A stretch of DNA of 64,000 nucleotides from Peltaster fructicola. Lineage: Eukaryota > Ascomycota > Dothideomycetes. Numbering within the stretch: the first letter of the stretch is position 1; each line of letters opens with the position of its first letter. The stretch spans positions 1,737,501 to 1,801,500 of the forward strand of contig CP051140.1 of the NCBI GenBank assembly GCA_001592805.2, read 5' to 3'. Both the position numbers and the translations under genes were made by a program. The notes beneath the pieces were generated by a model. That model had not been told where the DNA came from, searched no databases, and saw only the letters and a program-made list of their open reading frames with translations. Positions 1 through 64,000 of the stretch are shown here, piece after piece.

Positions 1-348
1 CGATCTGCTGCTTGTCCTCTGCTGACAGAGTTGGAGAGCTGATCATGTTCTGAAGCTTGGTGTCGCGCTTGAAGGTCTGAACGAGGCTGTCCATTGCCTT
101 TGCAACGGTATCGAGAGATGAGCTCTTTGCTGCTGCGGTGTACTGTCACTGTGTTAGCTTGCGAGCTTACGGCTGCTGCATGGCGATCGCACCAATGCGC
201 TGGCGTATGTGCCATCGAGACCGTAGAGAGGAATTGGGGGACGGCTGTTGGCTGCAGCTTTGGCATCGGCGAAGGTCCTGCTGGCGGTGATGGACATGCG
301 CGGAGCTGCCACGCGGGCAGCTCGTGGTACGACACGGCTGGCGAACAT
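1..348 (-). CDS. ATP5: ATP synthase subunit 5 (OSCP), mitochondrial, partial
   Basis: This is the oligomycin-sensitivity-conferring subunit of mitochondrial F1Fo ATP synthase. It sits in the peripheral stalk and holds F1 against rotation. Only the N-terminal part is in the window; the gene runs off the left edge. The ATG is at 348-346. Exon 1 is 348..193 (52 codons), with a 50-nt GT-AG intron at 143..192 containing a CTAAC branch site. Exon 2 continues from 142 to beyond position 1. The spliced reading gives a basic presequence (MFASRVVPRAARVAAPR), then PPIPLYGLDGTYASALYTAAAK and SLDTVAKAMDSLVQTFKRD, the characteristic start of the OSCP family. The in-frame reading upstream of 348 lacks an ATG start and is not needed. 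Confidence 0.92.
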
Positions 349-707
349 TGTGGTGATGAATCGTAGGGCGTCAGCGATTGATTCGTGGGCAGAAGGAGCT
401 TCTTGCAAAGTGAGGTGTTGCCAATGCTTTCCGCGTCGGCAAAATTCCGGGAAGCTCCGATCGATTGGACGAAACTCGACATCACTTGGAGACTGACAGC
501 CATTGCACATACAATCTATTGTTTTATAGAATTGTGCTGCATCTCCTCCCGACCTCACGTCCTGCAGTCTCAGGTGCTATTGTATATTGTGAATGCCCGA
601 AGAAATTCCACAAGTAGCTTGGCACCGACTATTGTAGCCGGGAGATTATTCCATTCACGACTTTTGTGAATGGCACAAGTTCGATCAAAGGTGTTATACA
701 ATCATAT
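349..707. other. Intergenic, no gene seen
   Basis: About 360 bp between the ATP5 start and the 3' end of the bL28m gene, both on the minus strand. It should hold the ATP5 promoter and the bL28m terminator. The short open frames across it are not protein-like. Confidence 0.6.
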
Positions 708-1850
708 TCAGTGGAACGACAAGCCTTCCGGTCGAGTCAGCGACGCGTCTGGCAGCGACGTAGCTTCTGATACTCGGTCTGATGAACCTTGCGGGCCACC
801 TTCGACACCTGAAGTAGCGTGCTCATCACTCATCTCGGTCAACGACGCAGGAGCGCGCGGTTCCGTGGCCGGCTCTGACCTCAACGAGATGCGACCTCCC
901 TCATCCTTGGTCCATCGTTGCAGCCACTGTGCAGCTGTCAAGAAAGCATCCCGCTCTTGTATATCCTGTTCCGTTACCTCTTCTGCAGGGTCGATCTGTT
1001 TATATTGAGCCAAGGCCCTCTCATAATCTCCTTGTCGAGACTGAAACCACCTCATTCTGATAGCTTCTGGTATTGGTAACTGCTTGGCGAGTAATCGCTC
1101 ATGTTCGCAGGTCTCCCAGTCCTTCAATGTCGCCGTGGGCGAAAGCTTGCCCAGCATTGCGATCAAATGTGATCGCCTCGACTTTGCGTTGACCCATTTG
1201 TTTCCTTCTAGCTTCACATATTCGAATTTGTTCACTCGGAACCTCAGCTCGCTTTTGTTCGTCTGTAGATTGTCCAGAACTGCGTTGGCGTCGAGCTCTT
1301 GTGCTGCTTCATTCGACAGTGGAGGTTCCTCAATGCTGAGCTGTGCAAGTGCTGGTAATCCGAGTGCTTTACGCTCCTTGCGGAAGCGTTCTTGGATGGT
1401 TTCCGTCTGCATGATTGCCCATCGCAACCACCATCCAGCCTCACCTAGCTCCTTGATACGTGCTTCTTTCTCACCCAGCAGATACTCGTCAAGTCCGCCC
1501 AGCTTATCAATCGTTCGCATGACCCTCGTTGTGACACGAATCTTGATATGTCTTTGTAATGCGTGGCTGTATAGCTTTTTGGCTTTGACGTTGACTGACC
1601 AGGACCGGCGAAACCTTGTCTTGTACTCCTCTGCTGTGTTGTTGCCGAAGCGAATCATCTGTCCGCCGTACAGTCCTTTCGAAGATTGCTTGTACCATCT
1701 TGTTGGTCCTGGTGGATATGCAGGCACAACATCTGCTACGATTTCAGGGTCGTTGGCTCCGAGACCAAGAGATACCGTTCGTCTTGCAGATGTTGAGAAG
1801 GCACGAGCGCCAATCTGAAGCTGTAGCGAGCGCTGACATATGCAGGTCAT
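708..1850 (-). CDS. MRPL24: Mitochondrial large-subunit ribosomal protein bL28m
   Basis: Structural protein of the mitochondrial 54S subunit, homologous to bacterial L28 and yeast Mrpl24. The ATG used is at 1850. The frame is open further upstream only with a GTG, so 380 aa is preferred. The protein begins with a mitochondrial presequence (IGARAFSTSARR). It then shows the L28 core: YGGQMIRFGNN, TRRSWSVNVK-type residues (here TRFRRSWSVNVKAKKL) and HIKIRVTTRVMRTIDKLGG. A long alpha-helical fungal extension follows, ending in an acidic, Ser-rich tail. It is far longer than bacterial L28 (about 78 aa), as is normal for fungal homologues. It is head-to-head with the mL61 gene, with 181 bp between the two ATGs. 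Confidence 0.85.
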   Translation of the reverse strand: MTCICQRSLQLQIGARAFSTSARRTVSLGLGANDPEIVADVVPAYPPGPTRWYKQSSKGLYGGQMIRFGNNTAEEYKTRFRRSWSVNVKAKKLYSHALQRHIKIRVTTRVMRTIDKLGGLDEYLLGEKEARIKELGEAGWWLRWAIMQTETIQERFRKERKALGLPALAQLSIEEPPLSNEAAQELDANAVLDNLQTNKSELRFRVNKFEYVKLEGNKWVNAKSRRSHLIAMLGKLSPTATLKDWETCEHERLLAKQLPIPEAIRMRWFQSRQGDYERALAQYKQIDPAEEVTEQDIQERDAFLTAAQWLQRWTKDEGGRISLRSEPATEPRAPASLTEMSDEHATSGVEGGPQGSSDRVSEATSLPDASLTRPEGLSFH

Positions 1851-2031
1851 TGCGATGGTGGGTGAGGATAGCTGCACGAGAAATTATGTTCTCGATCACC
1901 ATCAAGCATGAAGCTCGGGAGTGTCGTGCGGCCACCACGAATCATGACTCGCGAGCACACATGGAGATCACCACGGGTCGACAACATACTTGCACACAGC
2001 CTCGTTTGTCTTCGTCTAATCGACTGGAAAA

Positions 2032-2689
2032 ATGCCTGTCAACTCTATTGGACGACGGATTATCCATGTCCAGCAACGGCTTCTAGATATCCGCACAGGC
2101 ACAGGAGCACTCCTGTTGCCAAAAACCATCAAGCGAATACATCTTCGCTTTGCGCCGCACATCAATGGCGGCCACATGGGACCTCGGTGAGGAAGAAATT
2201 ACTTACCATCGCGCAGGCAAAGCTGATTTTCGTGATAGGAAGTTCTGGCGGAACGAGTTGATTCGACTGAAGTACCACAACCCGGCAGTACCGATGAGTG
2301 TTGATAACAAGGCACCTCAAGAGGAGAAAGCAATCATGTCGATACACTTCACCGCAGCTGACGCGAAGCAATCGTCAGATTCACCGACATCCTCACCGGC
2401 AGCAATTGATTCCACCACTCAAAACAGCACACCTTCAGATGCCGCATCGACCGAGCGAGTTGAGACGATCGATATGACTGGTTACACCAACACAGAGATT
2501 CTCGATGCTCTCGTGAAGCTCACAAAAGCCACAGTCGTTGAGCCGACTCCTGAAGATATCGCCGAAGCACAAATGCTTGAAGAGGACCGCATACGAAGTG
2601 CTCGAGAAGCTAAGATTGGCCTGGCAATCCGCACACGACAGAAGAGGGAGAAACAACTACTGGAGCAGGCAAGAGGCGATTTTGTGTAA
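2032..2689 (+). CDS. MRP49: Mitochondrial large-subunit ribosomal protein mL61 (MRP49 type)
   Basis: Component of the mitochondrial 54S ribosomal subunit with the L51/S25/CI-B8 thioredoxin-like fold. Exons are 2032..2186 and 2239..2689 with a 52-nt GT-AG intron. The spliced product is 201 aa. The first exon gives MPVNSIGRRIIHVQQRLLDI and a stretch ending FAPHINGGHMGP. Splicing restores codon CG|G and continues RKFWRNELIRLKYHNPAVPM, the hallmark segment of the family. The C-terminal half carries a low-complexity Ser/Thr linker and a charged helix (EEDRIRSAREAKIGLAIRTRQKRE), longer than yeast Mrp49. It ends tail-to-tail with GET2, with 88 bp between the stop codons. Confidence 0.88.
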
Positions 2690-2777
2690 TGCGGAGGTAC
2701 CATTGTAAGATTGATGCATAGCACAGGCGTTCTGAAAGGCAGGGCATGCATTGTACATGAAGCTGTAAATATATCAT

Positions 2778-3704
2778 CTACGAGACACCACTCGCGCCGT
2801 TCCACCATGCCATCACGCCTAGCACAAAGACTATGATCATGGCGTCGCTGATGATGCTGGCGAAGATGCTAAACCAGCGGCCTGCTATGCTCAGGTAGTT
2901 TCCCCAGGGTGGAGGTGCCAGGTTCGCGACGGTAGCAAGCATGCCTCCTCCCTGCAGTTGACCACCTTCCATGAAGAACCTCGCACTTTGCAATCCAAGC
3001 TCAGCAGTGATGAATATAAGGAAGAGCCGTGAGCCGAAGCCATCTTGGCTGCCATCTGTGAAGGTCGAGTTCGTTCTCGAGAGAAGTGTGCCGTCGAACG
3101 TGCTAGTGATCGCAATGTAGCCAGCAATGATGATAGCGAATATGGCATGAGTAAGACGCCAAAGGTATGTAGACCTAGTCGAAGGCGGTGGCGCTGACTG
3201 CTGGGGTTTAGCACCGTTCAAGAGTGTTGATAGCATCTGCATGGGGTCCTCAGTGTTGTGGATGTTGTTAGGGTCGTTCGGGTCGCCTCCAGCCATACCC
3301 ATCATCTGCTGAAGCATCTTCGTCATGGGATCTTGCTCGCCTGGGCCTGACTGAGTCTGGTCGGGACCGCGAGGTCCAGCACCTTGTCGAGCCTGTTCCT
3401 GCTGCATCTGCATCATAGCCTGAAACATGGGATTGTCTGCTGAGCCCATCGAAGCGTTGAGATCGCTTGCCCGTGGCCCACCGTAGTTCTGTGTCGTGAT
3501 GTCGACTTCATCTGGGTCGGCGGCGCTGGGCGATTGCACTGCTGGGCCACCAAGCACCTCTGTTGGCGGCGCCACACCACCATTAAGCTGCTTGATCCTG
3601 GCAAGTCGCTCTTCAGCTGCTGCTTTGTCCTGACGTTTCTCGCGTCGGAGTCGAGCTGCACGTTGTCCGGGTGTCTCCTCGGTGCCTTCCATTGCAGTCG
3701 ACAT
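2778..3704 (-). CDS. GET2: GET complex subunit GET2 (tail-anchored protein receptor)
   Basis: ER membrane receptor that, with GET1, docks the GET3 ATPase and inserts tail-anchored proteins. It is a single 308-aa frame with ATG at 3704. The N-terminus is cytosolic and strongly basic (QRAARLRREKRQDKAAAEERLARI), matching the GET3-binding arginine cluster of GET2. A Gln/Met-rich disordered linker follows. The C-terminal third has three hydrophobic segments (around LTHAIFAIIIAGYIAI, LFLIFITAELGLQSARFF and IFASIISDAMIIVFVLGVMAWW), the expected topology. Overall identity is low in this family, so the call rests on architecture plus the N-terminal motif. Confidence 0.8.
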   Translation of the reverse strand: MSTAMEGTEETPGQRAARLRREKRQDKAAAEERLARIKQLNGGVAPPTEVLGGPAVQSPSAADPDEVDITTQNYGGPRASDLNASMGSADNPMFQAMMQMQQEQARQGAGPRGPDQTQSGPGEQDPMTKMLQQMMGMAGGDPNDPNNIHNTEDPMQMLSTLLNGAKPQQSAPPPSTRSTYLWRLTHAIFAIIIAGYIAITSTFDGTLLSRTNSTFTDGSQDGFGSRLFLIFITAELGLQSARFFMEGGQLQGGGMLATVANLAPPPWGNYLSIAGRWFSIFASIISDAMIIVFVLGVMAWWNGASGVS

Positions 3705-4358
3705 GTTGTGTGTGATAGATTGTGGTCAAAGTACTGGTCTGTTGTTCAGGACGAGGATACATGTAGTGAATGGATGAGGTGGTGGGAATTCGATGTGACG
3801 TCGCTTGCTAATCATCACATGCAACCTCTACAAACGGGATGGAGCTGTGTAACGTATGTTTATGATATACAAGCTCATACTCCAAGCAGCAGCGAGTGAT
3901 CATAGAGCGTACAATTGTCATGGAGCAGAATGGAGTAGCTTGGATGAATGTGTAGCCACAATCTCATCGTTCATGTCTTCGCACGGATGAGATCCATGTT
4001 CCTCGTGCCATCGTCATAAGTTCGCAACAGCTTGATCTGCCAATCTCTTAATGTAGCGTCCTCAATCTAGTGCATAGATCGATTCGTGCTCTGCACTCCG
4101 AGAGGAGCATGTAGTTCAGGCACTGTTCATAGAAGTCGGCGAGGCCTGGTTGATACCCCGATGTGGTACAGAGCCTCCGCAGGTGTTCACTGAAATTTGC
4201 CCTGAAGAACCACACAATCACAGTCGTTCACCTCGGACTACACACAACCTTCTCAACAGCTCGATTGAGTCACGACGCTGTCACTCTCCTGCATCAAAAG
4301 CCCGCTGTTGCGCGGCGCACGCCTTTCCTTTGTACCAATTCGATTCTCTTCCACCAAA
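3705..4358. other. Divergent promoter region GET2 / leucyl-tRNA synthetase
   Basis: About 650 bp between two divergently transcribed genes. No gene, tRNA or repeat is recognised. The 50 nt before the LeuRS ATG are in frame and open (see findings). Confidence 0.6.
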
Positions 4359-7300
4359 ATGGCAGCAGTTCAAGCGACACAGCAAGCTGTCGACCCTGGC
4401 AATACAACATCTGGCACTCTCAAGATCGAGAACACAGACAAGAGGGACACCCTTATCGCTGCGGAGAAGAAGTATCAGAAGCAATGGACAGAAGCTCGTA
4501 TCTTCGAACAGAATGCACCAACATTGCAAGAGGTGCCATACCATGCCATCTCGCCGAAAGAGCTGCGCGAAAAGTATCCCAAGCACATGGCAACGATGGC
4601 ATATCCTTACGTGAACGGCACACCTCATGCCGGCCACTCGTTCACAGCGTCGAAGCTCGAGTTCGTCACTGGCTGGCAAAGGATGAAGGGCAAGCGAGCA
4701 CTTTACCCACAAGGATTCCACTGTACTGGTATGCCTATCAAGGCTTGTGCTGACAAGCTTGTGCGCGAAATCGAGCTGTTCGGCAAGAACTTTGAGAATT
4801 GCGCGGTCGAGGCGGTTGAGGGCGAGACAAACGGAGAAGTTCCTGCTCCAACGCAAGAGATCACCAAGACAGATGTCACTAAGTTCTCTGCGAAGAAGAG
4901 CAAGGCCAATGCGAAGACAAACGTCAAGCTCAAGTACCAGTTCCAGATCATGTTGGCATTGGGTATTCCAGTCGAGGAAGTTCACAAGTTCGCCGACTCG
5001 AGTTACTGGCTACAGTACTTTCCGCCATTGTGGCAGCGCGACCTCAACGCTCTCGGTTGTCGTGTCGACTGGCGAAGAAGCTTTGTCACCACCGACGCAA
5101 ATCCATACTACGACTCCTTCGTGAGATGGCAGATGCGACGTCTGAAAGAGCTTGGCAAGATTAAGTTCGGAAAGCGATACACTATCTATTCACCAAAGGA
5201 CGGACAAGCATGCATGGACCACGACCGAGCAAGCGGCGAGGGCATCTTGCCACAGGAGTACACCGCACTGAAGCTCAAGGTGAAAGAGTGGCCTGAGGAT
5301 GCCAAGGTGAAGCTTGAGTCGAAGATTCCATCGGGAGCCAATGTCTACTTTGTCCCAGCTACCCTCCGGCCCGAGACTATGTACGGACAGACTTGCTGTT
5401 TTGTTGGCCCAACTATCACGTATGGCATCTTCGAGATTGAAAAGGGCAAGGAGTACTACTTTATCTCGGACCGTGCAGCTAGGAACATGGCCTTCCAAAA
5501 CATCTTCCCAACATGGGGTGAGTTCCCTAAGGTTGCAGAGTTGAAGGGCTCAGAGGTGATCGGCACTCTGGTCGACGCACCACTTTCGATACACAAGGAC
5601 GGTGTTTACATCTTGCCTATGGACACAGTCAAGGCATCAAAAGGAACTGGTGTCGTTACTTGTGTGCCATCAGACTCGCCTGATGATTACGCAACAACCA
5701 TGGATCTGATCAAGAAGGCCGAGTTCTATAAGATCAAGAAAGAATGGGCTGAAAAGGAGATTCTGCCGATTATTGAGACGCCGACATATGGAAACCTCAC
5801 GGCCAAGTATCTCGTCGAGACGATGAAGATCAATTCGCCAAAGGATGCAAAGCAACTGGCTGAGGCCAAGGACTTGGCATACAAGGAAGGTTTCTACAAG
5901 GGCAAGATGATCTATGGTGACTTCTCAGGCAAGTCTGTGGAAGACGCCAAGCCCCTTGTCAGACAGGAACTCATCGATGCCGGACTTGCGTTCGCATACG
6001 CAGAGCCGGATGGTGTGGTCATGAGTCGAAGTGGAGACGAGTGCGTTGCGGGACATCTTGACCAGTGGTTCCTCAACTATGGTCCCCCTGACCGCAGTGG
6101 TGACGAGACGTGGCAGCCAACTGTTCTCAAGTATGTGCAGAATCAAGACGGCGAAGGTCTCAACCTCTTCAGCACCGAATCCAAGAACGCTTTCGAAATG
6201 GTCCTCGACTGGCTGTGTCAGTGGGCGTGTGCACGATCATACGGTCTTGGAACAAAGCTACCATGGGACGAGTCACAACTGGTAGAATCTCTATCAGACT
6301 CTACCATCTATCCTGCGTACTACGCTTTCGCACATCTCCTCCATAAAGACATCTTTGGCAAGGAGAAGGGTGCTGCCAATGTCGCACCGGAAGAGCTCAC
6401 TGACGAAGTCTGGGACTGGCTGTTCACAAGGCGGGATGAGATTCCTGAGACCAGCATCAGCAAAGAGAGTCTCGAGATGATGCGACGAGAGTTTGAATAT
6501 TGGTATCCGATGGACATCAGAGTGTCTGGCAAAGATCTGATCCAGAACCATTTGACCTTCCTGCTGTACATTCACACTGCGCTTTTCCCACGCGAGTACT
6601 GGCCAAAGGCTCTTCGAGTCAACGGTCACCTGCTTCTAAACGGCGAGAAGATGTCGAAGTCAACCGGAAACTTCCTCACACTGGCCGATGCAGTGGCCAA
6701 GTTCGGTGCTGATGCCACCCGCATTGCACTGGCTGACGCAGGTGACAGTATTGAGGATGCCAACTTCGAAGAGTCTGTGGCAAACTCAAATATCCTGCGT
6801 ATGTACGAGCTGCGACAGTGGTGTGAGAGCGTCATTCTGGATGCTCGCATCCTCAAAGACGGCGAGACCTATGCCGAGGTCAAGGAGAATGAGCGACACA
6901 AGAATAACGACGCCATCATGCGGACTGGAGCCAAGGGTTTCTGGGATGAGCTGTTTGAGAATGAGATTAACGGCTTGGTCCGAGAGACCGGCGAGCAATA
7001 TGAGCTCACTAACTATCGAGCTGCCCTGAAGAGCGGTTTATACGACTTCACTGCAGCGCGTGACTTCTACCGAGAAGTCACTAAGGCAGCAAGCGTTGGT
7101 ATGCACATTGATCTCGTCAGACGTTATGTTGAGCTGCAAGCTCTGATGGTCACCGTGGTCGCACCACATTGGGCAGAACACATCTGGCTCGAGGTCCTGA
7201 AGAAGTCGGAGACTGTGCAAAAGGCACTTTTCCCAACAGTACCGGATGAGCAGGCACATCTGACAGCAGCTCGCGAGTATGTCCGTAATACTTCCTCGAA

Positions 7301-7820
7301 CATCACTTCTGCAGAAGGTACACAGCTCAAGCGTATGCAAAAGGGCAAGCAGACAAGCTACGATCCGAAGGCAGATAAGAAGCTCTCCATCTTCTGCGCT
7401 CTGCAATATCCGAAATGGCAAGATGGCATCATTGAGCTGGTCAGGGACAATTTCAAGGACATGACGCTTAACATGCCAGCGGTCAGCAAGAGCATCCCTA
7501 AGACAGAGAGCAAACGTGCTATGCCTTTCGTGCAGCAGCTCAAGAGATCCTTGGAGAGTGGCGTGCCTGCAGACACTGTGTTCGAGCGAAAGCTGGCATT
7601 CGACGAGGTTGCTGTGCTGAAGGAGATGGTACCTGGTCTGAAGCAGATCGTGCAGAAATGTGTCAAGGTTGAGCTTGTCGCCATTGATGATGGTGGCAAG
7701 AGCGGCAAAGTCATTGGAGGAACAGAGGATGCCCAGGTCGGCACTGAGCGCGCTCAGCTGCCACCAAATGCTGAGGCTGCTATACCAGGACAACCTACGT
7801 TCTTCTTCGAGAATATCTAG
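4359..7820 (+). CDS. CDC60: Leucyl-tRNA synthetase, cytosolic
   Basis: Class Ia aminoacyl-tRNA synthetase charging cytosolic tRNA-Leu. It is a single exon of 1153 aa, the usual size for the eukaryotic/archaeal-type enzyme. The first ATG in frame is at 4359. Class I signatures are clear: the HIGH equivalent HAGH at residues 90-93 (YPYVNGTPHAGHSFTASK) and KMSKS at residues 764-768 (NGEKMSKSTGNF). The editing domain (CP1) lies between them, with ATLRPETMYGQTC and GTGVVTCVPSDSPDDYAT, the threonine-rich region and the conserved Asp motif that hydrolyse mischarged tRNA. The C-terminal anticodon-binding and eukaryote-specific domains are complete. The neighbouring MIOX gene is convergent, 79 bp away. 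Confidence 0.96.
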   Translation: MAAVQATQQAVDPGNTTSGTLKIENTDKRDTLIAAEKKYQKQWTEARIFEQNAPTLQEVPYHAISPKELREKYPKHMATMAYPYVNGTPHAGHSFTASKLEFVTGWQRMKGKRALYPQGFHCTGMPIKACADKLVREIELFGKNFENCAVEAVEGETNGEVPAPTQEITKTDVTKFSAKKSKANAKTNVKLKYQFQIMLALGIPVEEVHKFADSSYWLQYFPPLWQRDLNALGCRVDWRRSFVTTDANPYYDSFVRWQMRRLKELGKIKFGKRYTIYSPKDGQACMDHDRASGEGILPQEYTALKLKVKEWPEDAKVKLESKIPSGANVYFVPATLRPETMYGQTCCFVGPTITYGIFEIEKGKEYYFISDRAARNMAFQNIFPTWGEFPKVAELKGSEVIGTLVDAPLSIHKDGVYILPMDTVKASKGTGVVTCVPSDSPDDYATTMDLIKKAEFYKIKKEWAEKEILPIIETPTYGNLTAKYLVETMKINSPKDAKQLAEAKDLAYKEGFYKGKMIYGDFSGKSVEDAKPLVRQELIDAGLAFAYAEPDGVVMSRSGDECVAGHLDQWFLNYGPPDRSGDETWQPTVLKYVQNQDGEGLNLFSTESKNAFEMVLDWLCQWACARSYGLGTKLPWDESQLVESLSDSTIYPAYYAFAHLLHKDIFGKEKGAANVAPEELTDEVWDWLFTRRDEIPETSISKESLEMMRREFEYWYPMDIRVSGKDLIQNHLTFLLYIHTALFPREYWPKALRVNGHLLLNGEKMSKSTGNFLTLADAVAKFGADATRIALADAGDSIEDANFEESVANSNILRMYELRQWCESVILDARILKDGETYAEVKENERHKNNDAIMRTGAKGFWDELFENEINGLVRETGEQYELTNYRAALKSGLYDFTAARDFYREVTKAASVGMHIDLVRRYVELQALMVTVVAPHWAEHIWLEVLKKSETVQKALFPTVPDEQAHLTAAREYVRNTSSNITSAEGTQLKRMQKGKQTSYDPKADKKLSIFCALQYPKWQDGIIELVRDNFKDMTLNMPAVSKSIPKTESKRAMPFVQQLKRSLESGVPADTVFERKLAFDEVAVLKEMVPGLKQIVQKCVKVELVAIDDGGKSGKVIGGTEDAQVGTERAQLPPNAEAAIPGQPTFFFENI

Positions 7821-7899
7821 AGGTGCCTGTATGAGAAACACTTGTGTAAGACATTTACTAGTCATTAAGTCATTGTGCAAGGCGATTGCCACCGTGGTG

Positions 7900-8844
7900 T
7901 TACCACCGCAAAACTCGCTCCGTCTCCCCAGCTTGTGGCGGGAAGAACTCATTGATCAGGTCGATGTAATAGCTCTTCAGGTCTTCTACCTTTGGCACTT
8001 CATCGCTCTTGCTGTAGAGGTCGTAGGGATTGAAAGCCTTAACAGCCTCGAGCATCTTTATGTCTTTGTCGTTCATCATCCATCTATACCCGCCAGCAGA
8101 ATGCCATGGATAGAAACTATGATACCTGATCATGGCGAGCGCCTCATCTGGCAGGCTAGACTGCTCACGGCATACATGGTAGAGGTATTCATCGTGGCCC
8201 CAGGATAACATGATCTTCTCCAGACCGCACCCAGGCTGGTAGATGCCATGTTGTGTGCTGTATATGTCGTCCTTGGTGTCTGGATTTGCCGCGAACGTGC
8301 CTGGGTAGATGATGCTCTCCTCGTCGAAGGCACAGCCGACTGGGAATGTGTCTCCCACAACATCCCACTGTCCTTGCGCTGCGTAGAAGTAGAGGAGTTT
8401 GCCCAGATCGTGGATGAGACCTGTAACTTGAAACCACCTTGGCTTGCCGTCACGACGTATAGCTTCGGCGGATTGTAGAAGATGCTCGATCTGACTGAGC
8501 TCAGTGTCTGGATCAGACTCATCGATAAGAGTATTCAGCTTCTCCATGGCTTCCCACACGGTCATATGTGCTCTTGTGCGAGAGTAGAAGTCGTTTCGTG
8601 CTTTGAGGTTGTACGCTACAGTTTGTTTCGTGTGCTGCTCGAGGTAAAAAGCCTTCACCCTGTCACAGGCCTCCTCATACTTTCTGAACTGTGTCTTGTC
8701 TTTGTCTTGGTCGAATTGTGATTGCTCGTAGAGTGAGGTAGCCTTGAGAACGTTGACTTCGTCTATGGCGTCGGAGATGGCTTCCAGAGCTAGACCATCT
8801 CGATGTAAAAGAGCACATGGCTGCTCGATCATTGCTGTAGCCAT
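7900..8844 (-). CDS. MIOX: Inositol oxygenase (MIOX)
   Basis: Di-iron oxygenase that cleaves myo-inositol with O2 to D-glucuronate, the entry step of inositol catabolism. The ATG is at 8844, giving 314 aa, close to animal and plant enzymes; upstream in-frame starts are GTG only. The HD-type fold and metal ligands are visible: an HD pair in VTGLIHDLGKLLYFY, His residues in MLSWGHDEYLYHVCRE and RYHSFYPWHSAGGYRWMMNDKD, and the substrate-binding DTFPVGCAFDEESIIYPGTF segment. The C-terminus YSKSDEVPKVEDLKSYYIDL is typical. It is convergent with LeuRS and divergent from an aldo-keto reductase gene about 0.9 kb away, which could use the product. Confidence 0.96.
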   Translation of the reverse strand: MATAMIEQPCALLHRDGLALEAISDAIDEVNVLKATSLYEQSQFDQDKDKTQFRKYEEACDRVKAFYLEQHTKQTVAYNLKARNDFYSRTRAHMTVWEAMEKLNTLIDESDPDTELSQIEHLLQSAEAIRRDGKPRWFQVTGLIHDLGKLLYFYAAQGQWDVVGDTFPVGCAFDEESIIYPGTFAANPDTKDDIYSTQHGIYQPGCGLEKIMLSWGHDEYLYHVCREQSSLPDEALAMIRYHSFYPWHSAGGYRWMMNDKDIKMLEAVKAFNPYDLYSKSDEVPKVEDLKSYYIDLINEFFPPQAGETERVLRW

Positions 8845-9742
8845 TATGAGATGTGTCGTGCTAATGAAGAGCACAGTGATTTAGTTGGTAGAGTAATAAG
8901 GAAATATGAAGGAAAAGGGAGAAAAAGGAAGAAGAAATGAAAGCAGTAGAGAAGGATGTGATAGCTCAGCTCATCCACTGCTACCCACCAGCATGATCAT
9001 GCCATACCAGATCACATCTGCGCGACGATAACCTTCTCAACAGCAGCAATGGACGCACACATCGTTGCATTCGTGGCCACGAAACCCAGCCAGGCGTCCT
9101 CCTCACAGGCTGTGAATGGTCAAGGTGCATCGCATCGGCGATACTCTCGAGTCCACGGAACCACAATGTTCCCACTTCCTTCCTAGCAGGGCAGCAGGAG
9201 CGGGGGACTGAGATACTAATTTTCCGGTGTATACCCATGGTGGGCCACTTAGGTGGAGGAACATAGCTTTTAGCGAGGGTGTGAAGTGAAACAGGCAGTT
9301 CTTCCGGGTTGAGGCAGGAAAAAGGTATCGCCGTGAGGCTGCACCATGTAGGCAAAGGCCGACTCTGAGCAGACGCCGAATGACTTCGTTGCTGACGGTA
9401 CTGAAGACTATTGAGATGTCAATGCCTCCTTTTCGTGAAACTGCTTGGAGCTCACGGATGCGGTGCGCTATGTGCTCTTCAAGTGTCGAGCATGTAGCAA
9501 AGATGACAGAGAGCTCAGGAAGCAAGCTCTGGCTCGAAGTTGAGCTTCCCTTTTGGTCTTGCAAGGCTCCATACCAATGACGTTATTGCTCAACTTTTTG
9601 ATACGTCGGCAACTCACTCATGACACCCGCCACACTCTTCCATTTCACCTTCAAAATAACAGGAATGAACCCTGCTCTCGCTGATTTTATCCTCGCAAAG
9701 ACACCAGGACACATCAAGGACCAACTCACGAAGCACTCCGAG
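8845..9742. other. Divergent promoter region MIOX / aldo-keto reductase
   Basis: About 0.9 kb between divergent genes. Minus-strand open frames at 8981..9355 and 9103..9564 cross it but have no recognisable domain and no good ATG context. I leave them unannotated. Confidence 0.5.
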
Positions 9743-10756
9743 ATGTCTACACACACATTAACACTGAACACGGGCGCCAAGATCCCTGCTGTAGGTCTTG
9801 GAACATGGCAATCCGACAAGGGCCTTGTCAAGGAAGCAGTAGCACACGCTCTCAAGCACGGCTACAGACACATCGATGCCGCACTTGTCTACCAGAACGA
9901 AGATGAGGTCGGACAAGGACTGAAGGAGGCTTTCGACTCAGGCATCAAGCGTGAGGATGTTTTCATCACCACCAAGCTGTGGAACACATACCATCGCAAA
10001 GCCGAAGAGTGCATTGATCAGAGTCTTAAGTCTCTCGGCGTTGACTACGTCGATCTCTGGCTCATGCACTGGCCCGTGCCAATGAATGCGAACGGCAACC
10101 ACCCACTTCTGCCAAAGCTGCCTGATGGCTCTCGTGACCTCGACAAAGATTGGTCGTATGTGCAGACCTGGCAGGAGATGGAGAAGGTGCTCAAGACTGG
10201 TAAGGTCAAGGCCATCGGTGTCTCTAACTTCAGTGTGAAGTACCTAGAGACTCTGCTCAAGGAGGCCAAGGTTGTGCCTGCTGCAAACCAGATCGAGAAC
10301 CACCCATATCTCCCACAGCAGGATATTGTCGACTTCTGCACTTCCAAGAACATTTTGATTGAAGCATACAGCCCCCTCGGCTCAACTGGCAGTCCATTAT
10401 TTAAGGAGGAAGGTGTGCAGGAGGTCGCTAAGAAGCACAACGTGGGAGCAGGTACAGTGCTGATCAGCTACCAAGGTATGCAGTCGTGGTATCGTTGTGG
10501 ACTCCACTAATGAGATATAGTGGCTCGAGGTATTGTCGTACTGCCAAAGTCCACGACCAAGCACCGCATCGAAGAGAACCTCAAGGTCATCGACTTGGAT
10601 GATTCTGACCTGCAAGCTCTCAACAAGATCCATCAAACCAAAGGATTGACTCGATTCGTGTACCCAGAGTTCGGTGTAAGTGCTAGCTGAGGGTACGAAT
10701 TTTGATGACGACTGACAATCTTGTAGGTCAACCTTGGTTTCCCTGACAAGCAGTAG
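9743..10756 (+). CDS. Aldo-keto reductase (NADPH-dependent, GCY1/YPR1-like)
   Basis: NAD(P)H-dependent reductase of the AKR superfamily with an (alpha/beta)8 barrel. Exons are 9743..10475, 10521..10675 and 10727..10756, with introns of 45 and 51 nt (branch sites CACTAATG and GACTGAC). The spliced protein is 305 aa, the normal AKR size. Motifs present are the N-terminal NTGAKIPAVGLGTWQS, the catalytic Asp/Tyr in DAALVYQNEDEVG, the catalytic Lys in ITTKLWNTYHRK, the catalytic His in LWLMHWPVPMN, and the cofactor segment LPKSTTKHRIEEN. An in-frame ATG at 9620 would add 41 residues, and another at 9665 would add 26; I prefer 9743 because it matches the family start. Substrate cannot be read from sequence. 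Glycerol/glyceraldehyde or uronate reduction are both possible, and the MIOX neighbour makes D-glucuronate worth testing. Confidence 0.9.
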
Positions 10757-10866
10757 AATGCTGTTGTGATCATGCTGCAGAGGTGGACCCGCTATGGGCA
10801 AGTCAAGCTTAGGCATAGACATAGCGGCCGAATGTAATGATAATGAACACATCACATCGACTCACT

Positions 10867-11236
10867 TCATCTTGTACCATCCTTACGCTTCAAAGCTTCG
10901 TTGGTGTGGCTGAGAATGCCCTTGAGGCTGTCGTTGCGTCGTGCTAGCAGAATGATGTCCTCACTCCTTATGGTGTCTCTCCCAGCATGTTTTGCAAATG
11001 CCTCTGTATCATGACTGATGGCTTCTGAGACTGGTCAGCACAGTGGCGTCAGCGAGCCTTCGTGGTGGCTTGCCTATCTGTGACCATAACATCTCGCTCA
11101 GGCCACCGATGAACTGTGGTGTGGTGTTGATGTTCTGCTCGATGGCAACAGAGTCGATCATATTGCCGACATGATACCAAAGAGCGGTCTTGAGGCGCTC
11201 CTCCTTGGTGCCCTCTTCTAGCGGATCCTGGGCCAT
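10867..11236 (-). CDS. MHF1: MHF1 / CENP-S histone-fold protein
   Basis: Histone-fold protein that pairs with MHF2/CENP-X. The complex binds FANCM/Mph1 at stalled forks and is part of the kinetochore CENP-T-W-S-X particle. Exons on the minus strand are 11236..11074 and 11024..10867, giving 106 aa. Exon 1 reads ERLKTALWYHVGNMIDSV and TTPQFIGGLSEMLWSQI. Exon 2 continues EAISHDTEAFAKHAGRDTIR and DIILLARRNDSLKGIL, together a full CENP-S fold. The intron (11025..11073, 49 nt) begins GC, not GT: the frame and conserved residues force the join ATA-G|AA. A second ATG lies 10 codons upstream at 11266, but 11236 fits the family better. It is divergent from the small membrane protein gene. Confidence 0.88.
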
Positions 11237-11404
11237 TTTGGCGTATCTGCCGGCGGCGATGCACATCGCACGCGTCCGTACTCAAATATCACGACTATAA
11301 CATGCACAGACCAGCGATGTCCGCTTAGTCATCTCATGGAGCAGTACGACTTCACGCGCAACTCCAGCTGCCTTGCCAATCGACACGCAAGTCCAATGGC
11401 ATCG

Positions 11405-11742
11405 ATGTCGTGGTTCTCGCGATCCAGCAAGCCTGCTGCGCCTATCCCTCACTTCCCATTCACCTGGGAAACGAATCCGTACCGATGCAAACGAATATGG
11501 CCTCCAGACTTTGACCAGCTAAGCAAAAAGCACCAATTCTCGCTCGAGCGAAGGTATCGTCGACGGTCGAAGCTGAAGTGGGCCAGACCAAATTGGACAA
11601 AGGGCACGAAACTTGTGCAATGGGGAGCTATACTTGGCGTTGCAGTATATGGAGTAATTGTCATGGATGTAGGTTGACAGTATGGCAGTCTGGGTTGAGA
11701 GCTGACGTAAAACAGCTAGGAAAGCTTCCAAACTTGACCTGA
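11405..11742 (+). CDS. Small single-pass membrane protein, conserved fungal type
   Basis: A 96-aa protein from exons 11405..11668 and 11716..11742 (intron 47 nt, GTAGGT to ACAG). Features seen are a short N-terminus (MSWFSRSSKPAAPIPHFPF), a proline/aromatic core RIWPPDFDQLSKKHQFSLER, a very basic stretch YRRRSKLKWARPNW, and one hydrophobic helix LVQWGAILGVAVYGVIVM near the C-terminus. The final exon adds only LGKLPNLT. The composition suggests a small mitochondrial or ER inner-membrane protein, but I do not recognise a named family. An ATG three codons upstream (11396) is also possible. Confidence 0.65.
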
Positions 11743-12078
11743 GCCCCTCGAAGCATGAGATCATACAATCTTGAAGTGTAAATAAAGGGCACATCAGCTG
11801 TGTTGCATGAAGGATTGCTGAGCCACAGTCACAACGATGTTAGCTGGCCATACCAGAAGCGGCCACAATCAATGGCTGTGGTTCGAAGCGTACAGTGGAG
11901 TGCGAAGAGGATGCTCATGTAAAGGATATTTTGCACAGCACCACAGCTCGACACCATGGGAGAAGCCGGATTATGACAACTGTCGTCAACGACAGCAGAA
12001 CGAAACATTGCTAGCACAACTGGCGGGTATTCTTGCACGACAATGCGATGACTTGCAGCTGAAGGAGTATTACTACAC
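11743..12078. other. Convergent intergenic region
   Basis: 336 bp between two convergent genes; it should hold both 3' ends. Nothing else is recognised. Confidence 0.55.
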
Positions 12079-13905
12079 TCATAAGTATACAATCAGCAAC
12101 GTAAGCAAGCCAGCACCGGCTTGCAATGGCCATAGCGACGCCCGGGTTGCCGCTTCTCCAAGAACTGGAGCTGGTGATGCAGCCATAACACCTTTGGTAG
12201 TCGACACAGTGGCGGATGCGTCGACGACGCTAGACGTAGTCGACCTTGGCCCAATGCCATATATAACATAGCCGCCAATCCCTGTACTACTGCTCAAAGA
12301 ATCTGTCGTGCGTTGAGCGACGAGCTGTGACCGTCCTTGGCGATCTGTCGTATACAAAGGGCGTAAGGAGATGTCTGTGGGTCCAAGAAGGCTACTCGTC
12401 ACAACCGATTCGTCGCCCACTGGTACAAGAATGCTGCTGGTGAAGACTGCTCCGTTCTCTCTCGTTACAGTCGTCAGGCTCAAGGTCTCGGATGCTGTCT
12501 GCTTCCGAGGCAGCGTCGCCGTGACGCCGTTCACAATCAGCTCTGTCTTGCCTTCTTTGTCCGTCACAAGAGCCACTGTCGCAAGCGAGCTTGTGCCGAT
12601 CGTGATACTGGCTCCTATCGCGAGAGTCTTGCTCCCTATCACGAATTGGCTGCCAATTTGGCTGATAGTCTGACCATAGGTCGTTAGAACGGCCGATTGA
12701 GCTGTAGTGACAGTCGTTTGGGCTGCTGGCAAAGCACTGATGAACGCAGTAGCACTACCAACGACGACTTCCAACCCTCCCATCGACTTTGTCTTCATTG
12801 CAAGCACTGTTGTTTGTGTTCCACTACCTAGCACGAGTGCTGAGCCGAGCGGAATCGTTTGACTCTGCAGGATAACTCGACCGGCTTCAACTGTCACCGG
12901 CTGACCTTGGAGAGTCAGCACCTGTAGACCAGGCTTGGAAGCTTGCGAGTCTGGTAGTAGGACGCCTGGGAGTGGTGATGGCTGAGTAGCGACACTATAC
13001 GCTGCCGTGATCGACGCGGGCTCTTTGTTGTGCGCTACAGTGGACGTTGGCAAGCTGTCATGTAGCGCAATTACTACGCTGTTTGATGTAGCCACCGAGG
13101 ACTGTGCTTGAAACGCTAGACCATGTAGGTCTGTCACAGACGATGGTGCTTCGGCCTCGTCAGGCGCGCTGACAGCAGAAAGATGCTGTGGACGATAGAT
13201 GACCCAACCGTTGGCGAACCCTTTATGTCTAGTCGTTGTAGTAGCTGGCGAAGACACTGTATCTGTGGTTGTTGTGCTCAATGCAGCACCATCAGGACTT
13301 GAGGTAACAGGAAGAGCGCCTGGCTGAGGACCGTGCTGCGGTCTCGCATCATCAGTCGAAGATTGTTGAGCGGCACTCGTTGTTGTGCTTGCACCGAGCA
13401 CTCTTCCCGCTTCGCTCGTGGACTGTGGTACAGGACCTGTTGACAGTATTTGTTGTTCTATCGTGGGTCCGACAGTGCTTGTCAAGGTGGTTGATATGGA
13501 TACAAGGACAGCTGGATCGGCCGACTCTGCTGAAAACAGTGCTTCTGGTGGCTTTGTCTGTAGGAACTGCCATATTGCTGTCTTCGATCTGAATGTAGGT
13601 GATGGCGACGATTCTGGTGACAACGTTTGTTGTTCTATCGTGGTGCTTGACGAAGCTATTAGGGTGGGAGCAAGGGTAGCCACTTCGGCCGAAGAGACCG
13701 GCTGAAGTACCTTTGGTGCTTCTGGTGTCAAGTTTCCCAACCGTTGAGACTTTGGAGGTGTGTATGTGATGCTTGCAGTGGGTTGCCAACTTGAAGAAGA
13801 CGTAGGAATGCTCTGGCGAGCTGGAGACGCTCTTCCGATCGTCTGGGCGAGAACTCCCGAAAGAATGATGGCAATCAGAACGAGAGACAATGACGGAGAC
13901 GCCAT
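12079..13905 (-). CDS. Ser/Thr-rich secreted or GPI-anchored surface protein
   Basis: A 608-aa protein starting at the ATG at 13905. A clear signal peptide opens it (MASPSLSLVLIAIILSGVLA). A long Ser/Thr/Pro-rich region expected to be heavily O-glycosylated follows. The C-terminal half has two diverged copies of a beta-rich module: one around GRVILQSQTIPLGSALVLGS and KSMGGLEVVVGSATAFI, the other around QTISQIGSQFVIGSKTLAIG and DKEGKTELIVNGVTATL. The protein ends in a hydrophobic tail (GAGLLTLLIVYL) preceded by small residues, consistent with a GPI-anchor signal. Such architectures are common in fungal cell-wall proteins. No enzymatic domain is seen. The 19 codons upstream of 13905 are in frame but would bury the signal peptide. 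Confidence 0.75.
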   Translation of the reverse strand: MASPSLSLVLIAIILSGVLAQTIGRASPARQSIPTSSSSWQPTASITYTPPKSQRLGNLTPEAPKVLQPVSSAEVATLAPTLIASSSTTIEQQTLSPESSPSPTFRSKTAIWQFLQTKPPEALFSAESADPAVLVSISTTLTSTVGPTIEQQILSTGPVPQSTSEAGRVLGASTTTSAAQQSSTDDARPQHGPQPGALPVTSSPDGAALSTTTTDTVSSPATTTTRHKGFANGWVIYRPQHLSAVSAPDEAEAPSSVTDLHGLAFQAQSSVATSNSVVIALHDSLPTSTVAHNKEPASITAAYSVATQPSPLPGVLLPDSQASKPGLQVLTLQGQPVTVEAGRVILQSQTIPLGSALVLGSGTQTTVLAMKTKSMGGLEVVVGSATAFISALPAAQTTVTTAQSAVLTTYGQTISQIGSQFVIGSKTLAIGASITIGTSSLATVALVTDKEGKTELIVNGVTATLPRKQTASETLSLTTVTRENGAVFTSSILVPVGDESVVTSSLLGPTDISLRPLYTTDRQGRSQLVAQRTTDSLSSSTGIGGYVIYGIGPRSTTSSVVDASATVSTTKGVMAASPAPVLGEAATRASLWPLQAGAGLLTLLIVYL

Positions 13906-14723
13906 AGTGAAATGGAATCGGCCAAGTTGAGCAGAACGGAAGGGATGAAGGGAAGTGGTCATGTATCAGCTCGAACGACTTATCTTGTGCTCGTCTCTGC
14001 CACGCGAAAGGAGGCCCGTCCATTTGGTGTTACGCATTTCGTTCACGTCTGCATGCTAGCACGGGTCAGGCAGGCGAAAACGTGCTGAAAGCATGTCTCG
14101 ATGTTACATTGAGTGTGTATCGGTATCTCATTGGTGGAAAGGAGATCGAAATCCAAATAAAAGATGATACAGCGACGAGGCTGAAGGATGGCGCTGAAGG
14201 ATGCGGCTGGCCTTATACGGCGTCCATGCGAGCTGAGTTGTCACCAAATCAGAGTAAGATCTTCTAAACGTCAGCCGTTGATGCCAAGCCCGAGATGCTC
14301 GTGTCTCCTGGTGTTTGCGATCAGAACATGTCGTCGATTTTAAGTGACCATGGGCTGGTCTCAGACGAGTGTGGCAGTCATGCTCAGTGCACAATCTCAT
14401 TGCGTCGATGCTGGACACATCCCAACAACTGCCGTAACAATGTGCGCATGTGATGGTCAGGAGATAGAGTGGATGATACTGGTCTAGGGGCCAAGAAGAT
14501 GTAATGAGGTTGCCGGAAGGACAGCTCCGATCCCTTGCACTCGGAAAGTCTTGGCAGGAAATGGGCAGAGAACGAAGGCCGCGCAGGGCTATGATACAAA
14601 GATGTCTATATCTACAATGCATATCAAGGCCTAGAGCTGTGCACAGCGCCTAGCCTTGCCAGTCTCAACAAGTAGCACAGCCAGGTGTGAACGCCAAAGA
14701 CATGCATAACCCTACTAGCCAGA
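13906..14723. other. Intergenic, no gene seen
   Basis: About 820 bp between the surface-protein start and the MEF1 stop, both minus strand. It contains a 164-codon minus-strand frame (14128..14622) rich in Cys, His and Arg with no conserved pattern, which I judge to be chance. Confidence 0.55.
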
Positions 14724-17106
14724 TCATTTCTTGTTCCTCTCAAGCCTCTCCTTCTCAGCCTTGGCGACGAGCTCTTTCTGCAGTTGCGGCGGTGCTGGAG
14801 CGTAGTGACTGAACTCCATTGAAAACTCACCCTTTCCTTGACTTGAGGCTCGGAGCTGTGAAGAGAAGCCAAACATAGAGTTGAGACTGCAGTCCGCAGT
14901 GAGCACGAATTCATCCGGTCCAATCTCCGTGTCGTTGATGACAGCATTGCGTTTGTTCAACAGGCCGACGATGTTACCCTGGAACTCGTTCGGTGCTGTG
15001 ACCACGGTCTTCATCAGCGGCTCGAGCACTTGCGGCTGTGCTGCAGTGAACGCCTTTCTGAAAGCCTGCTGCGTGGCGTTCTTGAAGGCCATTTCGGAGG
15101 AATCTGTCATATGAGTAGCACCATCGTTGATCTGCATGTAGGTACCAAGGACCTTGTGGCCAATGAGTGGGCCTTGTGCGCACGATGCCTGGAAACCCTT
15201 GTCACAAGCAAGAAGATACTTCTCAGACACAGTTCCTCCAGTGATAGTCTGCTCGAATTTGTTCTCGCCGAGTTCACCAGTTGGTTCCATGAAACCAATG
15301 ACACGGGCGTAGTCACCGGATCCACCAGTTTGCTTCTTCAGCAGGTGGTCGAATGGCACTCGTTGTGTGATCGTCTCGCGGTATGCGACTTGTGGCTGTC
15401 CAGTGGTCACTTCGACCTTGTACTCACGCTTCATGCGTTCGACATAGATACTGAGGTGAAGCTCTCCCATACCGCTGATAATGGTCTCGCTACTCTCCGA
15501 GTCAGTGTGGACTCGAAATGTTGGATCCTCACGTTGGAAGCGAGCAATAGCTTTCGAGAAATTTGCGCCGTCCTTGCTGTTCTTTGGTGCAATAGAGAGT
15601 GAAATGACAGGATCAGGCACGAACATAGAGGTCATGCTGTAGCCTAGACCACCCTCTGTGAAGGTGTCACCAGAAGCACATTCGATACCAAAAACAGCAC
15701 AGATCTCGCCGGCGCCAATCTCTTGTACTTCCTCCATCTCATTCGAGTGCATGCGAACAATTCGAGGAACCTTGACCTTCATGCCCGTTCGTGCGTTGTA
15801 TACAGTCTGGCCCTTCTTTAGCGAACCTTGGTAGACACGAACGTAAGTAAGCTGGCCAAAGTTGGATTCTTCAAGCTTGAAAGCAAGACCGACAAAGGGT
15901 AGGCTGTTGTATGAGACGAGCTTGACCTCTGCTTCTTTTCGCTTCTGGTCCAGCGCCAAGTTCTCGACTTCAGAGGGATTGGGCAGGTAATCGCAGACTG
16001 CATCAAGCATAGGCTGAACAGACTTGTCAGCCAGAGCAGACCCCATTAATACTGGCGTGAACTTGAGGCTGATGGTCGCTCTCCGAATGGCTGCCTTGAT
16101 CTCATCGGGCGACGGTGTTCGCTCGTCCAGAAAAGCGTTTGCGATCTCATCATCCACATCAGCCAGTGTCTCAATAAGCAGTCGTCGCTTCTCTTGTGCA
16201 AATTCCTCAGATCTGCTGGCACTTCGTCCTCCTGACGACCACACCCTTGTCACCTTCGGAATACACTGCCTTCATACGGATGAGATCGACGATGCCCTTG
16301 AACTCATCCTCAGCACCAATTGGTATTTGGATGGCAGCGGCTGGAATCTTCAGCTTCTGGTTGATGCCATCAACGGCCTTCCATGGGTTTGCTCCAGCTC
16401 GGTCCATTTTGTTGACAAAACTAAGACGTGGAACGTTGTATCGCTTCATCTGACGATCGACTGTGACCGTCTGACTCTGCACACCAGAAACAGCGCACAG
16501 AATCATGACTGCGCCGTCCAGCACTCGCAGCGCACGCTCGACCTCAATGGTGAAGTCTATGTGGCCAGGCGTGTCGATAAGGTTGATGTGATACTTCTCG
16601 TCCTTCAACTGACCCGATATTGGATCCGGCTCTTTCTTGACCCAGTCACAGAATGTTGCTGCAGACTGGATAGTGATACCCTTCTCTCGCTCCAGGTCCA
16701 TGCTGTCCATCTTTGCGCCAACCGCATCCTTGCCTCTTACTTCGTGGATATCGTTGATACGCCCGGTGTAGAAGAGCACTCGCTCAGTTGCCGTGGTCTT
16801 GCCAGAATCGATATGTGCTGCGATGCCAATGTTGCGGACTTTGCTCAGACGAGCTGCCTCCTTTGGATCGAGGTTGTCTACGATAGCCTGTTGTGAGAGA
16901 GAGCTAGGGTCATGCCTAGCGGTATCTTGCACTGCCGCAGCGGCGGTAGCATACTGTCGGGTTCGATACACTCGAGGTAATCGCTGGCATTGAGTGGCGT
17001 GTGATGTTGCCGCCAGGTTGACGAGACTTCTACGCGTACCTGCACATTCTGACGTGATGACAGCGCATCGCCGCAGTGTGTTGCGACAGATGAGCGATGT
17101 CCTCAT
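14724..17106 (-). CDS. MEF1: Elongation factor G, mitochondrial (MEF1); frame broken twice
   Basis: GTPase that drives translocation on the mitochondrial ribosome. The ATG is at 17106, and a long presequence precedes [20 protein letters not shown] (G1), the switch region [21 protein letters not shown] (G3) and [10 protein letters not shown] (G4). Domains II-V follow in the second block (16205 to 14724), including [18 protein letters not shown] and [17 protein letters not shown], ending ERLERNKK. Between [11 protein letters not shown] and [11 protein letters not shown] the reading frame changes twice within about 26 nt (at 16231-16232 and 16205-16206). The short piece between reads EDEVPADL in a third frame, which is the sequence expected for this family. 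Each change looks like one missing G in a short G run. A 37-nt GT-AG intron (16206..16242) would also restore frame but would delete conserved residues. Confidence 0.9.
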
Positions 17107-17365
17107 TGTTTGATGGTGGTTGGAATGGATGTCGCACTGCTACGAAAGTTTTTGGGTACATCCGGATCACATGCTTGTCGCTTGTAGGGGTCTCCTCCGA
17201 GTACGCCGCATGGACAGTACATTGCAACAGACGATACAGACAGCTGCATTGTAAGTCATATATCGTAATCTAATCTATTTGTAGAGTCACCGTGAATCTA
17301 CTAACGGACAACTTGCTAAGGACTGAATACCTCTGTCTCCATCATGTATTCATGAATGCACAGCT

Positions 17366-18175
17366 TCATGATGCTGATCGCCTGAATAGCTTAGAGACCG
17401 AGCGAAGCTTCTTCAATCGCTGTTCCTTGTGGATCTCGTTCACAGCGTCTGCGATGAGGGTCTCGGAATCGTGGCTACTGTGTCTCTCGCCGAGGTCAGG
17501 TCTCGCATCGCCGGTCCCAGACGGTACAGAAGTTTCAGGCGGCACGCGCGATCTACGATATCTGCTGCCTGGCAATGCATGCTTCAACGAACGCATGTTG
17601 ACGGCGTTCTGCGATTGTTGTGCCCAGTGTGGTCGGTCGTACTTGCTCAGTCTTGGTCGTGTTGTCAGCTCGTCGTCCATGTTCTCTAGCAGCTCTACAT
17701 TGCCAGGCAGGTCGACCCGTTCATACGTCGTCTGCGAGCCATGCTTGATAGCGACAAGCTTTCCCGCAGTGTCATCGCTCTTAAAACGTCGTCGAGGAGC
17801 TGGCTTCACATCGCTATCTGATCCTGTGCCAACACCGTCCTCTCTCCGCCGCAGCAGTTCGGCGTGCCGGCTGTGTCCCGAGGTGCTCGCATGCCTTTGA
17901 GGTGTTTCATCCAGGGCAGCAAGGATCTTTGCTGTATTGTAGCATGGCTTGCCATCTGCTGTCCATTCGGCTTCCAGCGGTAACGATCTTCTCAACGATT
18001 CCTTTTGTGTGCTTCTCCTCTCCCGTGGTGCCGACCTTGTTTGAGCTCCATGCTGCTGCTCTTGCTTTGTATGAGACTTGCGATCCTGAGCTGCTCGACG
18101 CGCCTTGTCCTGCTCTTGCTTCGCAGCCTCGAGCTTGGCATATAGCAGGACCGGATCGACTGCTAAGCTGCCCAT
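17366..18175 (-). CDS. Hypothetical basic protein
   Basis: A single-exon 269-aa frame with ATG at 18175. Family not recognised. The N-terminus is a charged helix (LLYAKLEAAKQEQDKARRAAQDRK). The middle has a short ordered-looking piece, EWTADGKPCYNTAKILAALD. The rest is rich in Arg, Ser and acidic residues, and the C-terminus is again helical and basic (NEIHKEQRLKKLRSVSKLFRR). No membrane segment or signal peptide is present. The overall look is of a disordered nuclear or scaffold protein. The length of the frame without stops and its fungal-like codon choice support it being real; function is unknown. Confidence 0.6.
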   Translation of the reverse strand: MGSLAVDPVLLYAKLEAAKQEQDKARRAAQDRKSHTKQEQQHGAQTRSAPRERRSTQKESLRRSLPLEAEWTADGKPCYNTAKILAALDETPQRHASTSGHSRHAELLRRREDGVGTGSDSDVKPAPRRRFKSDDTAGKLVAIKHGSQTTYERVDLPGNVELLENMDDELTTRPRLSKYDRPHWAQQSQNAVNMRSLKHALPGSRYRRSRVPPETSVPSGTGDARPDLGERHSSHDSETLIADAVNEIHKEQRLKKLRSVSKLFRRSAS

Positions 18176-19141
18176 TGACCGCGCTTTCTGCTGCCTGATG
18201 GTCGGGTTGATATGTCTAGGCTGAGAGAGGAAGAATCAGCAGCCATTCTGACAGGCAAATGCGAGGCGCGATCACACTTGAAAATCAAGTTTCACGCTTC
18301 TTGAGACTCGCCATGCATCTCCTCACCTTAGCGTGCATAGGCACTTGTTGTGCCTCGACTAGAGACATCTCAGACCGTAGCTACTGCTAAGCACAACGTT
18401 CTCAACGGAGGACGAGGACGGCATGATGGAGCGAGGAACCTGTCAGTATATCTTACAAGTAGTGCTGTTCTTGGATGTGCCGCAAGGAAGGCGCCGTCTT
18501 GACTAGAGAGTGGTACGGGACGCTTTCAGCGTCAAGTGCTTGACATCCGGCTCGCCTCAAATGGCTTCAGTCCGGCGTTGATTCATGGAAAGGCCGCATG
18601 ACTATGAGCCAGTAACGCGCAGGATTGTCTTCACGCGATGGATCAGCGTGCTCTGTCATCCACACGGATCAGGTCAGGCACAATGACATCCTCGTGCAGT
18701 GCAGAAAAAGCTTCGCGTGGTCGGAAATATGCGTAGAGACAGGCACCGAAGTAGTGGTGTGCAACCAGGGATGACACCAGTGAGAGTCTATGTGATTGGT
18801 ATGATGGTGACGGATCCTGCCGCTTTCAATAGCAGATGTCTGCTTTCGGCCATGCGTTCTTGACGTGGGATCGTTCGGGAAAGCTTGATGATATATGGCG
18901 TTGGTCACCAAGCCACATGCAAGGGAAGAATGCTGTATAGCGTTGAGATCGAGAGACATAATGGTGCACACGAGGGAAATCTTGCCAGACCACCAGCCAA
19001 GTACCGCCTTCCTACAAAGTACCATTTGATTGAAGTGATATCCCAGATTCACGAGACTGGCTGTGATCAAGAGGGAACCAAGATTATGTTGCAATTACGA
19101 TTGCTCCTGTATGTCTATGCTAGCTGTACAATTGATATGCT
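18176..19141. other. Intergenic, no gene seen
   Basis: Nearly 1 kb between two minus-strand genes. It should contain the ABC transporter 3' UTR and the promoter of the 269-aa protein. No tRNA, repeat or conserved frame is recognised; a minus-strand frame at 18669..19094 lacks any family pattern. Confidence 0.55.
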
Positions 19142-22100
19142 CTATTCGTCCTTCTTGCTCTTCTTGCTGAACAATCCAGCAAAGGGCTTCTTGATGTAGC
19201 CGACAAGCATACCTAGGAAGGCGAATAGCTTGTCGAAACCGAAGCTCCATCCTCGTACACGCACGGTGTAGATGAAGAAGTACACAAGGAGGTAGTTTGT
19301 GAAGACGAAGACCAGGAAGATACCGAAGTCTCGCCACTTGTCGTTGGCAGAGATATTCAGCGTTGCCAAGAACTGGTCGCCGTTCTGATAAGGACAGTAC
19401 TGGCAGTCCGAGGTGTCATTCGGGTTGAGAAGGTAACCGCCAGCGGAGGAAGCAAAGCTTCCAGCGTAGTCTGAGCACGTCTGACCTCCTGGAGGTGGGT
19501 CAAAGTGTGCTGTTTCGGAGCTTGCGCACTCTACTGGGATGCCGTGAAGTGTGGCAGAAAGCACACCACCGATCCACCATGTCGATGGGTTGACTGCAAG
19601 AGTTAGCTATCGTTCTATGAGTACCGTAAAGCATGACTTACCATAGTACATCCAGTACCTCCAGAAGACTGGGAGAGCGGAGTACGGTCGAACGACACCG
19701 TTGAAAAGCGAGAACATAACGAAGAAGAAAGGTAAAACATTAGAGATGACTGTGAATGTTGGTGCGAAGGCACAAATCCACTGTCCCCAACTGGCCTGGA
19801 ACAAGAAGAACAGGATCGTCATCAGATAGACGTAACCTGAAACACTGCTCTCAGTAGGCAGACCAGTGGCCCAGTACCACAGTGCCCAGTAAATGGTACC
19901 TGAGATGATGGCGATTGGAATCTCAGCCACGACCATGGCTGTGGAGAAAGCGAACCAGCCATAGATACGTGATGGATACTCTCGAGCGAGCCAGAGAGCC
20001 ATATTTCCGAAGAACTTTGGCAAGACTGCGTTGACGACTGTTGGTGGAATAGTCAGGATCAAGAAAGACGTGAACATGCGGTTGGTCATGTCCTGTATGG
20101 TGTAGCCAAGCTGCCAGAAAGTGAAACCGTTGAAGAGACCGACAATGACAGCGACGAAGAGCTTGCCGTACATGTAGCTTGGGTCTCTCCAATACTGCTT
20201 GAAGGTTCGCTTTGTCAGCTCCATTGTCTGTAGCCATTGCGAGGCAGCGAACTCTTTCTGCTGCTCCTTGCGGACAGCCTCGGGGATCGTGCGACTGCGG
20301 GTGAGCTTGAGACCTTCAATCTCCTCGATGACATCTGCGCACTCTTGAGACTTCACCCATTCATCATTCCAATCGATCTTCATGCCATCAGCGCGGCGAT
20401 GAGGCTTTGCAGCAGTCTCGAGAATGAATTCGGCCACGTTCTTGCCTGGAGGACACTGTACACCACGATCTCCGAAGTACTTGATCACATCAGCTCCATT
20501 TTCACCAACCTGGCCGAAATAGAACATGTTGCCACCTGGGTTGAGTGCGAGGATCATGTCAAACTCCTGGATGAGGACAGAGGATGGCTGATGAATTGTG
20601 CAGACGATGGCCTGGCCGGCATGTGCGAGCTTGCGCAGGAAGCGAACGATCGAGTATGCGGACTGAGAGTCTAGACCAGAGGTAGGCTCGTCCAAGAAGA
20701 GTAAGAGAGATGGTTTGGCTGCAAGTTCGACACCAATGGTGACACGCTTCTTCTGCTCAACGCCAAGCGAGTTGATCAGTGCGTCTTGCATGTCGTTGAG
20801 CTCGAGGAGGTCAATAATTTGGTTCACGTAGGCAAGCTTCTCGGCCTTTGGTGTATAGGATGGTTGACGGAGCAGGGCAGAGAACTCAAGAGCTTCTCTG
20901 ATCGTTGCAGTACCATCGTGAATATCACCTTGAAGACAGAAGCCAGTGTTTCGCTGAAACTCTGGTCCCAATGGACGTCCGTCAACGAACATCTCGCCGG
21001 TAACCACACCCATGCGTTGACGTTGACTAAGAGTGTTGAGAAGAGTAGTCTTTCCCGCACCAGATGCACCCATCAGTGCAATCATGAGGCCAGGCTTAGC
21101 ATATCCGTTGACGTGGTTGAGCAGCTTCTTCTCGCCGCCAAGGTATGGTACGCTGAAGTCGACATCTCTCCAGGTGAAGATGCTCTCGCTCTTAGTGATC
21201 TTCTGCATGGCCTGCTCCTCTGCTTCCTCGCCTTGGGAAGAATCGCCCATACCGGTCTCCTTCCTAGCAGAACTGCTGCTGTCACCGCTGCTACCAGCTT
21301 GCTCCTCATCAGGTGGAGGTGCCTCAGCAATTTGCTTCTTGGCCTTCTTGGTCTTCTTGAAGATCAGCGCACCACCTCCACCACTAACGAATTGGAACGA
21401 CTCGGTGAAGAAGATGGTTAGCAGGAGGTAGAGAACAATCCATGCAATGACAACACCAAAGTTGCGCCAGATGTTGTTTCGTGAGTAGCTGTACTGTGTG
21501 GAAATGTATGTCTCACCAGCAACAGACTTGCCATTGACAGCTGCGCCTGCTACAGCACAACCCTGGTAATTCGGATCGATGCCTGGACCTTGCGGAATGA
21601 GCTGCGAAGGTGCACACTCAATGGTACGATAACCAAATTCGTTCGCTAACACAGCTTCGAAGGAGTAACTCAGTGGATTGATCCAATAAAGCCAGCCGAA
21701 CCAGATGTAGTCAGTCAGAAGTTGCGTCTTTGGAATCACGTAACCAGTGTAGATGACCAGTAAGTTGAGCGCGATACCAGAGAAACGAACCGCCGTGTCG
21801 ATCTCAGGGCTGACAGATGCGAACATTCGGTAAAGTGATGTAAGCAATATCGTGGTGATGTAGACGAAGAGCATGTAGATGAAGAACTTGCCAGCGTCGA
21901 CATAGAGGTTCGTCATGAAGTACATGATGATGCCGAAGATGACGACCTGTACGAGGATGACTGGAAGGTCAGTGATGGCACGAGCCACACTGACGGCTGC
22001 GGGATGGTAGAAAGCGTACTCCTTGTGACGGGCAGCAACAGCGCGACCGCTGACGGCCTTCATCAGCTCTGTAAGTTGCAGCCAACCAAGGAAGAGAATA

Positions 22101-23911
22101 CTGAAGAACAAAGCACCACCACGACTGAAGTTACCAGACGAGTCGAACTCCTCGCCGTAGAAGAGGGAGCCGACAATGAGACCGTTAGAGATAATGATGA
22201 AGATCTTGGTGTACAGAGTAGTGGTGTCGCCAAAGATGAGCCAGAACTCACGCTTGGTGCATGCGAGGACCTGTCGCGAGAAACTGACTGTGTAAGGTGA
22301 CTTGCTGGAGACGTATTTGGATTTGCTCTCTGCAACGGCTCCCTCAAACTCCTTGGCATCTTGGAAGTCCGTATGCTTGATGTGCTTCTCGTAATCGGTG
22401 ATGTCCTCAAGGACACGCTGGTAGTTCGGAGACTGCCTGAATGCACGCTCGAGGTCGACAGGAGTTTTTGGAGTGCTGTCCTCGCATCCTTCACGGAATC
22501 TTCGCTCGATCGGATCGGTTATGGCAGTCAGAAAGTCTGCTGTCGTTTGTCGCTCAGGACATTCGTAGCCAAGATCGATAAAGTACTGCTTGGCATCCTT
22601 AGCAGGCCCCATATAGATTTCGTGACCTTCATCGATCACAAGAACCTTGTCCATGAGTTCGTAAATGCCTTCACCGGCTTGGTAAAGGGTGACGAGTGTA
22701 GTGCGGTTGGACACGTCTGTCATGATCCTGAGTGATCGAGCGTAATCAAGAGCTGTCGAGGCGTCCAGACCACGAGTCGAGTTGTCCCATGCAGTCACAG
22801 TGGACTTGCCAGCGAGCGTCTCAGCGATGGAAACACGTTTTCGCTCACCACCCGACACTCCAGGAGTATATGCATCTCCTACTGGAGTATACTTTGTGTG
22901 AGGGATACCGAACATCTTCATCAAAGCTGTTGCAATGACTGGGATCTCGTCTGTCGACTTCTTCTTGGTTTTGTTCATGAGCGCGAATGTAAGCGTTTGC
23001 CACACATTCAACACTGCAAGATGGATGTCGTCTTCTGGGTTGTAGTTGATCTCTCCGCGGTAGGATTTCTTTGCCTTCTCAGCTGCAATGCCGCCGTAAG
23101 TGACGTCTCCAGTGACTTCGGCATAGGATTCGCGATTGTTCGTGACAGCCTTAAGGAAGGTACTGCAGCCAGAACCTGGCCGACCAAGTACCAGCAGCAT
23201 CTCACCGTCACGGACACAGCCTGTGAAGCCATTGACAAGCGTGGCAAGATTGCCCTTCTTGAATCGCAAGAAAGGAATGTATCGACTGAGGATCCTGTAA
23301 AGATCTGGGCCAAATGTGCCCAGGATAGCATCTGGTAACGTTCGCACGAAGGTAGCACCTACAGCAGCGCCCTTGACAGTGAGATCTTTATAGATCACGC
23401 CAACCTTCTTCGCCGATGCGCCATCTTTACGCTTCTCAAAGTGGCCTTCACGCATGAATTCATCAAGCACAAAGTCGTCGTCGTCATCGACAGCTGGCTC
23501 TTCTACCTCTTCTTTTCCAGCCTCAAGATCCTCATTCGTCTTTGCCTCTGAGGTGGTCGTGTGATTTGTCGTCGTCCGTAAGGGATGTGTTTTTCTGCTG
23601 GCCTTGCTCTTCGCGCTTGATGTTCGAGCAAGCGAATGGTTCGAGTCCTTTGACTTCGTCTTCTCAAGCGTTTGTAGGTTTTGTCGAAGGACCTCAAAGT
23701 CACGAAGGGCTCCTTCCTCGCTGAATTTTCCAACATCACGTTCACCCCATGTGCCCGTTCGATCGTCTTCTGCCTCTTCCACCTCTTCAGGCTGGTGTGG
23801 ACGATTGAGCCTGTCGGCATCGGGCTCACGATCACCTCGATGCCATTCGCTTGCTGGTGTCTCAGTGTTGGAGCGCCCGAGTCTGCGCTCGTCAACGCTG
23901 GACCCCCACAT
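19142..23911 (-). CDS. PDR-type ABC transporter (ABCG full-size, CDR1/PDR5-like)
   Basis: Plasma-membrane drug and lipid exporter with the reversed (NBD-TMD)x2 layout. Exons are 23911..19642 and 19593..19142, with a 48-nt intron, giving 1573 aa. NBD1 has the asymmetric fungal Walker A GRPGSGCST (about residues 243-251), signature VSGGERKRVS (about 352-361) and degenerate Walker B TAWDNSTRGLDAS. NBD2 has canonical Walker A GASGAGKTT, a degenerate signature LGVEQKKRVTIG and Walker B LLLFLDEPTSGLDS. Both six-helix membrane domains are present, and the second exon supplies the extracellular Cys-rich loop (SDCQYCPYQNGDQF) and last helix. The N-terminal cytosolic region of about 170 residues is longer and more acidic than in Pdr5 (a run of five Asp near residue 145). 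Azole or toxin export is likely, but the substrate is unknown. Confidence 0.95.
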
Positions 23912-24542
23912 AATCACGATGTTGCAGTGGTATCAATGCAAGGTCGTGAATGAACAACGCCGTCCAATCCGCGGCCTTTCACTGCCTGTAGCAGTTCAGT
24001 GATTGTGGTATTGGGCGATTGTTAGGGCAGAGAGAGGATGGAATTAGAGATGACGAGAGAAACACGGCTGCAAGGAGAGATTGGAGAGCGACGGACTTAA
24101 GTTAAGACCTCCCATAGTGTTGAGTTCGTGCATAAAGTATGCTGATAAATTCGATTGTTGCTGGGCCCAAACGATGACCTCACCCATAAGCTCAATAAAC
24201 TTCACCCGGCATAAACTTCGCACGAGCCAAGGAAAGTCTGTACGCCAATTGTTACTAGTGAGCGGCGAGCTCAATGGGATAGCGGTCGTGAGCTGCGCAC
24301 AGCGAACGATGTCGTGTTATGGTACCAGAAAATGTTGCCGGCAAGGAGTGATCGACATTGGATCGCTCAGAAAGTGGCGTGGTTGGATACCGTCCGAAGC
24401 ATCCGATACATGCAGGGCATTGACACATGCTGCGTCGCTCTTTATGAATCACTCGTCGTCATTAGTGCTCAAATCATAATCAGATTGAGGTGCATCTGTC
24501 ACTTCTATCTTGAGAAATACGGTCAGCGACAAGCCTTGGCTA
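23912..24542. promoter_or_regulatory. Upstream region of the ABC transporter
   Basis: About 630 bp between the transporter ATG and the 3' end of SNF12, both minus strand. On the transporter's coding strand a GCCGCGGA octamer (23968-23975) lies about 57 bp before the ATG. It matches the yeast pleiotropic drug response element TCCGCGGA in 7 of 8 positions, next to an inverted CCAAT (23964-23968). No other feature is seen. Confidence 0.35.
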
Positions 24543-26215
24543 TCAGTATCTACCCGAGCGTGCCAACCACAAGCTGACACTCTCTCGTGCGATCTCACTG
24601 CCCCAGACGCCATCTTTACCTCCTTTCCTCCACTGTTCACCATCTTCGCCGCCACCGCGAGTGGCTTCAGCAAGGATCACTTCTAGGTCTCTATTCTGAC
24701 TGCCCATCCATCGCTGTATGAAGCCAGCGGGTTCCTTGCTGAGGTTCTCGAAGAACTTCCGCTTGGCATTCGTTTGGTTGATCTTGGCAACGAGAAGTGC
24801 AATGTCGCTGTCCATATCAATAATGCCCTTGAGGCCGTCGACGTGGGATTTGCTGCTGTGGAACTTGCTCAGAACAGGAGTGAGTGTGTTCGGAAGAGGA
24901 ACATGGATATCGTAGATGGTGGGTTGTGATGCTGGGGTCGAGTCTGAGGGTGATATGTATGCCTTGTCAACACGTATTGTGTAGTTCAGCTTGATCGGTG
25001 GAAGTGGCTGAAGGTGATGTATGAGTAGTTCTGGCAGTTGTGGGAAGTCAATCTTTGATTTGTTGTAAAAGACCTGCGTCTGTCAGTGCGTTGTCGTTCG
25101 CGTGCTAGGCTTCTCATACCCGCTGCAGTGCCTCATCACAAGTGATGCTACGCTTGTCATCGTCCTCTTGAAGATTCCTCGCACGGGCATACTCCCAGAT
25201 GCCTTGGATGATTCCGGTCATATCGTCTTCGGCAGTATCGAGCAGCTCTGCCAGGGGTGGCGATAATCGATATCGCTCACTCTTGAGATCTCTGACAAGG
25301 TTGATGGTCACGTTGATGTTCTCGTCACCTTTGCGCTCGAATTCCAGCAGGTCGAACGAGTTCTCTTTTGAAGTGAGGTCTGGTGTAGGATTTTGAGGCG
25401 AAGGTTGTTGCTTCTGCCAGCCAATCTGTGCAAAACCGTCTGGTTCAAGCTCATCAGGATTGCGTTGGTAATCCACTGTGATACTCCTGAAGAATGAGCT
25501 GAACTTTGGTACAGGTGCAGCTTTCTCGTCCTTTTCTATGGCTTCCTCCTCTCCGTTCCCAAGCAGTCGACCTTCTACTTTCACACGGTATGTGGCAGAG
25601 CTGTTCTCATCGCCAAAGTCGAACGTGCCGTCAGCATTGAGCCCGGAGCCGTCTTCCACAACCTGCCAAGGCTGGCCATCCGCAGTATTGCTGATCCAAA
25701 CACGCAGTATCCCTTCTCTTTGCTGTACGATCGTTTTGCGTTATCCATGACGTCGAGTCGTTTGCGCATCATGAGCGCGTCCAGCCGTCTTTCTGCATCG
25801 CGCAACTGCTCGTACCGTTGCACACCGTCTCCTACGACTACGCCGGACAACTCATCTGGAATTTGTCGATCTGTAGGCTTGCGACTCGAGCGCTTCATCT
25901 TCTCGCGACGTAAAAGCTCTTGGTGTTGGTCTTCGGGATGCGCGCGTGTCATGATCTGTTGAGGTGCTTGCGCTGGCGGCGCAATTGGTCCTGCGTTACG
26001 ATAAGTGACTGCCATATCGTGGTAGGAGATCTTCCGCGAATGATGAGAGCTCGGCGCGTTGCGAGCGTACATGTTTGAGGGTGTGGAAAGGTGCAATGAT
26101 CTGTGATTCGTTGCATTGGTGTCAAGGGAGGAAAAGCTGTTTCCTGAAGTTCAATGCCAGAGGAAAGTGACTTACCCGGACCACGTCGCGAAACATTTCG
26201 ATATCCCTGCATCAT
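24543..26215 (-). CDS. SNF12: SWI/SNF subunit SNF12 (SMARCD/BAF60); one frame break
   Basis: Core subunit of the SWI/SNF (or RSC, as Rsc6) chromatin remodeller. The C-terminal exon is 25073..24543, joined through a 46-nt intron (25074..25119) to a long exon above 25120. The SWIB domain is clear: RYRLSPPLAELLDTAEDDMT and IIQGIWEYARARNLQE, then after splicing VFYNKSKIDFPQLPELLIHH. The C-terminal helix INQTNAKRKFFENLSKEPAG is typical. Upstream, RLDALMMRKRLDVMDNAKRS must be followed by ILRVWISNTADGQPWQVVED. These lie in different frames, with the break in a GGG run at 25711-25713. The 5' end is uncertain. ATG 26072 is one option. Another is an upstream exon starting MMQGYRNVSRRGP at 26215, spliced either by a 167-nt intron to 26008 or by an implausibly short 32-nt one. 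Confidence 0.85.
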
Positions 26216-27377
26216 ACCTCGTGGACTGGCACATCCGCCGACGATAGTGATAAATGAATTGTTTGATGAAGTTGGGACGCTCGCTGGCTGGCTTCCGACG
26301 GGAGAGGACGCGACACAGACGAAGGCGCGTCTATGCCCTGGGCAGACAACAGGCAGGTGAAGTGAGGGGCATTACAAGCACGTGCAGACCTACAACTCTT
26401 CCTTCATCCTGAACAACATTTACAAGACCTGCACGGTACGATGCAATGCCACAGGCTGGCAGTCTTGGTGTCCCATGGGCGCGTCATGGCTTGAAGCTGC
26501 TCGTAGAGAGAGGCTTGGTGGCTCAGCGACACGACTTCGCAAGTAGGACCTTCACGACGATCGACTGCTTTATCATCCTGGCATGCAAGAGTTGTGGCAC
26601 GGCCATGGTACTGTGATCACCTGCCGCAGCGGCAGAATGAAGCTGCTTGGTGCTCTCGTCTTGTCTGGTCGACATTGTTGAGCATCCCATGCCAAGCCTC
26701 AGAGTTGGACAATTTGACGCTTCCATTAGCAACATTCAGATTTCCCGCAAGCTCGACTAATAAGCACGAAGATACTCACCTTGAAGTTGCACGAAGAAGC
26801 TATGACACGCGTCAGTCAACACAATGCTGCGGATGCTGAGCCACTGTAAGAGAGCCATACTGGCAAACGGTAAGGATGGATAACAGTGGTTGCACCGTAA
26901 GTCCAGGTCTACCCTACCCTGTCTCATCGTCCTTCATTCACATCTGCTATCATGGTAGCCAACTCGCATAGATATATCTTCGAGGACTGGGTGATCAGAT
27001 ATCAGTGAAGAACTGGTCAAGCAACCCAAGGCTTAAGCAACCCAAGGCTTGACGTGATGGATTGCTGATCGCTTGCTCAGGTCTACACTCCCGAGATCCT
27101 CATACAGGTCCATTCAGCGCAGGCACCAGAGGCGCGGCACAAGTTTAAGGCACTCTTCTTACCTCGGGAACCTCGAGTACGCCGTTATACAGCATTCTGG
27201 AACGATATGTGGCCGGCTTTCTGCCGAGAAATCTCAAAGCAAAGGATATTCCTCCCAAGTCTGACGAATTGCTAGCAAGCAGAAAGCTATATGCCCGGGA
27301 TCCAGCTCTGCAGCTGCTCGATCACTGGGTGCGAAGGATCCGCGGTGCACACCTTCGCAGAACTATTACTTTTGTAT
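26216..27377. other. Intergenic, no gene seen
   Basis: About 1.16 kb between the SNF12 start and the thiolase stop, the longest gene-free stretch here. It contains a perfect 2 x 16-bp tandem repeat at 27019-27050. Short open frames on both strands show no family pattern. Confidence 0.55.
27019..27050. repeat. Tandem duplication, 16 bp x 2
   Basis: Two head-to-tail perfect copies of AAGCAACCCAAGGCTT in the gene-free stretch upstream of SNF12. The unit ends are themselves an AAGC/GCTT inverted pair. Too few copies for a minisatellite call. Confidence 0.9.
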
Positions 27378-28744
<1,367 letters not shown>

Positions 28745-29178
28745 CTTGACTCGTGTATTTGTGATTCAGAGGCAAGACGGCTAGATGTACTTTGAAGGTA
28801 CATGGAGTTCTGAAGCCGCCGAGCTCGGAACGTGAAACGGAATTGCCCGTCGATTTGCATGTGAAGGACGATGTTGCAACGACGAATGTCAATGTAATGC
28901 ATGGACCTGTCACCCATTGACAAGTATATGATTTCTTTTCTGAGGACAAGAGCTAAAAACTCATGATCTCACCACCATTACAGTTGGCTTGGCGACATCT
29001 GGAGTGCGTGGCAAGGACGACTGCAGATCAAGCATTCTCGGAAGTGGCTCACTACTCATATTGACATGTCGGGTACAGCGATTGGTTTTATGCGTCCGCA
29101 GTGCTGATGAAGACGAGCTCCTTCGACGCCCGATCACTGCTGTGACGCTCACGATGCTCGAAGTAGCCTCAGACTCGT
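28745..29178. other. Intergenic, no gene seen
   Basis: 434 bp between the thiolase start and the stop of the next minus-strand gene. It should hold the thiolase promoter. Nothing else is recognised. Confidence 0.55.
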
Positions 29179-30152
29179 TCATTCGGCAGTCAACATCTGG
29201 ATCTGACACTTGCGATAGTCCGAACCAGCCTCGTCCCAGTCGATCAAGGCGCGTCTACAGGCTTCACGGTCGAACGTGTCCGGCCACAACCAACCATGTT
29301 TAGTGTACAGTGCCTTTAGGTACTTCGCAGCTTGTTAGCCATGCAAGGAGGGCTCAGGACGATGGCTTACTGCAGCTTCTCCAGGCGAGTCGCCTGGAAA
29401 CATGACGTCCGGCGCCTTGTCATGAATCCATGGTATCCATAGAAGAGCGTCGATATCGATTCTGATCATGAGGAAATACTCTCGGACAGGCATGGTGCGT
29501 TTGCTGCACTCATTCCGCCATGAACGTGGATCTCCTTGAGCGTAGTCTGGGTCGTGAGAACTGTCTACGACCATGTATCTTGTCACTGTGCCTGGGCGGC
29601 CGTGTTAGCTGCTCATCACGGGCTGTCAGGATAATCCTCATTACCATCGGACGTATCGAGTAAGAGATAATCGCCATGCACCATGCCGGTGGTCAAACAA
29701 ACGACCCATGGCGGTAGGTCAAGAAGCGGCTGCTGAATGTATTCAAGGTACCGTGATCTTAGATGCTTCTCCTCTTGAGTCGCCTTACGCAATGCCTTAC
29801 TGACTCGCTCGTCGTGGAAGTCAATCAGGCGAGTGTTTCGAGTGATTACTGGCCAAGTCTGGTGAGGAGCCCAGGGCTTGTCCCGGCCTGGTATGCATAT
29901 GTAAGGCATATGCGCAAGAAGCTCGACCACCTCGATTGTTTTGCCAAGCGGCTTAAAGAGCTCAGGTGTGATGTCTGGCCATCCTCCATTAGGAGGCTGT
30001 AGCATCCATTCCCTCTCCAGAGTGGGGACCCTCACAGTGAAGTACTGCAAGAAGTCGTTGATCACATTCACGCACTCTTGCCTGTTGTATGTTGACGAAC
30101 TTACCAGTCTCGGATCTCTGCTGTAGCCCGAAGGCATATCGCTTCCTGTCAT
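29179..30152 (-). CDS. Conserved fungal protein of unknown function
   Basis: A 287-aa protein from three exons: 30152..29645, 29591..29371 and 29313..29179 (introns 53 and 57 nt). The layout matches a widespread, unnamed ascomycete family. It has an N-terminal helix (VINDFLQYFTVRVPTLEREW), a PPNGGWPDITPELFKPLGKT motif, a hydrophobic YICIPGRD segment, the WVVCLTTGMVHGDYLLLDTS strand pair, then after splicing DGTVTRYMVV, a WR...PVREYFLMIRI segment, and a terminal HGW...DTFDREACRRALIDWDEAG. The fold appears globular and cytosolic, somewhat like SUKH/SMI1-type proteins in layout, but I cannot claim homology. It is divergent from the next gene with 249 bp between ATGs. Confidence 0.8.
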
Positions 30153-30401
30153 TGTGCTTCGGCTCGCCGCATCATATATAGCGCGGTGTATAAGTGTGAG
30201 CACATCAGTGCTGTCGAAGTCCTGAGCAGGCAGACATGCTGATCCCTTCCGTTATGGTTCGTGCTTCATCACCACCACATCATTGGCTACAGGCTGTCAG
30301 GAATCGATGAGCCTCTTACATTTCTCTTTACTTCATCTTGTGCCTGGCCACCATTTCTGCATTATAGCAGCAGGCCATCCGCGCGCCCAAGAGCAGCGAC
30401 A

Positions 30402-31331
30402 ATGTCTTCAGTAGTACCTACGGACCTGACGATCCTTTTTGACGCGAACGCCAACGCATGCTCTCGGTCATATCCAATCGGGTGGCCGCACTTCTGCAGC
30501 TACTGCATAGCTACCTGCTGTATTGGTAAGAAAACGAAGCCCAAATGCTCGCCTGGCGCCATCCAAAAGGCCCGTTCCAGAGATGCCTACGATGCATGAT
30601 GCCGAGCCAGATTTCTTCCCAACTCCTCGTCATCCTCTCAGGATATGACTTGTCTGTTCTGGTCCTTTCCTTTTCCATAATGCTCTGCAGGTGAGGTGAC
30701 TTGTCCTCAGATAGTCGCCTCTGCAAACACTATGCGCATTTGCTTGTTGCCATGAGTACGCAGGACTTGCTGGCGATCCCAGCCTCGTGCGCTATCTGTG
30801 GTGCGGGACACGATTGCCATCACGAGAGTGAGAGCTTGGAGCTGGCATTACGACAAGCTCAGGACCGATGGAATCGTATCATTGACATTCGGTACGTGCA
30901 GCACTCGTAGAAATATTGCAGCTCTGACCTCAGGTAGTACATGGGTGCTGGAGCATGCAAGACAAGAAGTCGCCAAAACGTACGATGCCCTTAAGCGAGA
31001 ACGACTCAACGCACATCATGCGTATCTCAGCAAGCTACCGTGCTACACTGTGTACGCTCGTTACCAAGGCAATCCGCCTATCCATCCCAATCAGCTTCAG
31101 CAGCTCAAGGCGCAGATTCATCATGCGGAACAGATCTTTCGACAAGGTATCAATGAGGATTGGCAACGAAGCTGTCTGAAATACCCCATGGTATTGGATT
31201 ACTTCTTCAGTCTTGTCAAGATCTCTTGGCCGGGTGATGACAATCCCTTGGTGCAGGATCCTCGTATTGGCGGACAAAGACGTGTGAAAGATAGAAGAGA
31301 GAGTTCAGATCATGGCAGACGATATGGTTGA
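30402..31331 (+). CDS. Cys-rich hypothetical fungal protein
   Basis: Predicted 232-aa protein from exons 30402..30525, 30711..30891 and 30938..31331. The second intron is a standard 46 nt. The first is 185 nt, long for this window. The joins keep frame and give ILFDANANACSRSYPIGW and CSYCIATCCID, then CAICGAGHDCHHESESLELA. A basic helical region VLEHARQEVAKTYDALKRER and a charged tail end it. The Cys/His clusters could bind zinc. It resembles a lineage-expanded class of small fungal proteins with an LFD...C...C opening, but I do not know a function. The first intron is the weak point: an inner AG (30689-30690) is also usable as a splice acceptor. Confidence 0.6.
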
Positions 31332-32015
31332 TATCTTTGGCGTAGCAACAGACCGCTAGACAAGATGCCCTGTGGACTGGCCTTATCAATGGTTATCGGT
31401 ATTTGGTGTTGAACACCTATGGCCTTCTTGCTACGAGGTCAGATAACCATCAGACGCTCACACGGACACAAGTGAGACAGCCATCAATCCACCCGGGAAG
31501 CAAATCTGAGACCTATCGAGACCTACAGACCTGCAGGCCCAGAGATCTCTGAACGAGGTTTGGGTGGCGCTGGACTTCATGATTCCGAGGAGACTTCGTC
31601 AGTACGGCCTTCAAAACCTGCACAAGGCCCCTTCATCAGCGCCTTCCTGCTGGATTCTGTCTCTTGAGGCTCCTCCACGGATAGATCTGCAAGACCATAC
31701 GGATTGATAACGTACAGATTGGCTGACTGGAAGCCTTGCTTCGAAGAGAGCTCTTGCAAGAAGTACTCCTCAATTAGACTATACCTTGCGGCGAATAACA
31801 CCTGGGATGATCTGAGATGGATCAAGTAGAGCAGCAATGACCTTGGCTTGATGTCGCAGCCTTATAGGCACAAGAGACGTGGTTTCGTGTACGACCGTAC
31901 GTACTATAACACCAAAGCAATGCAGCACATCCGCATCAACAGAGGGTTACAACACCTGCAGAGGCTCTCAGGCTTAACAAAATGCATATATTCTTGGGTA
32001 TCATACGGTAAAAAC
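31332..32015. other. Intergenic, no gene seen
   Basis: About 680 bp between convergent genes. A minus-strand frame at 31577..31837 (86 codons) has a protein-like C-terminus but no good start or recognisable family. Confidence 0.5.
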
Positions 32016-33593
32016 TCAAACATCGCTTATGCGTACACTCTTCCTGGTGGCCCTGGTAGGCCGTTGACTGGTTGCAGCAGCCTCTGCGACCTTGCTGTCG
32101 TCTTTTGAGCCTGTTGGCTCGACCTTAACAGTACTCGAAGTCTGCCCATCATCTGCATCAGTTCCAGGTACGGCGGCAGCTGTAGCACTCGGCGCAGTTG
32201 GCTTCTCTTTCGCTAGAGAGCTTCGCTTTCGACCAGCCACGGTTGCATCCTTACTTTGTCGTCGCTTCTTGTCTTCAATCAGCTGAGGGACAGGAGTGCT
32301 GACCTTACTGGTATTGCTCGACTCTGCTCCAGCAGTGCCTTTCAACGGCAGTCGAAGAGCAAGGTGTGTCGCAGGCATCCTCTCATACGTCGCCATAACT
32401 TGTTCCATATGGTCCCTGGACTCCTTTGGACTCTTGACCCATCTACACACATCCTTGAGGATGTTCTCTCGACCATAGGCAACTTCTACCATGATGGTGA
32501 CAGGCGACCAGTATTTCTTGGCCACATCAATGTCGTTTGTATTGGTGGCAGTCTCGCCTTGGCGTGTAACAATGAATGAGGTCAGAAGATGCTGTGGTGT
32601 TAGGGATTCCAGTATGCAGTGCTGTGGAAACAGGAATCGGTCGCTTGTCGCTCCTGGGGTGGTGAAAGCGAAGACCACTTCCGCGGGTAGAGCTGATTGC
32701 GATGGTTGCCCGGATTTCTGCTGCTGTTGCAGTAGATATGGATGCTGTATGAATGGTTTGGTCTCTACACTTGTAGCTGCCGCACTACTCTGTGCAGCGA
32801 TATTCCGCTCCTGCTCTTGTTCCCAATTCTTCTGAGTGCGCAGCTCAGCGTTAAGCTCATCAATGTGTCTCTGGAATGTCCTGAGTAGTTCTGGAGGCGC
32901 ATTACCCTTGGCGACTTCACGCATCAATGCTTTCAATTCAGGATCTGAACCTGCTCTTGCAGCAAGTAAGCCTATTACTGGGTCTGCTGGGGCTTGCTGT
33001 GATGTCTGCGCTTGTGTGTTGTGTGGACTTTGACCTTGGTACGCTTGACCTTGCCATGGCTGTGCTACACCCTGCGGTCGTGGTGGAAGATATTGCTTTG
33101 GAGGCTGTGGCCTGGGCTTCTCTACCACGTATATCTCCACCTCAAAAATGTGTGGCTCTATCCTCAGCCTGCACTTGCCTCTACTTTTCATACTCTTTAG
33201 ATCTGGGTTGTTTGGTGGAGAAGGTCGTGCATTCTTGCCAGTCTCTGGTTTCGTCCAATATCTCTCAAATACGCCAGTCTGCGTCCATGATACTCGTGAC
33301 TGGTCCAGTGACTTTGCAAGCACTCCGCTATGAGCGATTGAAGCATACTCGTTGTCTGGAAGGGTGAGTGCTTGGGGTTGACGTAAGGTAGGTAGAGGTT
33401 TTGTGTCATGGATTCTCGTAGGAAGGCCTCGAGACTTTCTGTCCGGTGGTGGCGTCTCATGGGGTGTGTTGAGTTCTTCCACGATGGTGCTGGAGCGCTT
33501 CTGCTTCTTGTTCAGTGCTGCGCCTGATTTAGGAGGTCTGCCAGGTCCGCGCTTCTGGCCTATCACTGGCGGCACTTCGACTGAGAGTGACAT
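32016..33593 (-). CDS. SWC3: SWR1-complex protein 3 (SWC3)
   Basis: Subunit of the SWR1 remodeller that exchanges H2A for H2A.Z. It is a single 525-aa frame with ATG at 33593. The N-terminus has an AT-hook-like basic stretch (GQKRGPGRPPKSG). The SWC3 core is recognisable: LTLPDNEYASIAHSGVLAKS, QSRVSWTQTGVFERYWTKP and a following CRLRIEPHIFEVEIYVVEKP. A Gln/Pro-rich linker leads to a helical segment (LKALMREVAKGNAPPELLRT) and a region with VFAFTTPGATSDRFLFPQHC. The C-terminal 100 residues are disordered, Ser/Thr/Lys-rich and nuclear-looking. It is divergent from the ankyrin gene. Confidence 0.85.
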   Translation of the reverse strand: MSLSVEVPPVIGQKRGPGRPPKSGAALNKKQKRSSTIVEELNTPHETPPPDRKSRGLPTRIHDTKPLPTLRQPQALTLPDNEYASIAHSGVLAKSLDQSRVSWTQTGVFERYWTKPETGKNARPSPPNNPDLKSMKSRGKCRLRIEPHIFEVEIYVVEKPRPQPPKQYLPPRPQGVAQPWQGQAYQGQSPHNTQAQTSQQAPADPVIGLLAARAGSDPELKALMREVAKGNAPPELLRTFQRHIDELNAELRTQKNWEQEQERNIAAQSSAAATSVETKPFIQHPYLLQQQQKSGQPSQSALPAEVVFAFTTPGATSDRFLFPQHCILESLTPQHLLTSFIVTRQGETATNTNDIDVAKKYWSPVTIMVEVAYGRENILKDVCRWVKSPKESRDHMEQVMATYERMPATHLALRLPLKGTAGAESSNTSKVSTPVPQLIEDKKRRQSKDATVAGRKRSSLAKEKPTAPSATAAAVPGTDADDGQTSSTVKVEPTGSKDDSKVAEAAATSQRPTRATRKSVRISDV

Positions 33594-34149
33594 GGCTCAT
33601 GGTCCTTTCGAGGAGTGTTGGAGTGAAGGTCTTGATGTTCGCACAACCTCGGAAGTGAGCCACTGCTAAAAAGTGACGCGCCTGCGATCAACGCGGAAGT
33701 CGGCCGCGTGAGGTCACAAACTTGGGCCCGAAGGATAGTCTCACACATGTATGTAAAACAACGGCAAGCTTGTAATAGCGACTTCGCGTCAGTTACATCT
33801 CTTCAACACAGGCGATAGCTGCATATGGAGACCTGGCTTGCGTGCGCATGCAGTGCACTACGCCGTGCAGCGATAGATTGGTATTGTGGCGTGCGCGGTA
33901 TGGATGAGGAAACGCGATACTCTCGACAGCCCTTCCAGTGTTGCTACAACGTGTCTCTCGCGACTTGAGACATTCGAGAGCTTGGGATACGGACAACTAA
34001 CAAGAGCCTACTGACGGTGCTGAACAGAGACACCGATGGTGCCATGATGCCATTGGTCCCTCTATCACTGCGCCTCTCGTGCGACTCGATCTATAAGTAA
34101 CCACACTTGAGATATCGGCCTCATTTCGACAAATACTACAAAAGTTACC
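33594..34149. other. Divergent promoter region SWC3 / ankyrin protein
   Basis: 556 bp between divergent genes; no gene or RNA recognised. Confidence 0.55.
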
Positions 34150-35013
34150 ATGGCCATAGACAAAGTAGAGGCACACGTGGGACCGGCGAAACAGATGGGC
34201 GATCTGCTCACAGATGAGGATTCTGCCCGACCTCTCATTCAAGCCAGCTTGTCCGGCAACAATGAAGCACTCCAGAGGTTACTCTCCGAGCCACAAAATA
34301 TTGAGCTCATGCTGAAGCAAGAGGATCGCGTTACCCAGTTCTACGAATCCAAACCACTTACGCGCCGTCTGTCGAACAACGACCACGCTCTAGACCTTGC
34401 AATTCGTCATGGCCACGCTGATGTGGTCACTACATTGCTTGACTTTGCACAAGAGCACGGCATGCGTGCCCTTATCACCAAGCCGGCATTCTACAGGACC
34501 ATATGTGACGGTCACGCATCCGTAGTCAAGGTCTTGGGACAAAGGGATCCGGAGGTCCTCACACACAACGTACACGGTGCGCTGCCACTCTGGACGGCGT
34601 TCAAACACAGAAAGTACGATGTAGCCCTTGTCCTGCTCGAACTTGGCGCGGATCCACGACATTGCAACACCATGAAACAAAAGCTCAACGTCATGTCGCA
34701 CGCAGTTTGTGGAGGCTCTCGACTCGTCGAGCTGGTTGATCTCCCAATCGCTGGTACCGCTGCGTTGCATACCGCTGCTGGGCTCGGTCATCTCGACTCA
34801 ATGCGCATACTCATGGACCGAGGAGCTGACGTGAACGAGGTCATGTCGGAGAAGTGGTGGCATGAATGGACGCCAATGCACAGTGCCGCTCGACAAGGGC
34901 AGATCGACGCGATGAAGCTTTTGGAGAGCTGCGGAGCACGGCCTGATGCCAAGGATGACTCCGATAGAACGCCCGCGCAATTGCTCGAGGAGTATCAAGC
35001 AGCGAAGGCATGA
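34150..35013 (+). CDS. Ankyrin-repeat protein
   Basis: A 287-aa single-exon protein built mainly of ankyrin repeats, a protein-binding scaffold. Repeats seen are ARPLIQASLSGNNEALQRLL, HALDLAIRHGHADVVTTLLD, GALPLWTAFKHRKYDVALVL then LELGADP, TAALHTAAGLGHLDSMRILM then DRGADVNE, and TPMHSAARQGQIDAMKLLES then CGARPDAKDDSDRTPAQLL. No other domain, signal peptide or membrane helix is present. Biological role is unknown. Such stand-alone ankyrin proteins are common in Pezizomycotina. Confidence 0.85.
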   Translation: MAIDKVEAHVGPAKQMGDLLTDEDSARPLIQASLSGNNEALQRLLSEPQNIELMLKQEDRVTQFYESKPLTRRLSNNDHALDLAIRHGHADVVTTLLDFAQEHGMRALITKPAFYRTICDGHASVVKVLGQRDPEVLTHNVHGALPLWTAFKHRKYDVALVLLELGADPRHCNTMKQKLNVMSHAVCGGSRLVELVDLPIAGTAALHTAAGLGHLDSMRILMDRGADVNEVMSEKWWHEWTPMHSAARQGQIDAMKLLESCGARPDAKDDSDRTPAQLLEEYQAAKA

Positions 35014-35243
35014 TACTGTGGAGCATGTTCACCTCGACAGGCAGACCTGTGTGGACTACGTGAGTATCCAGAAACCATACGGAGCTGTAGGCATGGCCAT
35101 GGCAACATAGTCGAAGTCAAATACAACTATCTTCCTTGGATGTGACAATACGACCAATACGCGCTCACCAATATCGGCTTTCGGATACTGTTATAATGTA
35201 CAGATATTGCATTTGGCAAATCTCTTCGCTTCACGCAGGTAGT

Positions 35244-36167
35244 CTAGTCTGCCATTGTGCCGCCGGTCAAGGTCTCTGCTACTTTCTTTAGGCGTGCTTC
35301 ACGGAGTGCCAATTGTTCTGGTCCCAATTGTCCACTGCCGTCACCAACCTTGTTCGCACTGCGCAGCAGCTCCTGAATCGTCACTGGCTTGCCATGAGCC
35401 CATATGCTGTGGGCCTCTTCCCACTTGCTGTATTCCTGTGCAAAGGTCACAGGGTTCTCATCTGTGCCAAATGCCTCCTCTAGTGCCGTATCCAGCTGTT
35501 CTGGCCTGGTGATGAATGATGAAGCTTTCGTGAACAGAGTGTGTAAATGTTGGAATCTCTCCTGCTTTTTTCGTGCTTCCCGTACTTCAAATCGCCTCTT
35601 CGACTCTCTCATAAGCTTGGCACGATCTCCCTCTCTAATCTCGCCACGCAGCAGCGAGTCGTAGTCGAAGTTATTTGAGCCAGCGGTCAGACGCTCGTCA
35701 TCACGCACTGGTCGATTTACAGCTTCCTCTCGCTCTTTCGCCCTAGTCTTGGACTGGTGGTCGCGACGTCGGTTCATCACCTCATGTCGCCGGCGTAATT
35801 CCTCTACTCCGTCTCGCAGATTCTCTCTTCGTTGAGCCGAGATCTTGTCTTTCCAGCTCAAGAAGCTGTCCGCAGTAGGAGGTACGTATTGTGCTCCATG
35901 CTTCTGTTCGCGCGTCGACAATCTCACCGACTTGTCTCGTGACTCACGTATCCCCTGCTTGCCGCCGAATAGACTGCGAGGCACTGGTAATATACCCTTC
36001 GGTACAGATCTGGTCTCGGCCGTCTGCTGTGGTGGTATAGGAATTTCGACGTGTCGAGGATGTTCAGGGCCAAACTGGCGGTGATTCTGGCTGGTAGAGA
36101 ATTTGCGCACTGCTTGTCGGCATCGTAAGCACACGCCTGATAGCTCTATTGACGGCCTCGGAGCCAT
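35244..36167 (-). CDS. PET123: Mitochondrial small-subunit ribosomal protein mS26 (PET123 type)
   Basis: A 307-aa basic, largely helical protein with ATG at 36167. It begins with a mitochondrial-type N-terminus (CLRCRQAVRKFSTSQNHRQFG). The diagnostic piece is SVPKGILPVPRSLF followed by SFLSWKDKISAQRRENLRDG and a long charged helix (VEELRRRHEVMNRRRDHQSK), which fit fungal PET123/mS26 proteins of the mitochondrial 37S subunit. The C-terminal part (ALEEAFGTDENPVTFAQEYS, then WAHGKPVTIQELL) is also typical. The family is poorly conserved, so this call rests on those segments. It is head-to-head with NOG2, with 227 bp between ATGs. Confidence 0.78.
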   Translation of the reverse strand: MAPRPSIELSGVCLRCRQAVRKFSTSQNHRQFGPEHPRHVEIPIPPQQTAETRSVPKGILPVPRSLFGGKQGIRESRDKSVRLSTREQKHGAQYVPPTADSFLSWKDKISAQRRENLRDGVEELRRRHEVMNRRRDHQSKTRAKEREEAVNRPVRDDERLTAGSNNFDYDSLLRGEIREGDRAKLMRESKRRFEVREARKKQERFQHLHTLFTKASSFITRPEQLDTALEEAFGTDENPVTFAQEYSKWEEAHSIWAHGKPVTIQELLRSANKVGDGSGQLGPEQLALREARLKKVAETLTGGTMAD

Positions 36168-36394
36168 GTTGATGAACGAGTGATTTCGTGATGCGCAGTA
36201 GTCTAGGTCTCAACTAGAAACATTGGAGGAGCGGACGTCGGGGTGAACTTGCACGGACCATGAAATTTTGGCAAGCAAATTATTGAGCAAGCGACGACCG
36301 ACGTTCTTTTCGAATCAATTCTGATCCAGTGTCGAGACCGTCTCACACATGAACCGATCTGCAGCTCACGTGGTCCCCATTTGCAGCATACATC

Positions 36395-38441
36395 ATGGGA
36401 AGCGGTAAGAAAGAGGCAAATCGTCGTGAGAGGCAGGGCAAGACCGGCGATGGCATGAGCAATGTCAGGACCAAGGGCGAGAACTTCTACAGGTCAGCCA
36501 AGAAGGTCAAACAGCTCAACATCTTGAAGGAGGGCAAAGCCGAACGCAATGCCCGCGGCGACATCATCAAGGCCGCCAGCTTTCAGAGCAGAGAAGCACC
36601 CAAGGCCAGAGTCGAGCCGAATCGCAAGTGGTTCACGAATACGCGTGTAATCAGTCAAGAGGCACTGTCATCTTTCCGAGATGCGGTCGCTGCACAAAGC
36701 AAGGATCCCTATTCTTATCTGCTGAAGCAGAATAAGCTTCCTATGAGCCTGATCCACGATGGCAAAGAAAGAGTAGATGGTCTATTGCAACATAAGGCGA
36801 AGATAAAGATCGAAACCGAGAAGTTCTCAGACACATTCGGACCCAAGGCGCAGCGAAAGAGACCAAGGTTAGACGTTGGCACCATCGAAGATATGGCCAC
36901 AGCGACAACCAATGGCTTAGATGCTTTCCATACAAAGAAGAGAGAGGAAGCCGCACTTCTCGGGACACCGCTGGATGACGATATTGCGCGCGAGGACACG
37001 AAGGTACAGGATGACGGAGAACTTACAACAGCACGGGAAGCCGTCTTCTCAAAGGGACAATCGAAGCGTATCTGGAACGAGCTCTACAAGGTCATTGATT
37101 CCTCCGATGTTGTCATTCACGTGCTGGATGCACGAGACCCACTGGGCACCCGGTGTCGCAGTGTCGAAAAATACATTCGGGAAGAGGCACCACACAAGCA
37201 CTTGCTGTTCTTGCTTAACAAGTGTGATTTGGTGCCAACCTCAGTTGCGGTAAGTTCAACGCCTCCCATTTCATTGCTGCTTCAGCATGCCATGTGTTCA
37301 AGTCAAGATTCCTCCCGCGCCTCAGAGCACATCATCTATGGCTGGAATCTGTTACAACCATGGCAGATCAAGTCCTCCACACCTGATCTGATGGCGTCTT
37401 GCCATAAGATCAAACTTCGTGGTTTTATTGTGTCTCGTTTGAGTAGCGATCTTGAGTCCTCTGGACGACGAAGGACAGCTTAGTAATGAGACATACATCA
37501 ATGCTATCCTGATGAAGAACTTCACTGACATAGCACAGGCTCGATGGGTACGCATACTCAGCAAAGAATTTCCCACCCTTGCTTTCCATGCAAGCATGAC
37601 GAACAGCTTCGGCAAAGGCTCTCTGATCTCACTACTCCGACAATTTTCATCTCTGCACCAGAGCAGAAAGCAGATTTCAGTTGGCTTCATTGGATATCCA
37701 AACACTGGCAAATCGTCGATCATCAACACTCTACGGAAAAAGCGAGTCTGCAAGACAGCACCCATACCTGGTGAAACGAAAGTATGGCAATACATCACGC
37801 TCATGAAGCGTATCTATCTGATCGATTGTCCTGGAATCGTCCCGCCGAGCTCCAGCGATACAGCCGAGGACATCTTGCTTAGAGGCGTGGTGCGAGTTGA
37901 GAACGTCGAACATCCTGCGCAATACATTCCTGCTGTGTTGGCCAAATGTCAGACGAAGCATCTGGAGCGCACATACGAGATCAAAGGCTGGCGAACATCG
38001 GAAGGTGTCAAGTCGGACAAAGATGCAACAGACGAAGCCATCCGGTTCCTTGAGTTGTTGGCCAAGAAGGGTGGTCGTTTGCTCAAGGGTGGTGAAGCGG
38101 ACATGGATGGCGTTGCCAAGATGGTGCTCAATGACTTCTTACGTGGTAAGCTACCATGGTTTGTGCCAACCCCGGCATCAGAAGGCGCCGAGTCAGATGC
38201 TGTCAAGTCAAGAGACGAGAAGCTTGGTTTGACTGGCAAGAAGAGAAAGCGTGATGACGGGGACGATGCACCAGAGGCCGGCGGGACTGAAGAAGAGCAC
38301 GAAGACGGGAGTGAAGATGATGACGCGGATGAGAATGAGGATGAGGATGCCGACGAAAGCAGCCTCGCCTTTAACGGCTTTGATGGCACAGATGACTCTT
38401 CGGATGATGGTGATGAAGGAGTTCCGAGTCTCACTGCTTGA
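36395..38441 (+). CDS. NOG2: Nucleolar GTP-binding protein 2 (NOG2)
   Basis: Circularly permuted GTPase required for nuclear maturation and export of the 60S ribosomal subunit. Exons are 36395..37249 and 37539..38441, giving 585 aa. The N-terminus carries the conserved NGP1 region (RTKGENFYRSAKKVKQLNIL and NRKWFTNTRVI). The permuted motifs appear in order G4 (LLNKCDLVP), G1 (GFIGYPNTGKSS) and G3 (LIDCPGIVPP), then the C-terminal helical domain. The tail is very acidic and Lys-rich. The intron (37250..37538) is 289 nt, several times longer than usual here, and contains a strong H/ACA snoRNA candidate, as does the yeast NOG2 intron. Confidence 0.95.
37285..37500 (+). ncRNA. snR191: Intron-encoded H/ACA snoRNA, snR191-like (guides helix-69 pseudouridines)
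   Basis: Lies inside the NOG2 intron. Hairpin 1: lower stem GCCATG (37289-37294) with CATGGC (37359-37364); upper stem AGATTCC (37306-37312) with GGAATCT (37344-37350). The pocket arms AGTCA (37301-37305) and GTTAC (37351-37355) pair with GUAAC-UA-UGACU of large-subunit rRNA. Box H AGATCA (37365-37370) starts 14 nt after the pocket. Last hairpin: lower stem GTCTC (37432-37436) with GAGAC (37488-37492), AGC/GCT closing the pocket. Arms GAGT (37441-37444) and TAGT (37481-37484) pair with ACUA-UG-ACUC, the uridine two bases downstream. Box ACA (37495-37497) is 14 nt from the pocket and 3 nt from the inferred 3' end. Yeast snR191 is known to sit in the NOG2 intron and guide exactly these two sites. 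A third, very stable hairpin (37377-37422) lies between. Ends are inferred. Confidence 0.85.
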
Positions 38442-38694
38442 TGTACGGCCTCTTCGAGGCATGACATTATGACTTTATGTACAGAGTTGTCTAATGATAC
38501 CCATCCGTGATCTTTACCGCCATTGCTCCATCATGAGTCGTTGAGATGCTTTAAGGTAGACAGAGCAGCACAACGACCAAGTAGTCTTGTTGCAGCCATT
38601 TGGCGCCCTGTTCAGCTCCCTCACTTGCCTGCCTCGGCGCCGCATTCCTAATGCAAATCGTTCACCGCTATGCAGTCGTCGAGATGTCCATAGA

Positions 38695-39348
38695 TCAATC
38701 CCATGCATTCTCGATACTGTCTCGAACGCATTTGCGCACACGCTTCTTGAATTCCTTCTTGTCGCTCCGCCATAGCTTGCCAGCCTCGATATTCGCTGGG
38801 CTCTCGTCGTTTGGTGATCCCAGCATGCTGATCACACTCAATAAGATTGTCTCTACACTTTGCACAGGCGACCATCGCTCGGAGGCATCTTCGTAGCCGT
38901 ACTGGTCGTCTTCAGGTGGATGGAGGATCGATATGCAGACGTTGCCGTTCTCGTACACTATATAGCTGTCAGTGAGTTGACTCGCTGGCTAGGTGCATGC
39001 TTACCATTTGGATGGAAAATGGGAGTCTCGAAGCTAAGTGTGGGAGGGTATAGAGGATAGTTTGGGGGAAAGACCATCTTCGCCTTGAAGATGCCTCCTG
39101 TATATCGTCAGCCTCTTGTTCGTAGGGTCAGGCAGATCTATTCTCTTACCTCCGTAAAGACTGTCCTGATCGTCGCTGAGCATCAGCATGATCTCCCACT
39201 GAAAAATGTTGTTGTTGATCAAACCACAGCTGATGCCTGGTATGTCCTTGTCTGTCTGCATTTGCTTGAACTGCTTTCCGAGCATGATGGCTGCGCTGGA
39301 AGGGCCGCCAGGCGACCCGGTAGCCGCCCTGCTGGGTGTCCCCGACAT
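38695..39348 (-). CDS. ubc15: Ubiquitin-conjugating enzyme E2, UBE2G1/Ubc15 type
   Basis: Class I E2 that accepts ubiquitin from E1 on a catalytic Cys. Exons are 39348..39150, 39097..39005 and 38957..38695 (introns 52 and 47 nt), giving 184 aa. Features are an N-terminal Ser/Gly-rich extension of about 18 residues, [38 protein letters not shown] with the HPN motif, catalytic Cys in [10 protein letters not shown], and the acidic loop [20 protein letters not shown] that marks the UBE2G/Cdc34/Ubc7 group. The sequence after the loop ([20 protein letters not shown]) is closer to UBE2G1/S. pombe Ubc15 than to Ubc7. Confidence 0.9.
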
Positions 39349-39866
39349 GTGTGCTCAAGTCCTCTTGCCCAGCTCCTGATGTTCTTCTATACTCGTATCC
39401 ACAGGCGTACGATGTGGGCCTGCCGGTGACTGCTCAGGTTCTGGTCCAGTATGCTCCTGGCCTGAGATAGTGAAGTCCAAGCTGAAGAGCGAGTCACTCT
39501 TGGGGCCGGATGTGTAGTTCCTTTGCAATTGTGGCGAACAACGTAATCAGACCAGCTGCTTAAGACAAGTGGAGGAAGTCGGAAGAAGAGGTCGTGTATC
39601 TGCTGCTAGGTTGTACGAGATCACCACTTGTCCGTGAAGTTTGCTCTATGGCAAATAGCTCACATGTGTAGAGGTGTGTAGGAAGGTTGTCCCTCAGTCA
39701 AAGGTGCAGATTCAAGGGTCTCCACCCCACGTCAGTGGATGAGACTCCATGTACATGCATCTACTACTATCACTGGTATGTCATAGTCAATCGTTGTCAC
39801 TCATGGAGAATTCTGCTACTGAGACTTGACTATCCTAGATCATCAGCATACCTTATGGATGCACAC
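39349..39866. other. Intergenic, no gene seen
   Basis: About 520 bp between the E2 start and the bleomycin hydrolase stop, both minus strand. No gene or RNA recognised. Confidence 0.55.
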
Positions 39867-41420
39867 TCAAGCGAGAGCTCCCATGGGATCCCACAGAGGC
39901 AAGACCAGTGGGTCCTGCTTCAAAACGTCCTTGACATCCTGGTCAACCACGCTTGGTTCAACTACTGCTTGGTAGAAGAACTCATCCATCCAGTGATCCG
40001 ACATCACAAAGTAGCCCTTGGTTCCAGCATCCTCAGACCATGAATTCTCGACTCGCCAGCGGATAGGTTTACCGTTCTTGTCAAGGTGTACAGCAGTCAG
40101 TACCATAGCGTGGGTCATCGCGCTCTCAGATGTGCTTAGACGCTGTGCTTTGGTCATGCCGAGTCGAACGTTGAAGCCAAGCTCGTAGTCGACGAGATCT
40201 GTGTCCATGATGCCTTTCTGCGAGTCTGATTGCTTGCCGACATCAGAACCGAACCAGACAGGAAGTCCCTTCTTCAGCATGGCTATGCATGCTGCGCGCA
40301 GAACGTCCCCGTGCACATTGACATAGGTGACAGGGCGCCCATCGAATACGTTGCCAAGGTTTGAGACGGTCATCAGTCTCATGTAGTCATGACGAGGGTC
40401 GTTGACCAGCGAGATGAACTTGGTCACCTCAGTGGTAGCAGCAAATTCCAAAGGAGTGATCGAGACTGTCTTGAGCTTCTTGTTCTTGTCGTAGAATTCC
40501 CACGAGAAACTTTCGTCAGCGGCAGGTGGAGGACCTAGGGTCAATGTGAGAATACGTATGATGTCCTGCAGGACGCTCTCTTTGTATGCGAGGATCTTGT
40601 CCCGCGATGAGGTTGCCTTGAGGCTGTTCAGCACCAGTCCAGCCTCTCGAAGCTTTGTAGTGATCAGACTGTCCATTACACTGCTGTTCATAGCACTGAA
40701 GCTATCAGGGTACAGTGTCTGTGGAAGGATGCCATACTTCGATACCAGATTGACGATCATATCCCACTGGCCTCCATCGCCGACAGGTGCCTTGTTGAGC
40801 TCGGCTAGTAGCCTACCGGTGCTATCTTTCTCATCGGAATACGCCAAAATCTGCTCAAGGAAGTAGTTCGACTTCTCAACCTTGTCCCAGAAGAACAGGT
40901 ACGCCTGACTGAGCTCGAATTGCTCGATGTTGTACTTCTGCATGATAGCAATTCTGAACACGTTGGTAGCCGCAAAGATCCAGCAACGACCTGAGGACCG
41001 CTGATTTGTGACAGGCGTGCCTTCGTGAGGGATGGCTACGTTGAAAGCTTGAGTGTCTCTCACGATGGTTGATGGCCGCTTCAAAACATCGCTGATAGCG
41101 TGTGTGCTCAGCGCGGACAGGCCAAGGCGATTCTTGCTATCCTGTAGAATGGCCTTGATGTACTGGTTGGTCCTGGACGCTGACACTGCAGTGGAGTTGC
41201 CAGCGAGCACTTGACTTGAGTGTGACCCGTCCATACGGAAAGCATCAAGCTTCTCATCGAGGGTGCAACCATTTGATGGTGCTCGAGGTCGTGCTGGCTG
41301 ACGCTTGACAGGCGCCATCACCTCTGGCGCTGATTGTGTTCCGCCCATGATATCCGCGCAGGCTGAGATGGAAACAGAATATCGTGTAAGTAGAAGCAAG
41401 GCTGATATGATAAGCTGCAT
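39867..41420 (-). CDS. LAP3: Bleomycin hydrolase / cysteine aminopeptidase (LAP3)
   Basis: Papain-fold aminopeptidase (C1B) that forms a hexameric barrel and detoxifies bleomycin and homocysteine thiolactone. Catalytic triad segments are clear: Cys in RSSGRCWIFAATNVFR, His in SAMTHAMVLTAVHLD, Asn in WRVENSWSEDAGTKGYFVM. The C-terminal arm that occupies the active site is present (LVLPLWDPMGALA). Two in-frame ATGs exist. That at 41348 (MGGTQSAPE) gives 493 aa and resembles cytosolic enzymes. That at 41420 adds 24 residues with a hydrophobic core (IISALLLLTRYSVSISACA) resembling a signal or targeting peptide. I list the longer frame; which start is used is unknown. Confidence 0.93.
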   Translation of the reverse strand: MQLIISALLLLTRYSVSISACADIMGGTQSAPEVMAPVKRQPARPRAPSNGCTLDEKLDAFRMDGSHSSQVLAGNSTAVSASRTNQYIKAILQDSKNRLGLSALSTHAISDVLKRPSTIVRDTQAFNVAIPHEGTPVTNQRSSGRCWIFAATNVFRIAIMQKYNIEQFELSQAYLFFWDKVEKSNYFLEQILAYSDEKDSTGRLLAELNKAPVGDGGQWDMIVNLVSKYGILPQTLYPDSFSAMNSSVMDSLITTKLREAGLVLNSLKATSSRDKILAYKESVLQDIIRILTLTLGPPPAADESFSWEFYDKNKKLKTVSITPLEFAATTEVTKFISLVNDPRHDYMRLMTVSNLGNVFDGRPVTYVNVHGDVLRAACIAMLKKGLPVWFGSDVGKQSDSQKGIMDTDLVDYELGFNVRLGMTKAQRLSTSESAMTHAMVLTAVHLDKNGKPIRWRVENSWSEDAGTKGYFVMSDHWMDEFFYQAVVEPSVVDQDVKDVLKQDPLVLPLWDPMGALA

Positions 41421-41606
41421 CTTATCATCTGCCTGCCTGATTAGGTTCGTGGCGGCACCACCTCGATGGTAGGCAGGAATCTGGGGAAGCTCGCACTATT
41501 CTTAGCACATATCCCGAGGCACAGAGCCTCAACCAATGAAGCTATGACTGAGCAAAGGATTATACTGAGATTCTCAATTTGTGGACTGACGAGTCTACAG
41601 CCGGAG

Positions 41607-42743
41607 TTATAACTTCGCAGGATGTATGGGTCGTACAACAAAGCCTAGTCGTGGGAAATGTACTCTGACCTCCACAGCAGGCGGGCCTGCAAGTTTTCTT
41701 GGCTTGATCACAACCTCTTCCGGCGATATGGCAAGCAAAGTGCCAATAGTTGGACTAAGATGGTCAGCGTTGTGTGGAGATAGTATGCCGAGTACTCACT
41801 TGTCTCGTCCAGTGTCGTCTGGAGCGACTGAAACTTCTGCTCCTTGTGTTAGACCGCACTTTCGGTCGAGTTCCGCAAGACTCGGATTGGCTGTTGGCAG
41901 GAGCGTGTCTCCGGGATAGTCGGAGGGTACTTTGAACAATCGCTCGATCGCCGCCTTCGAAGAGTCTGCAGCAGACTCTGTCCTCTCGAGCCCTGAGAGG
42001 TGGTCCTCAAACCTCTTATACCAGGAAGACAGGAAGGGATAACGCTGATCATTGAAAACCTGCTCTGCACCTTCGTGCGATGCGGCCGCTGTCCCGCCAG
42101 CAGTCAAGTCGTCGATGAGATATCCTTTAGCTATCTCGCTGCCCCATTTCAGCTGATACCACACGGAGATGTCTGCCAGAGATGGGGTAGTCGTGGACAT
42201 AAGCCAACCATTTGGATTTTCCACGCATAGATCTTCAAGCATAGAGAGATGCATGTCCAGCCTGTTGAGGTTCTCAGGTAATTTGCGCTCAAGCTTGTCC
42301 GCATCAAGAGGATGACCGATCAGCTGAGCTCGATCTTGGCCGAATGATGTTCGCCACGCGCTGGCTGGTATCAGTCCAGTGGTGGCACGGAACAGTGGCC
42401 TGTCCGTCCAGTATGATGCGAAGCCACGTATGAGAGCTTGATACTTGCGGCCATCACTAGTCGAGGGATAAAGAGTTCGATACCCCTGTCCAGCGTCAAA
42501 GCGATGCTCCAGGGCCTCACAAATGATAGATGTATCACAGTAGAGGTCGCGTCCAATAGCCAGAACTGGAATTTTTCGATATGTCAGGTTGAAAGTGTCC
42601 TCCAAGATCGTGCGCGGCATCATGCTCGGTACAGTCACGAAGGAGTACTTGATGCCCTTGAGTCTGAGCGCCAAGCGTACTTTGAGAGTAAACGTCGAAG
42701 ACTCGTAGCCAAACAGGACCACGGTCAGACTCTTGGTAGCCAT
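41607..42743 (-). CDS. Glutathione S-transferase-like protein
   Basis: A 363-aa protein from exons 42743..41800 and 41754..41607 (intron 45 nt). The N-terminal 80 residues are a GST thioredoxin fold: VVLFGYESSTFTLKVRLALR, the cis-Pro site YRKIPVLAIGRDLYCDTSII. An alpha-helical C-terminal domain with PSLADISVWYQLKW follows. A further 80 residues extend beyond the usual GST length. The second exon (PTIGTLLAISPEEVVIKPRK, then FPRLGFVVRP) forms an extra beta-rich tail seen in some fungal GST-like proteins of unknown substrate. No classical catalytic Tyr/Ser can be assigned with certainty. Confidence 0.85.
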
Positions 42744-42892
42744 GATTGTGTAGGATAGCTGTTGCAGTCGTCAGGATGTGATTTGTACTACCCCGCATTG
42801 ATTAGCAGACACTAGACACTGTGATCAACAGGTACCACAGGTCTCAAGATGCTTCCGTGATTCCACAGACTTGATGTAACGCCATGAAGCTA

Positions 42893-43921
42893 TCACTCGA
42901 GGTACACCTCGTTCTTGAGGTTCCGTAGGTTGCTCAAGAAACCATAGCCGCTCCCAGTAGTGCTCTTGGTCTCGGTAGCCCTATAACGGTAGTCCATGAC
43001 TGGTCTTGTGTTTGGTGCATCTGTAGTGCTGCCGGTAGATCTGCGCTGCTCATCAACAAGACCTCGCAGCTCATCGATGACCTTGAGTCTGGCCTTCTCT
43101 TCCGATGTCCCGCTCCAGATTTGTGCCACAACTTCAAGCTGTTGCACACGTCGTGAAGCTGCGATTTCTCCATCTTCGCCTTGTCTGAGCAATGCATTGA
43201 GTTCTTGTCGCAAGTCATCCAAGTATTCTTTGGCTTTAGCCTCCGAAGCCCGCACCTCATCAGCATCTACCGGCGCTGACAGAGAGATCAATGAGGTAGA
43301 CACAGTCGACCCATCCAGCGGCGCGGTTGGCCACTTCATTGCTGTGTCGAAAAGCTTTATAACAGAATCCAGACGCTCCCGTACTGCAGCGAGAGTGTGT
43401 AGCTTGGACACAAATTGAGGTTGACCATTGGATTCTTTGCCAGAGACTGGAATGTCTGCGAGCACGTCCTTGGTCTCGGCGTCCACCTCTTGACTCTCCG
43501 CAGGGTGCTGATCACTTTCTGAGATTGTCTTGGGCACAAAGGTCTCGAACTCTTCTCTCAACCCAACTTCCAATGCATCCGACAAGCCTATAGCTTCGCC
43601 ACGGAGCAGTTCCACCTCATATGCGAGCCTTCCACCACTGCGAACAATCTCGTCGGTGATCTGAGTAAGTGTGTTGGACAGTCGAGTCGTGTACGAGCTG
43701 AGCTGAGACAGTAAAGTCTGAGCTTGAGCTGAGACTTCTACGAGCGATGCTATGTTGCTGTAGGCTATCGTCTGAGCAGCCGTGTTGTTCTTGGAGGTGG
43801 ATAGAGCCGGCAATGTACTGTTCAAATATGATGCTGGGTCAAAGTCTGCTTGAAGGAATGGCTGTACAACAGGATCGAGAGCTTGGTCTGCCGCTGGTCC
43901 CATGGAAGATGACCGCGCCAT
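42893..43921 (-). CDS. COG7: Conserved oligomeric Golgi complex subunit 7 (COG7), short fungal form
   Basis: Subunit of the COG tethering complex for retrograde Golgi traffic. ATG at 43921 gives 342 aa; the nine codons upstream start with TTG. The opening VVQPFLQADFDPASYLNSTL is characteristic of COG7, and a coiled-coil region follows (SLVEVSAQAQTLLSQLSSYT, RLSNTLTQITDEIVRSGG). The C-terminal half is helical and ends NLRNLKNEVYLE. Animal COG7 is about 770 aa; the short form retains only the N-terminal region, as in other filamentous fungi. It is divergent from the PARP fusion gene. Confidence 0.85.
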   Translation of the reverse strand: MARSSSMGPAADQALDPVVQPFLQADFDPASYLNSTLPALSTSKNNTAAQTIAYSNIASLVEVSAQAQTLLSQLSSYTTRLSNTLTQITDEIVRSGGRLAYEVELLRGEAIGLSDALEVGLREEFETFVPKTISESDQHPAESQEVDAETKDVLADIPVSGKESNGQPQFVSKLHTLAAVRERLDSVIKLFDTAMKWPTAPLDGSTVSTSLISLSAPVDADEVRASEAKAKEYLDDLRQELNALLRQGEDGEIAASRRVQQLEVVAQIWSGTSEEKARLKVIDELRGLVDEQRRSTGSTTDAPNTRPVMDYRYRATETKSTTGSGYGFLSNLRNLKNEVYLE

Positions 43922-44449
43922 CTCATTGAGATGCTCACCGTCGCTCAAGCTGCAACTCGCGTCGCGTCAGATGTCTTCCAAACATACTGCACTCTGTAGA
44001 TACATTTCATTGAAGTGTCAGAAACACGCTAGATCTTCATTAGGATTAGTGGTTTCTGCTGTCACTTGTTCCTCAGGTGTGCCTGCATGCTCAGACACCT
44101 GGATGCCTACGCCTAACGCAGCACAATAGCTCTCACAGCATTGTAGATGGATTGTCAGATCTCCAAGATTGCATGTAACGATTCTCTCTCGCTTCTCAAT
44201 TCTACTCTCTGCGGCAACACTCTTAACAATCTTCCCCAAACACTTCAACATTCCCATCAAACCCCATCGCCTGTCTGTCGTTGCCGCAGCTCGCTTGACT
44301 CATGAGAGGCGTGAGTTACTAACATCGCTGGTAAACACTGATTTCAAGGCCCGAACCCGTCACTGTCACGATACAAATGAGCCTACCGAGCTTCATCAGT
44401 GTCTGCAAATCATATACTCCGTTCTCTCTTCTCAACCACAGCAGCGATC
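43922..44449. other. Divergent promoter region COG7 / PARP-E2 fusion
   Basis: 528 bp between divergent genes; no gene or RNA recognised. Confidence 0.55.
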
Positions 44450-47400
44450 ATGCCTCGCCGCCAATTCGTCGCAGATCTACAGCAAACACTAGACGGTGAT
44501 CTGCCACCAGGTATACACAACCTCAAAGCCGGCGAGGACGATGGTCAGATTGTGTTCTCTTACTCCGGCGTCACGGCGAACAAGTTCTTCTTAGAACCCG
44601 TCGATATCACAGCCATGATCCCGGATGTCTCAGCTTACCCAAAGTCACATGAGTATATGATCTTCTGCGCTGATGACACGCCGAAGCAGTATGTGGATAG
44701 GATACAAGGTTTGCCACGAACAGCAGGCAAGACAGTGTCCGAATTGCTGGGGATAGTAGCAGACAACCTCTCTCCAGGCACTTCTGATGCATCGTCGAAT
44801 GCCAGTGCTCCATCATTAGCCGACGGTGCGGAGTTCGAGGAAGACGAAGATGATCAGGAGGAGGCAGAGGACTTCTACATGGATGACGACGACGACTTCC
44901 TCACAGGTTCGCTAGGCACGAAGCAGCCACGCCAATCCTTTGGACGACATGCTCGAACATCAGTCCCTGAGGAGGTTCAGAGCACAAGCGTGGCTTTCCG
45001 CAATCGGGTTCGCTCAGATCTTAGAGCCGTCAAGGCTGCCGGCTACCGAGTCAGTGTCTACGGCAACATCCTGGCTGCCACTTCCTGCTATGTGATCACT
45101 TCGATTCGTATTCGAAAACTTGGCCTCTCAGACGAAGCCATGCTGGCCTGGCAGATTCAGCCCGAGGAGTATCTTATGCTCATCATCCACTACCCATCGG
45201 GTTATCGTACATACGAGCAAATTCAACAAGGCAGCAGACGAAAGGGGGACGCAAGTTTTAGCATGCGAGTCTTCTGCTGTGCAGCACACAAGCCTTCGCT
45301 ACAAGACACCGTCCGCGCATTCCAGGTGGCTAGAGAAGAGGGCGAGACCGACACAAGCGAAGCTGGCAACGCTCAAGGAACTTCATATGGACTACGCAAC
45401 ACCTTCATTTCAAAGCCACTAATTACTCTGCTTGAGGAGCATCTCACCGAAGTCTTACGCTATCGCTCGCAAGGTCTCGACTGGAGGGGTGCAGAGCTGT
45501 TCTATCACGATCTGCGAGAAGGCGTTTCAGGAAAACTTATCGTTGCGCCATCCTCTAAACACTTCGAGAAGGAGCAGTTCAACAACGCTCTACCAGACAT
45601 TGTCAATAACGACCACTTCGCAACATCTACCATTGACAATCGCTCGTTTCCTCTTCTGGCTGCACAGTTCCTTTTGCGCCACTTCGTACGATGTGTGGAG
45701 TTTTGTCTGGTTTGTCATTGCAAGATCGAGAGCAAGATCGAAGCCATCAAGCCTTACGTCTGCGCTCGACCTCTTTGTCTCTACCAATACATGGCTATGG
45801 GATTTGGACCGAGTATCGAGCACGAGATACATTCACAGCCATGGGTAGTCGACCTCCTCGTCTCATTCTGCTATTCCGCGGCTGCGTCTGGCAAACTCGA
45901 AGACCTTCCGATAGGACTTGGGATCCTCGTACCTGGTCTCTCGTCATGTCGCAAAGACAGCACGGGCAGGACAGCCAAAGACTACTTTCGTCCACCTCAC
46001 ATGATGTTTCCGGCACCGCAGGAGCAGTCTAAGCCAGCCGTAAACTCGACGCGCTACAGTGTAGGCTTTGATCGCACACGACTCGAGCTCATGTTTCTCG
46101 AGAAGGTGGATGGTGGCTGTCCGTTCATGCGAGGACAATGGATTGTTCTGAAGGCTGGCAATGACATGGACAGCAATGCGGACGAGTTGCACTGCAGAAT
46201 CAAGGAGACGAGTCACTATCCATTGATCACCATCGACGAGCCAGTCGTCTTGAAAGCCAGCACAAACTCTCTGCCGCTACCTGGGTTCAAGAAATCTTCC
46301 GGCTTTATGGCCGAGTCAACAATATGGTCCAAGTGGAACCCTGCTTCGTTCGTGATGTATGACCAGGAATTCGATAATCTCGACCACGATGCGCAATGCC
46401 AGGCTGTCTGTCGGCTGCTCGATATGCTACCTGCTGTCGGAGACATGGCATCGTGGCTTGCTCGGACTCATCACAACGATCTGAAGCGGTGGGTGGAACG
46501 TATTCCTTCGGCGACACTCAGCCTCCTTCGGTGGATTATCGCTAGCAATCGAGCTTGTATCATGCAAGTCGACGGCATGTCCGCAATGAAGGACAGTACA
46601 GGCCTCGAAGTCAAAAAGGCGTTCAGACAGGAACGTCTGTATGGTATGCAAGGCTGGGTCCAATTCCGATTTGCGATGGGTGCGCCAGACAAAGAAGAGC
46701 GCTTCATGACAGCAGTACGAGATACTGCCACACGGCTAAAGCTTCAGTATCCGACCATCTTCGCTTGGCATGGATCACCCATCCACAACTGGCATATGAT
46801 AATCCGGGAAGGCTTGCATTTCCAGAAAGTTGATCATGGCCGAGCCTACGGAGATGGTGTCTACCACGCCCGCGATGCGAACACTTCCATTGGGTACTCT
46901 GGTGGCCATCGAACCGATGTTTTGGGCTTCACGAGCTGGGCAAACAGCTGTCTCAAGGTAGCTTCGGCTATGGCTCTGAATGAGCTTGTCAATGCGCCTG
47001 CAGAATACCGAAGCCAGAGCCCCTACTATGTCATCACGCAGCTTGACTGGATACAAACGCGATATCTCTTAGTGAAGTGCAATGCTGAGAGCAGAGACGC
47101 CGAGGAGGCACGCCCTCAAGCGATACATCCACAAGATCCAGCTCGTACGCCAACGGGTCTAAAAGACAAGATTGTCATACCAGCTTCTGCGATCAAGTCA
47201 GGTCGAGCTCAGCTCTCGCCCAGACAGACAGTGACCAAGAAATTGAAGGGCAGCAATGGCGATCCGATTATCATTGACATGGACGAAGGATGGGAGACTG
47301 ATGAGTCTACCGCAGAAGACCGTGCAATCCTAGACACAGAAGAGGTTGATCTTACTTCACAAAGTACAAGTCAGAACCTTCCACTCGTCGGCAACAAGAC

Positions 47401-48061
47401 ACTCGAATCGGTTGATGACTTCGAGCCAGGCACACTCGACCACAAGACACTACCACTGATGCCCATGCCTACGTATGCAACCTCTGGCACCACACGACGT
47501 CTAATGAATGAGCTCACAAGCATGCAGAAAGTGCTTGCCTCGACACCACCTCACGAATTAGGATGGCACATCGACCTTGAGAAAACTGACAACGTCTATC
47601 AATGGATTGTCGAGCTCCACTCCTTTGACAAGATGGAGGTCAAAGGCAAACGTCTCCCTCTAGCAGATGACATGGCCGCACGAAAGATCAAGTCAGTGGT
47701 CCTTGAGATCCGCTTCGGCCACGACTTCCCATACTCACCACCATATGTGCGTGTGGTACGACCTCGATTCCTGTCTTTCGCACAAGGCGGCGGCGGCCAC
47801 ATTGTGATCGGCGGTGCAATGTGTATGGAGCTTCTGACGAACACTGGTTGGAGTGGCATTAATACGATGGAGAGCGTTTTACTGCAAGTCCGTCTTGCCA
47901 TCGCTTCTGAGCCTTTCGCTCGACTAGACCGGCACCAGAAATGTGACTACGGAACGCAGGAGGCCGCTGATGGGTTCATTAGAGCTTGTCGTACGCATGG
48001 ATGGACAGAACCACCAGGATTCAGAGAGATCGCTTACGGCATGGGTACAAAGAAGCATTGA
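44450..48061 (+). CDS. PARP6/8-like ADP-ribosyltransferase fused to UBE2Q-like E2
   Basis: A single-exon 1203-aa protein; the ATG at 44450 is the first in frame (the frame opens earlier with GTG). N-terminal region about residues 1-100 (GIHNLKAGEDDGQIVFSYSG) and an acidic linker are followed by a region like that upstream of PARP6/8 catalytic domains. This includes a Cys cluster C419, C422, C424, C438, C443 (CLVCHCK...CARPLC) and SQPWVVDLLVSFC. The ART domain has His774 in FAWHGSPIHNWHMIIREGL and Tyr805 in GDGVYHARDANTSIGYSG. The third catalytic position is not an obvious Glu (around YYVITQLDWIQTRYLLVKC), suggesting mono-ADP-ribosylation. The C-terminal 190 residues are an E2 fold of UBE2Q type with the putative active Cys1125 in GGAMCMELLTNTGWSG. 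The fusion links ADP-ribosylation and ubiquitin transfer in one chain. Confidence 0.9.
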   Translation: MPRRQFVADLQQTLDGDLPPGIHNLKAGEDDGQIVFSYSGVTANKFFLEPVDITAMIPDVSAYPKSHEYMIFCADDTPKQYVDRIQGLPRTAGKTVSELLGIVADNLSPGTSDASSNASAPSLADGAEFEEDEDDQEEAEDFYMDDDDDFLTGSLGTKQPRQSFGRHARTSVPEEVQSTSVAFRNRVRSDLRAVKAAGYRVSVYGNILAATSCYVITSIRIRKLGLSDEAMLAWQIQPEEYLMLIIHYPSGYRTYEQIQQGSRRKGDASFSMRVFCCAAHKPSLQDTVRAFQVAREEGETDTSEAGNAQGTSYGLRNTFISKPLITLLEEHLTEVLRYRSQGLDWRGAELFYHDLREGVSGKLIVAPSSKHFEKEQFNNALPDIVNNDHFATSTIDNRSFPLLAAQFLLRHFVRCVEFCLVCHCKIESKIEAIKPYVCARPLCLYQYMAMGFGPSIEHEIHSQPWVVDLLVSFCYSAAASGKLEDLPIGLGILVPGLSSCRKDSTGRTAKDYFRPPHMMFPAPQEQSKPAVNSTRYSVGFDRTRLELMFLEKVDGGCPFMRGQWIVLKAGNDMDSNADELHCRIKETSHYPLITIDEPVVLKASTNSLPLPGFKKSSGFMAESTIWSKWNPASFVMYDQEFDNLDHDAQCQAVCRLLDMLPAVGDMASWLARTHHNDLKRWVERIPSATLSLLRWIIASNRACIMQVDGMSAMKDSTGLEVKKAFRQERLYGMQGWVQFRFAMGAPDKEERFMTAVRDTATRLKLQYPTIFAWHGSPIHNWHMIIREGLHFQKVDHGRAYGDGVYHARDANTSIGYSGGHRTDVLGFTSWANSCLKVASAMALNELVNAPAEYRSQSPYYVITQLDWIQTRYLLVKCNAESRDAEEARPQAIHPQDPARTPTGLKDKIVIPASAIKSGRAQLSPRQTVTKKLKGSNGDPIIIDMDEGWETDESTAEDRAILDTEEVDLTSQSTSQNLPLVGNKTLESVDDFEPGTLDHKTLPLMPMPTYATSGTTRRLMNELTSMQKVLASTPPHELGWHIDLEKTDNVYQWIVELHSFDKMEVKGKRLPLADDMAARKIKSVVLEIRFGHDFPYSPPYVRVVRPRFLSFAQGGGGHIVIGGAMCMELLTNTGWSGINTMESVLLQVRLAIASEPFARLDRHQKCDYGTQEAADGFIRACRTHGWTEPPGFREIAYGMGTKKH

Positions 48062-48691
48062 TTACAGCAGTTCCGGAGGGAGAAGTGCTCCCCCGGCACA
48101 ACATCTCGGACTATACGAATAATGATTAGCATGATGAGAGGATAGGCGCAACCAGCCTGAGCATAGTCTTTAATCGATGAGCTATGAGATATCCTGGTGA
48201 CGATGGTCTTCTTCAAGCGAGCTCCCGCGTGTTGTGGTTTCACGGATAGTTCATGTCTTCGCATAGGGATCTGCTCACTGCGTGTGGAGCCGGTGTGGAG
48301 TGATGATTTTCCTGCAATCTTTACCACGATCTCCCAGCATCGGACATCCCAGCATCGTCTTGCACTTGCGTCATTGCATCACCTTGGAGTACAGCTCGCT
48401 GACTGTTGATGGTGCAGACAGCATGTCTTCGATGTAGGCACAAGATCTCCAGCAATCTTCAGTCGCAAGTTCAGCTCCGAGAGATCAGACATCCACGCCG
48501 TGGTTGTGCTGCCGTTGGCATCATGACGATCCCATCACATTTGAAATGAGGGGAAATACGATTCGTCTGTACCGAGACGAGGACATCGTGCTACTCTGCA
48601 ATTGTGCAGTGGATTGATGATCTTGAGGCATAAAAGCTCCGCAGCCACATGGTATCCATGCCACAACACTTCCTCTCCACTCAGACAGACA
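48062..48691. other. Intergenic, no gene seen
   Basis: About 630 bp between two plus-strand genes; promoter of the epimerase. A GTGATGA near 48300 followed by CTGA about 100 nt later was considered as a C/D snoRNA and rejected. Confidence 0.5.
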
Positions 48692-49957
48692 ATGTTTTCA
48701 CTACTCGCGAGCCTGGCAGTCCTGGTCCTTGGCGTTCAGGCACAATTGCCTAGCATCGCTGGCAATGGCTCCATGGTTATGTCAGACGGAAAGTACCAGA
48801 TCAGCAGCGAAGGCATCAGAGCGAACTTCATCCCATATGGCGCATCTGTCAGCAATCTCTTCATCAACGACACTCATGGCGTCGAACGAGACATCGTCAT
48901 GGGCTTTGACAATGCCAGCTACTACAGCATTGATAGACAACATCCTCATCTGGGAGGTATTCCCGGACGATATGCAAACAGGATCAAGAACGGCACATTC
49001 AGCATCGATGGCACTACCTACCACGTTGATCTCAACGACAACGATGGACTTGACACGCTTCATGGCGGCTCTGATGGCTGGGACTGGCGCAATTGGACAG
49101 TCATAGCACACACCGAAAACTCCATCACCTTCTCGCTTGTGGATGAGGACGGTCAAGAAGGCTTCCCTGGTCAGGTCATCTCATACGTGACCTACACCTT
49201 GACGCCGCACAAGTGGCACATCAGCATGAATGCTATCTCCACGACAAAGAAGACGCCTATTATGCTGAGCTCTCACACATACTGGAACCTCGATGGATTC
49301 CAGAATCCAGATACTGCATTGGTGCTGAATCACAGCTTGTACCTCCCATATTCTGGCCAGCGCACTGCTGTTGACGGCATCCTGATTCCAAATGGTACTA
49401 TCTTGCCGAACGAGAGATTCAGTGTCAATGATTTCTGGTCTACACCAAAGGAAATTGGCGCCAACTTCACTGCACCAGAAGCAGACGGCAACTGTGGAAC
49501 CGGATGCACTGGCTACGATACATGCTACCTCGTCAACCGTGAGCAGTACGGACCATACAATTGGCGTCAAGCACCGATTGCTCAGCTTGCAAGCCCGTGG
49601 TCTGGTATTCAGATCGACATCTACACTGATCAGCAAGCTTTCCAGGTCTACTCATGTGGTGGACAGAACGGTAGGTAGCATGAGAGCTCCGTATGATGGC
49701 TCACTAATGACTTTATAGGATCTCTGGCGCTCAAGCAGAGCCAAGGACTGTTCAACGACTCTTCTCGACCAAGAACAGTGCAGCAATATGGTTGCGTTGT
49801 GATGGAGGTCCAAGACTGGATCGATGGTATCAACAACCCCGCCTGGCAGCGAGAGCGCAGACAGATCTTCGGTCCAGGTGACGATCCATATGTGTTGGAG
49901 GCTGTATACGACTTCTCAATCAACAAGACCTTGGTGGCTACCTACAACCAAAGCTAG
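48692..49957 (+). CDS. Secreted aldose 1-epimerase (mutarotase)
   Basis: Interconverts alpha and beta anomers of hexoses. Exons are 48692..49670 and 49719..49957 (intron 48 nt, branch CACTAATGAC), giving 405 aa. A signal peptide (MFSLLASLAVLVLGVQAQ) sends it outside the cell, where it would act on sugars from plant polymers. Family motifs are YGASVSNLFIND, GGIPGRYANRIKNGTFSIDG, LHGGSDGWDWRNW and the catalytic His in LSSHTYWNLDG. Several N-glycosylation sites (NGS, NDT, NGT, NWT, NHS) are present. It is a typical fungal extracellular mutarotase. Confidence 0.92.
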
Positions 49958-50186
49958 AACCAGAGCGTACGACAGTCCTAAGTGCTGGAGCCCACTTTTG
50001 CATCCGGTGTGAGTCCACACATGAGGTTGGCAATCGTTTTGAGGTCAAATCACATTGCGTTCAAGAATGAAGTTGAGGACGCTCCTTCCTCTTTCGCTAA
50101 GGTCATGCGGAGTGAGCTCGTAGCAGCACCATTTCCCAAATTTGCTACAACAAACAACTTCATCGATTCCGTCCACACACCTTCTC

Positions 50187-52088
50187 ATGCCGCACTATCA
50201 CTCTGATATGATGGTCGACCTTGCTATGTGCGCGTGTTATCGCCTTTCGAAGTCAATGATAGCTGACCAGACTCAGAATCTTCCTAGGCTGACACCTGTC
50301 ATTAGTACTACAAGCATTGATTGTTGGCATTGTACGCCTGTCAAAGTCAGCTATACCCTCGAACATCGTCAGCAAAGCATGTATACACCTGTATCGCGTC
50401 AGGAGAAGGCCAGGAAGCGTGAGCAGTTGCGCAACAGTGTGAAGCAAGACTTTCCTCGGATCATTCAAGCCTCAGGTAATCTACAGGATGCGCTTGATCT
50501 GGCTCGTCCGTCCCCACGTCGCCAAGTGGTTCTGAAGCCATGGGAATTGCCACAAGCGCTCAAGATCACTTCCACCTTCGAGTCTACTTCATCAGAATTG
50601 ATTGGCTCGAACGAAGCTGGGTGGGCGATACCAGGTGCCACTGATGCTGAGAACATGATACTTGGAAGCAGCGGAAGTGGTTCTTCGGACTCTGAAGACA
50701 TCTATGGAGCTTCAATTACAAGCAGAGACGACGAGTACTCCACCAACGTTGCCTTCGAGTATGATGATACCAAGCATGAATCTTTGGCAGGCAACAGCGG
50801 GGATGATGATGATGCTCGCGTGATTGCTGATGCCCTCACAGCATCTAATGACTCAGATCTTGTGAGCCTAAGCAACACATCGCCTAGCTCAGAAGCTGAT
50901 GCTTGGATGGGTGAGACGTTATGCTGCGTTGAATCTACGACGAGATCAACAACAGTATTTCCAGTAACACCAATAAAGCAGATCTCCGATGGCCTAGCGT
51001 CCTCCTCGACACCCGATGGGTCTGTTGCAAAGATATCAAGCATGTCAACGCCAGACTTGGCACATATCTCCTCTACTCCTTCATCACACATCCTTTCTGG
51101 GAAATCGAAGCACTACACAACCAGTAGCGAGGACCGCCTCCTAGCCCATACGGACAAGCTGATTATCACGCCTGCAGATGGAAGAGAGACAGATAATCAC
51201 TCTTGTTTGACAACTATAATAGCGCCACCACGATCGTACAGCTTACCTCTCGGCTCGCCATACCAGCATATCTCAGCAAAGCAGCACAATGCCGACGACA
51301 TTGACAATCTCTCTCAGCTAGCGGAGCACGGAACAGCTCTTGTGCTCTCCCCATCGCTTCCACATGCAGAGTCTCTGACAATGTGGCTCAGTTCAGAGGA
51401 GCAAGAGGGGACGTCAACATTGCCCGTCAATCTTGATCTTGATGCGCTCACCAACGGCGAGGTCCGCATACATGGCTTCGCTGCTGAGGAAATCGAGAAA
51501 CCCGTGTTTGTCGCGGAAACGGACCTGCATCTCGGCAGCATACCAATCATAGATTGGGTCGCACTCGGATCTGGCAAGGATGACCTGAGAGAGAGCTCGC
51601 ACTACCCGTACTGGACTACAAACCTGCGTCAAAACGTCAATCAATGGCTCGCTTGCGATGATATTGAGACTGCAACGAATGAGCTCAAGTCCCTCACACT
51701 TGGCTCGCTTACAGACTCGATCTCTGTCATAGCAAGACGATCGGAAAATGCAACCAAGCTACGCATCATTCACATGCATCTGCCAGATTATGCTCGAGGA
51801 CTATTCACGCATGCACAACCACTTGACTGGGTTGTCATTGAGATATGCTGGAATGTACCAAAGCTTGGTTGTGCGATTCTCGTCTTCCCAAGACATTGTA
51901 TTACCACTATTGAGCAAACCTCAAACACAACAACATGGAGGCTGCTACAGCAGGGGCAGGTTCCGGCTGCGTATGGCGTCGGCATACCACCTGAGACTTT
52001 CAAAGACTTCATGATGGCATGTGCCTTGGGATCGGCAGTGGTCAACATGGAGGTCTTAGAGGCTCAGTGTCAGATGCAACGGTCATGA
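50187..52088 (+). CDS. Hypothetical acidic protein
   Basis: Single-exon frame of 633 aa from the ATG at 50187; a later ATG at 50379 (MYTPVSRQEKARKREQLRN) may be the true start, since homologous-looking charged sequence begins there. Family not recognised. The middle 300 residues are acidic, Ser/Thr-rich and probably disordered (SSGSGSSDSEDIYGAS, GNSGDDDDARVIADA). The C-terminal 150 residues look folded: WTTNLRQNVNQWLACDDIET, RIIHMHLPDYARGLF, LDWVVIEICWNVPKLGCAIL and YGVGIPPETFKDFMMACALG. No membrane segment. Confidence 0.6.
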   Translation: MPHYHSDMMVDLAMCACYRLSKSMIADQTQNLPRLTPVISTTSIDCWHCTPVKVSYTLEHRQQSMYTPVSRQEKARKREQLRNSVKQDFPRIIQASGNLQDALDLARPSPRRQVVLKPWELPQALKITSTFESTSSELIGSNEAGWAIPGATDAENMILGSSGSGSSDSEDIYGASITSRDDEYSTNVAFEYDDTKHESLAGNSGDDDDARVIADALTASNDSDLVSLSNTSPSSEADAWMGETLCCVESTTRSTTVFPVTPIKQISDGLASSSTPDGSVAKISSMSTPDLAHISSTPSSHILSGKSKHYTTSSEDRLLAHTDKLIITPADGRETDNHSCLTTIIAPPRSYSLPLGSPYQHISAKQHNADDIDNLSQLAEHGTALVLSPSLPHAESLTMWLSSEEQEGTSTLPVNLDLDALTNGEVRIHGFAAEEIEKPVFVAETDLHLGSIPIIDWVALGSGKDDLRESSHYPYWTTNLRQNVNQWLACDDIETATNELKSLTLGSLTDSISVIARRSENATKLRIIHMHLPDYARGLFTHAQPLDWVVIEICWNVPKLGCAILVFPRHCITTIEQTSNTTTWRLLQQGQVPAAYGVGIPPETFKDFMMACALGSAVVNMEVLEAQCQMQRS

Positions 52089-52167
52089 TCATAATACATA
52101 TGGGTATCTTCTGGTCGTAAATGGTCGTGATTCATGATAAGCCTCTGCTTATACATCTCTCGTGGGC

Positions 52168-54848
52168 TCATTCGCCTGTCAGATCTAATGTATCGATTCC
52201 ACTGGCACGCCAAATCCCCATCTGTCGCCTCTTGCTTTGTGTGGCGTGAGCTGTGGTGGTGGACGTCTCGACATGGCTCAGATCTAATGTTTCTGCGGTC
52301 GCCATCGTCCATGCACCATCCAGACTTTCTCTGATCCTGATGAAAGATTTCTTGGGCTGCTCCTCTGGTTTCCTCGATGTAGCCTTCCGTACAGCCGACA
52401 CTGTCTGACTTTGCGTATGCTCATTGCGTAACGTTGACGGCGCAATGGATACGACCGGGTCCGACAAGTCTAGCGATGGCACTGCTAGGTCAAGTGATAG
52501 ATCTTCACCACGTGCGACCACATTGGACTGCATCCTTGAAAATGCTTGGTACAGATTTGTGGCTGGTTGTCGTAATGAAGCCTCGAGAGTGAGCAATTGC
52601 GCTTGTGCAGGTGATTCTGCGAGATCCAGACATTCGACTGAGTCAAAGGTGGTCGAGACCGAAGTCATAAACGGTTGTGACAAGGGCATGGATAGGCTCT
52701 TCTGCATAGCAACACGAGGTTGACGTCGCTTGACTGTAAGATCCGGTATAACCGAGTCGAGGTTCTGTGACAGTTCTTGCGATGCATTGTCTTTGTATAG
52801 CGACGATAGTGTTCGTGCTGACGTTTGTTCGTTCGGCTGTGGAGCAGGTGCTCTACCCTCAACCGGAGCACTTGGCGAAGAAGAGAGAAGACTGATAACC
52901 TCCGGGTGGCTCTGCTGAAGTTTCTGTGTTGTTGGCGAAAAGAAGTGTGTTATAGCGCTGCGGCCTGACTGAGGTGTCGAGATCTCTGCGGTACGACGCT
53001 TTCTAGGCGTACGTGGCTCTTGTATGCCTTGTGGTAGCCTGAATCGTGCTCGTTGTGGTGCCTCGGGCTCATCCGACGAAGCTGCTCTCGAATGCCTCGA
53101 GGTTGCTGTGCACACTGCTTCAACGTCTGTCCTCGATCGCCTAGACGAAGGCAGCGTAGATGTGGCGAATGCGATGCTTGTAGCGTCTGCCGTTTGCGAG
53201 TTGGAGCTCTTCCATTCCTCATCAGCCTCGGGGACGGCGATACTTCTCGTAGCCTGTATGTGACGCATGAGCGCGTTTACAGGCATACCACTGTTGGCAC
53301 TAGACGGGGCTCCTCTCTTGCCAGTGCCCTTGGCTTTTCGTACGCCTGTCTTAGATGGCTTAGTTGCTTTCTGCTTGGTCCGAAGCTGTGCGTCGAAGTC
53401 CTCGAGCATAGCTGGACAGCCCAATTGGACCCATTCTCGCAGCACCCAGATCTTCTCTGCCTGCTCCTCGACATATGGACGATACGTTCTCTTTCGCCTT
53501 GAGGGGGTTTGCGGAATGTCGTCGTCATCGTCGGAAGCTCCTACCTCAGGAGCATCAGCCATTGTCTCAGTTTCCTCTCCTTCGCCTTGCTCGTCATCTC
53601 CGAGAGGTTCTGAGCTCAAGTCGATCGGGACCAGTTTGGCAGGTATGTACGAGACACGCATCTCCATCGCATTATCGGTTGTGATATGCGTTCTCTTATT
53701 GTGTACGCCTTGCAGGATAGCGCTCTCCCGCTCAACTTGCTCGTCAAGGTTGTTGCAATCGCCTCGCTCTGCGGCCAAGCGCAGCTGTTGAGGCAGCAGA
53801 GCTTGCGAGAGATTACGTATGAACTTGATGGCGCCTCCTCGGTTCTGCCATTCGAATGCGTCTTCAGCGAAAACCCTAAGGGCTGGAAAGTCTAGAGGCT
53901 GGTCCCAGTGTAATTTTTGCCGCAGTTCTGCCACCTTTTCGAGACTGCTGACACAAGGACTTACGTAGTAACCCATCACTTCAAAGTTTGGAAAATCGTC
54001 CGGCACGACCAGTGTAGTGTTCCGCCGTGAGAAGTACTTTGAAGCATTTGTGCGAAACTCAATCTGTAGTTCCTCGCGCCAGTCCGCCAACTGCTTGGTA
54101 TCCTTTTCATTTAGCATACACAATCGTCTTCCAAACCCAGCTTTTGCAGCATCGACCGCGATCTTGGGTCCACAGCGAGGGATACCCTCCGGTATGTAAT
54201 CGCCACCGCTCATGAGGGCGACCAGGACCATGCCGTATTGATCGAGACCACTTTCCGCAAGGATGTCTGCTTCGTCGTACACATTTACATGTGAAGGTGT
54301 CTTCGAACTGCCTTCAGCCGTCCAATTTCGCAGTGTAAGTCTGGATCCAAACATGATTGTATCCACATCTTCGCTTAGTACGGCATCGACAAGGCCCTCT
54401 CTTTGTAGTAATGCGCACTCTGCTTCCGCTTCTCCTGGCGCAATGTGCATAGGAAAGCCAAATTGCTTGAGCAATTGCTTGGCGAAAAACTCCGGTACTG
54501 TCGCAACTCTTACGCCTGGGCCACCTACTCGCTTGTTACGCTTGAAGAGCGGTTTATTAGGTCCATCGAAGACGAAAAGAGGATGAATGTTGAGAGAGAT
54601 GAGCCGTAATAGTCGATAGTAGAAGGTGCGTATAGCAGGATTTGAGCCACCCTGGCCGGCTTGAATCTGGAAGAGCCATATTGAGATGTCGATCGCTAGA
54701 CGAAAGGGTTGCTTGTGCTGTGCGTAATGCTGTGCTGATAACGTCGCAAGAGATATTCTTTTGCCGCTTCCAAGGTGCTTGAACAGCCTGTGTAGGTATA
54801 AGTATTGCGCTTCGATGCGAAACTGCATACCAACCCGTGTATACCCAT
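52168..54848 (-). CDS. GEN1: Holliday-junction resolvase / flap endonuclease, GEN1/YEN1 type
   Basis: XPG-family nuclease that cuts four-way junctions and flaps. The first coding exon is only 14 nt (54848..54835), joined by a 47-nt intron with donor GTTGGT to exon 2 (54787..52168), giving 877 aa. The splice yields MGIHGLFKHLGSGKRISLAT, the invariant N-terminus whose free amino end lies at the active site. The N-domain is FRLAIDISIWLFQIQAGQGG and HPLFVFDGPNKPLFKRNKR. The XPG-I domain is HIAPGEAEAECALLQREGLV and SEDVDTIMFG, and the helix-hairpin-helix follows GGDYIPEGIPRCGPKIA. A GEN1 chromodomain-like segment lies around VEEQAEKIWVLREWVQLG. The C-terminal half is disordered with basic patches (GVRKAKGTGKRGAPSS) consistent with nuclear import and cell-cycle phosphorylation. 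Confidence 0.93.
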
Positions 54849-55190
54849 TGTTCCATCTACAACATTGTAATGCTGATTGCGCAGGGTTGTATAGCTGTTG
54901 CAATAGTGTGTTGAGAAGTGACAGTGGTCAGCAGTTGTAGTGTAGTCTAGAGCAGCCAATGAGAGTATCACGATTCGTTGCCGGGACAACCAGTCGCGTG
55001 GGTGGCACTATTGCACGTGTGTCTTTCTTTCGAGACATCTTTGCATTGAATCATATATATCATGCAGGAGATATACCACTTGGCGGCAGAGCAACTCCTG
55101 AGGCAATAATTATACTTTAGTAACAGCCGTACTGAGCTGCTTGATGAATATATTGTACACTAACGCGAACACATCAACATTTAGACAATG
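54849..55190. other. Intergenic, GEN1 promoter
   Basis: About 340 bp, locally AT-rich; it should hold the GEN1 promoter and the F-box gene terminator. Nothing else is recognised. Confidence 0.55.
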
Positions 55191-56660
55191 TCAAACAGTT
55201 TGAGTCCTTCGAACCACGAGAAGTGGTTCCTCGTGTCTCCTGTCCATGAGCCATTCTGGGCGTCTTGCGGCATCGGCAGCCTGTGTCCAGCCATTCGGGA
55301 TGTAGTTGCTCGAGAGAGGATGATTCTGCGACAAAGAGATTACAGATAGCGCTCGAAACTGATCGTCTGACATGAGTTGGTGCAGTCTTTCGCACATATG
55401 ATCGTTCTTGTCATGCAGTTCCATATCGTCACTGATGGTCAATGCTTCCAAGGTGCATGGTAGGATGTCAACGAGCGCTGCAGGTAAGTTATCTTTGGAG
55501 AGACAGCCAAAGAGAGCTTCCATAGGCACATCTAGCTGTTTCAACGGTAGTATGGCCAGGCTGCCCATGGAATCCCCGAGACAAAACCGAGCCCACCCTT
55601 TGGCATCGTTAGAGCCTGTCGTCAGAGCGAAGGTGTGAAGCTGATTCATATTTCTGAGCGGCTCGCCAAGCATCGGCCAACTGAAACTGGGCAGAGTGTT
55701 TGTCATTAAGCCAGTATAGACTTCCGCCCAGAGATCGTGCCAATCGAGACACAATACCTCGAGTGCTGGACAAGATGTAAGGAAGGTTTCCCAGTAATCG
55801 GGTCTGACAGAAGAAGCACTGAGATAGATGCGACGCACTGTTGACGAATAACGGGGCGATGGCCTTGTGGGTCTCATTAGATCAACATGTTGACCTCTGA
55901 AGGTGTGAAGAGCTGGTAATCGCAGAATTAGTCCCATGGTCTGCATAGCGGGTAATCCAGGTTGTAAGATGAGGCTGACTTCGCCTAAATGTCTGAAAGC
56001 TGTCGGTTGAACCTGGGCAGTCCTCAATAGATCGCCAGTCAACGTGTCGTGTATGAAGTCCACGTCAAGTTCCAGAGATGTGACTTCCGGACATGATGCG
56101 AGCAGCAGAGCAAGGACTGCGTCTCTTGTGTAATCCTCAACCGCCACGAGTTTATTGTACTCAGAGAGGCCATCAACTTCGGAGATACGCTTGGCTTCAT
56201 CGATCTGGTACTCACCTTCTGCATCTGATGTGAAGCCCCTGGTGAGGCATCCAATCACCATAGCCCTAACATGTGAGGGTATGTTGTGTAGAGGTAGCGA
56301 AGACAGCGTCTGCGCAGAAACTGAGATCGGGTTGGTCGGTATGAGTCGAAAGCACTGATGCGCTTCCATCAGCCCGAAGTTCAGGCTACGGATGTGTCTC
56401 AGCATCTCAGGCCGTTCACATAAGGTGCGAATGAGCTTTTGTAGACATGTGTTGTTGATCCTGGGATCGATAGAACGAAAGAGCACAGGCTGAGCTATGG
56501 CTCTGTGTGTACGGCTTGCTAGACATAGAGCACACAATGTTCGGAGTTTGTCTCGTATGGTCAGCACTGCAACCTTTCCTGCGACGCATCTCCAGTCAGA
56601 ATCCAGCACTTCGAGATGGTCGCAGATAAGTATCAGTGCATCTGGAGGGATGTATGCCAT
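55191..56660 (-). CDS. F-box-like / leucine-rich protein
   Basis: A 489-aa single-exon protein. The N-terminus has an F-box-like pattern (IPPDALILICDHLEVLD, then LRTLCALCLASRTHRAIAQP and VLFRSID). The remainder is a series of irregular leucine-rich segments (ACPEVTSLELDVDF-like VTSLELDVDFIHD, FRHLGEVSLIL, LPALHTFRG, CPALEVLCLDWHDLWAEVYT). Such proteins usually recruit substrates to SCF ubiquitin ligases in the cytosol or nucleus. The F-box is weak, so the SCF role is inference. These families are large and fast-evolving in filamentous fungi. Confidence 0.75.
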   Translation of the reverse strand: MAYIPPDALILICDHLEVLDSDWRCVAGKVAVLTIRDKLRTLCALCLASRTHRAIAQPVLFRSIDPRINNTCLQKLIRTLCERPEMLRHIRSLNFGLMEAHQCFRLIPTNPISVSAQTLSSLPLHNIPSHVRAMVIGCLTRGFTSDAEGEYQIDEAKRISEVDGLSEYNKLVAVEDYTRDAVLALLLASCPEVTSLELDVDFIHDTLTGDLLRTAQVQPTAFRHLGEVSLILQPGLPAMQTMGLILRLPALHTFRGQHVDLMRPTRPSPRYSSTVRRIYLSASSVRPDYWETFLTSCPALEVLCLDWHDLWAEVYTGLMTNTLPSFSWPMLGEPLRNMNQLHTFALTTGSNDAKGWARFCLGDSMGSLAILPLKQLDVPMEALFGCLSKDNLPAALVDILPCTLEALTISDDMELHDKNDHMCERLHQLMSDDQFRALSVISLSQNHPLSSNYIPNGWTQAADAARRPEWLMDRRHEEPLLVVRRTQTV

Positions 56661-56961
56661 TACTATGATGCTGGTAGGCTTTCACGAATGGCAATTGGAC
56701 GAGGTCTGATCGTCGACATGACTCGCCTCGCTATATGGCTCGATGGTACGGAGCAGCTGGGTGGGTTGGGTGTTATAGCTTGCTGCGCAGAGTGGATGAA
56801 TCAATGGAGGTGTTGTCGCAAGCAAGAGCCGTCACACGCGATTTAGCGCGTTTCTGCGTCTGTGCACGGCTGGATACGCGCTAAGTAAAGCTTATTCTTA
56901 CTCTCTCAAGCCTGTCTAATACAATAAGCACGCGCTCACATGGAGAGCAGCTCCGCCAACG
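56661..56961. other. Divergent promoter region
   Basis: 301 bp between the F-box-like gene and the AT-DNA-binding-like gene; nothing recognised. Confidence 0.55.
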
Positions 56962-59900
56962 ATGAGCTTGCATCTGTCGCCTGATCCGATAGTATTGCCG
57001 TCATCGCCGCCATCCGCACACGATCGCAGTAAGCATGCGCACGCAGGACCGCACGGTGTGTCCGTTTCGCCCGCAAAGACGGCCCACATGAGTGCACAAG
57101 CAAGATCTCCATGGCGTCTTCGTCCGCCTATTGAAGCGCGTACACAGCACAGCCCGCGAGCCAGACGGCGGCATGCTCGACAAGAGCGGCGACGACTTGC
57201 TGGTCTTGATGCGATCACTGGTCGACCGTTGACAGCTGATGCGACAGATTCACCACGAAAGCGACGACGGCTCAATTCGAGCAGAGAAGATGACCACGAA
57301 GATGACTACGAAGATGCTGACATCGATGACGACTCTCATGAAGGCCTAGTGTCGCTAGAGAAACCAGCTGCAGCACGATACAGATCTGTTGACTTTGACG
57401 ACAATATAGAACCACAATCCCAGGAACCAGAAACTCGAAGTCCACAACAGCGCTTCTCACCCTCTAATGATGGATCCGATGGCTCTGTTGGCTACGATGC
57501 GCCGAAGGATGTCGCTGGCGCATTTCCTAGAGAAATGGCTGGTGAAACAACAATGGCCAATGAAGAATTTACACTGATCTCTGGTCACTCGCTTGCAAGT
57601 CTCAAGGCAAACAACTCCCTACTGGCTACAGTAGACGACTTTGAGCCTTCACATCTCGATACTGTGACTGCGAACAGCAACGCTTCCCAGATTCGACCAT
57701 CGCTATATCCAGATGTAACCCGACTTACCCCGAGGGCTGTGGCAGCAAGTAAAGAAGTACGCAACTCAGTTGCAGCTCGAAATGAGAATGGTCTCCGCGA
57801 CCACGATGCGATGAGCTGGCAGCCAACAGGCCGTTCGCAGCATGTTGAGCATTACGCAGTCCGCGATACCGTCGACCGTGGCAGCACTCGTGCATATGGG
57901 TCGCCTAGTCAACGCATACGAAGTCAAGCTCGTGAGATGGGCTCTTCAGCTCGACATAGCAGCTATCAAGTACCAGTCTCCAGCCAGCGGCAGCGCGCTC
58001 AGGTGTCATCAGTAACGAAGCCTACAGTGTATCAACCACAATTCTCGGGCGCAGCTCTCGACTTCGATGATATTTGGGCGGAGGAAGCCTCTCGCTCGCT
58101 GCAAGACGATGCGCAGCGTAGTCATGAGAAAGCTCAGGCGAACACTTTCGTACCACCAATCTTCTCGGACGAACCTCAGCCTCCACGACGGTCGAAGATT
58201 CCTTCCACGTGGCGGAAGAGTTCAGGCATCGAGTTGTCGTATGCCGACTCGCCTCGAAGCGTACGTCAAAGCTCTCAAGCCGCAGCCACCAACCAGGATG
58301 GTACGTATATGGCAGTGGCCAGCAACGGCCGAGATGAACGAGTATCTACGCCTCCAAGTAGTGACAATGGAGACCCCATCGATGACGATGGATCCGAGGA
58401 TGGACAATATGCTGTACATGATGTACAGGAAGCTGATCAAGAAGTCCTGGAGGATGACTTCGATGAACAAGGACCTTTGGAGGATGACTTTGATAATCAA
58501 GGAGCTTTGGAGGATAACGACCAGGGTATCGATGATGAACAAGAAGCAGATTCCAGTCAGCAGTCCGGTGCAGACGATGCAGCTCAGGAAGAATCAGAGC
58601 TCACCAATCCAGATGCTGCTGCAACTCAGCTGCAAGGCGTACGTGACAAGCGTGGAAACAGTCCAGCGACACCACGTTCTGTGCGAGACGGCGAAGATTC
58701 CGAGAACCAGGGATCCGGTCTGCTCTGGCACAGCAATATGCCAACATTGTTCTCAAGACCGCCCATACGACCCAGAAGACCCAAGTCTGATGCCAAGGTC
58801 AACCTTAGTGAGATCTTGCGAATGGACATGTCAGAAACCGCTATCGTGCCATCACAGTCGCAGACAGACGCAAGACCTGATCGCGACCACCGCTCTTTAC
58901 AGCAGCACCGACAAGAACGCTCAAGCAGTGCTGCTGCCAACGATATCAGTAGTCCTCTTGCGCGCAGTCTCTTCAAGAGCAGCAGACCGGTCGGCAAGGC
59001 GACTGAGCACCCATACGACCCGGATCGTGGTCTTCCTGCACCACACATATCCATCAAGCGTAAGCGGGATGACCAGCCACCAGCAGAAGAGGACATGTCT
59101 GAGCAGGATGGTGAGCCCACACGAAGCTACCAGGAGAATCTCAACAAGGAATCTCCTACCAAGCTCCGAGTTGACTTCAACGATTCCTCACTGATCAACC
59201 CTGGCATCGACCTGCACAACTATCAGCGGAAGAACTCGCCGCTCTTCGATAGAGATCCAACCGAGTCTCCTCAACAAGCAGTGGTCACTGCGAAGCCGGC
59301 CAAGAAGAAGCGCAAAATGGCGCGCCCAGGACAGCCGCAACCAGCACTTGTCAAGCCACCGATACCCATCTCTGCGCCAGATCTTGCAGCTCCGCCACCA
59401 GGCCTCCTTAGTCGCCTGGCCACCTCTCTGGTCTGTTCTGGTGAGACCCAGCGGACCGATCTATGTAGAGCCGCAAGCCAATGCTGAGACAACTCAATAC
59501 TGGCCGGAGTTCCCTGCCAAGAGGCGGACTATGCTTCGCGAACGATATGGAGTGCTCGCAAATCGACATCCGTGGACATTGGCACATATGCGGACACTGC
59601 ATCGAATGCTCAACTCAATCATTGAGGCCAGGCCGGACAGCATAGTCCCAACGGCACTACCGCTGCCACCATATTTGTCTAGCATCGTTGGTAAGACGCA
59701 TCGCAGCATCACCAACAACAAATTCAAATTCAAATATCAGCATGCGTGTGCGATCAACTCCTTCATACAGATCCTCGTGCCAGTCAGCCTCGTACAAGCA
59801 ATGGAAAGAGGCGAGGTGGCATGGCTAGGTGATGCTACAGCAGCGGATCTGCGTGGTCATCGTCAATGTGGAACTGGCCCTCATGGGTCTGAGTTGTGCT

Positions 59901-60031
59901 TCCCACGTCAGCACAATCCTGAAGGGTTCATCGATATGACCTGGCTTGTGAAGTGCATGGGATGCGTGGTGCATACAAAGGAACTGGTTGCCACAATGAA
60001 AGCACGTGGGACGACACGGCGTGTTGTGTAG
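56962..60031 (+). CDS. AT-DNA-binding-like fungal protein; one frame break
   Basis: Long disordered protein with a conserved C-terminal domain. The first frame (56962 to about 59425) begins MSLHLSPDPIVLPSSPPSAH and carries basic AT-hook-like or NLS patches (SPRKRRRLNSS, RPPIRPRRPKSDAK, KPAKKKRKMARPGQPQ). It also has an acidic repeat region (DDFDEQGPLEDDFDNQG) and the motif LRVDFNDSSLINPGIDLHN. The second frame (59426 to 60031) carries the conserved end: LWSVLVRPSGPIYVEP, ERYGVLANRHPWTLAHMRTL, FKYQHACAINSFIQILVPVS and FIDMTWLVKCMGCVVHTKEL. The join GLLSRLATS-LWSVLVRP is expected for the family. It needs a two-base gain or one-base loss in the CT repeat at 59424-59429; there is no room for an intron. 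I recall the family annotated as AT DNA-binding protein, but function is unproven. Confidence 0.7.
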
Positions 60032-60227
60032 TTGCTAGTTGAGTGTTAGTCATGCAGAGCACCCTCAGTCTACCAGGACTGCGTATGAGCTCAGATGTCA
60101 AAGATGGTGTATGTTGCTGCGATGTGCTTTCATCTGCTTCGGCAGTCCGCAAGATTTGAGTGCTCCACTTTTTAATGTCACGTCTATAGTTCTATCGCTG
60201 CAACTTCAACGTGGGAAGTGCATTGTT

Positions 60228-61871
60228 ATGCAAGATACTGTGCGAAGAGTAGGGTCTCGATCGTTCTCCAGTACAGCAAGTGCTCTCAGGTCACGTTCTC
60301 GGCACCGCACTCGACCACAGCCCGTCATGCAAGCCAAAACCACAGACTATGAGGCCTGGCAGCATCAAGATCTTGTCAAGCGCGTGCTCGAGCTCGAACA
60401 GAAGCTCCGTGAACGAACACAGAGCACACAACACGGCGCGACCGCGAATCGGTATAGCACTTCCAGAAAGTTGAAGAAACCACCAAAGGCCTTTGACGGG
60501 AGCAAATACTCGACTCGAAAGATCGCACTCAAGTTTGCATACCTAGGCGCGGAGTACAATGGACTTGAGCATCAGCGTGACAATCCTCTACCTGCTATTG
60601 AATACGTGCTATGGAAAGCAATGAAGAAGACGAGGTTGATCTTCCCGAAACACAAGCCAGGACAGAGTGAAGATGAGGTCTGCTGGGATGGCTGCGAGTA
60701 TAGCAAGTGCGGTCGTACGGACAAAGGAGTCAGCGCGTTCGGTCAGGTCATCACACTGCGAGTACGGAGCGCTCGTCCAGTGCCTCGAGCACGAAAGCCT
60801 GAAGATGGAGAGGATGCATTGGGTGAGGTTGAGAGCATGCAGGAGCCATTCGATCCGATCAAAGACGAATTGCCGTACATACAGCTGCTGAATAGAGTCT
60901 TGCCTCCAGAGATTCGTATTCTTGCGTGGTGTGCAGATCTCCCTCCTGACTTCAACGCAAGGTACAGTTGCAGGGAACGTCGCTATCGTTACTTCTTCAC
61001 CAATCCTGCATATCTTCCTACGCCTGGAGCTGCTAACCAGACAGACGGCTGGCTAGACATTGACGCAATGAGGACCGCAGCACGCAAGTACGAGGGCTTG
61101 CATGACTTCCGCAACCTTTGCAAGATAGACCCAGGCAAACAGATCAGCGACTTTAGGCGACGCATCTTCCACGCCGATATCCATGCAGTCGGAGATGAGC
61201 AGGCGTTCAAGGACGGCTCGCCGAAGCTGTATTACTTCGAAGTGCGTGGCTCTGCGTTCCTCTGGCATCAAGTGAGGAATTTGGTTGCAATCCTGTTCCT
61301 TATCGGGCAGGGCTATGAGCAACCTGATCTCGTTGATAAGCTACTCGATGTTGAGCTCTTGCCTGGGAAACCTGTCTTTGATATGGCGTCGGACGTGCCA
61401 CTGTCGCTGTGGGACTGCATATTCCCGGATCTGTCCACGTCCGACCATGCGTCTACAGACAGGAACCTCGAGGGCTACCATGACGCTCTGCCTTGGATTC
61501 ATGTTGGCGAAGAAATTGGAGGACGTGATAACGGCAAGAAGACGTTGCAGGAAGGTGATGGCAAGTACGGCTATCGTGGCATCATGGAAGAGCTGTGGTC
61601 GATATGGAGGAAACGGAAGCTGGACGAGATTCTTGCTGCACAGCTGATGAGTCTGGTTGCTGGACAAGGGCATGCTCCACCCTTGAGCTTCGATGCAGCG
61701 GCGCAACCAAGGAGCGACAGGGTGTTTGAAGGATCGGAGCTGCCACGTACTGTAGGCACGTATACGCCGGTGATGCAACGACATCGCATGGAGTCTCCGG
61801 AGGTCCAGAATGCTCGGTATGCGGCTCGCTATGGGCTCAACAAAGAGCCCCAAGAAGGCTCTGGAGATTGA
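60228..61871 (+). CDS. DEG1: tRNA pseudouridine synthase DEG1/PUS3
   Basis: Makes pseudouridine at positions 38/39 of the tRNA anticodon stem. The single-exon frame has two plausible ATGs: 60327 (MQAKTTDYEAWQHQDLVKRV, 514 aa) and 60228 (547 aa). The upstream one adds an Arg/Ser-rich, acid-free stretch (VRRVGSRSFSSTASALRSRS) resembling a mitochondrial presequence. The TruA fold is complete: KIALKFAYLGAEYNGLEHQ, catalytic Asp in SKCGRTDKGVSAFGQV, LPPEIRILAWCADLPPDFNA, ARYSCRERRYRYFF, the LHDFRNLCKID segment, and FLWHQVRNLVAILFLIGQGY. The C-terminal extension is typical of PUS3. It is convergent with PIG-H; only 9 bp separate the stop codons. Confidence 0.95.
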   Translation: MQDTVRRVGSRSFSSTASALRSRSRHRTRPQPVMQAKTTDYEAWQHQDLVKRVLELEQKLRERTQSTQHGATANRYSTSRKLKKPPKAFDGSKYSTRKIALKFAYLGAEYNGLEHQRDNPLPAIEYVLWKAMKKTRLIFPKHKPGQSEDEVCWDGCEYSKCGRTDKGVSAFGQVITLRVRSARPVPRARKPEDGEDALGEVESMQEPFDPIKDELPYIQLLNRVLPPEIRILAWCADLPPDFNARYSCRERRYRYFFTNPAYLPTPGAANQTDGWLDIDAMRTAARKYEGLHDFRNLCKIDPGKQISDFRRRIFHADIHAVGDEQAFKDGSPKLYYFEVRGSAFLWHQVRNLVAILFLIGQGYEQPDLVDKLLDVELLPGKPVFDMASDVPLSLWDCIFPDLSTSDHASTDRNLEGYHDALPWIHVGEEIGGRDNGKKTLQEGDGKYGYRGIMEELWSIWRKRKLDEILAAQLMSLVAGQGHAPPLSFDAAAQPRSDRVFEGSELPRTVGTYTPVMQRHRMESPEVQNARYAARYGLNKEPQEGSGD

Positions 61872-61880
61872 GCAAGACGC

Positions 61881-62533
61881 TCAAGTATTGTCCTCGTAGA
61901 GACAAGCTCTAGCTCCACGCCATACTAGCTCCAAGGCGTCCAGGCTTGGAAGGAGATTCTATAGTATTGTCAGTCGCAGACGATATGTCATCACTTGCAT
62001 CGTACCGGGAAGATGACCACTACTTTGTCCTCGTTCTCGACAACTATACTCAGGTAGAACCTTGTCTTGAAGCCAATGAAGGCTTCATGAATGAAGATAT
62101 CCTGAATCGCTGTAGTAGGTATGAATCGAGTTGCACTGGTCGAAAGATAACTCGAACTGCTGGTGCTCGTCTGTACACCCAGTCCACGAATCACTAGTAG
62201 CGATTCTTCGATATGGCCTCTGCGAAAGACTAGCCAGATGATGCCAATGCATAGGATAGTTATGCAGAGGTGATTGAGTGTTGAGTACTCCTTTGACAAG
62301 AACGCCGCTACTGTGAGCCAATTTGTGCTCCTCAGCCAAGTCACCAGCCATGTCTGCTGTCTAGTTACCTGTCCATACTGCCACACGAGCATGGACACGA
62401 CCACAACTATGCCAAGCACCCGCGCGAGAAGGAGAAGAAGTGTAGATGCATGACCGGCTAATGTCAATGTCTGCGGCTTTGTAGTTACAGTATATTGTAC
62501 GGTACTCGTTGTGGGGCTTTTGGTGATGAGCAT
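61881..62533 (-). CDS. GPI15: GPI-GlcNAc transferase subunit PIG-H (GPI15)
   Basis: Subunit of the ER enzyme that starts GPI-anchor synthesis by adding GlcNAc to phosphatidylinositol. Exons are 62533..62006 and 61958..61881 (intron 47 nt, branch GACTGAC), giving 201 aa. Two membrane helices (LLLLLARVLGIVVVVSMLVW and HLCITILCIGIIWLVF) precede the PIG-H domain: EESLLVIRGLGVQTSTSSSS, RFIPTTAIQDIFIHEAFIGF, RFYLSIVVENEDKVVVIFP. The spliced second exon supplies NLLPSLDALELVWRGARACL, the family's usual end. An ATG 28 codons upstream (62617) is also open but adds no recognisable sequence. Confidence 0.9.
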
Positions 62534-63167
62534 GACAACATGGATATGCGACGTGAAGATGGTGTGATGCAATGCGGAAGCATGTTTGTTGCTGAAGAGT
62601 GTCAAACAACTCGGCATTCCTGTTTAGGAATTCCGTTCGATCCACTCCTTCCACACGGCTTGCTGTTTCGTACTTCTTTTGACGTGATAAACCATCTCCG
62701 GTCACTGTGAAGTGGCCGTCATGAGCTCATCGGCTGTGATGTATCTCGAGTGAGCAGCAGTCACTATTGTCACTGTCCTAGAACCAATAACGTATCCTCT
62801 CGTCAGCCACATCTCGAGTATTGATCGTTTGCGGCACATCTGTGAAGGACAAGATATTCACGAGTATCCTAGCTGGATGCCTAACATATCATCGACGGTC
62901 GACAAGAGGAAGCTGACCGTCACGGCATAGTCTCAGGCTCGGCCTCACTACGTGCACTTGCTGTGTCACATGCACGAACATGAATGTATCATGCTATTGA
63001 CCTACGATAGGTTGACTACAATAACTGCTAGGTGTGAACACGATTTCGTTCTCACAGACTGACTTCGATACGAGAGTGGTGCAAACTTACACGAAAGCAA
63101 TCAAAACCTCAGACTTTACGACACAACGCTGAGATCTCCCGCCAACACAATTCGAAGACACACGATG
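62534..63167. other. Intergenic, no gene seen
   Basis: About 630 bp between two minus-strand genes; it should hold the PIG-H promoter. No tRNA or conserved frame is recognised. Confidence 0.55.
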
Positions 63168-64000
63168 TCAGCTCGAAACTGGTACACTTTGTAAATGAGT
63201 TCTGTCTTGAGGCTGGACTTTCGCTCTGTCAAGCAGATCCTGCACCCACATATGCTCTTCTCTCTCCAGTGCTGCTTGTCGTTTGGCTAATCTGCTTCGC
63301 TTGATGCGAGTCTTTGGCACATCTCGCATCGAGGCGAGGAAGGAAGAGACTTGCAATCGGTCCGAAGCATCGAAAACTTCGTCTGGTGAGGATGGTGCAC
63401 TGAGGACTGCCTCCAAGGACGATGTCTGCTGGATGAGGTCCTCGATACCGATTTGGAGTTGGACAGCCTTGTCGTGGACGTGCTGGAAGTATCCTGGACC
63501 GAAGAGCTCGTCTCGATCCAAAGCTCTGTGCAGGTATCGCAGGAAGAACTTCAGGCTGGGCAGCGTTGGGCCATCGTCATCTAACGGACACTCGAGCTCG
63601 CTCAGCAGACAAGCGGTGTACAGCAGCCTGATCGAGAATTCTGAGTCTAGTGTGTGCTCGACATTGCATGCAGGGCAGCCAAGGGTGAGGCACCACCGCT
63701 TTTCTCGCTCGATGAAACACTGCAGCCAGACGAATGCCATGCGGGCATTGTTGTTATATGCATGCTCAAGGTCCTCCATGTTGGCACCGCGCGTCGCTCG
63801 CTCGGCCACTGATGTGGACTTGTCGAAGAGCTCGACTATTGGTGCCAATAATGCATGAAGTATGTCTCGGACAAGAAGCCACTCAGCTCGTTGATCTCCA
63901 GTGGCGGCATTATGAAGCGAGCAGAAACTGAAGCTTGTATCAGCATACAACGCCGCTGCCGAGTGGAACGCCATTGGACTTACTGCTCTGAATGGTGATC
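63168..64000 (-). CDS. Hypothetical helical protein, probably partial
   Basis: Frame of at least 268 aa from the ATG at 63974, but the reading stays open (SPFRAVSPMAFHSAAALYAD) to the right edge, so the true start may lie outside the window. Family not recognised. The sequence is mostly alpha-helical: EWLLVRDILHALLAPIVELF, NNNARMAFVWLQCFIEREKR, SIRLLYTACLLSELECPLDD, FFLRYLHRALDRDELFGPGY. One CxxC pair occurs in LGCPACNVEH. The C-terminus is very basic (KTRIKRSRLAKRQAALEREE). No signal peptide or membrane segment in the visible part. Confidence 0.6.
   Translation of the reverse strand, partial: SPFRAVSPMAFHSAAALYADTSFSFCSLHNAATGDQRAEWLLVRDILHALLAPIVELFDKSTSVAERATRGANMEDLEHAYNNNARMAFVWLQCFIEREKRWCLTLGCPACNVEHTLDSEFSIRLLYTACLLSELECPLDDDGPTLPSLKFFLRYLHRALDRDELFGPGYFQHVHDKAVQLQIGIEDLIQQTSSLEAVLSAPSSPDEVFDASDRLQVSSFLASMRDVPKTRIKRSRLAKRQAALEREEHMWVQDLLDRAKVQPQDRTHLQSVPVSS

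Follow-up and report, generated by a model that had tools for sequence, protein, structure and literature searches.

The NOG2 intron of Peltaster fructicola very probably encodes an snR191-type box H/ACA guide RNA

The single intron of the NOG2 gene of Peltaster fructicola, as judged from its sequence, almost certainly encodes the snR191 of this fungus, a box H/ACA guide RNA of about 213 nt whose expression, processing and modification activity are predicted. It lies on the forward strand of the 64,000-nt stretch of DNA analysed here (the window: positions 1,737,501 to 1,801,500 of contig CP051140.1, assembly GCA_001592805.2), and all positions below are counted from the first letter of this window. 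The RNA very probably directs two highly conserved ribosome modifications. Its identity as snR191 is proposed because the whole Rfam model of the family is matched, the guide pockets are exact and correctly spaced from their boxes, none of 400 simulated sequences contained the pair of pockets, and the hairpin-1 arms, box H and the middle loop are conserved among relatives. It is a correct but expected further instance of the published NOG2-intron arrangement. The one detail that we did not find discussed in the literature examined is a middle hairpin with a conserved CGUYUUG loop.

NOG2 consists of two exons, both on the forward strand. Exon 1 (36395–37249) encodes 285 residues with the NGP1NT domain of Pfam and ends in CDLVPTSVA, and exon 2 (37539–38441, stop codon included) encodes 300 residues with the Pfam MMR_HSR1 GTPase domain and starts, from 37539, with ARWVRILSKEFPTLAFHAS. 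They are interrupted solely by a phase-0 intron at 37250–37538, bounded by GTAAGT at its 5′ end and GCACAG at its 3′ end. The sequence ACUGACA (37524–37530), with CTGAC inside it, is what we take to be the likely branch site. The length of 289 nt reported in the first-pass annotation holds for this only intron between the NOG2 exons, and its statement that most other introns here measure 45–57 nt agrees with the two that were read by eye. These two, of 47 nt (38958–39004) and 52 nt (39098–39149), belong to a gene on the reverse strand at 38695–39200, presumably, from its resemblance, a ubiquitin-conjugating enzyme. The exon-1 frame is free of stops between 36395 and 37483, across most of the NOG2 intron, and a gene caller blind to introns would produce from it a false protein of 362 residues. 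The N-terminal domain stands alone in 119 of the 120 proteins listed (the best 120 of 4232 matches), as read-through calls would give; the query behind this list included the intron part, and the list was used only within a second, biased set.

The Rfam snR191 family (RF01263) matches positions 37288–37500 on the forward strand along its full length (model positions 1–273), with a score of 43.1 bits and an E-value of 1.1e-7 for the 4 kb searched, or 1.8e-6 for the whole window. No other Rfam match in the window reaches E ≤ 1. The score is 2.9 bits below the curated cut-off of 46 for RF01263, though the model is covered end to end. The hairpins that carry the guide arms are those that carry them in the RF01263 consensus. 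Among the 20 pairs of hairpin 1 compared with this consensus, nine are changed on both sides and still paired, one is changed on one side, seven are the same and three are broken (17 of 20 kept), in an alignment that is fitted to the model and favours pairing in such counts; GUCA and GUUAC are unchanged while the stems differ.

Three hairpins were obtained by unconstrained energy-minimum folding of the intron, all on the forward strand. Hairpin 1 (37288–37365, z −2.40), with an upper stem at 37306–37312/37344–37350, carries the left guide arm AGUCA (37301–37305) and the right guide arm GUUAC (37351–37355), both recognised in the sequence and by a pocket scanner. They would pair with UGACU and GUAAC of helix 69, respectively, and they fit GUAAC-U-A-UGACU exactly. 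Box H, AGAUCA (37365–37370), was placed from the sequence and from the protein tails of relatives described below, and its first A pairs with U37288 as the outermost stem pair of the predicted fold. The middle hairpin follows (37377–37422, apical stem AUGGC/GCCAU), and then the last hairpin (37430–37494, z −2.19), whose left arm GAGU (37441–37444) and right arm UAGU (37481–37484) were both identified in the sequence and by the pocket scanner, the left one also through stop positions in relatives. These arms fit ACUA-U-G-ACUC exactly, with a guide duplex of only 4+4, and box ACA (37495–37497) was read directly from the sequence. In the unconstrained folds of both outer hairpins, the pocket arms stay single-stranded and directly abut the upper stems. 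We infer the mature ends at 37288 and 37500, the 3′ end being set 3 nt past the ACA.

From the helix-69 sequence, we take the target U of the hairpin 1 pocket to be yeast 25S 2258 and that of the last hairpin to be 25S 2260. The arrangement follows the H/ACA layout, hairpin, box H (ANANNA), hairpin and ACA 3 nt before the predicted 3′ end, with an additional hairpin between. H/ACA guide pockets are situated at a short fixed distance, about 14–16 nt, before box H or box ACA, and here the first base of the right arm is 14 nt from the box for box H and ACA alike. For eukaryotic H/ACA RNAs, PMC7991803 gives generally 15–16 nt from the modified site to the box, which is counted slightly differently from the 14 nt used here. 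The first-pass annotation had located AGTCA, GTTAC, AGATCA, GAGT, TAGT and ACA exactly at these positions, and its coordinates are correct throughout. It had also described exact pockets in H/ACA hairpins, each 14 nt from its box, and proposed folding the intron as a check: the folding recovers the H/ACA hairpins without constraint and leaves the arms open, and the pocket scanner returns the same distance for both boxes. Its reading as an snR191 with two helix-69 sites is supported by the end-to-end Rfam match together with the exact pockets.

A decayed relic, left in an intron that formerly held snR191 while the working copy now lies elsewhere, is very unlikely. Such a history would have precedents, since snR191 has moved out of the intron or been lost in some cases, and is found outside NOG2 in Candida parapsilosis and Kazachstania africana, according to PMC5033589 and PMC4202332; the Rfam score just below the family cut-off could be read in the same sense. 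Against it, the two pockets are intact, as are the two boxes and their spacings, and the changes in hairpin 1 occur mostly in matched pairs. A whole-genome search with RF01263 gave no match at E ≤ 0.001, with 28 of 272 first-look candidates scored; this negative is uninformative about a second copy because the 37288–37500 locus was itself missed.

The pocket scanner, which looks for pockets together with their stems and boxes, was also used to estimate chance expectation. Its lower stem was set to at least 3 bp, relaxed from an unbroken 4 bp because the stem of hairpin 1 is bulged and was missed at 4 bp. With this setting, each pocket is found once on the forward strand of the window and neither is present on its reverse strand. 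Among 400 Markov-1 sequences of 64 kb, one strand each, the pockets occurred at 0.0025 and 0.0775 per sequence, and the ordered pair within 200 nt did not occur at all. The probability that a long intron resembles an H/ACA RNA by accident looks negligible: the whole-intron folding energy is only mildly better than that of shuffles (z −1.88, with six of 200 shuffles equally stable), which is weak evidence by itself, but the E-value of 1.8e-6 in the window, the absence of the pair from all simulations and the mixed-frame conservation detailed below all argue against an accident.

Relatives were examined through their proteins, since unspliced gene calls continue past the end of exon 1 into intron sequence. 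Homologues were ranked by exon 1 alone, and all of the best 120 of 2544 matches were used. The boundary motif is present in 120 of these 120 listed homologues. The tail at the boundary begins with V (GTN) followed by S, R, C or G in 114 of them, as GT introns would give, and the remaining six have A at the boundary or end there. Tails of 40 or more residues are found in 64 of the 114 starting with V. The motif tests considered which nucleotides a tail could encode, in comparison with permuted motifs or shuffled tails. The sequence GTTACNNNNNTGGCAGAT, covering the right arm, the lower stem and the start of box H, could be encoded, correctly spaced, by 32 of the 64 tails (permuted mean 0.04, maximum 2, 200 trials), and GTTACAAC in 35 (permuted mean 4.3, maximum 21, 150 trials). 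AGTCA followed 35–70 nt later by GTTACA can be encoded in 37 of the 64, against a mean of 6.9 and a maximum of 26 for permuted pairs (60 trials), and a mean of 10.7 and a maximum of 16 for shuffled tails (20 trials). Raw counts without a control are 55 of 64 for AGTCA then GTTAC, and 25 of 64 when the middle loop is added; bare GTTAC, encodable in 63 of 64, is uninformative (permuted mean 46.5).

In the 62 tails that were anchored on the right arm, it is read in the three frames 33, 20 and 9 times. Since the anchor requires certain residues in and after the arm, the constancy of the arm and of the G or W that follows it is in part built in. This use of all three frames indicates that the nucleotides, and therefore the RNA, are conserved and not a peptide. 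Conservation of the stretch as peptide-coding sequence through intron retention, which the open frame from 36395 to 37483 and the many gene calls ending that way might have suggested, is accordingly dismissed as extremely improbable, the same nucleotides being read in different frames in different proteins. Upstream of the right arm, AAGTCA is encodable in 41 of the 62 anchored tails, a number matched by one of 100 permutations; the shorter AGTCA, in 53 of 62, was matched by four of 100 and is not far above all of them. For box H, ANANNA fits 31 of 50 relatives and ANANNNA fits 45 of 50; in many of them an A is ruled out at the sixth position of the box. The A at window position 37371, just past box H, is more constant in relatives than the last A of the box.

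Conservation of the last hairpin was tested weakly, through stop positions only: among the 19 anchored tails whose stop falls between +75 and +115 past the right arm, ten have V or E as their last residue, the outcome expected from GTTTGAGTAG, versus four of the 43 that stop elsewhere, and the corresponding figures in the wider, biased set are 12 of 29 and 10 of 83. These observations suggest that relatives have an intron at the corresponding position, with the putative hairpin-1 arms and box H. The stems, pockets and boxes had been singled out in the first-pass annotation as features that should recur in the NOG2 introns of close relatives and, followed indirectly through these tails, the hairpin-1 arms and box H are kept. 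A NOG2 fragment was also looked for in viral contigs, where none of the six pattern matches was a relative.

The middle hairpin, which the first-pass annotation does not mention, has the lowest z of the three. Folded within the 59-nt piece 37371–37429, it gives z −3.65, and none of 200 shuffles is as stable. Its apical loop carries the motif C-GUCUU-G (CGTCTTG, 37395–37401, forward strand), 44 nt after the right arm, which was delimited from the Rfam alignment and the tails of relatives. CGTYTTG placed 24–60 nt after the right arm is encodable in 24 of the 28 anchored tails reaching far enough, in all three frames, whereas permuted motifs average 6.2 and reach 24 in one of 150 trials. The extended CCGTYTTGG is encodable in 13 of the 28 (permuted maximum 7). 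In the wider, biased set the two motifs are encodable in 33 and 21 of 50 tails, with permuted maxima of 26 and 9, respectively. The Rfam consensus has CGUUuUG in the matching loop, and four adjacent pairs are changed on both sides and still paired. This hairpin was considered as a third guide and is not favoured in that role: 14 nt past its right internal loop (37427 on), the sequence read by eye is ATTGTG, not ANANNA. We found no discussion of a CGUYUUG middle loop in the open-access literature on snR191, NOG2 or three-hairpin snoRNAs, a coverage that leaves out the original snR191 paper; PMC12389098 presents a model of yeast snR191 with a multi-branch loop and a UUGG tetraloop. It can be suggested, as a tentative possibility, that snR191 in ascomycetes is built as an H/ACA RNA of three hairpins and that the middle one serves a second purpose other than guiding, with the loop sequence kept and the stem changing in matched pairs. 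If so, the loop would fit a contact with pre-rRNA or protein near helix 69, helping one particle to modify two sites two bases apart.

The presumed target was sought in the genome itself. In the assembly (18,987,130 bases, five contigs), a 33-mer of helix 69 allowing up to three mismatches and an exact 15-mer gave no match, and the rDNA is therefore probably absent from the assembly, masked or different in sequence.

The closest known system is the snR191 of Saccharomyces cerevisiae (RF01263), encoded in an intron of the same host gene. It shares, as far as the Rfam consensus reflects it, the arms in the first and last hairpins, the order of the boxes and the presence of an additional hairpin that separates box H from the last one. 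It differs in size (273 model positions versus about 213 nt here), and in that the Rfam consensus surrounds the middle hairpin with an outer stem, which does not form here. The NOG2 location is established by the Pfam domains on both exons, and is not a strict criterion, as snR191 is located elsewhere in some yeasts. The published snR191 guides 25S 2258 and 2260 (PMC8307265) and is reported from all Saccharomycotina (PMC4937481). According to PMC8476143, 72% of the fungal species examined there retain the position of the NOG2 intron, and an snR191-type snoRNA resides in this intron in yeasts and in intron-poor species, among them several smuts and, from the Pezizomycotina, Sporothrix and Cyphellophora. 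The snoRNAs of Ustilago, Sporothrix and Cyphellophora can be likened by description to the present one, with the same host gene and guide; for Meira miltonrushii, that paper rates stem-loop 2 and the antisense element as low-confidence.

Another Pezizomycotina, Trichophyton rubrum, yielded Trnc_4006, a 251-nt intronic cDNA matched to RF01263, which is evidence that such an RNA is made in that species; its predicted targets differ (18S 935, 25S 1239 and 25S 2245 in the numbering of that paper), and the host gene goes unnamed in the table passage (PMC3890542). For Neurospora, the table of 20 H/ACA RNAs in PMC2780460 names no snR191 homologue, in a list stated not to be exhaustive, and contains seven orphans, among which ACA9 (201 nt) is intronic. 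The first-pass suggestion that the NOG2–snR191 pair is kept from budding yeast to Pezizomycotina stands as regards conservation, and the hint of newness does not, the arrangement being already published (PMC8476143, PMC3890542).

The following course of events can be proposed. The NOG2 pre-mRNA would be spliced, and the debranched intron trimmed to an H/ACA particle bound, as expected from its class, by Cbf5, Nhp2, Nop10 and Gar1. Hairpin 1 would pair with GUAAC-U-A-UGACU, leading to isomerisation of the first helix-69 U, and the last hairpin with ACUA-U-G-ACUC, leading to isomerisation of the U two bases on. The middle hairpin, with its conserved loop, would lie after box H and ahead of the last hairpin as a non-guiding element. 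Removal of the NOG2 intron from a synthetic-chromosome strain of yeast had a fitness cost on glycerol at 37 degrees, with NOG2 mRNA and protein unchanged (PMC10667330).

This locus adds a clear example of a host–guest pair kept across fungi, in which the gene of a ribosome-assembly GTPase also carries the guide for two large-subunit modifications. A conserved intron RNA could here be read from unspliced gene calls, an approach that may serve elsewhere when only proteins are searchable. The middle loop raises a small, testable question, namely what makes this guide exceed the length required for two hairpins.
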